A stretch of 42,059 nt of DNA from positions 1-42,059 of the forward strand of contig JALSJU010000116.1 of assembly GCA_026989145.1 (NCBI GenBank), written 5' to 3'. The position numbers were made by a program, and so were the translations under genes. The stretch comes from Thiotrichaceae bacterium. GTDB lineage: Bacteria > Pseudomonadota > Gammaproteobacteria > Thiotrichales > Thiotrichaceae. Each line of letters opens with the position of its first letter. The stretch's first letter is position 1. Positions 1 to 42,059 of this stretch are shown here, in pieces. Below the pieces are notes generated by a model. It saw only the letters and a list, made by a program, of their open reading frames with translations, did not search any database and had not been told where the DNA came from.

Positions 1-714
1 ACATTTCGACAACGTGGTGGGCATACACGTTTTTTACCACTCAAATCATTCCGTATCAAGTTAGACAGTAAAAAAAGCCTCTGGCGTAATCAACGTCGAA
101 TTCAACTGGTAAAAAGTTTTGATGATGCAACCAGAATTCGTAATAAATTGAGTTATGACTTATTTGCCGAAATACCTAATTTACCGAGTATGCGAACGCA
201 GTTTGTGCAGCTTAATCTCGATAATGCTATGAGCCCAGCACCTAATACAGGTCCAAATACAGGGCCAAATCTTGGTTTGTTTACGCATATTGAACATGCT
301 GGTAAAGAATACATTAAAAGTAGGGGATGGAAAAAAGATTCGAGGCTCTATAAAGCGGAGCACTTCACTTTTAGCCAAGATAGTGACCTAGCTTTAGACG
401 CCAAAGGGAAGCCAGTTGATAAGAAAAAATTTGAAGTGATCCTTGAGATAAAAAGTGGAAAGAATCATATAAAATTAAACAAAATGCTTGCTGCTGTTAA
501 TGACTCTTCATTAGATTTTAAGACCGTATTTAACAAATATTTTGATCAAAATAATTACCTAACATGGTTAGCGATCAATGTATTGGTCAATAACGCAGAT
601 ACCAGTAATCATAACTTTTATCTTTATAACCCCTTAGATTCGGATAAGTTTTACTTTATTCCTTGGGATTATGATTATGCATGGGGAGCACACCTTGATG
701 GTACGGGGGGGTAA
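1..714 (+). CDS. CotH kinase family protein, 5'-truncated, first part of a frameshifted gene
   Basis: The reading frame is open from base 1, so the gene begins before the window; the first internal ATG at 148 is not a start. The residues match the CotH kinase fold: an N-x-D-x-x-x-H-N-F-Y-L-Y stretch followed by PWDYDYAWG near the end. CotH proteins are atypical kinases, often found in bacteria on large secreted or surface proteins. The frame stops at TAA 712-714, directly after a run of seven G (705-711). The missing CotH C-terminus continues in another frame at 715-2402. One extra G, or two fewer, would join the two parts as ...DGTG(G)VTPNELPPWW. The break is therefore a frameshift, a phase-variable state or a sequencing error. 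Confidence 0.8.
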   Translation, partial: TFRQRGGHTRFLPLKSFRIKLDSKKSLWRNQRRIQLVKSFDDATRIRNKLSYDLFAEIPNLPSMRTQFVQLNLDNAMSPAPNTGPNTGPNLGLFTHIEHAGKEYIKSRGWKKDSRLYKAEHFTFSQDSDLALDAKGKPVDKKKFEVILEIKSGKNHIKLNKMLAAVNDSSLDFKTVFNKYFDQNNYLTWLAINVLVNNADTSNHNFYLYNPLDSDKFYFIPWDYDYAWGAHLDGTGG

Positions 715-2402
715 CGCCCAATGAATTGCCACCTTGGTGGTATTCTTATTCCTATCGCTGGGATGATAACTTACATAAGAAGTTTTTGCAGCAAGCCGGT
801 AATCGCGATTTACTCAAACAAGCTGTCACTGAAATTAAGAATAAATATCTAACACGAGAAAATATTAAAGCCAAAATAGACTCTTACCGAGCTATTACAG
901 AACCGTTAGTGACGGCTAAACCCGATGATTATTGGGATATTTATGAGAATGATGCACAAAAAATCGAGCATTATGATGCTGCGTTAAACAAGTTGGTAGA
1001 TAATGTGGAAAATAATTACAGCCGTTTTATCTTAACTTTTGATAATCCCATGCCGTTCTATGCCTATGTACCAGAAATTACAGCTGATACGACTCAAACT
1101 AAATCCGTTCGATTCGATTGGGATGATACTGTCAGTCTACAAGGAAATACAATAAATTATGATTTGGTTCTGTATAACGCTAAATCAGTAGAGATTCCTA
1201 ATCAATCAACTGGATCACCTTCACACGTTATTGTTCCTGGTGAAGTGGTTGAAATTAAAAAGGGCATTCAAGTTTCAGATCTTACGCTTAACTGGGTGCA
1301 CCCAGCGGGAACCTATTTTTATAAAGTTATTGCAAGGGATACGACAAAGCCTAGCATTCTTTGGCAGGTTTCTTATGATGAGGCAGTAAAGGATGTTAAT
1401 GGGTTTCCACTTCATGGTGTTATAAAGTTCGAAGTTTTAAAAGCGGGTGTTGGGGTAGCGCCTGTTATAACTAATAATGCTCCTATTGCTTATGACCAGT
1501 CTATAGCGGCCTTGCCTAGAAATACGTCAACCGAGATTAGTTTGATTGCTAGCGATGTTGTTGAGCGAAGTAGAATGACGGCTACGATAGTTAGGCAAGC
1601 GAGTAAGGGTACTGTTACGTTAAATGCAGATGCAATGACGGTGAACTATAAACCTAATTTAAACGCAACAGGCACAGATTCCTTTACCTTTAAAGTAAAT
1701 GATGGATTGGCAGACAGTAATCATGCAACCGTGAGTTTGTTAATTAATGAGGTGCCTGTAGCAAAAGATCAGGTGAGGGCAGCTGTTAAAAAGAATAGCA
1801 GAATTACTATAAACTTAGCTAATAATGTCAGTAATGCAGAGGGTGATACGTTAATACTACTGATTAGCAAAAAACCTCAGCATGGTATTTTATCAGCAGT
1901 TAATGGGTTAAAGGTTGTTTATACGCCAGATAAACACTATGCAGGGGTTGACTCTTTTTCTTATCGCGTTAAAGACGCAAGAGGGCTCTATAGTGATGTA
2001 GCCAAAGTTACCATGACATTATTAAACAAAGCACCTACGGTGAAGACTAATCAGGAAGTAAAATTAATTCAAGATACTAAAAAACTAATTTTACTATCTG
2101 CAAAGGATGCAGATAATGACACACTTACACTAAAGATTACGAAAAAACCGTTACATGGTAGTTTAAATAAAGGCTCTGGCTTAGCAGTAACCTACTCGCC
2201 GGATAAAAACTACGTGGGTAGTGATTCATTCAGCTATAGAGTAAGTGATGCAACGGTAGATAGCAATGAGGCAACGGTGAGGTTAACGGTTGCTAAAAAG
2301 GCTGTTCCAATAACAGAAAAGTCAACGGGTGGTGGAAGTATATCTTGGTTTTTATTCTTGATCGGTGTATATGGCCTACGTTTAAAAAAACGTTGTGAAT
2401 GA
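715..2402 (+). CDS. Second part of the CotH-kinase protein: Ig/cadherin-like repeats and GlyGly-CTERM tail
   Basis: This is a continuation of the upstream CotH gene in a different frame; the TTG at 726 is only the first possible start codon and probably not a real one. The first 100 or so residues complete the CotH region (PPWWYSYSYRWDD, helical segments). A beta-rich linker follows, then three tandem repeats of about 90 residues beginning near residues 250, 342 and 435. Each ends in a D-S-F-S/T-Y/F-R/K-V motif, typical of bacterial Ig/cadherin-like (Big_9-type) domains. The C-terminus has GGGS (residues 535-538), a hydrophobic segment and the basic end RLKKR. That is the tripartite GlyGly-CTERM signal, known to be processed by rhombosortase on type II secreted proteins. 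A secreted, surface-attached multidomain protein is inferred. Confidence 0.75.
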
Positions 2403-2458
2403 ACGCACAAAATTACACAACAGTTAATGACCTTAAAAATGCTTTAAGTCATATTGAT

Positions 2459-3655
2459 CTAGAGAGAGTATTTGCTTAAGATGCCACTTTTACCGATAAA
2501 GTAAATGGCATTTTTGTTAACGATGGGTGCTACAGAATAGCCTGCTTTATCACTACTGTCACGGGCAACGATCTTTCCCTTTTTAGTGTTAATCCAGTGT
2601 ATATTCCCTTGTTTATCAGCAGCAACTGCAAGTTCTTCATTAATAATTATTGGTAATGTTGGTTGACGTTGTTGAAGGTCATCCATCTTCCACACTGGGT
2701 TGCCTGTTTGTGGGTTTAGCTTCCAAATATTACCTTGGTTATCTCGCGTTAAAATTGTATTAGTGCTAGCACTTAGCCCACTGGGTGTTGAAAATGTTTT
2801 AAGCCAAACAGGGTTACCTGTAGCGCCCTGAATTCCTGAAGCATTACCATTGAGGGATGAAGCAAAAAGCGCATTATCAAGCACTGTGATTTTACCATCA
2901 ATATCAATAATTTTATCCAACTCAGTTAAGCCTTTAGGTACAGCTAAGGTGACTTCCCATTGCGGCTTTCCATTACTTAATTGATATGCAACTAATTTTC
3001 CATTATCAAAGCCACTAATAACTTTATCTGAAAGTATGACGGGAACACTGGCCCCAAGGTGAGATAATTGGGGGGATTTTTGGGAGCGTTGCCAAACAAT
3101 CTCGCCAGTTTGACTTGATAGAGCATGAAGTTTCCCATCTGCAGTACGCAGGGCTACCAATCCATTTTTACTTGGGGAGACGGCAAGGATTTCACTGCTT
3201 AAGCGCTCAACCCAAAGTGTCTTTCCTGTTTTTGAATCTAAGGCTATCGCATTACCTTTGCTAGAACCTATAATTATTTTTTCACTATTGTTAGCAAGGT
3301 TGCCATTGATGCCTGCTGTAATGGTTTCTGCAAGTTTTTTCTTCCAGAGCAGTGCACCGTTATTCATATTCCATGCACTCACAGATTGAGCGCCAGCAAT
3401 ATATATTGTATGATTTTTTATGAAAGGGTGAATTTTTCTTTCACCCATTGCACTGCCGGTATTAACTTGCCAGTTTTTTTTGGTTGGGATAAGGTTGGTA
3501 AGTTTTTTAAGGGGGGGGAGGGCGATGGCTTGTGAGGTTTTATTGCCTAACAATTGCGAGTTTAGCGATGTTTGCTGGCTACAAGCATTCAATAATAAGG
3601 TAAAGCTAGTAATGCATGTTATTAAGCCCAGTCGCGAGAGTGCTATTTTTTTCAT
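2459..3655 (-). CDS. bamB: Outer membrane assembly lipoprotein BamB
   Basis: BamB is the beta-propeller lipoprotein of the BAM complex that inserts beta-barrel proteins into the outer membrane. The ATG at 3655 is preferred over the longer frame from 3694: it has a GAGGA-type ribosome site just upstream and gives a clean lipoprotein signal, M-K-K then hydrophobic LLNAC with Cys25 as the lipidated residue. The 398-residue product matches the E. coli length (392). PQQ-like propeller blades recur, for example GALLWKKKL, GKTLWVERL, GEIVWQRS, GKPQWEV and GNPVWL. It lies 25 bases after yfgM, its usual neighbour. Der GTPase, often downstream of bamB, is absent; the next gene is convergent. A C8 tract (plus-strand G8, 3511-3518) encodes the ALPPL stretch after the signal peptide. 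Confidence 0.93.
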   Translation of the reverse strand: MKKIALSRLGLITCITSFTLLLNACSQQTSLNSQLLGNKTSQAIALPPLKKLTNLIPTKKNWQVNTGSAMGERKIHPFIKNHTIYIAGAQSVSAWNMNNGALLWKKKLAETITAGINGNLANNSEKIIIGSSKGNAIALDSKTGKTLWVERLSSEILAVSPSKNGLVALRTADGKLHALSSQTGEIVWQRSQKSPQLSHLGASVPVILSDKVISGFDNGKLVAYQLSNGKPQWEVTLAVPKGLTELDKIIDIDGKITVLDNALFASSLNGNASGIQGATGNPVWLKTFSTPSGLSASTNTILTRDNQGNIWKLNPQTGNPVWKMDDLQQRQPTLPIIINEELAVAADKQGNIHWINTKKGKIVARDSSDKAGYSVAPIVNKNAIYFIGKSGILSKYSL

Positions 3656-3680
3656 TTTTATGTCCTCACCAGAACCATGA

Positions 3681-4295
3681 TTAAGATCCATCACCTAGGT
3701 CATCACGTTTCATTTTTAATAGTTGGCTATTTTGACCGCCTGAACTTAGCAGGGCTTTATCATAAGCTTCGCGTGCTTTTGTGATATCTTTTTTTGCAAG
3801 AAATAAATCACCGTTAAGTTCAGCGACTAATGAGCTATAAGCGGCTGATTTAATGCTTGATAGTAGGGAGCTGGCTTCATCAAGTTTGTTAGTGCTAATT
3901 AGTGTGCGAGCAAGGCGTACTTTAGCAATTATCGCAATATCCTCTAGAGAGCTGTTATTGGCAACTTTCAGTTGATTGATACATTCGTCCGTTTTGTTCG
4001 CATTGCAAGCAGCTTTAGCCGCATTTAAAGCGGCTAAAGAAGTGTAGGGTGTATTGCCATACTCCGTATTTAGTTTTTTAAGTAACTCAGTATCACTGGG
4101 GTTTTTGTTGATCTGTGAGAGTATTTTTGAAGCACCTTCGGATTGATCTAGTTTGTGTTGTTGCCATTGCTGCCAACCGAACATACCCGCGATGGCAAGA
4201 CCAACACCTGCTGCTACTGAAAGGCCATTGGATTTCCACCACGCTTTAAGTTCTTCTGCTTTTTCTTCATCGGATTTTAATACATTATCTGCCAT
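3681..4295 (-). CDS. yfgM: YfgM family TPR protein, ancillary SecYEG translocon subunit
   Basis: The protein has 204 residues with a short cytoplasmic N-terminus, one membrane segment at about residues 24-41 (GLSVAAGVGLAIAGMFGW) and a periplasmic tetratricopeptide-like region. The N-terminal pattern EEKAEELKAWWKSNG is characteristic of YfgM. In E. coli YfgM pairs with PpiD at the Sec translocon and passes substrates to periplasmic chaperones. It sits between hisS (41 bases upstream) and bamB, the conserved order in gammaproteobacteria, and is very likely co-transcribed with both. Confidence 0.9.
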   Translation of the reverse strand: MADNVLKSDEEKAEELKAWWKSNGLSVAAGVGLAIAGMFGWQQWQQHKLDQSEGASKILSQINKNPSDTELLKKLNTEYGNTPYTSLAALNAAKAACNANKTDECINQLKVANNSSLEDIAIIAKVRLARTLISTNKLDEASSLLSSIKSAAYSSLVAELNGDLFLAKKDITKAREAYDKALLSSGGQNSQLLKMKRDDLGDGS

Positions 4296-4336
4296 GTTTT
4301 AACTCTTTAATAATTGTTAAAATTAATACGCGAGGA

Positions 4337-5611
4337 CTATACCAGAATGGTGTTTGTCACGTAATCATTAAGTTTATCAAGCGCTAAGCTTGCTTGTTGG
4401 GTTTCTTGTCGCAAAGGCTTAATGATGACTTGGTGGTTTTCAAGTTCATTATCACCCAATATCAAAGCATAGTCTGCGGCTGATTTATCGGCACGTTTCA
4501 GTTGAGCCTTAAAACTTCCTGAGCCATTGTTAACCATTATTCGTAGGCCTGGGCTGCTCTCTCTTAGGTTTTCAGCAATTTTTAAACCAGCGATTTCTGC
4601 TGTATTTCCTAACATTACAAAATACAGATGTGGAGCATGATTAGGAATAGGTAAATCTTGTTCTTCTAATAGTAATTGTAAGCGGTCAATGCCGATACCA
4701 AAACCACAGGCAGGCGTTTCTTTGCCGCCTAGTTTTGTGACCAAACTATCATAACGGCCACCTGCGCAAATTGTTCCTTGTGAGCCTAGTTCGCTGGTTA
4801 TCCATTCGAATACAGTACGGTTGTAATAGTCTAAACCACGAACTAGCCTAGAATTTACGGTATAGCTTATGCCGATTACATCCAATCGTTGTTTCAAGCC
4901 TTCAAAGTGTTCCTTTGACTCATCATCTAAATAGTCAAGCAGGTCAGGTGCATTATCGACCAAGCTTTTCATTTCTGGATTTTTTGTATCAAGAATACGC
5001 AGTGGATTTTGGTGGAGTCGGCGTTTTGAATCTTCGTCTAGCTGTTCTTGGTTTTGACTAAAGTAGCTTACTAAAACGTCTCGATATACCTCACGGGCTT
5101 GATTGCTGCCAAGTGAGTTAATTTCTAAATGGATATTTTTAAGACCGAGCTTTTTCCACAGTCTTGCGCCGATTGCGATGACTTCGGCATCAATATCTGG
5201 TGATGCAATACCGTAGGTTTCTATGCCTGCTTGGTAAAATCCACGGTAACGCCCTTTTTGTGGTCGCTCGTGGCGAAACATTGGGCCAATATACCAAATA
5301 CGTTGTTGCTGGTTGTGCAGTAAGCCGTGTTGCATGGCAGCGCGTACACATCCAGCCGTTCCTTCGGGGCGTAGCGTTAAGCTATCGCCGTTACGGTCTT
5401 CAAATGTGTACATTTCTTTTTCAACTATATCTGTTGCATCGCCGATGCCACGTTTAAATAAGTCGGTTGATTCGATAAGTGGTGTGCGAAGTTCATTGTA
5501 GCCGTAACTATTAAAAAGTTCGCGAGCACACGTTTCAATATGTTGCCAGGAGGGAGACTGCTCGGGGAGTATGTCACGCATGCCTCTAACGGCTTGAAGG
5601 TTTTTTGCCAT
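4337..5611 (-). CDS. hisS: Histidine--tRNA ligase
   Basis: This class II aminoacyl-tRNA synthetase charges tRNA-His. Its length of 424 residues equals that of the E. coli enzyme. Recognisable elements in order are the start MAKNLQAVRGMRDILPEQ, motif 1 around RTPLIESTDLFKRGIG, motif 2 FRHERPQKGRYRGFYQ, the histidine-specific RGLDYYNRTVFEW loop, motif 3 ACGFGIGIDRL and a C-terminal anticodon-binding domain (YALILGDNEL). It follows rodZ by 25 bases. The ispG gene that sits between rodZ and hisS in many gammaproteobacteria is missing here. Confidence 0.97.
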   Translation of the reverse strand: MAKNLQAVRGMRDILPEQSPSWQHIETCARELFNSYGYNELRTPLIESTDLFKRGIGDATDIVEKEMYTFEDRNGDSLTLRPEGTAGCVRAAMQHGLLHNQQQRIWYIGPMFRHERPQKGRYRGFYQAGIETYGIASPDIDAEVIAIGARLWKKLGLKNIHLEINSLGSNQAREVYRDVLVSYFSQNQEQLDEDSKRRLHQNPLRILDTKNPEMKSLVDNAPDLLDYLDDESKEHFEGLKQRLDVIGISYTVNSRLVRGLDYYNRTVFEWITSELGSQGTICAGGRYDSLVTKLGGKETPACGFGIGIDRLQLLLEEQDLPIPNHAPHLYFVMLGNTAEIAGLKIAENLRESSPGLRIMVNNGSGSFKAQLKRADKSAADYALILGDNELENHQVIIKPLRQETQQASLALDKLNDYVTNTILV

Positions 5612-5636
5612 GATTGTCTTAAATTAGCTTAAAAAA

Positions 5637-6602
5637 TTATTTTAACGTAAAGTTTGCAATACTGCCTTTAATATATTGGCTAATATCGACAGGCTTGTCA
5701 TTGACAAAAAGTGATAAGCCTTGTGCATTGCCTACCCTAAAAGTAAGTGGCTTTTCCAAGTTTAGGTTTCTTTCTTGGCCAGATTTTGTTTGCCCTTCAT
5801 AGACTGTTTTATTGTTTTTGTTTTTGATTCGCATCCATACTTCTTTGGTGAAAATCATTTTTATATTAATATTTTTTCCGGCAGTAACGTCAGCTGTTGG
5901 TTTATTATCAGCTTCAGGTGAAGGCTTTAAAGCATCCTTTTTCAGGGTATTTATATCAGTGTTTTCTTTATTTTTATTGTTTGATACCGTTGCCTGATCA
6001 TTTAATTTCACCTTTTTAATATCATCCTCAATGCCTTTAATGTCTTGAGGGCTAGGCGTAGCTGGTTTATTAAGAGGGATAGGAACAGGCATTGTACCTA
6101 TAAGTGAGGGTTTGTCGGAAATATTACTCTGGGCTTCAGTGTTTTGTTTTGAAAATCCCTCCATTATAGTGGTAAACCATTGATTTACCGAAGGAATCAT
6201 AAATAACCCAACAAAGCCTGCTAAAAGTAATGATAATAAGGCAAGTTGAGAAAAAATAGGGGAAATTCCTTTTTTCGCATTATGCATCGAAGGTGCTACC
6301 TTGATATGATAATCTAGGGCATCTGGATTGGCACCACGTAAAGTTTCATAGATACGAATAGCCTCAGTGCTATCAACACCAGCTTGTTTTGCATAATTAC
6401 GAATATAACCACGTACATAGGGAGGTTCAGCAAGAAGCTGGAACTCCTCATTTTCTAAATTTGTAATGACGCTGTCAGACAAACAAAGCGCCGTTGCCAT
6501 TTGTTCAGCACTAAAGCCTGCGTTGTCTCTGTATTGAAGTAACAAGGCGCGTAAATCACCAGGCTGTGCAGTTATTTGATTTTGGTTTTTATCTTTTGAC
6601 AT
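5637..6602 (-). CDS. rodZ: Cytoskeletal protein RodZ
   Basis: RodZ links MreB to the cell-wall elongation machinery. The 321-residue protein has the expected three parts. An N-terminal helix-turn-helix domain of the HTH_25 kind covers about residues 15-80 (GFSAEQMATALCLSDSVI, PYVRGYIRNYAKQAG). A single membrane segment lies at about 117-137. A periplasmic linker rich in N, K, D and T leads to a C-terminal beta domain of the DUF4115 kind, seen as KEVWMRIKNKNNKTVYEG, then LTFRVGNAQG. It lies between pilW and hisS in the usual order with short gaps, implying one operon. Confidence 0.92.
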   Translation of the reverse strand: MSKDKNQNQITAQPGDLRALLLQYRDNAGFSAEQMATALCLSDSVITNLENEEFQLLAEPPYVRGYIRNYAKQAGVDSTEAIRIYETLRGANPDALDYHIKVAPSMHNAKKGISPIFSQLALLSLLLAGFVGLFMIPSVNQWFTTIMEGFSKQNTEAQSNISDKPSLIGTMPVPIPLNKPATPSPQDIKGIEDDIKKVKLNDQATVSNNKNKENTDINTLKKDALKPSPEADNKPTADVTAGKNINIKMIFTKEVWMRIKNKNNKTVYEGQTKSGQERNLNLEKPLTFRVGNAQGLSLFVNDKPVDISQYIKGSIANFTLK

Positions 6603-6641
6603 TAGTAGCTTGTATCTCGGTCATCTTTTATATTAGTTATG

Positions 6642-7382
6642 TTATAACGCACTGCTGATTTGTTCAGCTTGGTTACTATTTGGAAAAAGTCTTAATAGTG
6701 CTGTTCTACACGAGCCTGCTTTATCTGCCAATCCGACTTTACTATTGATATCAATACACGCTTGCAAAGCTTCAGGTGAAGATCGTCCAACGCCTTCATA
6801 ACGCATCATAAATGCTTGTGCTTTGGGATAATTACGCTTATCTTTATAAAGTATGGCAAGTTGTAATAAAGCAGGTGGGTAAGACTGCCTTTTCTTTAAG
6901 GCCGTACGGAAATAGCTTTCAGCTTTAGCAGTGTTATTGATTTTTCGTAAACAGATCCCTGCATTGGTGTAAGCGTATTCTGGTGTGTTGTATAGAGGAT
7001 CATTAAGAGCAATAGCAAAGTGCTTAAGCCCTTGCTGAGGTCGATTGTTTTCACACAGATATTGACCATAGTTATTATGGATTTCAGAATCTTTGGGAGC
7101 GTATTGCGCAGCCTTTGCAAAGTATAGTCCAGCCTTCGCATTTTGTTTAAGGCGTTGTTGTAAAAGAGCGTAGTAATGATTCGTTTTAGCTGAACGAGGG
7201 TTTTGCTCCAGTGCTTTAAGAAGTTTTTCATTAGCTAGTTTTAGACGGCCTTTCTGTAAATAACGAACACCTAAATCAGCATTATAGTTAGCGGCTTTTA
7301 CTTCGCCTTCATTGAGCGAACAACTGCTTAAGCTTAGTGCTAGAAGGCCACCGACTAACGTTGTAATGGTATTGTGTTTCAT
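6642..7382 (-). CDS. pilW: Type IV pilus biogenesis/stability lipoprotein PilW (PilF)
   Basis: PilW/PilF is an outer-membrane pilotin with TPR repeats needed for PilQ secretin assembly. The ATG at 7382 is chosen because a GGGGA ribosome site lies about 5-8 bases upstream; the longer frame begins at a TTG at 7400. The 246-residue product starts with a lipoprotein signal ending in LSSC (Cys21), then has TPR units such as ADLGVRYLQKGRLKLANEKLLKAL, SEIHNNYGQYL and YAYTNAGICL. It lies between rlmN and rodZ, the conserved position. No pilQ, pilM-P or other pilus gene is in the window. Confidence 0.9.
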   Translation of the reverse strand: MKHNTITTLVGGLLALSLSSCSLNEGEVKAANYNADLGVRYLQKGRLKLANEKLLKALEQNPRSAKTNHYYALLQQRLKQNAKAGLYFAKAAQYAPKDSEIHNNYGQYLCENNRPQQGLKHFAIALNDPLYNTPEYAYTNAGICLRKINNTAKAESYFRTALKKRQSYPPALLQLAILYKDKRNYPKAQAFMMRYEGVGRSSPEALQACIDINSKVGLADKAGSCRTALLRLFPNSNQAEQISSAL

Positions 7383-7409
7383 TGAATGTCCCCTTTTCAA
7401 TGGTTTATT

Positions 7410-8519
7410 TTAAGTTTTTACAATATTTTTTTCAATACGAGCAAAGTGTATCTCTCTACGACTACGGTCACTAATCTTTCCTGCAAGTTGTCCACAAGCT
7501 GCATCAATGTCTTCACCACGCGTTTTACGTGTGATGACTGTTAGCCCCGCTTCTACCAATATATCTCTAAATCGATGTATTCTATTATTAGAAGATCGTT
7601 TATAACGGGTTTCAGGAAATGGGTTGAATGGTATCAAATTAACCTTTGCAGGTACATCCTTTAATACCACTGCAAGTTCATGTGCAATCTCATCTGAATC
7701 GTTTATATCATGTAGCATGACATATTCAATGGTGAGGCGTTCTCTTGCTGCTTTGCCGTGCATAAAACGTTTACACGAATCGAGTAGTTGTTCGATGGGG
7801 TATTTACGATTAATCGGTACAAGTTGGTCTCTTAATGCGTTGTTTGGTGCATGTAAGGAAATTGCTAAACTTACTTCAACTTGATCACGCAAGCGATCAA
7901 GTGCTGGTACCACGCCTGATGTACTTAAAGTGACACGGCGTTTGCTGAGGCCGTAGGCATTGTCATCAAGCATAATTTTCATTGCGTCAATAACGTTGTC
8001 AAAGTTAAGCAAAGGCTCACCCATGCCCATCATAACCACATTAGAAATAACTCTTTCTGATTCAGGATTGGGTTGTAAAAGGCGTTTTGCTAACCATAAT
8101 TGGCCGATAATTTCAGCGACGGTCAGATTACGATTAAAGCCTTGCCGTGCAGTGGAACAAAAAGTGCAATCCAATGCGCAACCCACTTGAGATGAAATAC
8201 ATAAGGTGCCACGGCCATCTTCGGGGATGTAGACCGTTTCAATGCAGTTGCCATCATCCAAGCGTAGCAGCCACTTGCGTGTACCATCATCGGAGATATT
8301 ATCAATCGCAACATCAGGGCCACGTATTTCGGTGGTTTCACTAAGCTGTTGGCGTAGCGCTTTGCTAACATTAAGCATGTCATCAAAATTGTCGACGCTT
8401 TGCTGGTGAACCCATTTTATAATTTGTGTGGCACGAAAAGGCTTTTCTCCTTTTTCTAGGAAAAAAGCCTTTAGTTTATCTGGGGTGTAATCCAGAAGAT
8501 TTTTTTTTGTTTGTGCCAT
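7410..8519 (-). CDS. rlmN: Dual-specificity RNA methyltransferase RlmN
   Basis: This radical SAM enzyme makes 2-methyladenosine at A2503 of 23S rRNA and A37 of some tRNAs. The 369-residue protein carries the iron-sulfur cluster motif CxxxCxxC at Cys114, Cys118 and Cys121 (CALDCTFC). The methyl-carrying cysteine near the C-terminus is Cys342 in [20 protein letters not shown] and the [12 protein letters not shown] segment are also typical. It starts 29 bases after ndk and ends 27 bases before pilW, fitting one transcript. Confidence 0.97.
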
Positions 8520-8548
8520 TTGTTTCGATATACGAAAAATAGGAACGA

Positions 8549-8980
8549 TTAACGTGTTCTAGGGCAAATCTCATCTGCACTAAAAAAGTAATCCATCTCT
8601 ATCTTAGCATTTTCTGCGCTATCTGACCCATGTACTGCATTTTCATCAATACTCTGTGCAAAATCAGCGCGAATTGTACCAGTATCAGCTTCAGCTGGGT
8701 TAGTTGCACCCATTAGGTCGCGGTGCTTAGCCACTGCATTTTCACCTTCTAATAATTGAATAATAACAGGCCCGGAGGTCATAAATTCAACCAAGTCAGC
8801 AAAGAAAGGGCGATCTTTATGAATTGCGTAAAAGCCTTCAGCATCCGCTTTAGAGAGATGTTTCATCTTTGCAGCGATTATGTTTAAGCCACCTTTTTCA
8901 AAGCGTGAATAAATTTCACCGATAACACTTTTGCCTACTGCGTCTGGTTTAATGATAGAAATAGTGCGTTCAATAGCCAT
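8549..8980 (-). CDS. ndk: Nucleoside diphosphate kinase
   Basis: Ndk transfers the gamma phosphate among nucleoside triphosphates through a phosphohistidine. The start [17 protein letters not shown] at 8980 is chosen: a GGAG ribosome site precedes it, the length of 143 matches the family, and the five extra residues of the longer frame are not conserved. The catalytic histidine is His117 in NAVHGSDS. The end [14 protein letters not shown] is typical. It appears to head the ndk-rlmN-pilW-rodZ-hisS-yfgM-bamB operon, with its own promoter in the gap upstream. Confidence 0.97.
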
Positions 8981-9059
8981 GCTAGAGTACTCCAAGAATT
9001 GTTGATAATTACCTTCGCCTTGAAAGGGTTACTATTATTGGGCTAGGCATAAAGCGCGC

Positions 9060-9088
9060 ATTGTACGTGTGAATAAGATGTACGTAAA
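9060..9088 (-). promoter_or_regulatory. Putative sigma-70 promoter for ndk
   Basis: On the minus strand a TTTACG box (9083-9088) is followed after exactly 17 bases by TACAAT (9060-9065), about 80 bases ahead of the ndk start. Four of six and five of six bases match the consensus. It lies in the gap between the flippase gene and ndk, where a promoter for the housekeeping cluster would be expected. The assignment rests on sequence only. Confidence 0.5.
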
Positions 9089-9178
9089 TTATTTAATCAA
9101 TATTTTTGGATTTTAGAAGTCTCTCAAGTCGAGAGTGGCAAAAGTTAAATATCTTAAATCGACGGTAACGGCCCTGAA

Positions 9179-10597
9179 CTATGAAGAAATGTGTTGTTTA
9201 ATCTGATTGCGAATATCCAGTAAGTTGAATGCAATGATTGTTACCAAGTAACTCGATATACCAACGGTAAGTTGTAGAATGAGCCAACCCCAACCACGTA
9301 GGTCTTTAACCCACCATAAACAAAATGCCATCACTAGTGTGGCGATAATAATTTTTGCAAAGGATTTATAAGGTACAGGTAATCTGTAATACTTTCGTCC
9401 AAAAGTAGCGCTTAGAATACTGCCCACCATGAATGAGCTAAGTGTGGCAATAGCAGCACCTTGAATACCCATAATAGGAATTAACCAGTAGTTCAAGCCT
9501 ATATTGACAGCAGCAATTACTACCCCAATTTTGGCGATGCCCATGGTGTGATCACCCAGTTGGAAGGCTAGGTCAAAGTAAAAAACTTGTAACCCCATTA
9601 AAAATATTGCACTTGTGACCCAAGGCAATAAGAAAATGACGGACTCTTGGAATCGTTCATCAATTAATAGGTAAATTAAATCTGGTCCAACCAAATTTAA
9701 GCCCACCACAGCAGGAATTGAAATGGCTAATAATGCGATAGTGTATTGCCTAAAATAATCATTCGATTCTTGAGTTTTACCCTCTTCAAGTAACTTTATA
9801 ATAACGGGGTAGGCGGCTAAATTGATCACTGCCATAATCATTAAAATGGAACTGCCAGACAAATCGTAACCTACCGCATACAACCCAGCTTGTGCTTTAT
9901 CTTGCATGCCAGCTAGCATGAAGCGATCAGAAACTTTTGTTAATTCTTCAAGTAAGTTAGCGCTCGCTATAGGCAGACCATAGATAAGTAGCTTTTTTAA
10001 CAGTGCTTTACTATAAGTGGGCTTATTATAAGAAGACCATGTTTGCTTAAACATAAACAGAGCGGGTAATAAAGTTCCTAGTGCAACACCGGTAATAACC
10101 CCAGATGGGCCATAGCCAAGATACGCAAGTAAGCCACCAATAGTGATTGATAAGGTTGAATAGCCAATTGTGAGATAGGCATATTTTAAGGGTAATATTT
10201 TAGCCGAAAATAAATTTTGTGTGATTGTGAAAAGAGCCAGCGCTAGCAACAGCAAAAAGGCATTCATAATCCATGTTGCTTGCTCCTTGCCATAATAATA
10301 GAGAACACCGAGGATACTTAAAACTAGCAAAGTCGTTAAGATACGGAAATAGGAAATTGCTATGGTCGTTAAAAAGGTCGTTTCATCATGATCTTTGCTC
10401 GTCCAAAAACGTAACGTGCCTGCAGGGAGCCATGCAAATACGACATTATGAATAAAGACAGTGCCCGTTAACAGCAGGGTATAAAGGCCGTACTCTTCTG
10501 GGCTAAGTAAATGTGTATAAAGTGATAGAGCCGCAAAAGCCATTACAGCGGGGATGGCTTTTGCTAAACCGTAAATAAGACTGTTTTTTAATAACAT
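9179..10597 (-). CDS. Polysaccharide/oligosaccharide flippase (Wzx-like, MOP superfamily)
   Basis: A hydrophobic protein of 472 residues when started at the ATG at 10597 (MLLKNSLIYGLAKAIPAVMAF); the longer frame from 10690 overlaps the upstream gene and is not favoured. About 12-14 membrane segments are visible. The N-terminal pattern YGLAKAIPAV..YTHLLSPEEYGLYTLL is typical of MATE-like oligosaccharide flippases that move lipid-linked sugar repeat units across the inner membrane. It begins two bases after the stop of the O-antigen-ligase-like gene, so the two are co-transcribed. No glycosyltransferases accompany them in this window, so the glycan cannot be guessed. Confidence 0.8.
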   Translation of the reverse strand: MLLKNSLIYGLAKAIPAVMAFAALSLYTHLLSPEEYGLYTLLLTGTVFIHNVVFAWLPAGTLRFWTSKDHDETTFLTTIAISYFRILTTLLVLSILGVLYYYGKEQATWIMNAFLLLLALALFTITQNLFSAKILPLKYAYLTIGYSTLSITIGGLLAYLGYGPSGVITGVALGTLLPALFMFKQTWSSYNKPTYSKALLKKLLIYGLPIASANLLEELTKVSDRFMLAGMQDKAQAGLYAVGYDLSGSSILMIMAVINLAAYPVIIKLLEEGKTQESNDYFRQYTIALLAISIPAVVGLNLVGPDLIYLLIDERFQESVIFLLPWVTSAIFLMGLQVFYFDLAFQLGDHTMGIAKIGVVIAAVNIGLNYWLIPIMGIQGAAIATLSSFMVGSILSATFGRKYYRLPVPYKSFAKIIIATLVMAFCLWWVKDLRGWGWLILQLTVGISSYLVTIIAFNLLDIRNQIKQHISS

Positions 10598-10598
10598 A

Positions 10599-11807
10599 TT
10601 ACACCCGTTGCTTAGCTGTAGAAAAAGCGTGAATGAATAACATGGAGTAGCTAAACCACGTGGCTTTTTGAATATGGGTATGTAAGGCAATTTGACTGAC
10701 TAACATGACAAGCAGTAAGGATAATAAAAATATCTTTTCTTCAAAAGGTGCGCGAAGAATAAAGTACAGGATGCTAATAATCATTAATATATAGAGCGTG
10801 ACACCAATAATGCCATTTTCGGTTAATAGATGAATAAAGGTATTATGAGCCCAAGCATAGTTGACATGCTTTCTACTGAGTTGCGAATATAATCCACCCA
10901 CGCCTGTACCTATGATAGGAGAGTTTTTCCACTCTTGAATTGAAGTTTTCCAGATAACGGTTCGGTAATTTAAGTCTCCAGACTTAATCGATGAACCTGC
11001 GCTTAAAACGCGATCTACCGAAGCTTTAGGTGCAAAGGTCAGAACCACACTAATGGATAAAAAGAAAAGCATAAACATGACCAATTTGATTTTTAAAGAG
11101 GCTTTTCGTTGGGTGAATAACCAATAAAATATACCTAGCATTCCTATAATAAACCCTGTTCGCGTGCCGGTTAAAAAAATGGCGTACATGATGATAGGAA
11201 TGGCAATAATATTAAAAAATACCATAAATTTATTTTCGTAAGATTTTGCAAGGTAAGCAGCCATTGGGATTGCCAGGGCAAGGATGTAAGACATCAAGTC
11301 AGTGTCGATATTGGCGATTGTATATCGACCGTAAAATTCTGTTACATTATGTAGATAATTATTAAAAATAAACCCAAAAGCTACAACAGCACCTGCTACA
11401 TAACTTTGATAAGCAAGTAGTAAGTTCTTTTTATTATCGATAACAAAGGTAAACACGAAAGGAAGAAGCATAAGCTGGAAACCTGTTACAGCAAGCTCAC
11501 TGCCTAAAACATTATCAGGTGACCATGCTAGGGATACAATGATCCAAGTCCATAATAAAGCGACAAATAAATGATAATATGAATAATTGGTGTGAGTGCC
11601 ACGGGTGACGAGCAATAAACCACTTAAACCAAAAGATAGAATGCCCAAAATTCTAGGTAAGCCATCATAGATACCATCTGCCCAAGGCATCAAGAAGATA
11701 AAACCAAGCAGTGCATATAACGCAAGTTTGTGCGTTACTCCTTGGTTATCAGTGATAATACCCCGATCATCACTTTGCTGGTTAAGTATGTAATTGTTAT
11801 TGTTCAT
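10599..11807 (-). CDS. O-antigen ligase / Wzy polymerase family protein
   Basis: An integral membrane protein of about 402 residues from the ATG at 11807; a TTG at 11825 would add six residues, and neither start has a strong ribosome site. It has many hydrophobic segments and a large hydrophilic loop containing LNYRTVIWKTSIQEWKNSPIIGTGVGG and AHNTFIHLLTENGIIG. These are the conserved Wzy_C/O-antigen ligase features (R...W......P..G.G, then H-N-x-F/Y-L). Members join sugar units or attach glycan chains to lipid A or proteins. Sequence alone does not separate polymerase, lipid A ligase and protein glycosyltransferase roles. It is paired with the flippase downstream. Confidence 0.78.
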   Translation of the reverse strand: MNNNNYILNQQSDDRGIITDNQGVTHKLALYALLGFIFLMPWADGIYDGLPRILGILSFGLSGLLLVTRGTHTNYSYYHLFVALLWTWIIVSLAWSPDNVLGSELAVTGFQLMLLPFVFTFVIDNKKNLLLAYQSYVAGAVVAFGFIFNNYLHNVTEFYGRYTIANIDTDLMSYILALAIPMAAYLAKSYENKFMVFFNIIAIPIIMYAIFLTGTRTGFIIGMLGIFYWLFTQRKASLKIKLVMFMLFFLSISVVLTFAPKASVDRVLSAGSSIKSGDLNYRTVIWKTSIQEWKNSPIIGTGVGGLYSQLSRKHVNYAWAHNTFIHLLTENGIIGVTLYILMIISILYFILRAPFEEKIFLLSLLLVMLVSQIALHTHIQKATWFSYSMLFIHAFSTAKQRV

Positions 11808-12116
11808 TAACGCTTGTTTGTCCAAGAAATTATGGCATGAGTCTCAACCGTTAAGAATAAAGGAATTTATTAACTGAGTAAATTTTAGTCAGATAAAATG
11901 CATTTATTTTCTGATAACCCTAGCGCTTTATTACTGAGGTTTAATTTATAGAGATCTTTGCACGAGTCGGTGGCGAAAGAAAAATTGGGTGAACTTTTAC
12001 TGATTGAGGCGGAAAATGAAGCTAATAACTAGTTATTAGCGAGTTTTCAATGAAAAGCAGTGAAATTCCAACTATTTTTACTAGTCATCTGCTTCGCGCA
12101 AAGGTCTCTTATAACC
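11808..12116 (+). other. Intergenic stretch with no gene seen, holding a perfect 20-base palindrome
   Basis: No credible open frame or RNA gene was found across these 309 bases. A perfect palindrome, GCTAATAACT followed by its inverse, occupies 12021-12040. Read on the minus strand it lies downstream of the small acidic gene, but no proper T-run follows, so a classical terminator is not supported. A 27-codon open stretch at about 11955-12032 (…HESVAKEKLGELLLIEAEN) has a protein-like composition but no start codon or ribosome site. It could be a decayed gene fragment. Confidence 0.35.
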
Positions 12117-12392
12117 TCAGTCGAGAATAAAATCATCATCAAAGACTTCTTTTAAACTACGTTCAAGTGCTTTTCGTTCCAAATAGTCTTCCACATTTCT
12201 TCTAACAATGTGTGCTTTTATTTTTTTTTCGGTTTTGCTTGATGCGTGAGTAGATTCGTCACTGAGATTATCTTCGTTTACCTCTTCCGCAGAAGATATT
12301 GCAGAATCTAATGCTAAGTCTAAGTCAGTACTGTGAGAGACGACATCTGCGTCGAGAATTTCAGTGTTTAAAGCGTGGTCGCTATAAGTCAT
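12117..12392 (-). CDS. Small acidic protein, possibly PA3496 family
   Basis: A 91-residue protein with an acidic, low-complexity N-terminal half (D, E and S rich) and a basic, helical C-terminal half: KIKAHIVRRNVEDYLERKALERSLKEVFDDD. The RR-x-x-E-D-Y-x-E-x-K-x-L core resembles the PA3496 family of putative envelope integrity proteins from memory; I cannot confirm this without a search. AAAGG lies a suitable distance ahead of the ATG, supporting translation. It stands alone with gaps on both sides (309 and about 140 bases). Confidence 0.6.
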   Translation of the reverse strand: MTYSDHALNTEILDADVVSHSTDLDLALDSAISSAEEVNEDNLSDESTHASSKTEKKIKAHIVRRNVEDYLERKALERSLKEVFDDDFILD

Positions 12393-12532
12393 GGTATGCC
12401 TTTTATTATTTTTATTATTAATTTAGTATAATCTAACCTTCTAATAGCGAATATTTATGGCGCTACTATTTTTTGGTATGAAGGATATTATAATACCGAA
12501 AGCTGAATGCTACATGAGCAAGCGTAAATAAT

Positions 12533-13183
12533 TTATAAAGACAGTAACTCTTTTTCGTTTTCGCTTGTAAGTATCTGTTGTTTGTCGTTTTTTAGTGTTC
12601 CATTAATGTCGGTAGCGATAATTTTCGAGACTTTAAGGAGTGTGTTAACCGCTTCTTTTCTGTTTGCGGGATCAGGCAGTAGCATAAAAAGGGATAATCC
12701 AGCGAGTTTTTTATTGTGTAAATCATCAGTGTTTAAAGTCCAGGGTGCTGTTCCGTTGGCAACCCGAAATAAGCTTTTATTTGTTGATGTATGATCGGAG
12801 TAGTAGTGGTAAATATCTTTATCCCCCAATTTGAGCTTGTTTTTTTGTAAGGATTTTTCTACGAGGTTTCCATTAAGTCCATTTTCGTCGTCTGCTGATA
12901 TAAATAATATTATTTGATGGGGGTTGTTATCTTTAATATTTTTAGTTTCAGTGGTATTCGTAATCGTTACTTTATTTAACGGCACAGATTTAGGTGTTGA
13001 GCCATCTTGCGCTGCTATATCTTCAAGAATAGAGCTAAATTTACTACCATCATCATTTTTTAAAGTAGGAATATTAACTTTTTGGATTTGTGGCTGCTTA
13101 CTGAGAGCTAGGCGGCTCATGAGATAAAGCCCAATAATAACGATGATTCCAACGAGTGTAATAAGTAGGCTGCTAGTATTCAT
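12533..13183 (-). CDS. zipA: Cell division protein ZipA
   Basis: ZipA anchors FtsZ to the inner membrane at the division site. The second ATG (13183) is preferred because an AAGGA site lies six bases ahead of it, whereas the same site directly abuts the first ATG at 13189. The 216-residue protein has an N-terminal membrane anchor (about residues 5-24, SLLITLVGIIVIIGLYLMS), a variable linker and a C-terminal FtsZ-binding domain. In the last, IYHYYSDHTS, SLFRVANGTAPWTLNTDDL and LAGLSLFMLLPDP align with the E. coli IFHRH, FSLANMVKPGTFD and TIFMQVP stretches. The linker is short. It lies 73 bases after smc, the usual partner; ligA, usually next, is absent. Confidence 0.85.
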   Translation of the reverse strand: MNTSSLLITLVGIIVIIGLYLMSRLALSKQPQIQKVNIPTLKNDDGSKFSSILEDIAAQDGSTPKSVPLNKVTITNTTETKNIKDNNPHQIILFISADDENGLNGNLVEKSLQKNKLKLGDKDIYHYYSDHTSTNKSLFRVANGTAPWTLNTDDLHNKKLAGLSLFMLLPDPANRKEAVNTLLKVSKIIATDINGTLKNDKQQILTSENEKELLSL

Positions 13184-13256
13184 GTTCATTCCTTAAGTAA
13201 TTGATTCATTGAAGTTTGAAAAATGTCTTGTTTAGTCTAAGGACGAAGCTAAGTTT

Positions 13257-16200
13257 TTATTCTTGCACCATCTGCGCGGCCTGGTTGATATCAACACTGA
13301 CTAGGCGAGATACACCTGGCTCACGCATGGTAACCCCCACTAAATTATCTGCAAGCTCCATGGTAGTTTTACTATGTGTAATAAAGATAAATTGTACACG
13401 ATCTGACATTTTTCGTACTAATTCACAAAACCGACCTACATTAGCTTCATCTAGTGGCGCATCAACTTCATCCAACATACAAAATGGTGCAGGGTTTAGC
13501 TCGAATATTGCAAATACAAGAGCGACAGCTGTTAATGCTTTCTCACCACCAGACATGAGATGGATGCTAGATAGACGTTTGCCAGGTGGTTGCGCCATAA
13601 TAGCAATGCCCGTGGTGAGAAGGTCATCCCCTGTTAACTCTAGATGTGCTTTACCACCTCCAAATAACTGTGGAAACATTTCTTGGATACGCGTGTTAAC
13701 TTTTTCAAACGTGTCTTTAAAGCGACTGCGGGTATCTCGGTCAATTTTGGCAATGGCAGATTCTAAGGTCTCTAATGCTTCCATGAGGTCTGCATCTTGC
13801 TGGTCAAGGTAGATTTTACGCTCACTTTGCGTTTTAAACTCATCAATTGCAGCAAGGTTGATTGCGCCGAGACGTGCAACTTTCGCTTGAATGTCAGTTA
13901 AAGCCATTTGCTGCTTTTGTAAGTTAATATCTGCTTGCATTGTCTGTTGTAATTCGTTTTCATCAAAATCTGTGTCTGCAAATTGCTCACGTAAGGTTTC
14001 TTCTCGAACACTGACTTCTTGCCATTCTAATTTGAGTGACTCTAATAAAGTGCGGTATTTTTCTACTTCTGTTTCTGCTCGGTGCTTTTTCTGCTCTAGC
14101 TCCCTTACTTGATTGTCAATGCTTGATAAGGACTCTCGTGCTTGCTTTAGTTCTTCTTCTGTGGCTTTTCTTTTTTCTAAAGCCTCAGTGAGCTGTTGAT
14201 TTAACTTATGTTGATCACTTTCTGATTCTGCTTGCTTATTCGTTTCAAGGAGTTTTTGTTTTCTTGTTTTTAATCTCATGAGGCGTTCATCATAGCGATT
14301 AAGTTGTTGTTGGGCGCTTTGTTGTGTTGCTCTTAGTGACTGAACTTCTATTTGCAAGGTTTGTATTTTTTGTTGTTTTTGCTGTACTGCTTGACGACTT
14401 TGGTTGAGATTATTAAGTAAAGGCGTGTCTTTGCCTTCGAGACTCAGTTTTTCTTTTTCTAAAGAATCAAGTAAGCTTAAAGCGCTATTGCGTAAATGAG
14501 TTGCTGATTTATGCGCCTTTTGCTCAGCAATATGCCTGCTCTCTAAGTCTGCTATTTCGAGTAAAACACGTTGCTGATTATCTTTAATTTGTTTGATTCT
14601 GTTTGACGTGGCGTGAATTACCGCCTGTGCTTGAGATTCTTCACGGTGTAAGTTATTTAAGTTTGATTGCTGTTCAGCTTGTGACTTTTCTAATGTACTT
14701 TGTTCATCGCGTAATACATCAATACGTTTTTCAATTGCTACGAGTTTACTTTTTAAGTTTTTTATTTCAGTAGTGGTAGCATCAATTTGCTTCTGACGGA
14801 CAAGGACGCCATCTGTCTTTTTGTTGTTTAAAGAAGCAGGGGAGGTGAGCCAATTATTACCTAGGATGACACCCTCTTGAGTCACTAAACATTCCCTTTT
14901 TTTAAGTGATGTTTGTCTGCTGAGTGCATCTTTAAGCGTATCCGCACAATAAATGTGACTCACTAGATCTTGTAATGCCTTTGGGGCAATAATTTGTGAC
15001 GCAAGTGAGCTTTTATCATAAGACGCACTCTTATCAGTAGAGTTGATGAAAAATGCACTTGAGAAATTGCTTGTTTGTTCTGATAAGTTATTGATCAAGT
15101 CATCTAGTTGTTGATACGAATTTAGTTGTAATGAATTAAGTAAATTGCCTAAAACAGCCTCTAACGCAGTCTCCCAACCAGATTTTACGTTGATGGTCTC
15201 TGATAGTCGCGGAGCTTCGTTAAGGTTGTTTTGTTGTAACCAATTTATGTAGGCTTTTGCTGATTTGCCTGTGAGCTTTTGGTGTTCAGCTTTTTGTAGA
15301 ACATCAAGGGAAGACAGTTTTCCTGTTAGCACTTGTAGTTGAGAATGAATTTCTTGTTGTTCTTGCTGTAGTTCTGTTAGCGTATTTTTTTGTGCTTCTA
15401 GTTCAGATTTCCCTTTTTCAAACTGTTGCTTGGCTTGCTGGTGTTTTTGCTGTGTAGCCTCTAAGAGCTTGCGTTGCTCTTTGAGATCTTTGTTAACAGC
15501 ATCACTATTAAATAGCCCCTGCTCACTTTGAAGTTTACTTAGGCGGCTTATGATCTGTGATATTTGGCTTTCAAATTGCTCCATACGAGCACGTTCAACT
15601 TGAGCTTTTTGTGTGGGTTTAGCTAGCCGTTGTTGGAAGTCCATCCATTTCTTTTGCCACTCAGCGAGAGCTTGTTCGTTTTTGTCTAATAAGGTGATTT
15701 GCGTTTCAAGTTCTTTACTTTCATTTGCTAGCAGTGGTTCTTTTTTAGTAAGTGCTTGTGTCGCTGTTTCAAGTTGTTGTTTATCTTCGTCAGCATCTTT
15801 TTGGTTCTCTTTTATCTCAATATCAATCTGTTCTAAGTCAGTTTGTAAACGTTTTTCGAGTTCTTTTTGATGTTGTAAAGACTGTTCTAAACGTGAGATT
15901 TCGGAGCCTATTTGATAAAAATTCGCTTGAACTTTGTTGAAGGCATTATTGGCTGACGAATGTGCCTCGCGTTGAGATTCTATTTGATTTTCTAACGAGC
16001 GCTGCTGTGATAATTGTGCTTGGTGTGTTGTGGCGTTTTTATTAATAATGTCTTGTCGAGCAATAATGTCTTGTTGAACGTTGTTAAGTCGTAAAAGTAT
16101 TAATTCCGCATTGAGGCGGCGCTCGGTTTCTTTAAATATTTTATACTTTTCTGCCGCTTTTGATTGACGCTTTAAATGCGCTAGCTGCTTTTCCATCTCT

Positions 16201-16796
16201 TCACGTAAATCACTGAGCCGTTCTAGGTTCTCGCGTGTGTGTTTAATGCGTGTTTCAGTCTCGCGGCGACGTTCTTTGTATTTAGATATGCCCGCAGCTT
16301 CTTCAATGGTGTTACGTAATTCTTCAGGCTTGGCTTCAATCAAACGTGAAATCATCCCCTGTTCAATAATCGCGTAACTGCGAGGACCTAAACCCGTACC
16401 GAGAAATATATCGGTAATGTCACGACGCCTACAGCGCGAGCCATTTAAAAAATATTTTGATTGGCCATCCCGAGAAACTAGACGTTTAATGGCGATTTCA
16501 GAAAACTTAGCGTACTCACCACCTAAGCCACCATCACTATTATCGAATAACAGTTCAACCGATGCTTGGCCAATGGCCTTACGTGAGGAAGAGCCGTTAA
16601 AAATAACATCATCCATCGAAGCACCTCGTAAATGCTTCGCAGAGCTTTCGCCCATTACCCAGCGTACTGCATCAATGGTGTTTGATTTACCACAACCATT
16701 CGGCCCGATAATGCCCGTTAAATTACTGCGTAAGTCAATGGTAGTAGGGTCTACAAAGGATTTGAAGCCAGCTGTTTTTATTTTACTTAATCGCAT
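13257..16796 (-). CDS. smc: Chromosome segregation ATPase SMC
   Basis: SMC is the large ring-forming ATPase of bacterial chromosome condensation and works with ScpA and ScpB. The 1179-residue product shows Walker A GPNGCGKSNT (residues 31-40), then a long coiled coil, a hinge at about 510-660 (LTGKSAKAYINWLQ, WETALEAVLGNLL, QEGVILGNNWLTS) and a second coiled coil. The ABC signature LMSGGEKAL (1080-1088) and Walker B CMLDEVDAPLD (1106-1116) follow. The long Q, K and E rich helices explain the many false short frames on the opposite strand. Gammaproteobacteria more often carry MukB or SMC by lineage; an SMC next to zipA fits the Pseudomonas-like arrangement. Confidence 0.97.
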   Translation of the reverse strand: MRLSKIKTAGFKSFVDPTTIDLRSNLTGIIGPNGCGKSNTIDAVRWVMGESSAKHLRGASMDDVIFNGSSSRKAIGQASVELLFDNSDGGLGGEYAKFSEIAIKRLVSRDGQSKYFLNGSRCRRRDITDIFLGTGLGPRSYAIIEQGMISRLIEAKPEELRNTIEEAAGISKYKERRRETETRIKHTRENLERLSDLREEMEKQLAHLKRQSKAAEKYKIFKETERRLNAELILLRLNNVQQDIIARQDIINKNATTHQAQLSQQRSLENQIESQREAHSSANNAFNKVQANFYQIGSEISRLEQSLQHQKELEKRLQTDLEQIDIEIKENQKDADEDKQQLETATQALTKKEPLLANESKELETQITLLDKNEQALAEWQKKWMDFQQRLAKPTQKAQVERARMEQFESQISQIISRLSKLQSEQGLFNSDAVNKDLKEQRKLLEATQQKHQQAKQQFEKGKSELEAQKNTLTELQQEQQEIHSQLQVLTGKLSSLDVLQKAEHQKLTGKSAKAYINWLQQNNLNEAPRLSETINVKSGWETALEAVLGNLLNSLQLNSYQQLDDLINNLSEQTSNFSSAFFINSTDKSASYDKSSLASQIIAPKALQDLVSHIYCADTLKDALSRQTSLKKRECLVTQEGVILGNNWLTSPASLNNKKTDGVLVRQKQIDATTTEIKNLKSKLVAIEKRIDVLRDEQSTLEKSQAEQQSNLNNLHREESQAQAVIHATSNRIKQIKDNQQRVLLEIADLESRHIAEQKAHKSATHLRNSALSLLDSLEKEKLSLEGKDTPLLNNLNQSRQAVQQKQQKIQTLQIEVQSLRATQQSAQQQLNRYDERLMRLKTRKQKLLETNKQAESESDQHKLNQQLTEALEKRKATEEELKQARESLSSIDNQVRELEQKKHRAETEVEKYRTLLESLKLEWQEVSVREETLREQFADTDFDENELQQTMQADINLQKQQMALTDIQAKVARLGAINLAAIDEFKTQSERKIYLDQQDADLMEALETLESAIAKIDRDTRSRFKDTFEKVNTRIQEMFPQLFGGGKAHLELTGDDLLTTGIAIMAQPPGKRLSSIHLMSGGEKALTAVALVFAIFELNPAPFCMLDEVDAPLDEANVGRFCELVRKMSDRVQFIFITHSKTTMELADNLVGVTMREPGVSRLVSVDINQAAQMVQE

Positions 16797-16988
16797 TTAT
16801 TCGCATCAGCGTAAATCAATCTTATCGTGGGTAGGGTTTGACATAGGCGCATAATGATAGGTAAACTGACAACTTGTTTCAACTGGAATTCCAATAGAAA
16901 TAGAAATAAAGCCACTCGTCCGATTGTATTAAGTATTGTAAAAGGATTTACGTACACTTTCAGAGAGTTAGGGGATATTTTTAAGCGA

Positions 16989-16994
16989 TATAAT
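16989..16994 (+). promoter_or_regulatory. Candidate -10 box for the small beta-barrel gene
   Basis: A perfect TATAAT lies 29 bases ahead of the ATG at 17023. No good -35 box sits 16-18 bases upstream (the nearest hexamers are GTTAGG and AGTTAG), so activity may depend on an activator or the call may be wrong. A TTAAGG ribosome site follows at about 17009-17014. Confidence 0.35.
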
Positions 16995-17022
16995 AATTAA
17001 CTATTTTATTAAGGTATTAACG

Positions 17023-17562
17023 ATGAATAAAACACTATCAGTGATGATCTTGACAGCAGGGATTGGCTTTACACTATCTGCAAACGCCTCTCAGTTTAGC
17101 TATGATTTTGCAGAAGTGTCCTATGGCGTGAAAGGTGGTAGCACTGATATCGGTGGTGAAGGTAATATGGCACTAATCGGTTCTTATAATTTAAAGAACC
17201 CAAAATTAAATGCTGTTGCTTCTTTTACCACTAACCGCGTTGCAAGAGAGATGCAAGCTGGTATTGGCTATCATAAATCACTTAGGGCTGGCACAGATGG
17301 CTTAGCTTCAGTCAGACTCGTAAAAAATAATGCGTATGATATTGGTTATGCTTTGACAGCAGGTCTTAGGCATGATTTTACCAATGACTTTGAAGGTGAA
17401 ATCTCTATAATGTTTAAAGATTCTTTGAAGGCTAATGAAGCTGGAGTGTCAGAAACTAGTATCACAGCTGGTAGTCGTTACCATTTCAATAGAGAAATGT
17501 CTGCTGGTCTTGGTGTTGATGATGAAGGTCGTTTCATTTTTAATATAAGAATGAACTACTAG
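17023..17562 (+). CDS. Small outer-membrane beta-barrel protein, function unknown
   Basis: A 179-residue protein with a clear Sec signal peptide (MNKTLSVMILTAGIGFTLSANA, cut near residue 22). Alternating amphipathic strands follow (FSYDFAEVSYGVKG, MALIGSYNL, MQAGIGYHKSL, ITAGSRYHF, MSAGLGVDD). The last residues FIFNIRMNY end in an aromatic residue, as the BAM recognition signal requires. Length and strand count suggest an 8-stranded barrel of the opacity/OmpA-barrel kind. No ligand or role can be assigned. Its TAG stop codon forms part of the CTAG target duplication of a small inserted repeat that begins one base later. Confidence 0.7.
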   Translation: MNKTLSVMILTAGIGFTLSANASQFSYDFAEVSYGVKGGSTDIGGEGNMALIGSYNLKNPKLNAVASFTTNRVAREMQAGIGYHKSLRAGTDGLASVRLVKNNAYDIGYALTAGLRHDFTNDFEGEISIMFKDSLKANEAGVSETSITAGSRYHFNREMSAGLGVDDEGRFIFNIRMNY

Positions 17563-17721
17563 GAGCTTGTTTGAAAACTAAGACCGTAGCGAAATTACAG
17601 AATTATCATAAGTTGTGATTATCGAAAAAGGCGATATAGTACGGCTATTTAGCGATTTTGATAAGCTCAAATTATGATGTCTGTGGATTTTGCAGTAGTT
17701 TTTTAGTTCTCGGACAAGCTC
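17563..17721 (+). repeat. MITE-like element A, 159 bp, with terminal inverted repeats and CTAG target duplication
   Basis: The left end GAGCTTGTTTGAAAACTAAG and the right end, read inversely as GAGCTTGTCCGAGAACTAAA, form imperfect terminal inverted repeats. The similarity of the arms continues inward (GAATTATCATAAGTT against the inverse of AGCTCAAATTATGATG). CTAG stands on both sides (17559-17562 and 17722-17725). CTAG fits the YTAR target rule of the IS5 group, so a non-autonomous IS5-type derivative is inferred. No coding frame is present. Confidence 0.75.
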
Positions 17722-17757
17722 CTAGGAATCTATAGATTTTTAGCAGTGTTTGTTTGA

Positions 17758-17921
17758 ACCTGAATCAGTGACTTCACTACGGTACAGTACGCAAGCTATT
17801 GATTCATCGCGAGTTTAAAAAAGACCTGCTTAACCTATGTGTGAAGCAAAGATTTTTTAAAATCTCGTGCTAAACCAATATTTTACGCCCTGTGATCCGT
17901 ATTGAAGTCACGGATTCAGGT
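17758..17921 (+). repeat. MITE-like element B, copy 1, 164 bp
   Basis: The ends ACCTGAATCAGTGACTTCA and, inversely from the right, ACCTGAATCCGTGACTTCA differ at one base. A four-base TTGA direct repeat flanks it (17754-17757 and 17922-17925). A second copy, alike along its whole length at roughly 85 percent by eye, lies at 19740-19904 in the same orientation. Shared inner blocks include GCAAGCTATTGATTCATC/GTAAGCTATTGATTCATC and CGTGCTAAACCAATAT. There is no coding frame. Confidence 0.82.
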
Positions 17922-17934
17922 TTGAAGTAAAAAG

Positions 17935-17957
17935 CCTCGTTTTAACGAGGTTTTTTT
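17935..17957 (+). terminator. Rho-independent terminator
   Basis: A CCTCGTT/AACGAGG stem with a very short loop is followed by seven T (17951-17957). A-rich sequence precedes the stem, so it may also work on the other strand. It lies between the beta-barrel gene and gltX. Removing the two inserted repeats would put it within about 55 bases of the barrel gene stop codon, so it is probably that gene's original terminator. Confidence 0.8.
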
Positions 17958-18036
17958 GTGCCTGTAAGTTTATTTTCTGAAGAAATACACAGTAGTCTGT
18001 GTTAAATTTCTTTTTTTGTTTTAGATGATAATTATC

Positions 18037-19443
18037 ATGACTGTTAAAACTCGTTTTGCTCCAAGTCCCACAGGTTACCTCCACATAGGTGGTGTTCGTA
18101 CTGCGCTTTATTCTTGGCTTCATGCACGCCAAAATAAAGGTAACTTTATTTTAAGAATCGAAGACACGGATCGTGAGCGATCAACCCAAGAATCAGTCGA
18201 TGCAATTATTGAAGGGATGGATTGGATTGGGCTAGACTACGATGAAGGACCAATTTTTCAAACAGACCGTTTTGATCGTTATACCGAAGTGATTAATCAG
18301 TTATTGGAGCAGGGTGATGCTTATCATTGTGAGTGTACGCGTGATGAATTAGATGCAATGCGCGAAGCACAACGTGCGAATAAAGAGAAGCCACGTTATA
18401 ACGGTAAATGCCGAGATGCAGGGCATAATGGAAACGATATTGAGTCGGTCATTCGATTTCGTAACCCTGTCGACGGTGATGTGCTTATTGATGATCTAAT
18501 CAAAGGTCAAATAACGATTAATAACCGTGAGCTGGACGATTTAATCATTGCTCGGTCTGATGGAACTCCAACCTATAACTTAACTGTGGTAGTTGATGAT
18601 TTAGATATGGGAGTCACCCACGTGATTCGGGGGGACGACCATATCAATAACACGCCACGTCAAATCAATATGATGAAAGCGCTGGGAGCTGAGTTGCCGC
18701 AGTTTGCACATGCGCCGATGATTTTGGGCGGTGATGGCAAACGTTTATCCAAGCGTCATGGAGCGGTTAGTGTGATGCAATACCGTGATGAAGGTTATTT
18801 TCCGCAAGCTCTTTTGAATTATTTATTACGCCTAGGCTGGTCACATGAAGATCAGGAAATTTTTAGCCGTGATGAAATGATTTCGTTATTTAAGATCGAA
18901 AACGTCAATGGTGCGCCATCAACCTTTAATACTAAAAAGTTACTTTGGGTTAATGAGCAATATATCAAAACACTGCCTGCAGTCGAGATTACAGAGCATT
19001 TACAATGGCATTTGGATGATCAAGATTTAGATGTGAGTAATGGCCCCGCGTTGCATGATGTGATTGAAGCGCACCGAGACCGTGCGAAAACGCTAAAAGA
19101 GCTGGCAGCATCTATCGGGTATTATTACGAAGACTTTTCTGAGTATGATGAAAAAGCCAGCAAAAAACACTTTAAAACAGCAACGCCTGATATTTTGCAA
19201 AACTTGCTGGATAAGTTTTCTAAGGTAAGTGATTGGAATGCTGCAAATATCCAAGCAGAAATTAATGCGACATGTGAAGAGTTAGAATTAGGTATGGGCA
19301 AAGTGGGTCCAGCACTTCGTGTAGCGGTCACGGGTAGTGGAATGTCGCCCTCATTGGATATTACGATGGCGCTAATCGGTCAACAGCGAAGCTTGCAACG
19401 TTTGCAAAAAGCGGTCGAGTTTACAAGGCAGAAATACGCTTAG
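18037..19443 (+). CDS. gltX: Glutamate--tRNA ligase
   Basis: This class I synthetase charges tRNA-Glu. The ATG at 18037 gives MTVKTRFAPSPTGYLHIGG, the normal family start; the ATG at 18025 would add four residues. Neither has a recognisable ribosome site. The 468-residue protein has the HIGH-type motif HIGG (16-19), the KMSKS-type motif KRLSKR (235-240) and the zinc-site residues Cys98, Cys100 and Cys125 with a nearby histidine (His130), as in the E. coli enzyme. It is a single gene, bounded upstream by a terminator and downstream by a convergent gene. Confidence 0.96.
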   Translation: MTVKTRFAPSPTGYLHIGGVRTALYSWLHARQNKGNFILRIEDTDRERSTQESVDAIIEGMDWIGLDYDEGPIFQTDRFDRYTEVINQLLEQGDAYHCECTRDELDAMREAQRANKEKPRYNGKCRDAGHNGNDIESVIRFRNPVDGDVLIDDLIKGQITINNRELDDLIIARSDGTPTYNLTVVVDDLDMGVTHVIRGDDHINNTPRQINMMKALGAELPQFAHAPMILGGDGKRLSKRHGAVSVMQYRDEGYFPQALLNYLLRLGWSHEDQEIFSRDEMISLFKIENVNGAPSTFNTKKLLWVNEQYIKTLPAVEITEHLQWHLDDQDLDVSNGPALHDVIEAHRDRAKTLKELAASIGYYYEDFSEYDEKASKKHFKTATPDILQNLLDKFSKVSDWNAANIQAEINATCEELELGMGKVGPALRVAVTGSGMSPSLDITMALIGQQRSLQRLQKAVEFTRQKYA

Positions 19444-19506
19444 GGCTAACCAGATGCGTGTGAAGTTATAAGTTTTCTGCTTATTAGCTCAAGTTTATAC
19501 TTCTCA

Positions 19507-19695
19507 TTAGCTTTCTCGTTCGACAAGAACCTCTGGTAGACCCGTTGCTAAAACCTCAACCTTCATTACAATCGGGCGACAACACACCTCGCAGTCCTCG
19601 ACGTATTCTTGCGAAGTCACAGAACAATCTACGGTAATTTCAATCACCTCCCAGCAATAGGGGCATTGAATATTTTTTGCTTCGAGTCCGTTCAT
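19507..19695 (-). CDS. CPXCG motif-containing cysteine-rich protein
   Basis: A 62-residue protein with CPYC at residues 11-14, a further cysteine at 24 and a CEVCC cluster at 35-39 followed by RPI. This fits the Cys_rich_CPXG family of small, probably zinc-binding proteins often found near gltX-type genes in gammaproteobacteria. Here the residue after the second cysteine is Trp, where the family usually has Gly. The function of the family is unknown. It faces gltX convergently with 63 bases between the stops. Confidence 0.85.
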   Translation of the reverse strand: MNGLEAKNIQCPYCWEVIEITVDCSVTSQEYVEDCEVCCRPIVMKVEVLATGLPEVLVERES

Positions 19696-19739
19696 GATAG
19701 TCTTGTACGTTGAGATCTCACCCAGTTATTTTCTGTTTA

Positions 19740-19904
19740 ACCTGAATCAGTGACTTCACTACGGAGCTGTATGTAAGCTATTGATTCATCACGGGTTTAT
19801 AAAATACCCGCTTAACCTAAGGGGTGAAGCTAAGATTTTTTAGAATCCCGTGCTAAACCAATATCTTACGCCCTGCTATCTGCATTGAAGTCACGAATTC
19901 AGGT
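19740..19904 (+). repeat. MITE-like element B, copy 2, 165 bp
   Basis: It has the same ends and inner blocks as the copy at 17758-17921: left ACCTGAATCAGTGACTTCA, right inverse ACCTGAATTCGTGACTTCA. The flanks at the equivalent positions are TTTA and TTAA, not an exact duplication, so the precise insertion border is unclear. The right end lies about 45 bases before the DUF2628 gene and close to a TATAGT box (19914-19919), so it may influence that gene's transcription. Confidence 0.82.
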
Positions 19905-19949
19905 TTAATACTAGTATAGTACGAATAACACAAATATTAGGAGAACATC

Positions 19950-20426
19950 ATGCAAAAAGAATCAAAGGCCATTGAGGCTTACATTGATAAAGAACAATCA
20001 AATGACTTTTACCAAAAAGGATTCGCGAAGTACTCAGCGGCAGGGGTAGACAAATTTGCATGGCATTGGTCATGGTGGGCGATGTTTGGTGGAGTATTTT
20101 ATTTACTTTACCGTAAGCTCTATCTGGAAGCGTTGATATTCTTTGTGGTATTTGCGGTTGTAGGGATGATTCCTTTTGCAGGCTTAGTTGCTTGGATTGC
20201 CACGGGTGGCGTTTTACCGTACTTGGTTTACAAGCGTTATAAAAATGTCAAAGCGCAGGTGGAAATGAACTTTGCTGATGAAGATGATCAGCTTAAAGCG
20301 TTACGTGAAGTAGGGGGTTATAATCAATGGGCGATATGGCTTGGGATAGGCTTGCATGTGTTGATATGGGCGGGAATGTTTTATATGTTGTCAATCGTAA
20401 TGGTGGGTATGATGCAACAGATTTAG
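19950..20426 (+). CDS. DUF2628 domain membrane protein
   Basis: A 158-residue protein with an AGGAGA ribosome site seven bases before the ATG. After a hydrophilic N-terminus (EAYIDKEQSNDFYQKGFAKY) come FAWHWSWWAMFGGVFYLLYRKLY and a second hydrophobic run LEALIFFVVFAVVGMIPFAGLVAWI, the signature of DUF2628. A further membrane segment lies at the C-terminus (WAIWLGIGLHVLIWAGMFYMLSIVMVGMM). The family has no established function. It is flanked by two different repeat elements. Confidence 0.8.
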   Translation: MQKESKAIEAYIDKEQSNDFYQKGFAKYSAAGVDKFAWHWSWWAMFGGVFYLLYRKLYLEALIFFVVFAVVGMIPFAGLVAWIATGGVLPYLVYKRYKNVKAQVEMNFADEDDQLKALREVGGYNQWAIWLGIGLHVLIWAGMFYMLSIVMVGMMQQI

Positions 20427-20492
20427 ACTGTCTGCTCTAAGAGACATTAGTATTTTGCCATGAAGAGCATGAAGGTAAAAAGGCTTATTTAA

Positions 20493-20752
20493 GGAACCTC
20501 TGAATAACCTAGTTGAGTTCTGGCAACGCCAAGTTTTCAAGTTCGAGACATTGATTTTAAGCATAGTCATTCTATGGTTAAAATCAATAACGAAGAAATT
20601 GGAAACTTGGCTAAGCCCCAAAGGGTGAGCTTACAAGGCATCAATTCCGTTGTTGTGATTTTTTGTGAAGGGAGCGACCATTCTCAAAAAATACGCCTAG
20701 GACTTGATGCCTTGTAAATTCACAGAACTCAACTAGGTTGTTCAGAGGTTCC
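20493..20752 (+). repeat. MITE-like element C, 260 bp, cloverleaf-forming, with TTAA target duplication
   Basis: About 30-base terminal inverted repeats (20493-20522 and 20723-20752) differ at a single base; they begin GGAACCTCTGAA. TTAA flanks both sides (20489-20492 and 20753-20756), again fitting a YTAR target. Between the ends are two further hairpins. The first has outer arms GCCAAGTTT (20528-20536) and AAACTTGGC (20603-20611), with ATTGATTTTAA-type inner arms. The second pairs TTACAAGGCATCAA (20632-20645) with TTGATGCCTTGTAA (20704-20717). The whole could fold into a cruciform or cloverleaf. It lies between the converging DUF2628 and thiDE genes. Confidence 0.85.
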
Positions 20753-20815
20753 TTAAATCGGGTGCTAATCTTCATGTTGTTGGTTTAATGGTAAGACCCC
20801 CCTTTTTTTTCGCTG

Positions 20816-22324
20816 TTAATTTTCTGAATCCCAAAGTGTTATTAAGTCCTGTGTTGCTTTTTTATAATCTGGCGCTTCAGTGATCGCTGAAATCATTGCT
20901 ACCGAACCAACTCCGGTTTCCTTTAGCGCGGTGGCGCGTTCAAAATTTATACCACCAATGGCAACTAGTGGGTAATTCTCTCCTAATAGTTTTACCCAAT
21001 GTGCAACCGCATCAACACCTTGTGGTATCCAGGGCATGTCTTTACTGGTGGTTTCAAAAATGGGTCCGAGGGCAATGTAGCTGGGTTTTATAGTTAGTGT
21101 TCTGGCAACTTCGGCGTAGCTGTGCGTGGATAAGCCTAAGCGACAACCAGCGTTTGCTACTGCGGTAAGATCAGCGGTGGCAATATCTTCTTGTCCTAGA
21201 TGAATGCCATAGGCTCGGTGCTTTATGGCGAGTTTCCAATAGTCATTAATAAAAAGTCTAACATTGTGTGCTCTACAAAAAGCTATAGCTTCAATGATGT
21301 CAGTTTCTACTTCGTTGTCTTGTTTGTCTTTGATGCGTAATTGAATGGTTTTTATACCAAGTGGAACTAATTTTTTTAGCCATTCTACGGAATCAATGAC
21401 GGGATAGATGCCCAGGGTTAGCGTGTCGCAAGGGCTAAACTTTGGGTAGTGTTCATCAGGGGTTAAACATAACCGAGGTAGGTGGCATAAGTCGAAGTTT
21501 TTGCCAGAACTGTTATTTGTAAAGTGAAAGTGGTAGATGTTTGATTTATTGTTAGCAGCGTTATTACTGTAATCAACAATCGCATCATTTATCCCTTGGC
21601 TGACGAGTGCTTTAGCTAGCACAATGGAATCAATTAAGAGATATCCTAGAGCTAAATAACATGCTATTGCTGTGGCGAGTACACAGCCAGTGCCACGCAC
21701 ATTGTTTTTATCAGGCCAACGTTTGCCGACAAAATAAAAGGTCGTTGAAGGACTTATAAATGTATCAATGCTGCTTTCTGTTTGCTTATTACTTATTGTA
21801 TGTCCACCTTTGACTAGGGCAGACTTTATTCCAAGCTCAAATAGTATTTGAGTAGCGCGACTAATCTCTTCTGAGTGATTGCAAGGTAGTTTGCTTAAGG
21901 TGGATATCTCATCTAAATTTGGTGTTAGTAAGGTCACATGAGGCAACAGTTTTGAAAGCATTAAACGCTGCCCTGTATAGCTTAAAAGTTTGCCTCCTGA
22001 ACTTGAAGAGAGAACCGGATCAAGGATTACTGGAGTATCATTGGCATTTTTCTCAAGATAGTTAGCCACTGCTTTTACAACTTGCTCATTCCCAAGCATA
22101 CCAATTTTTATTGCTGAAAATGTAAGCCCTTTTAATGCATCAAACTGTGCTTTTACTTGTGCGTAAGGCAACACGCCATCACTTTGTACACCTGAATTAT
22201 TCTGTGCTGTTACTGCTGTGACTACGCTATGTGCACTTACTTCTAGGGTGTTTGCCACTTTCCAGTCTGTTTGTAAACCTGCACCACTTGGGTCGGTGCC
22301 ACCAATTAATAATATGTTACTCAT
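20816..22324 (-). CDS. thiDE: Bifunctional HMP kinase/HMP-P kinase and thiamine-phosphate synthase (ThiD-ThiE fusion)
   Basis: A 502-residue fusion that phosphorylates hydroxymethylpyrimidine twice and then joins it to the thiazole phosphate. The N-terminal half (about 1-265) is ThiD: GGTDPSGAGLQTDWK, TAVTAQNNSGV, PVILDPVLSSSSGGKLL and the anion-hole motif RGTGCVLATAIA. The C-terminal half (about 300-502) is ThiE: GIYPVIDS, TIQLRIKDKQ, FINDYWKLA, GIHLGQEDI, LGLSTHS, YIALGPIFETTSK and VAIGGIN. It is the last gene of the thi operon, 15 bases after thiG. No separate thiD, thiE or thiF is seen in the window. Confidence 0.95.
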   Translation of the reverse strand: MSNILLIGGTDPSGAGLQTDWKVANTLEVSAHSVVTAVTAQNNSGVQSDGVLPYAQVKAQFDALKGLTFSAIKIGMLGNEQVVKAVANYLEKNANDTPVILDPVLSSSSGGKLLSYTGQRLMLSKLLPHVTLLTPNLDEISTLSKLPCNHSEEISRATQILFELGIKSALVKGGHTISNKQTESSIDTFISPSTTFYFVGKRWPDKNNVRGTGCVLATAIACYLALGYLLIDSIVLAKALVSQGINDAIVDYSNNAANNKSNIYHFHFTNNSSGKNFDLCHLPRLCLTPDEHYPKFSPCDTLTLGIYPVIDSVEWLKKLVPLGIKTIQLRIKDKQDNEVETDIIEAIAFCRAHNVRLFINDYWKLAIKHRAYGIHLGQEDIATADLTAVANAGCRLGLSTHSYAEVARTLTIKPSYIALGPIFETTSKDMPWIPQGVDAVAHWVKLLGENYPLVAIGGINFERATALKETGVGSVAMISAITEAPDYKKATQDLITLWDSEN

Positions 22325-22339
22325 ATAAAATGACTGCTG

Positions 22340-23128
22340 TTAGTTTTGATGCCAAAATGGTGTACCAATGGTTGGTGTACTAGGGCTGGCTGATTCGCGT
22401 GCTGGCATAATACCACTTTGATAGGCGTAGCGACCTGCCTCAATCGATTTAGCAAAAGCATCAGCCATTGTGACGGGGTCAACTGCCTCAGCAACGGCGG
22501 TATTAAGTAGCACCCCATTAAAGCCTAGTTCCATTGCTTGACACGCATCAGAGGGCTTGCCGATGCCTGCATCGACTAACAAATTCACATCTGGCAAGCG
22601 TTGGCGAATAGTCTCTAAGGCATAGGGGTTCATTAGCCCCTTGGCTGTACCAATGGGTGACCCCCAGGGCATAATTACTTCACAGCCTAAGTCTTGTAAG
22701 CGCTGGCATAAGACTAAATCATCGGTTGAATAGGGGAAGACTTTAAAGCCTCTTTTTATGAGTGCTTCTGTGGCCTCTAAAAGCCCAAACGGGTCGGGTT
22801 GTAAATTGTAGTCATCGCCAATAACTTCGAGCTTTATCCAATCGGTTTGAAAAATATCACGTGACATTTCGGCAATGGCGATGGCTTCTTTGGGGCTGTG
22901 GCAACCTGCGGTATTGGGCAGTAAATGGCAGCCTAGGTTTTTAATAAAGTCCCAGAACTGTTCACCACCTTTGTTTTCTGGAGATTGGCGACGCAGTGAC
23001 AAGGTGATGACATCTGCTTTTGATGCAATAATCGCTTGTTGCATTATTTCAGGTGAAGGGTAGAGTGCTGAACCAATAAAAAATCGGCTTGTTAGTTCAA
23101 CACCATAAACATCCCATGAATCACTCAT
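22340..23128 (-). CDS. thiG: Thiazole synthase ThiG
   Basis: ThiG makes the thiazole moiety of thiamine from deoxyxylulose phosphate, dehydroglycine and ThiS thiocarboxylate. The 262-residue TIM barrel has the Schiff-base lysine at residue 99 in [10 protein letters not shown], together with [32 protein letters not shown] and [13 protein letters not shown]. It starts two bases after the thiS stop, so it is translated together with its sulfur donor. Confidence 0.97.
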
Positions 23129-23130
23129 GT

Positions 23131-23337
23131 TTACCCTCCGCTTACAGGATTAAGAATATCAATCTTATCTTGATCATTCAGCTCTGTTTCAGCCCACTGA
23201 TCTTTTGGGATATAAGTTTGATTAATTGCTACGCCTAGCATATTTGTTTTTTGATAACCTAATATCTCCAATGCTTTGAGCACGGTGCAGTGCGTATCCA
23301 GTGCTTCAAGCTGGTTATTAATGCTGACTTGAATCAT
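23131..23337 (-). CDS. thiS: Sulfur carrier protein ThiS
   Basis: A 68-residue ubiquitin-like carrier ending in the diagnostic Gly-Gly (ILNPVSGG), which is adenylated and thiocarboxylated to donate sulfur for the thiazole ring. [24 protein letters not shown] is typical. The ATG overlaps the thiO stop codon (ATGA, 23334-23337), so the two are coupled. The adenylating enzyme ThiF is not in this window. Confidence 0.95.
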
Positions 23338-24368
23338 AGTAAGGTCTCAATTAAGTCGTTGATGATGGCTGGTGTAAATAAATAACCGTGCCGATATAAG
23401 CCATTGATACGAATGAGTTTATTATCATATTCAATGCGCGGTTGGTTATTGACGAAAGTAGGGCGTAGACCGACGCGTAAGTCTATTATATGAGCTTCAG
23501 AAAACCCTTGATGCAGGCTATAAAGGGCGGATAAGAGTTCTAAACTAGAACGCACAGTGACAGGTTGTTTATCATCACTTTCTATTTGGGTCGCGCCGAT
23601 AATGTATTCGTGGTTTTTACGTGGTGCGATATACAGTGGGTAGCGTGGATGAATCAAACGCACTGCTCGGCTGATGCTAACTTCAGGTGCAGAGACGCGC
23701 GCCACTTCACCACGCACCGAGCGAAAGTCTTTTAAATCTTCGCTCGCGCCATTACCCCGACAATCAAACACCGTATCAAAGGTTTGGTCAAAATGTTTAA
23801 GCGTACCATTGTTATTGATGTTATCTATTTTGGTGTTTTCAATTAAGGTAATATTTTCTTGTTGCTCGAAGTATTGATTTAAAACAGGGTAGAGAGCTTG
23901 GTTATCAATCACTCCCTCCTCACTAAAAAATAAACCGTGATTAAAATTATCGGCAAGTTGTGGTTCTAATGTTTTAAGTTGAGCTTGATTCATGATTTGC
24001 ATTTTGTCGCTTGCAATCATGGCATTTGCTTTAATGTTAAAACGCTGGAAATCAGGCTCATCTTGAGCATGCGAAACCACAATTGTGCCCTTTTGGTTAA
24101 AGCTAATAGAGCGAGAAGTGTGTGCTTCCAGTTCAGGAAGCCATTGTTCCCATAGTAGATAAGATTTTACCCCAAGCTCTTGCGTTACCGCTTCGGTACT
24201 AATAGCTTCAGTGTAAGGCGCTACCATCGCAGCTGCCACTAAGCCAGTACCGATATAATTGTGGTCATGTTGATCAATAAGGGTGATTTTAATCCCTTGG
24301 TTTAAGGCATTAAGCCGCCATGCTAATAGTCTTCCTACTAAACCTGCTCCAACAATTGCAACGTGCAT
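23334..24368 (-). CDS. thiO: Glycine oxidase ThiO
   Basis: An FAD enzyme that oxidises glycine to the dehydroglycine needed by ThiG in aerobic thiamine synthesis. The 344-residue protein begins with the dinucleotide-binding motif VAIVGAGLVGRLLAWRL (GxGxxG), and later has FDCRGNGAS, RSVRGEVARV and, near the end, INGLYRHGYLFTPAI, as expected for DAO-family ThiO. It starts six bases after thiC. The choice of ThiO instead of ThiH implies an oxygen-dependent route. Confidence 0.9.
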   Translation of the reverse strand: MHVAIVGAGLVGRLLAWRLNALNQGIKITLIDQHDHNYIGTGLVAAAMVAPYTEAISTEAVTQELGVKSYLLWEQWLPELEAHTSRSISFNQKGTIVVSHAQDEPDFQRFNIKANAMIASDKMQIMNQAQLKTLEPQLADNFNHGLFFSEEGVIDNQALYPVLNQYFEQQENITLIENTKIDNINNNGTLKHFDQTFDTVFDCRGNGASEDLKDFRSVRGEVARVSAPEVSISRAVRLIHPRYPLYIAPRKNHEYIIGATQIESDDKQPVTVRSSLELLSALYSLHQGFSEAHIIDLRVGLRPTFVNNQPRIEYDNKLIRINGLYRHGYLFTPAIINDLIETLL

Positions 24369-24374
24369 TTAAGC

Positions 24375-26456
<2,082 letters not shown>

Positions 26457-26499
26457 TGGGCAAGGTTAGCAGAATACTTATTGGCTGGCTATGGTGTTT

Positions 26500-27042
26500 T
26501 TATTTTTTTACAACTTTTGATCTTGGCTTCGGTGTTTTAGATCGGCTAGTAATGATCCTCTCAATTTGGTCAACTCCAACAGGGCCTGCTTGCATAGCGA
26601 CTAACTTACCTTTGGGTGCAAAAATCATAAAGGTCGGTGTGCCAATTAATCCTTCGGGGCTGTTTTGTTGCATCCAAATGTTCATTTCTATGGCGTTAGT
26701 AACAAGGTTAGGAAACTTAATACCAAATTCCATAATAAATTCTTCAGCATTGTCGTAGCCATCTTTTTCATCAATACCATCTAAGGTGATGCCTAATATT
26801 TGGGTGTTTTTAAGTTTCCCATTAAATTTAACCATGCTCGGCATATGTTGCCTGCACACATGACAATCACTTGACCAGACCTCTACCACCGTCCACTTGT
26901 CCTTATCAATAAAAGACTCAATCGTGGCAGGTTTTCCATCAATATCTGTAAATGCCATAGTAGAATGACTCGTGAATAACATAAATAATGAGACAAAAAT
27001 CATGATTATTTTATTTGATAAAAAACGTGGTTTCACGGACAC
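26500..27042 (-). CDS. Periplasmic thioredoxin-like (TlpA family) protein
   Basis: A 180-residue protein with an N-terminal signal (hydrophobic residues 11-24, likely cut after the ALA-like STMA near residue 30). Its thioredoxin fold shows WSSDCHVCRQHMP, with the redox pair Cys60-His-Val-Cys63, and the cis-proline loop GTPTFMIF. Such proteins reduce or oxidise disulfides in the periplasm, often for cytochrome c maturation or envelope proteins; the partner is unknown. The C-terminus is basic (SRSKTPKPRSKVVKK). It is divergent from the HAD phosphatase gene. Although it is upstream of thiC on the same strand, the riboswitch suggests separate control. Confidence 0.8.
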   Translation of the reverse strand: MSVKPRFLSNKIIMIFVSLFMLFTSHSTMAFTDIDGKPATIESFIDKDKWTVVEVWSSDCHVCRQHMPSMVKFNGKLKNTQILGITLDGIDEKDGYDNAEEFIMEFGIKFPNLVTNAIEMNIWMQQNSPEGLIGTPTFMIFAPKGKLVAMQAGPVGVDQIERIITSRSKTPKPRSKVVKK

Positions 27043-27074
27043 TACCTCAAAATTTTAAAGGGTTAAAGTTAACA

Positions 27075-27779
27075 ATGGCTATAAAAATAGACAGTCAGAG
27101 TAAAAATGGTTCAGCAATCGGCTTAGTTCTGTTTGATCTTGATGGTACATTACTCGATACCGCGCCTGATATGACCAATGCTTTAAATAAACTGCTGGAG
27201 GAAGAGGGGGAAAAACCTCTATCCTATGAACATTGTAGAGATTTTGTCTCACACGGTTCAGTCGCAATGGTAACACTAGGCTTTGGTGCTGCGGGAAATA
27301 GCCAGCAAGAAAAAGACCAGTTTGAACAACGCCGATTACGTTTCTTGGCTTTATACGAGAAAAACCTGTGTGTGGATACAAAATTATTTGACGGAATGGA
27401 AGAGACATTACGTTTTATTGAACAACAAGGCATCCCTTGGGGAGTTGTAACGAATAAGCCAGGTTTTTTAACTGACCCATTATTACAACAACTTGGGCTT
27501 GATAAACGCGCCTGTAGTGTGATTTCAGGTGATACTATTCCTCAGCGAAAGCCTGATCCTGCACCGTTATACTTGGCCGCAAGTCAGTGTAAGGTTTTAG
27601 CAACAGATTGTATTTATGTGGGGGATGCTGAACGTGATATTGAGGCGGGAAATAGTGCTAATATGAAAACCTTAATTGCTAGTTACGGTTATATTGATGC
27701 ACAACAAAAACCAACAGAATGGCAGGCAAATGGAGTGATTGAACATGCTTCGGATATTATTGAATGGTTGTACTTCTGA
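27075..27779 (+). CDS. gph: HAD family hydrolase, phosphoglycolate phosphatase-like (Gph/MupP)
   Basis: A 234-residue haloacid dehalogenase phosphatase, starting at the ATG at 27075; the frame upstream overlaps the divergent gene. Motif I is FDLDGTLLDT with Asp21 and Asp23, motif II is VVTNK, motif III is RKPDPAP with its lysine, and motif IV is YVGDAERDIEAG. The C1 cap (PDMTNALNKLL) fits Gph. Two close relatives share this pattern, phosphoglycolate phosphatase and the MupP phosphatase of cell-wall sugar recycling; the sequence does not decide between them. Confidence 0.85.
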   Translation: MAIKIDSQSKNGSAIGLVLFDLDGTLLDTAPDMTNALNKLLEEEGEKPLSYEHCRDFVSHGSVAMVTLGFGAAGNSQQEKDQFEQRRLRFLALYEKNLCVDTKLFDGMEETLRFIEQQGIPWGVVTNKPGFLTDPLLQQLGLDKRACSVISGDTIPQRKPDPAPLYLAASQCKVLATDCIYVGDAERDIEAGNSANMKTLIASYGYIDAQQKPTEWQANGVIEHASDIIEWLYF

Positions 27780-27890
27780 TGACCTTCCTTTAGTCCATTA
27801 ACTTTTAGGTTTTATCTGTAACTGTTTAAAAAATGATCAAAAAAGTTTTATTATTTGTATACCATAATTTTTTTAATCTGGGATATCGTT

Positions 27891-29198
27891 GTGACAACTA
27901 GTGCTGTAAAAATAACTAAAAGTATAAACTCTGATTCATCTCAAGAAAAAGATGATATTGCCCGTTTGGAATCAGAGGTTAGGGGATATGTTCGTTTATT
28001 TCCCACCGTGTTTGATGTAGCCAAAGGCTCAACACTCATTGATACCGATGGTAAAAAGTATATCGATTTTTTTTGCGGTGCAGGTACTTTAAATTATGGA
28101 CATAATAATCCTAAAGCCAAGTTAGCATTACTTGATTATATTTCAAATGACGGTATACAACATTCACTGGATGCTGCTACAAAAGCGAAGGTTGAATTCT
28201 TACGCGCGTTTGAAGATATTATTTTGAAACCACGCAATCTTGAATATAAAATTCAATTTACTGGCCCAACGGGTACCAATGCAGTTGAAGCAGCCATTAA
28301 GTTGGCACGAAAATCAAAAAAACGTTCCCACATAATAGCGTTTAGTCATGCCTACCATGGTCATACTTTAGGTGCTTTAGCCGTTACTGCCAATGCGTAC
28401 TACCATGATGAGCATTATGGTTCACGTAGTAATGTAACGCACCTACCGTATGATGGTTACATGGGGGATGATGTTGATACCAGTGAATATTTAGCAAAAG
28501 TGCTTGACGATCAAAGCAGTGGTATCCCAATTCCTGCAGCGATTATTTTGGAAACCATTCAAGGTGAGGGTGGGATTAATGTCGCTCGAAATAAGTGGTT
28601 GAAAAATATTGAAGCTATTTGTAAAAAGCATGACATTTTGTTGATAGTTGATGATATTCAAATGGGCAATGGCCGTACAGGCAAGTTTTTCAGTTTTGAA
28701 CATTCAGGCATCAACCCTGATATTGTTTGTTTATCAAAATCAATTGGTGGGGGCTTACCTTTTTCAATTAATTTAATTAAACCTGAAGAAGATCTGTGGA
28801 AACCTGGCGAGCATACCGGCACTTTTCGTGGTAATAACTTGGCATTTGTCGCAGGTAAAGCCGTGCTAGAGCATTGGAATGAAGACTTTGAGGACGCTAT
28901 CTTTACACGCAGTTTAATGATTCAAAGTCGTTTGAAGCACATACTTGAAAAGTATCCACAAAAAGGTCTGAGTTATCGAGGTCTTGGCATGGTATGGGGC
29001 TTGGATATGGGTTCTGGTAAAGTAGCTAGATTGATTATTAATGAAGCATTTAATCAGGGCTTATTAGTTGAATCTTCAGGTGCCGATGACGAAGTACTAA
29101 AAATAATGGCAGCATTGACAATTGATATTGATACGCTTGAGCAAGGGCTTATAATTTTTGAAAAAGCGGTACACCATATCTTAGACAATGCTTCTTAG
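27891..29198 (+). CDS. Diaminobutyrate--2-oxoglutarate aminotransferase-like (EctB family), PLP-dependent
   Basis: A class III aminotransferase of 435 residues from the GTG at 27891, which has GGGAT upstream; the longer frame starts at a TTG. The PLP lysine is Lys283 in CLSKSIGGG; DDIQMGNGRTG, TGPTGTNAVEAAIKLAR and AYHGHTLGALAVT are further landmarks and resemble EctB closely. EctB makes 2,4-diaminobutyrate from aspartate semialdehyde and glutamate. The ectoine genes ectA and ectC are not next to it. The next gene is an adenylation-carrier protein 37 bases downstream with its own AAAAGGA site. It is therefore inferred to supply a diamino acid building block, though other diamines are possible. 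Confidence 0.85.
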   Translation: MTTSAVKITKSINSDSSQEKDDIARLESEVRGYVRLFPTVFDVAKGSTLIDTDGKKYIDFFCGAGTLNYGHNNPKAKLALLDYISNDGIQHSLDAATKAKVEFLRAFEDIILKPRNLEYKIQFTGPTGTNAVEAAIKLARKSKKRSHIIAFSHAYHGHTLGALAVTANAYYHDEHYGSRSNVTHLPYDGYMGDDVDTSEYLAKVLDDQSSGIPIPAAIILETIQGEGGINVARNKWLKNIEAICKKHDILLIVDDIQMGNGRTGKFFSFEHSGINPDIVCLSKSIGGGLPFSINLIKPEEDLWKPGEHTGTFRGNNLAFVAGKAVLEHWNEDFEDAIFTRSLMIQSRLKHILEKYPQKGLSYRGLGMVWGLDMGSGKVARLIINEAFNQGLLVESSGADDEVLKIMAALTIDIDTLEQGLIIFEKAVHHILDNAS

Positions 29199-29235
29199 AA
29201 GCTTGCACCCAACGTATCGAGCTGGATAAAAGGAA

Positions 29236-32004
29236 ATGAATCCGAATGAAAACTCGCTAGCCCCTAGTCACAAATCAATAGCCGTGAATGAATTCACTCA
29301 TAATTTGCACTCAGAAGAGCTAATTGCTTTTCCGGTTTTGTTTGCCCGCCAGTTGGCAAAAACACCCAATAATACAGCACTGGTATTTGAAGATAAAATC
29401 TATACTTATCAACAGCTAAATCAGCTTTCAGATGCGTTTAGTCAAGCCGTATTATTACAACAATCTGATAATCAAACACAGCAAGCTTGTATTGGTATTT
29501 GTATCGACAAGTCGCCTGAAGCAATCGCTGCCATGCTTGGGGTTTTAAAGTCGGGCGCAGCATTTGTTCCGCTTGATCCTGAATATCCAGCTGACCGTAT
29601 TGCTTACATGATTGATGACGCACAGATTGCGACAATTATCGCACAACCTGAGCATCAACAACGTTTGCAAGAAAGTATTAAAGATACAACATTAACTTGG
29701 CTGGATTGTTATGCGCCTTTAGCTGGCTGTAATGAAAACGCAAAGAAACAAGCTCATACTGAGTGCGACATAAAACCAAATGACCTTGCCTATATTATGT
29801 ACACCTCAGGGAGTACCGGTAAGCCTAAAGGCGTTCAGATAGAACATGCCGCATTGGCAACCTATTGTTTTGCCGATATTGAAGTCTATAAGGTTGTAGA
29901 TACAGACCGCACCTTGCAATTTTCAACGATCAATTTTGATATCGCAATTGAGGAGATTTTCCCCCCGTTGTTAAGCGGTGGTGCCGTTGTTATTCGCCCG
30001 TCAACACGCAGTGATAGCCTTAATGAGCTATCAACCATTATTAATGATTACCAAATCACTGCTGTACATATTGCAACCGCCTATTGGCATGAATGGGTTG
30101 ATTTAATGTTGGCTGCTGATGACACTATTCCTGCCTCTTTGAGGCTGATGGTGGTAACAGGGGAGAAAGTTTCAACCTTACATTATCAGCATTGGAGAAA
30201 GCTTTGCAAAAAAACAGCAGCAGAGGTCTTATGGTGTAATGCTTACGGACCAACAGAGGCAACGGTAAGCGCATCTGTTTTTATACCAAGCGATGATTTT
30301 TCTGAAGATAATATGCCGATTGGTAAACCTTTGAAGCGTTATACGGCAATTATTGTCGATGACGATAATAATGACCTACCTATTGGTGAGACTGGGCAGT
30401 TATTGATAGGTGGTCCCGCCTTGGCACGCGGCTATTTAAACCGCCCAGAGTTAAATGCCGGTGTGTTTGTGACCTTAAAAAGAGCTGATACAACAGAGCG
30501 AATGTATAAAACGGGTGATCTAGCGCGTTGGCGTGAGAATGGCGATATTGAATTTGCAGGACGAATTGATCATCAAATAAAGTTAGGCTCTTACCGTATA
30601 GAACCTGGTGAAATAGAAGTTGCCATTAACCAATATCCTGAAGCACTTGAATCATTGGTTAATTACGACGAAGTGGATGGCAAGAAAGCATTGATTGCTT
30701 ATATCGCGCAGGGTAAAAATAACATTAACTTAGAGCAGTTAAGTGATTATCTAAAACAAAACTTGCCTGCTTATATGGTGCCCGCGCGTTTTATCTTGTT
30801 AAAAATATTTCCTAAAACCACCAATGGAAAAATAGACCGGAAGGCCTTACCAGACCCATCTAATAGCGAGGTTGCGCGCTCATCAGGTTTTGTAGCACCA
30901 AGAAATCAACTTGAGAAAGCCTTGGCAAATATGTGGCAGGATGTTTTACGATTGCCACAAACAGGCATTCATGATGATTTTTTTGCTTTAGGTGGTAGCT
31001 CGTTATTAGCCGTCGGCGTGGTATCGCGGTTAATTAATGAATTAGATTTAGAACTGCCGGTTCGAGACTTTTTTGCGAACCCTACGATTGCGAGTCAGGC
31101 AGCACATATTCAACGTTTGTTGAATAATGGTTTATCCGATAAAGGTATTGATGCTGAAACGGCTCATAGTGATAGTCTGGCATTGCGTGACCGTTTACCG
31201 ATTATAAAACCTAGTTTTTTCTCATCGACGAAAGGTAAAAAATTATACGGTATTCACTATCAGCCACCATTGATTATGAATAATACGGGTTCACGTAATC
31301 ATGCGGTATTAATGTGTCATCCTTTAGGGCACGAGTATCCACGCTCTTATCGAAACTTACAGCAACTTGCTATTCAACTTTCACAAGCAGGCTTTGATGT
31401 TTTCAGGTTTGATTATTTCGGCACGGGAAACTCGGAAGGTAGCAGTGAAGACATCACGGCAGAACAGTGTGCCTTGGATATTGAAGCAGCAGCAAATTAT
31501 TTACGGCAGCAAAGCGGCTGTAAGACCTTATCATTGTTATCGGTTCGTCTAGGGGCAACATTTGCCTTGCATGCCAACGTGAAGGATATCGAAAATATGA
31601 TTATCTGGGATCCTGTTATGCAGGGTGCAGATTATGTTGAAATGCTCGAAACATTCCATGATAAAGAATTAAAGGCCTATAACTTCTTTAGTCAAATTCG
31701 TTACCGCTCAGATACGGATCAGCTTTTTGGTCATGCGTATAACCTAAAGAAACGTTCTAGCTTACGTGCATTAGCCATGCCTGTAGCGTTGTCTGTAGCA
31801 AAACAGCATCACTTAATTTCAACTTCAAACTTTCTTGAGTCTGAAAAAAGTGCTAGTGAACTAGGCAAGCACTGGCAACACTTACCTAATAATGATGAAG
31901 TTTATTGGCATGACCAAGCATATGCATTTAGCGCTTTCTCATCACCTGAAACCTTTAAATCAGTGCTTAATATTTTGAAAGCTAATGACAGTGAGCAACC
32001 GTGA
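29236..32004 (+). CDS. NRPS-like protein: adenylation, carrier and alpha/beta hydrolase domains
   Basis: A 922-residue three-domain protein. The adenylation domain (about 30-540) has A3 YTSGSTGKPKG (189-199), NAYGPTEA, YKTGDLARW, GRIDHQIKLGSYRIEPGEIE and A10 lysine Lys532 (NGKIDR). By-eye alignment to GrsA gives a pocket code near D235-I236-E239-H-V-T-A-V-S-K; the acidic residue at 239 would suit an amine-bearing substrate. The carrier domain (about 555-630) has LGGSSL with Ser589 as the phosphopantetheine site. The C-terminal domain (about 665-922) is an alpha/beta hydrolase fold (CHPLGHEYPRSYR, FRFDYFGTGNSEG), but its elbow reads S-V-R771-L-G, so the usual nucleophile is Arg. There is no condensation domain. 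It resembles exosortase-A-associated ligase and hydrolase 2 proteins. Confidence 0.87.
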   Translation: MNPNENSLAPSHKSIAVNEFTHNLHSEELIAFPVLFARQLAKTPNNTALVFEDKIYTYQQLNQLSDAFSQAVLLQQSDNQTQQACIGICIDKSPEAIAAMLGVLKSGAAFVPLDPEYPADRIAYMIDDAQIATIIAQPEHQQRLQESIKDTTLTWLDCYAPLAGCNENAKKQAHTECDIKPNDLAYIMYTSGSTGKPKGVQIEHAALATYCFADIEVYKVVDTDRTLQFSTINFDIAIEEIFPPLLSGGAVVIRPSTRSDSLNELSTIINDYQITAVHIATAYWHEWVDLMLAADDTIPASLRLMVVTGEKVSTLHYQHWRKLCKKTAAEVLWCNAYGPTEATVSASVFIPSDDFSEDNMPIGKPLKRYTAIIVDDDNNDLPIGETGQLLIGGPALARGYLNRPELNAGVFVTLKRADTTERMYKTGDLARWRENGDIEFAGRIDHQIKLGSYRIEPGEIEVAINQYPEALESLVNYDEVDGKKALIAYIAQGKNNINLEQLSDYLKQNLPAYMVPARFILLKIFPKTTNGKIDRKALPDPSNSEVARSSGFVAPRNQLEKALANMWQDVLRLPQTGIHDDFFALGGSSLLAVGVVSRLINELDLELPVRDFFANPTIASQAAHIQRLLNNGLSDKGIDAETAHSDSLALRDRLPIIKPSFFSSTKGKKLYGIHYQPPLIMNNTGSRNHAVLMCHPLGHEYPRSYRNLQQLAIQLSQAGFDVFRFDYFGTGNSEGSSEDITAEQCALDIEAAANYLRQQSGCKTLSLLSVRLGATFALHANVKDIENMIIWDPVMQGADYVEMLETFHDKELKAYNFFSQIRYRSDTDQLFGHAYNLKKRSSLRALAMPVALSVAKQHHLISTSNFLESEKSASELGKHWQHLPNNDEVYWHDQAYAFSAFSSPETFKSVLNILKANDSEQP

Positions 32005-32840
32005 TGGAACAAGCCGTTATCTTTGGCGAGTTTGATCATTTACTGGGCGTGAGTAGCCTTGCAAATGAGGCTGATAAAGTGGATACAGCAGTTATAATGA
32101 TGACTGCTGGAATGCTGCATAATGTCGGCCCCTATCGAATGTATGTAGAGCTTGCACGTAGCCTTGCTAAACAAGGTATTAGCTCACTACGATTTGATAT
32201 TTCGGGAATAGGGGATAGCCTTGGGGTTGGTCGTGCGGGTAAGTCGATTGATCGCGCCGCGGCTGAGGCTATCGAGGCAATGGACTATATTGAGGCTAAC
32301 AGCGAGGTTAAAAATTTTATTATTTTTGGTTTGTGTAGTGGTGCGGACGACGGTATTCAAACAGCGCTAAAGGATGAACGCGTTAAAGGTGTGATTCTAA
32401 TGGATGGTTTAGCTTATGGCACGATGCGGTTTAAAATTCGCCAAGCAATACTACCCTTGAAAATGCTGTTAAGGCCAGAAAAGTGGCTGAAAAAAGTTAG
32501 GGTTGTAACGGCGCTAGCTTCATCAAAACCAGCTCCAGCATCTCTTGCGATGGGAAGCGATGTTCGTGAATATCCTGAAACGGTAAAACAAGCGACTACC
32601 GAACTACAACATTTAGTCGATCGTGGCACTCAGCTTCATTTTATTTATACCGGCGGTACCGATGACTACAATTACGCAAATCAATTTTATGACATGCTGC
32701 CGGATGTGAAATGGAAAGGCACAGAATCTACCCAGTTCTTCTCACATATGGATCATGTGGCAACGCTTTGTGAAGATCGCCAAGAGCTTATTGAACATGT
32801 AACTGAAAAAGTTTTAGGTATGGTTTCCAGTAAAAGTTAG
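32004..32840 (+). CDS. Alpha/beta hydrolase resembling exosortase A-associated hydrolase 1
   Basis: A 278-residue protein starting at the ATG that shares one base with the stop of the preceding gene (TGATG); a GTG three bases earlier is also possible. The fold shows VIMMTAGMLHNVGPYRMYVELARSLAKQG, LRFDISGIGDS and the elbow GLCSG (Cys111 by this start), so the nucleophile is likely Cys, as in dienelactone hydrolase-type enzymes. FSHMDH near the end offers the catalytic histidine. From memory, the GPYRMYVELAR and GLC patterns match the exosortase A system-associated hydrolase 1 family. It may release, transfer or proof-read the carrier-bound product of its partner. Confidence 0.8.
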   Translation: MEQAVIFGEFDHLLGVSSLANEADKVDTAVIMMTAGMLHNVGPYRMYVELARSLAKQGISSLRFDISGIGDSLGVGRAGKSIDRAAAEAIEAMDYIEANSEVKNFIIFGLCSGADDGIQTALKDERVKGVILMDGLAYGTMRFKIRQAILPLKMLLRPEKWLKKVRVVTALASSKPAPASLAMGSDVREYPETVKQATTELQHLVDRGTQLHFIYTGGTDDYNYANQFYDMLPDVKWKGTESTQFFSHMDHVATLCEDRQELIEHVTEKVLGMVSSKS

Positions 32841-32841
32841 T

Positions 32842-33531
32842 ATGTGTTTTATTGTAAGTGAACAGGTATTGACCACTAAACTACCGATTCAATGGCTTGA
32901 GTACAATTTAGATGCTTACCATGAAAGCCTTTTTTCTGATTTCGGGATTAAAAAACCTGCTCAGTTATCAACGTGGGTTATAAAACGTCAAGCCCAGTTT
33001 TTGGCAGGCAGGATCGCCGCTGAAAAGTCTTTACCAGACCAATACAAACAGCTGGCCATAGGAATTGGTAACCATCGAGAGCCACTTTGGCCTAAAGGTC
33101 TTGTGGGTAGTATCTCTCATGATAATAATGTATCCATTGCTGCAAGTCAGCAGGCTCATGTCTGTGGTGGGGTGGGGATTGATTTACAGAGTTTGTTTGA
33201 TAGTAACGAATGTAATAAAAGCTTCCCGCATATTTTAAGTACCTCAGATCATCAGCTTTTCAAAAGGGGGATAACAGGTTTCACTAATGAGCAGCTTATA
33301 ACGTTAATATTTTCAGCGAAGGAATGTTTTTTTAAAGCAATATTTAATCAAGTCGGTGACTTTTTCGATTTTAATGTCGTGTCTATTCAGTCAATCAATA
33401 GTCGTTTAAAAACAATTAGCATAACAAATGATAGACAACTTAGTGATAGACTCGGCAAGGGTCAAGACTATACTATTGATTATAAATGGATAAATAATAA
33501 AAACACCATTATCACGACGCTTAAATTATAA
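32842..33531 (+). CDS. 4'-phosphopantetheinyl transferase (Sfp/EntD type)
   Basis: A 229-residue transferase that would install phosphopantetheine on the carrier domain of the NRPS-like neighbour. Motifs visible are HREPLWPKGLVGSISH (P1-P2), the magnesium-binding GVGIDLQ with Asp114, and FSAKECFFKA with Lys160, Glu161 and Lys165. It begins one base after the hydrolase stop, so the four genes form one operon. The start ATG has no clear ribosome site of its own, consistent with translational coupling. The C-terminal part is basic and Asn rich, and low in GC. Confidence 0.9.
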   Translation: MCFIVSEQVLTTKLPIQWLEYNLDAYHESLFSDFGIKKPAQLSTWVIKRQAQFLAGRIAAEKSLPDQYKQLAIGIGNHREPLWPKGLVGSISHDNNVSIAASQQAHVCGGVGIDLQSLFDSNECNKSFPHILSTSDHQLFKRGITGFTNEQLITLIFSAKECFFKAIFNQVGDFFDFNVVSIQSINSRLKTISITNDRQLSDRLGKGQDYTIDYKWINNKNTIITTLKL

Positions 33532-33665
33532 AAATAATATAATCGATAGAAGATGGGCATCTAATGCTTTTGGATAAAAAGATGGCTAACAATTGAGCAA
33601 TTGTCGCAAGCATGTCATTATACTGGGTTAAAAAGCGAGTGTATCAGGTTGATTAAGGGGATAAA

Positions 33666-34712
33666 GTGAGTATTCAAAAAAGTAGTGCTACATCGACATT
33701 AATACAGATAGTGACATTTTTAGTGCTTGCTGCCATTTTGTTGTTTTATAAAAAAGCAGCTGTCGCAAACCTGATAACATCAGGTAGCATCAGTAATATC
33801 GGTTTAATGATTAACGGTGTCATTGTGTTACTTTTTTTAACTGGAATGCTAAGAATCGTTTTAGTGTTATTTCGTTATACGGACGAACATAAAGCGGTAA
33901 TCAAAGCGATGAAGAGCTTAAGATCAAAGCAGCTTAATTCTTTTGAAAATATATCGTCTAATTATTTGATCGCTCAGCGCTATAATAATGTTGCTTGGAT
34001 CAGTAAACAAGGTGCTGAGGTTAACCAAGCTGCCTTAGCTTCAGGTATAAATGCCGCAGAAAGTAGCCGTTTAACGTTTATTCGATTTGTTCATAGTACG
34101 CTGATACTCGCAGGTGTTTTTGGAACGGTTGTATCTCTGTCTATGGCTTTAGTCGGCGTATCTGGTCTCTTAAATTCTCCTGAAGGAGTTAAAGAGATGG
34201 GTACAATTATAAGCAGTATGTCATCGGCTTTAAGCTCCACGGTTGCAGCTATCGTCTGTTTTTTTGTTTTTGCTTACTTTTATCTACGACTGAATGACTC
34301 AAGAGTACAGCTATTAAATGCCATTGAAGAGGTGACAAGTTTATACATTTTACCGCGGTTCTCGCAAACCGAAGCTGGTTTAGCCTCTCAAGTGACCGAG
34401 CTTACCGCCTCCCTTAATAAGGCAACTCAACGTTTATTAACGGTTCAAGAGTCATTTAATCAAGCAGGCCTCTCATTGCAAACAGCGGTTGATGATTTGC
34501 AGTCTCAGGTACAGGGTAGCAGTTTAAATGAAATTAAAGGCATTTTGCGTAAAGGCTTTCATTTATCGGAACCTGTGTATGACGGTGATAAAGAGCCAGT
34601 AATTAAACAGCAAGAAACACCTGTAGATGACAAAACTGCATCAACTTACTCACACAGTGATTTAATGACAACGGATAAAACTACTTCCAATAAGGCGAGT
34701 AAACTACGATGA
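33666..34712 (+). CDS. MotA/TolQ/ExbB-type proton channel family protein
   Basis: A 348-residue membrane protein; the GTG start at 33666 has AAGGGG five bases upstream. Two membrane segments lie near the N-terminus (about 11-28 and 45-68). Two more lie at about 140-166 (FVHSTLILAGVFGTVVSLSMALVG) and 178-207 (IISSMSSALSSTVAAIVCFFVFAYFYL), which carry the family pattern for the ion path. A cytoplasmic tail of about 140 residues follows (ASQVTELTASLNKATQRLLTVQESF). Its stop overlaps the start of the next gene, which encodes a single-span ExbD/MotB-like partner. Together they form a putative ion-driven motor. It is not part of a tol, exb-ton or flagellar cluster. Confidence 0.82.
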   Translation: MSIQKSSATSTLIQIVTFLVLAAILLFYKKAAVANLITSGSISNIGLMINGVIVLLFLTGMLRIVLVLFRYTDEHKAVIKAMKSLRSKQLNSFENISSNYLIAQRYNNVAWISKQGAEVNQAALASGINAAESSRLTFIRFVHSTLILAGVFGTVVSLSMALVGVSGLLNSPEGVKEMGTIISSMSSALSSTVAAIVCFFVFAYFYLRLNDSRVQLLNAIEEVTSLYILPRFSQTEAGLASQVTELTASLNKATQRLLTVQESFNQAGLSLQTAVDDLQSQVQGSSLNEIKGILRKGFHLSEPVYDGDKEPVIKQQETPVDDKTASTYSHSDLMTTDKTTSNKASKLR

Positions 34713-36301
34713 GGTTTGGTTTTCCTGGCGATAACCTTCACCTTGCAAATCACGGTGTCAGTGAGGAAAGCTTTTGGCCATCCTTTACCGATATTATGAT
34801 GGTGATTGTAATGGTGTTTTTATTAGTCACTGTTACAGTATTGTTGAATAACTGGACATTAATTACGGACTTGAAGCAAAGTGTTAAAGAGCAAAAAGAA
34901 GCTGCCTCTTTAGCAAAAAAGGAACAACAAGAAAATAAAAACTTAGCATCAAATCTTACTCAGCTAAAACAACAATTTGTATCGGTTAAGCAAGATAAAA
35001 ACAGCAAGGAACAAAAGTTATCGCAAGCTTTAACGCTGTTAGCTAGTGCTCAAGCCGATCTCACAACATTAAAAGAGAATTTGTTACAAAGTGAGAATGA
35101 AAGAAAGCAACAGATTCAAGCCATTAATTCATTACAAACTGTGGTTGCCAAACAAGAAAATTCATTAGCTGCTGCTAAAGAGTTATCTGACAAATTGATT
35201 TCAAATTTATCACTATTAACGACAGAGAAAGATGAGCAAGCACTTGATGCTCAGCGACTTCATGGTACTTTAGCGAAGTGGATGGCCGAAGGCAAAGAAT
35301 TAACAGAGTCCTTAGCTGAGAAAGAAGCACGATTAGTAACATCTGAAAAACAGCAGGCGCAGTTGTCAAAAGAACTTGAGGAGAGAGCAACACAGAATAA
35401 AGCACAGCAATTGGAGTTAGTAAGTTTAGATAAAACAACGAATGACTTAAAAATTAAGCTAAAAGAATTACAGGCGAGTAAAGGATCGGGGGCAAGTGAA
35501 TTAGCGGCATTAAAAAAAGAACATCAAGAGTTAATGTTGGATTTAGAAACAACACTTAAAGAAAAAGAAAAACAAACTTCTTATGTTTCAACCTTAAAAA
35601 AGAGTAAAGCAGAATTAAAGAAAATACTCACTTTATTACAAACCGAGCGTAGTAGTTTGTCTGAGAAGGTGATACAGCTTGAAAATCAACTCAGTAGCAT
35701 TGATGAAAAGAATAAAGATATAAATCAAACTAAAAATTCAGCTGATGAAAAAATCAAAAACTTGCTGTCTATTACTAATGAGCAAAAGATCCGTATTGAA
35801 GCGTTAAAAGAAGAGAATGAAAAGCTGTCTGGTAATATTGCAGAGCAATTAACTAGCACAGAGCAGCAACTTGAAGATATAAAAGTTCAGCTAAAAGCAA
35901 AAGATGAAGTAATAACCGTACTACAAAAGGATTATAAAGAGCGTGAAACTCAGTTGCTAAGCTTGCAAGGTGAGTATGATTCGCTCGATAGCAAATACCA
36001 AAAATTATTACGCCCTGCGCGTTCATCAAAAGGTAAACATGTTGTTTCTGTTCTTTATAGAAAGTCTGGAAAAAAACGTATTATTCGTTTAAAGACAAAC
36101 CCCAGTGGGCGTTATAAGACAGTGAGTAAAGCAAGTTTACACAAAGCTTTAGAAATATTAAAAAAGAAGTATAAAAATGATTTGTACCTAAAAATTATTA
36201 TCCCAAAGAATAGTGGCTTATTGCATAACGAAGCATGGAAATTCACTTCTAGTTTGCAAAGTCGTTACGACTATTACTCTCAGCCCGATAATTCTAAGTA
36301 A
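34709..36301 (+). CDS. ExbD/MotB-like membrane protein with a long coiled coil, function unknown
   Basis: A 530-residue protein overlapping the channel gene by four bases (ATGA). After a short cytoplasmic N-terminus comes FWPSFTDIMMVIVMVFLLVT, a single membrane segment with Asp28 at its start, the place of the proton-carrying aspartate in ExbD, TolR, MotB and ZorB. Residues from about 52 to 430 form a long coiled coil, rich in K, E, Q, L and S. A compact C-terminal domain (about 430-525) with VVSVLYRKSGKKRIIRL and NDLYLKIIIPKNSGLLHNEAWKF follows. No OmpA-type peptidoglycan-binding motif is visible. A rigid periplasmic arm driven by the channel partner is inferred. Confidence 0.75.
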   Translation: MRFGFPGDNLHLANHGVSEESFWPSFTDIMMVIVMVFLLVTVTVLLNNWTLITDLKQSVKEQKEAASLAKKEQQENKNLASNLTQLKQQFVSVKQDKNSKEQKLSQALTLLASAQADLTTLKENLLQSENERKQQIQAINSLQTVVAKQENSLAAAKELSDKLISNLSLLTTEKDEQALDAQRLHGTLAKWMAEGKELTESLAEKEARLVTSEKQQAQLSKELEERATQNKAQQLELVSLDKTTNDLKIKLKELQASKGSGASELAALKKEHQELMLDLETTLKEKEKQTSYVSTLKKSKAELKKILTLLQTERSSLSEKVIQLENQLSSIDEKNKDINQTKNSADEKIKNLLSITNEQKIRIEALKEENEKLSGNIAEQLTSTEQQLEDIKVQLKAKDEVITVLQKDYKERETQLLSLQGEYDSLDSKYQKLLRPARSSKGKHVVSVLYRKSGKKRIIRLKTNPSGRYKTVSKASLHKALEILKKKYKNDLYLKIIIPKNSGLLHNEAWKFTSSLQSRYDYYSQPDNSK

Positions 36302-36371
36302 ATAGAGTGTTCGGATCTCCTTATTTGTATAAGTTTTTGCAGGCTCCTATTAAAATCGCCATAATGTGTCT

Positions 36372-37223
36372 ATGACACAAAAAAAATCACCACTTCCTCC
36401 TCAAATAATGGGGATTTTAAACATTACTCCTGATAGTTTCTCTGATGGAGGCAAGTACTATGACTCTGAAAAAGCCATCCAACATGCTATCATAATGGTT
36501 GAGCAGGGTGCAGCTATTATTGATATAGGGGGAGAGTCAACCCGCCCAGGGGCTGAGAGAGTTTCTATTACAGATCAATTAAAGCGGGTTATCCCTGTCA
36601 TAGAAGGTATTAGAAAATCATCCATAAAAGAAGTAATTATCAGTGTTGATACCACTCGCTATGAAGTCGCTAAGACCGCGTTAGAGGCAGGTGCGAGTTG
36701 GTTGAATGATATTTCTGCTGGGGATGATTCAAAGGTTAAAGAGTCAGACAAAGAACCGATGTTAACTTTAGCGGCAAAACATCAGTGCCCCATCGTTTTA
36801 ATGCACCGGCAAGGAAACTCTGCAACAATGCAGAACAAACCACTTTATGATGATGTTTGTGCTGAGGTAAATGCTTATTTAGCTAACCGAGCGAAAGTTG
36901 CACTTGATGTTGGCGTCCTTAAAGAGAATATTATCGTTGACCCCGGTATAGGCTTTGGTAAATTGATGTCACACAATTTACAGCTACTAGCTGGGCTAGA
37001 CTCTTTGGTAAGCCTTGACTACAAGGTTTTATTAGGTACGAGTAGAAAGCGCTTTTTAGGTGATATTACAGGGGTTGAAAACCCTCAGGAAAGACTGGTC
37101 GCAACCTGTGCTACTACAGCATTGGGTGTTAATGCAGGTGTGAATTTATTCAGGGTACACGATGTGCTTGAAAATAAGCAAGCGATGGATGTCGCTTGGC
37201 GGATTAAACAGTTTTCTGATTAG
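36372..37223 (+). CDS. folP: Dihydropteroate synthase
   Basis: FolP joins p-aminobenzoate to the pterin pyrophosphate in folate synthesis. The ATG at 36372 is chosen; a GTG at 36366 would add two residues. The protein has about 283 residues with MGILNITPDSFSDGGKY, IDIGGESTRPGAERV, ISVDTTR, WLNDISAGDD, VLMHRQG, IIVDPGIGFGK and LLGTSRKRFLG in the right order. The usual partners ftsH and glmM are absent; the upstream gene is the coiled-coil motor protein, 70 bases away. Confidence 0.95.
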   Translation: MTQKKSPLPPQIMGILNITPDSFSDGGKYYDSEKAIQHAIIMVEQGAAIIDIGGESTRPGAERVSITDQLKRVIPVIEGIRKSSIKEVIISVDTTRYEVAKTALEAGASWLNDISAGDDSKVKESDKEPMLTLAAKHQCPIVLMHRQGNSATMQNKPLYDDVCAEVNAYLANRAKVALDVGVLKENIIVDPGIGFGKLMSHNLQLLAGLDSLVSLDYKVLLGTSRKRFLGDITGVENPQERLVATCATTALGVNAGVNLFRVHDVLENKQAMDVAWRIKQFSD

Positions 37224-37233
37224 GCCCAATAAA

Positions 37234-37272
37234 TTTGGCTAAACCTCGCACGGCCCGCTTACAAAGCATCAA
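37234..37272 (+). repeat. Remnant of repeat element C
   Basis: The stretch TTTGGCTAAACCTC, nine unlike bases, then GCTTACAAAGCATCAA matches element C at about 20607-20645 (CTTGGCTAAGCCCC, nine bases, GCTTACAAGGCATCAA) with the same spacing. The terminal inverted repeats are missing. It begins 10 bases after the folP stop, in a convergent gap with thyA, the same kind of location as the intact copy. Confidence 0.5.
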
Positions 37273-37298
37273 CTTAGACATATTAATTAATACAGGTC

Positions 37299-37319
37299 GT
37301 TCTTTTTGCTAAAAAGAAC
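37299..37319 (+). other. Perfect hairpin between convergent folP and thyA
   Basis: GTTCTTTTT and AAAAAGAAC form a nine-pair stem around the loop GCT. It lies in the gap between the stops of folP and thyA and could slow transcription from both sides. Neither strand has a clean T-run directly after the stem, so it is not called a classical terminator. Confidence 0.4.
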
Positions 37320-37338
37320 ATAAAAAAGTTATGTTTTC

Positions 37339-38190
37339 TTATACTGAAAACGGGTATTTCAGAGCTTCATGGTGTTGGTAGTTTGTTACTTCAAAGTCAT
37401 CCGTAGTTACCCATGTTTCAATATCTTCTAGCGACTTAATATCGGGGTTTATGTGGAGTTGTGGGGACGGGTAAGGCTTACGTTTTAGTTGTATATCACG
37501 CATTATTTTTAGCTGGTCTTCATAAATATGTGCATTAACGAGTTTATGATAAGCCTTGCCGGCTTTGTGACCAGTTATCTGAGCAATTAAAGCAAGTAGT
37601 ACGTAGACTTGGACTTGGTTGAAATTGATTCCTAAAGGTACATCAGCACTGCGCTGGATACTATTCAAATAGAGTGTGTCGCCTAACAGTGAAAAGTGAT
37701 GAGTGTGCATACAAGGGCGCAAACAACCCATTTCAAATTCACCGGGGTTATAAAAGGTCATGATTTCACTACGGTCATCAATACCGTCTTTTAAATGACC
37801 TACAATCTTTTTTAATTGGTCTAAGGTCGTACCATCAGGGCGCATCCATGAGCGGCCTTGTACGCCATAAACACGACCCATATCATCTTCACCTTTGCGA
37901 TGTGGGTTATTTAACCAGTCTTGGTTTTCATTAGCATTGGCATTCCAAGTATTACAGCCTATATCACGAAACTGGGCAGCATTATTATAGCCCCGTAAAT
38001 AGCCGAGCATTTCAGCTACCGCAGCTTTCCAGAAGCTCTTACGGGTAGTGATTAAGGGAAACTGATTATTTGCAACATCGTACTCTAAATCTGCATTGAT
38101 AACCGTTAAACAGCGCTTACCCGTGCGTTTGTTTTCAACCCATTCACCTTCGTTGATAATCCGTTCACACAGAGCTAGGTATTGCTTCAT
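37339..38190 (-). CDS. thyA: Thymidylate synthase
   Basis: ThyA methylates dUMP to dTMP with methylene-tetrahydrofolate. The 283-residue protein has [24 protein letters not shown], the catalytic cysteine in [13 protein letters not shown] (second Cys), and the phosphate/nucleotide-binding [22 protein letters not shown]. These differ in detail from the E. coli LAPCHAFFQF/QRSCDVFLG, fitting the longer gammaproteobacterial ThyA type. Its ATG overlaps the lgt stop by four bases (38187-38190), so it is coupled to lgt. Confidence 0.95.
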
Positions 38191-39002
38191 GAAGTTTTGC
38201 CTTTATGAGTATAAGCCCAGAAAATTAAAAATAATCCTATAATAATCATTGGGATAGATAGTAATTGTCCTTCGGTAAGCCACTTAATGCCAAGGAAGTC
38301 ACTATCATCAGGAGTGCGGAAGAATTCAACAAAGGAGCGCGCAACGCCATAGCCCACTAAGAATAGACCGGTAACAGCACCTGTGGGTCGGGGCTTTTTA
38401 GAATAAAACCAAACCAAAATGAACAGTAGAACACCTTCGCCTAGAACTTCATATAACTGTGAGGGATGGCGTGGTTGCTGATCTACATGCTCAAAAATCA
38501 TCCCCCATGATACATCGGTAGGGCGACCCCATAGCTCACCATTGATAAAGTTACCCATGCGCCCAGCACCTAAGCCTATGGGCACGAGAGGGGAGATAAA
38601 ATCACCTATTTTAAGAGGAGTAACCCCCCATTTTTTTGCCAGTATTAACATGGCTACGGTCACCCCGATAATACCACCATGAAAACTCATGCCGCCTTCC
38701 CAAATTCTAAATAAGCTAAAAGGGTCTGCTACTAATTGGGAAAATTTATAGAAGAACATTTCGCCCATTCTACCACCAACAATAACGCCGATAGCACCGT
38801 AAAACATCATGTCATCGACTTGATCTGGAGTGACGGGGCTGTTGGGTCTACGTGCCCGCATTTTTCCTAATAATAAAAAGGATAAAAAGCCAATCACGTA
38901 CATTAAGCCATACCAGCGTACCCCCATAGTTTCGGTAAACTGAATCACAAATGGATCAATCTTAGGAAAAGTAAAAACGTGATAAAGTGGTGATAAATTC
39001 AT
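38187..39002 (-). CDS. lgt: Prolipoprotein diacylglyceryl transferase
   Basis: Lgt adds diacylglycerol to the lipobox cysteine of lipoproteins in the inner membrane. The 271-residue protein has about seven membrane segments and the family signature [17 protein letters not shown], plus [13 protein letters not shown] and [18 protein letters not shown] lies six bases ahead of the ATG. It is followed by thyA with a four-base overlap, a conserved pairing. BamB, PilW and the lipoprotein at 41150 in this window would be its substrates. Confidence 0.96.
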
Positions 39003-39037
39003 GTTAGCCCTTCTGGATGTTTTAAATGTTGCTCGTT

Positions 39038-39835
39038 TTAATTGAAAAGTTTGTTTAATGCTACGCCAGGATCATCAGCTCGCATAAAGGCTTCGCCCAC
39101 TAAAAAAGCATTGACCTTATTTTCACGCATTAATGCCACATCGTCTGGGTAATGAATACCACTTTCAGTGACCACAATGCGGTCATCAGGAATTTGTGAC
39201 AGTAAGTCGATAGTGGTATGCAGCGAAGTTTCAAACGTGCGTAAATTTCGATTGTTGATACCCACCAAGGTTGCATTTAAGGGTAGGGATCGGAGTAGTT
39301 CTGCTTCATCATGCACTTCTATTAATACATCCAACCCAAGGGCTGTTGCAAGGCTGTAAAGTTGGTTGAGTGTTTGATTATCTAAAACGGCAACAATTAA
39401 TAAAATACAATCTGCTCCCATCGCGCGGGCTTCATAGACTTGATAAGGGTCGATAATAAAGTCTTTACGGATAACGGGCAAATCACAGGCATTGCGGGCT
39501 TCGACTAGGTATTCGTCGGAACCTTGGAAGAAATCCACGTCTGTTAAAACAGATAAGCAACTGGCGCCACCTTGTTGGTAACTTTTGGCAATTTCAGCAG
39601 GTTTAAAGTTTTCTCGCATTACGCCCTTGCTGGGTGAGGCTTTTTTAATTTCAGCGATAACGGCTGAATCACCGGAATTAATATGAGCCTGCATTGCATT
39701 AACAAAACCACGCACGGGAGATGCGCTTTTGCTGGCATCCATAACTGCTTCGAGGCTAATATTTTGTTTACGTTCTGCAATTTCTTGTTGCTTGCGCGTG
39801 ATAATTTTTTTAAGAATATCGGGTGTGCCTGTCAT
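39038..39835 (-). CDS. trpC: Indole-3-glycerol phosphate synthase
   Basis: TrpC closes the indole ring in tryptophan synthesis. The 265-residue TIM barrel has [76 protein letters not shown] and [15 protein letters not shown]. It is the single-function type, not fused to TrpF. It lies 47 bases after trpD and is followed by lgt after 35 bases, so read-through into lgt-thyA is possible. Confidence 0.96.
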
Positions 39836-39882
39836 GCTTATATCTCGTGTAACGGATAGAAAATTAATTGAAGCAAGCTCAA

Positions 39883-40899
39883 TTAAAAACTGTTGGTTTT
39901 ATTAATTAATTCAAGCAGTTTTTGTTTTGCTTCACCTGATGCGATTACTTCAAGAGCACGTTCAATTCCTGCTTGGTGCGATCCTGCTAGCCCTGCCACG
40001 TAGATAGCGGCACCCGCATTAAGCGCAACAATATCTCGCGCTGGGTTGGTATCGTTACTTAAAACAGAGTTAACCATTTCTAAGCTTTCTTCGGCATTGC
40101 TTACACGAATACTACTGACAGAGTGTTGTTGAAGTCCGAAATTTTCAGGTTTAATGAGGTACTCAGTAATGTTGTTATTACGCAATTCTGCTACAAAGGT
40201 GGGGGAGGAAATACTAATTTCATCCATGCCGTCTTCTGCGTGAACTACCATCACATGATGGCTACCTAGTTCTTTGAGTACTTCTGCCAAAGGTCGTACC
40301 CAGTCTTTGCTAAAAACGCCTAACACTTGATTCGGTGTGCCCGCAGGGTTTGTAAGTGGACCTAACAAATTAAATAAAGTACGCACTCCCATCTCTTTTC
40401 GGGGGTTAATCGCATGTTTCATAGCGCTGTGATGATTGGGTGCAAACATAAAGCCCACGCCGATATCTTCGACACATTGTTTGACTTGCTCGGCAGTAAT
40501 ATCTAGGTTTACGCCTGCTGCTTCTAATAAATCAGCTGCCCCAGATTTACTGGAAATTGAACGGTTGCCATGTTTGGCAACCCGTCCGCCCGCTGCAGCT
40601 ACCACCAAACAGCTGGCGGTAGATACATTAAAAGTACTGCTGCCATCCCCACCTGTGCCAACTATTTCGACCAAGTTACTTGTTTGTAAATCAACAGGTG
40701 TGGCCAGTGAGCGCATGACGGTAGCCGCAGCAATAATTTCATCAACGGTTTCACCTTTCATGCGCATGGCGATTAAGAAGCCACCTATTTGTGCATCAGT
40801 GGCTTGTCCGGTCATGATTTGATGCATTACATCCGTCATTTCATCACGACTTAAATCTTGTTTGTCGATGGCTTTTTGCAGGGCGGCTTGGATATTCAT
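39883..40899 (-). CDS. trpD: Anthranilate phosphoribosyltransferase
   Basis: TrpD attaches phosphoribose to anthranilate. The start [14 protein letters not shown] at 40899 fits the family and gives 338 residues; the longer frame from 40983 adds an unlikely hydrophobic leader. An ATG three codons earlier is a second option; no strong ribosome site helps. The PRPP-binding motif [15 protein letters not shown], then [33 protein letters not shown] and [14 protein letters not shown] are present. trpG and trpE, often upstream, are not here; the next gene is divergent. Confidence 0.95.
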
Positions 40900-41149
40900 A
40901 AGTAACATAATCGAAATAAAGTTTAATCTTAGCATGCGGTGTTTTTTGATGCATGTGGATGTTAGGTGTAAATAAAAAATCAAAGTAACGATAGTTAGCT
41001 TCGGTTTTGTATATTTTTTAGCCGATTTGTTGTTAAGTTGCTTATTTATAGACCAATATCATTCTTATTAAGAAGTTTAATTGGTGGTTTTTATAGAATA
41101 TATATACGCTCTGCGTGTCCATAGCCCCCCAGGCCTACTATCACTTTTT

Positions 41150-41887
41150 ATGTTTATGAAATATCTGCTCAAAACGACCCCTTTGTTTATTTTAACTTTT
41201 TTTATACTCACTAATCTTCTTTTGGGTTGCGGTGGAGGGGGGGGTGAAAAAAAACCAACTAAGCCTCAACCCGAAAAATCACGTTCTGCTGATATTGTGG
41301 AAGCCCCGCATGAGAAATGTTCGGTTGTCGTCACTGGGGAGGATAATGCTGGGGTTCGTTACAGATTGTTATCAGAATCTGATTATACAGGCGATATTAA
41401 ATTTAACTGTAGCTATGATGAGGAAAAGCAGCCAACAGCTCAGCAGTATTTTTTAGTGAATGGGGTTCCTTCATTAAATATTGTTCAAGTCCATCGTACG
41501 ACAAAAATAAGCAGTGATTGCACCCTTGATAACGCATCCTATACTGATAGCTTAACGGTTGATTTTAATTATAAGGCAGGGTTAGTCTCAACGACTGTGA
41601 AAAGTACGGCAAATGGAAATTCTAGCTGTACATCAAAATATAAGTCGCCCTTACCAACAACGGTTGCAAGTAATGAATCGATATTAACCTTATTTGATAC
41701 TTGGGGAGTCGATGTATCAAATGCTAATAAGTCAAAATCAGGCTTAATCGAAACGGACTGCCCTCAAACGCCTACCAAAACTAGCAATACAGAAGTACCG
41801 GTATGTAAAACAACCATAAGCAATCATTATACCGTTACCGATGATACTGGGAAAATTCATACCTTAGAAAAGAAAGTTTCCTTTTAG
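41150..41887 (+). CDS. Predicted lipoprotein, cysteine-rich, function unknown
   Basis: About 245 residues, beginning at ATG 41150 (or 41156) with MKYLLKTTPLFILTFFILTNLLLGC, a type II signal with lipobox LLGC. The cysteine is followed by Gly5, Glu, Lys-Lys and Pro, a flexible linker. The mature part is beta-rich and has six further cysteines (for example FNCSYD, SSDCTLD, NSSCTSK, TDCPQTP, VPVCKTT), suggesting disulfides and a periplasmic or surface place. I recognise no family. The linker is encoded by G8 (41237-41244) and A8 (41247-41254) tracts, where slippage would abolish the protein after the lipobox. No clear ribosome site precedes either ATG. Confidence 0.6.
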   Translation: MFMKYLLKTTPLFILTFFILTNLLLGCGGGGGEKKPTKPQPEKSRSADIVEAPHEKCSVVVTGEDNAGVRYRLLSESDYTGDIKFNCSYDEEKQPTAQQYFLVNGVPSLNIVQVHRTTKISSDCTLDNASYTDSLTVDFNYKAGLVSTTVKSTANGNSSCTSKYKSPLPTTVASNESILTLFDTWGVDVSNANKSKSGLIETDCPQTPTKTSNTEVPVCKTTISNHYTVTDDTGKIHTLEKKVSF

Positions 41888-42059
41888 AGCTTGTTGGGGC
41901 TTGTTGGGAGTTGTTTAGGGGTTTCCTTAGCTATTCTTAGTTTTTGCGGGTTCATCGCTTTGATTTTAATTTGACCGTTTGAGACTTATCTTCCGCCGTT
42001 AGCGAAAATTAACGTAGTTTAAATTAAACAAATTTGCAAAAAAAATAAAATGGGATTAT

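Follow-up and report, generated by a model that had tools for sequence, protein, structure and literature searches.

Organization of the cassette

The window, a stretch of 42,059 nucleotides from a Thiotrichaceae bacterium, contains a compact cassette of four genes encoding an EctB-type aminotransferase, an A-PCP-hydrolase fusion, a further alpha/beta hydrolase and a phosphopantetheinyl transferase (Table 1). The genes are consecutive, and the tiny gaps reported in an earlier note on this DNA are confirmed: 37 bases between the first two genes, four bases shared by the second and third, and a single base before the fourth. That note also saw a carrier-bound logic in the set, and the adenylation (A), carrier and phosphopantetheinyl transferase domains are all identified; the fusion of ligase, carrier and hydrolase 2 that it described agrees with the domain composition and with the best match to TIGR03101. 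The features of an NRPS module that are present are the A domain and the carrier domain, and neither a condensation nor a thioesterase domain was found in the fusion with Pfam at E 0.001 (five families matched), which bears out the absence of a condensation domain and a standard thioesterase noted before. Ser589 of the carrier domain, presumably its attachment site, is invariant in all four aligned cassettes. The phosphopantetheinyl transferase scores 82 bits against the EntD model NF007604, below the cut-off of 169. No strongly hydrophobic stretch is seen in EctB, the hydrolase or the phosphopantetheinyl transferase, and the peak hydrophobicity of the fusion (1.76, at residue 582) lies inside its carrier domain.

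Table 1. Features of the cassette and of its surroundings in the window.
Feature	Coordinates	Strand	Remarks
Flippase and O-antigen ligase genes	9179-11825	-	about 16 kb upstream of the cassette
EctB-type class III aminotransferase	27891-29198	+	GTG start; longest frame begins with TTG at 27855
A-PCP-hydrolase fusion, 922 aa	29236-32004	+	AMP-binding, AMP-binding_C, PP-binding, Hydrolase_4 (Pfam)
Adenylation domain, fusion residues 36-532	29341-30831	+	TIGR01733 398 bits (cut-off 317); AMP-binding and AMP-binding_C
Carrier (PCP) domain, fusion residues 562-625	30919-31110	+	PP-binding 54 bits; LGG-x-S-L motif
Hydrolase-2-like domain of the fusion, Arg at nucleophile elbow	31156-32004	+	best NCBIfam match TIGR03101
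Hydrolase-1-like alpha/beta hydrolase, Cys112 and His252	32001-32840	+	GTG start, or ATG at 32004; best match TIGR03100
EntD-like phosphopantetheinyl transferase	32842-33531	+	4PPT_N and ACPS over Pfam cut-offs

The cassette is preceded by a gene for a HAD-family phosphatase and followed by genes for a MotA/ExbB-like protein and a coiled-coil protein, and by folP. Recent acquisition by a mobile element was considered and rejected, as the G+C content of the cassette resembles that of its flanks and the window hydrolase matches a single record of the plasmid collection, at E 1e-15. A dedicated promoter and a dedicated terminator were likewise rejected, with 20 promoter-like matches compared to 18.5 (sd 4.5) in shuffles, and 6 terminator-like matches compared to 4.4 (sd 2.1).

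Conservation of the cassette

The hydrolase-1 alignment was searched in 369 genomes of the class, a sample and not a full census, and 20 of these (own genome counted) match at E 1e-20. The gene order EctB, A-PCP-hydrolase 2, hydrolase 1 recurs at L059 (genome G215), L060 (G069) and L063 (G312), and also at L106 (G385) where EctB is cut by the contig end, and the four-gene arrangement is therefore not a matter of chance; the neighbourhood survey suggested in the earlier note thus finds the neighbours kept together in other genomes. L059 is the closest full relative of the window cassette, with identities of 72% for EctB, 70% for the A domain and about 60% for hydrolase 1, and with a phosphopantetheinyl transferase (36% identical) in the same position. 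At L060 and L106 a phosphopantetheinyl-transferase-like gene is close by and divergent, and none was seen near L063.

All four genomes from the family of G069 match, three with cassettes and the fourth (G207) with a condensation-A-PCP-hydrolase 2 form in place of the cassette, and the cassette is present in one of three genomes from the taxonomic order of G215. A phylum sample of 398 genomes, with two candidates scored per genome, gave a full-length match in the own genome only and partial matches in five others. A search of relatives (30 genomes, own genome counted) added the congener G005, in which an EctB 76% identical to that of the window (L033) stands before a related A domain that is cut short by the contig end. 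The cassette is thus found in six genomes of three families among those searched, a patchy but conserved distribution. A collection scan with the window hydrolase 1 gave five loci, and EctB was not among the matches at any of them.

EctB and the amino acid substrate

EctB scores 627 bits against TIGR02407 (cut-off 552), and the cassette gene is the single EctB over the cut-off in its genome. The motif SKSIGGG contains K283, which we take to be the PLP lysine, and the predicted product is L-2,4-diaminobutyrate (Dab), formed from aspartate semialdehyde. EctB is what the cassette shares with ectoine biosynthesis (ectABC), from which it differs in its tie to an A-PCP protein, in a separate EctB clade, and in the lack of a detectable ectC. 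No ectA adjoins the window cassette, and a search with PF06339 found no ectC in the own genome (G000, 97.7% complete); the search works, since PF06339 is over its cut-off in four of the 16 genomes covered. Ectoine synthesis is rejected as the cassette function because of this absence, in keeping with the earlier view that ectoine is not the product. Genomes G069 and G312 do have ectC, with neither an EctB match within about 6 kb nor a recognisable ectA there.

All six cassette EctBs fall in a single clade (support 100/98; the L106 row is a partial EctB) in a tree of 63 EctB rows whose bootstrap had not converged. This clade joins 13 EctBs from loci with ectA and ectC (support 100/98), and lies apart from other NRPS-linked EctBs and from putative degradation EctBs, as judged by neighbours. 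Two rows were left out: the ectoine EctB locus L143, whose extracted protein had at most 300 residues, and L101, which duplicates the gene of L134. From its position beside the EctBs of ectA and ectC loci, the cassette EctB most likely derives from the ectoine lineage and has been put to another use. The earlier note had weighed its reading against a tight grouping with ectoine enzymes in a genome that also holds their partner genes; the closeness is there, but the clade is separate and ectC is not found. One could still suppose an ordinary EctB of ectoine or Dab metabolism lying by chance beside an unrelated NRPS-like gene, as its TIGR02407 score and its place next to the ectoine EctBs might suggest, but the missing ectC, the clade peculiar to the cassettes, and the conservation of the A-PCP neighbour with EctB in three families make this highly improbable, and we regard it as already largely refuted.

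In a quick A-domain tree with some long branches, the first A domain of L064 groups with those of the five cassettes in a clade with support of 100, and the EctB and A-domain trees show the same split, with the window and L059 on one side, and L060, L106 and L063 on the other. All six A domains have the pocket motifs FDI[AS]IEEIFPPL, H[IM]AT[AG]YWHEW, LM[VI]VTGEKVS and NAYGPTE-x-TV[ST]A, which we take to give a pocket of D-I-E-A/G-V/I-T-A-V-S/T-K in gramicidin synthetase numbering; with this numbering the acidic third residue would fit a basic side chain. We infer Dab as the substrate mainly from the linkage to EctB, a stronger argument than the pocket reading. Genome G162 carries L064 without a cassette EctB, and has ectA, ectB and ectC together elsewhere, so that genes to make Dab are available for L064.

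A Cys-elbow and Arg-elbow hydrolase pair

The small-molecule gene set of exosortase-A loci includes a PLP decarboxylase (TIGR03099), and the PLP enzyme of the cassette is EctB. The two sets are alike in having an AMP-forming ligase and homologues of hydrolases 1 and 2, each matching its own model best, and the resemblance of the hydrolases proposed in the earlier note is borne out by their best matches, TIGR03100 and TIGR03101. The cassette differs in having hydrolase 2 fused to a genuine NRPS A-PCP, in EctB, and in its low scores: 214-216 bits for the ligase against TIGR03098 (cut-off 592), 79 bits for hydrolase 1 against TIGR03100 (cut-off 168) and 72 bits for the fused hydrolase-2 domain against TIGR03101 (cut-off 203). 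Thus of the profile comparisons that the note had suggested, that with the EctB model is over its cut-off and these three are below. Exosortase (PF09721) was not found in G000, G005, G069, G312 or G385; it is present in 10 of the 20 genomes searched, and the cassette carrier G215 has two. With all three scores far below cut-off and no exosortase found in the own genome, the cassette is not a member of the exosortase-A set to which it had been compared, and its hydrolases are, as judged from sequence scores, homologues of the exosortase-A hydrolases and not members by cut-off. We know of no function for exosortase-A hydrolases 1 and 2, nor for the amino acid:ACP ligase operons described below.

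Cys112 and His252 of hydrolase 1 are invariant in all 10 aligned rows; no acidic residue that would complete a Cys-His-acid triad is strictly conserved among them. A structural model (mean pLDDT 77) places Cys112 at an elbow between a strand (105-111) and a helix (113-124), and its closest PDB folds are esterases and lipases. In hydrolase 2 the elbow is occupied by Arg131, which all 13 aligned rows share and which is modelled between strand 124-130 and helix 132-139 (mean pLDDT 83). Over 38 loci with the pair, the elbow residue is Cys in 40/40 hydrolase-1 domains and Arg in 37/40 hydrolase-2 domains, the other three having Gly (Rhizobium) and none Ser; the loci were picked by hydrolase-1 similarity and the profiles built from Cys and Arg members, so these counts describe the family and are no random sample.

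Genomic contexts of the pair

Sorting the 38 loci by their neighbours reveals several settings (31 plasmid records match, of which 10 were examined; nothing was found in the plasmid collection for hydrolase 1 of L078). First, five loci are cassettes: the window, L059, L060, L063 and L106. Secondly, 13 are of NRPS type (L062, L064-L069, L076, L008-L011 and L188), where hydrolase 2 is either part of the NRPS or its neighbour; nine of the 10 inspected (all except L009, L010 and L188) have a condensation domain, none was seen in L062, and L064 has the related A-PCP joined to a second module. Thirdly, nine are amino acid:ACP ligase operons of the PRK07080 type (L012, L071, L073, L189-L191, L193, L194 and L196), and L070 is an operon of this kind in which the ligase itself was not seen. 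These resemble the cassette in loading an amino acid on a carrier protein and in having the hydrolase pair, here fused, within the operon, and differ in a seryl-tRNA-synthetase-like loader (PRK07080 is over its cut-off in L071), in the lack of any EctB seen, and in genes for DUF1839, a glycoside hydrolase 2-like protein, and an acyl-CoA dehydrogenase, the last in seven of the nine (L012 and L194 are truncated at that point). Five have an annotated ACP. A further six loci (L054, L055, L075, L077, L078 and L192) lie in or beside polysaccharide genes with no loader seen, the assignment of L054 and L055 resting on weak glycosyltransferase matches only, and four (L061, L072, L195 and L197) fall in no group, the records of L195 and L197 being without annotation there. 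In the cassettes, the NRPS-type loci and the ligase operons, a carrier loader of amino acids adjoins the pair. The occurrence of a Cys-elbow/Arg-elbow pair across NRPS loci, amino acid:ACP ligase operons and polysaccharide loci is a new observation.

Clear polysaccharide genes are seen at 11 of the 38 loci (L060, L063, L106, L062, L069, L188, L192, L194, L075, L077 and L078), a count over the part of the flanking genes that was scanned, without a control family. The cassettes of G069 and G312 lie between an oligosaccharide flippase, on the upstream side, and a polysaccharide deacetylase, on the downstream side; that of G385 is likewise followed by the deacetylase, its other side being beyond the contig end. 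No homologue of this deacetylase was found at E 1e-10 in the cassette-less congener G207, or in G000 and G005, and distant deacetylases are encoded elsewhere in G215 and G162 (26% and 34%). Variovorax paradoxus VAI-C has a run of genes with small gaps that comprises two NRPSs, a phosphopantetheinyl transferase and hydrolases 2 and 1, in this order, and leads into genes for a polysaccharide export protein, a tyrosine autokinase and a sugar transferase, and into other sugar genes. Near the L062 pair are an O-antigen ligase, a glycosyltransferase, an epimerase and a nucleotidyltransferase, and near that of L069 a sugar transferase and two glycosyltransferases on the other strand. Beside the L077 pair are genes for a Wzb-like phosphatase, a deacetylase of XrtA type that passes the TIGR03006 cut-off, a glycosyltransferase and a flippase-like protein; the L075 pair has a flippase next to it, and in Rhizobium tumorigenes a fused pair, with Gly replacing Arg, stands first in a series of exopolysaccharide genes. 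Polysaccharide genes do not adjoin the cassette of the window, where flippase and O-antigen ligase genes lie at a distance (Table 1), or that of L059, whose neighbours read as cysN, cysD, purE and purK, and none is among the flanking genes scanned or read at the NRPS-type loci L064-L068. A TIGR03100 hydrolase is part of an exopolysaccharide cluster of Burkholderia cenocepacia, for which excerpts of PMC3584217 give a guessed role in quality control. Because polysaccharide genes accompany the pair at these 11 loci, a surface-glycan precursor would be the likeliest acceptor for a carrier-bound group.

An alternative is that the pair releases a free small molecule, the Cys hydrolase either hydrolysing tethered Dab or assisting its cyclisation to a lactam such as 3-aminopyrrolidin-2-one, to give a diffusible metabolite. 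The esterase- and lipase-like fold of hydrolase 1, the thioesterase position of the pair after terminal NRPS modules (L065, L066 and L008), and the lack of adjoining glycan genes in the window and L059 are consistent with this. However, release of free Dab would presumably make its loading pointless, the Cys found in all 40 hydrolase-1 domains and the fused or adjacent Arg-elbow partner are unlike ordinary serine thioesterases, and the polysaccharide linkage would be left unexplained, and we consider a free product unlikely.

Proposed role of the cassette

The reading that we favour, plausible though still tentative as a whole, is that Dab is made, loaded on the PCP, and moved by the Cys/Arg pair to a surface-glycan precursor. 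EctB would make L-2,4-diaminobutyrate, the cassette's own phosphopantetheinyl transferase would prime the PCP, and the A domain would adenylate Dab and load it. The aminoacyl group would next be transferred from the PCP to Cys112, giving a thioester there; the Arg-elbow pseudo-hydrolase domain would act together with the Cys hydrolase and help to position the group. From Cys112 the group would pass to an acceptor amine or hydroxyl, most likely on a surface-glycan or glycolipid precursor in the cytoplasm. The chain is supported by the co-occurrence of EctB and the A domain, the parallel splits of their trees, the shared pocket motifs, the elbow residues, and the presence of the pair beside unrelated loaders. 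Gene order, domains, elbow residues and co-conservation can be read from the DNA itself; Dab as the substrate, transfer in place of hydrolysis, and the acceptor, which is the weakest link of the chain, are inferred.

SyrC and CmaE are alpha/beta hydrolases with a Cys nucleophile at the elbow, a feature found also in hydrolase 1. As described in excerpts of PMC8748450 and PMC7966384, SyrC, CmaE and CysB are stand-alone enzymes that collect an amino acid from an adenylation-carrier protein and deliver it to a second carrier; the type II thioesterase LgnA performs the same carrier-to-carrier shuttling with a Ser triad. On that account of LgnA, a Cys is neither required for transfer nor proof of it. 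The cassette would resemble the SyrC, CmaE and CysB systems in having a stand-alone enzyme beside an adenylation-carrier protein that moves an aminoacyl group, and differs in its Arg-elbow pseudo-hydrolase, fused to the A-PCP or adjacent.

These precedents raise the possibility that Dab from the cassette goes in trans to a different NRPS or carrier encoded elsewhere in the genome, exactly as with SyrC or CmaE, and the joining of a related A-PCP to a second module in L064 points the same way. The own genome shows no evident NRPS partner, however: with the cassette protein as query the self match is 2114 bits and the next are 69 (a 1156-aa frame) and 60 (a 560-aa frame), and with TIGR03098 the 560-aa ligase scores 213 bits and the rest at most 125. 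Feeding in trans appears quite improbable.

NRPS loaders with trans-acting transferases are already known, and the hydrolase families have been catalogued. We found no paper on this gene set in the open literature, as covered by titles and the starts of abstracts, and for three topics by the best 10 of 263, 12 of 51 and 12 of 34 matches; in a word search of its main text, PMC1569441 contains none of hydrolase, ligase, decarboxylase or acyl carrier. Returning to transfer onto a glycan precursor, we speculate that the pair may represent an unrecognised two-part transferase family, moving carrier-bound amino acids, peptides or acyl groups to glycans in many proteobacteria, with the window as the smallest NRPS-linked form and one that makes its own Dab; this broader proposal is possible but doubtful at present. 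The presence of relatives of the Cys/Arg pair with NRPSs, with an aaRS-like loader and at polysaccharide loci would be brought together under one testable role, the off-loading of a carrier-bound acyl group onto an acceptor, and because the four-gene cassette is small enough to be rebuilt in vitro, the question is directly testable.

Genes flanking the cassette

The positions of the genes and loci considered here are collected in the table below. Immediately after the phosphopantetheinyl transferase gene of the cassette come a membrane protein, assigned as MotA/ExbB-like from a weak Pfam match, and a coiled-coil protein of 530 aa that matches no Pfam family. The flippase and O-antigen genes of the window lie in a housekeeping neighbourhood.

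Features in the window and in loci from other genomes or plasmids
Locus	Position	Feature	Strand or context
Window	726-2402	Repeat-domain protein (cadherin-like and bacterial Ig)	Left end
Window	9179-11825	Polysaccharide flippase and O-antigen ligase/polymerase genes	Minus strand
Window	33666-36301	MotA/ExbB-like membrane protein, then coiled-coil protein	Directly downstream of cassette
L064	9739-15396	Two-module NRPS, A-PCP-C-A-PCP-hydrolase 2	
L071	172-8525	Conserved amino acid:ACP ligase operon	Likewise L073, L189-L191, L193, L196
L074	8398-14605	EctB, then A-PCP protein	
L102	6107-6493	Solitary ectC-like gene	
L103	6383-6769	Solitary ectC-like gene	
L167	1889-7000	EctB, then A-PCP protein	

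Related genes in other loci

The solitary ectC-like genes belong to two genomes, both of which carry the cassette, and no EctB match is found near either gene. Besides the amino acid:ACP ligase, the L071-type operons encode an acyl-CoA dehydrogenase, DUF1839, a protein similar to glycoside hydrolase 2, and a protein in which hydrolase 2 and hydrolase 1 are fused. They also include a gene for an acyl carrier protein, which the records of L189-L191, L193 and L196 annotate. In the fused hydrolase pairs of Rhizobium (L192, L193 and L194) Gly replaces the Arg at the hydrolase-2 elbow.

Two further loci pair EctB with an A-PCP protein whose C-terminal half contains several hydrophobic stretches, as in poly-amino-acid synthetases; L074 has an additional gene that resembles a phosphopantetheinyl transferase. 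This pairing is possibly a poly-diaminobutyrate system. The first A domain of the L064 NRPS falls within the clade of cassette A domains, and the same genome also encodes ectABC; the product of this NRPS is likely a dipeptide containing L-2,4-diaminobutyrate.
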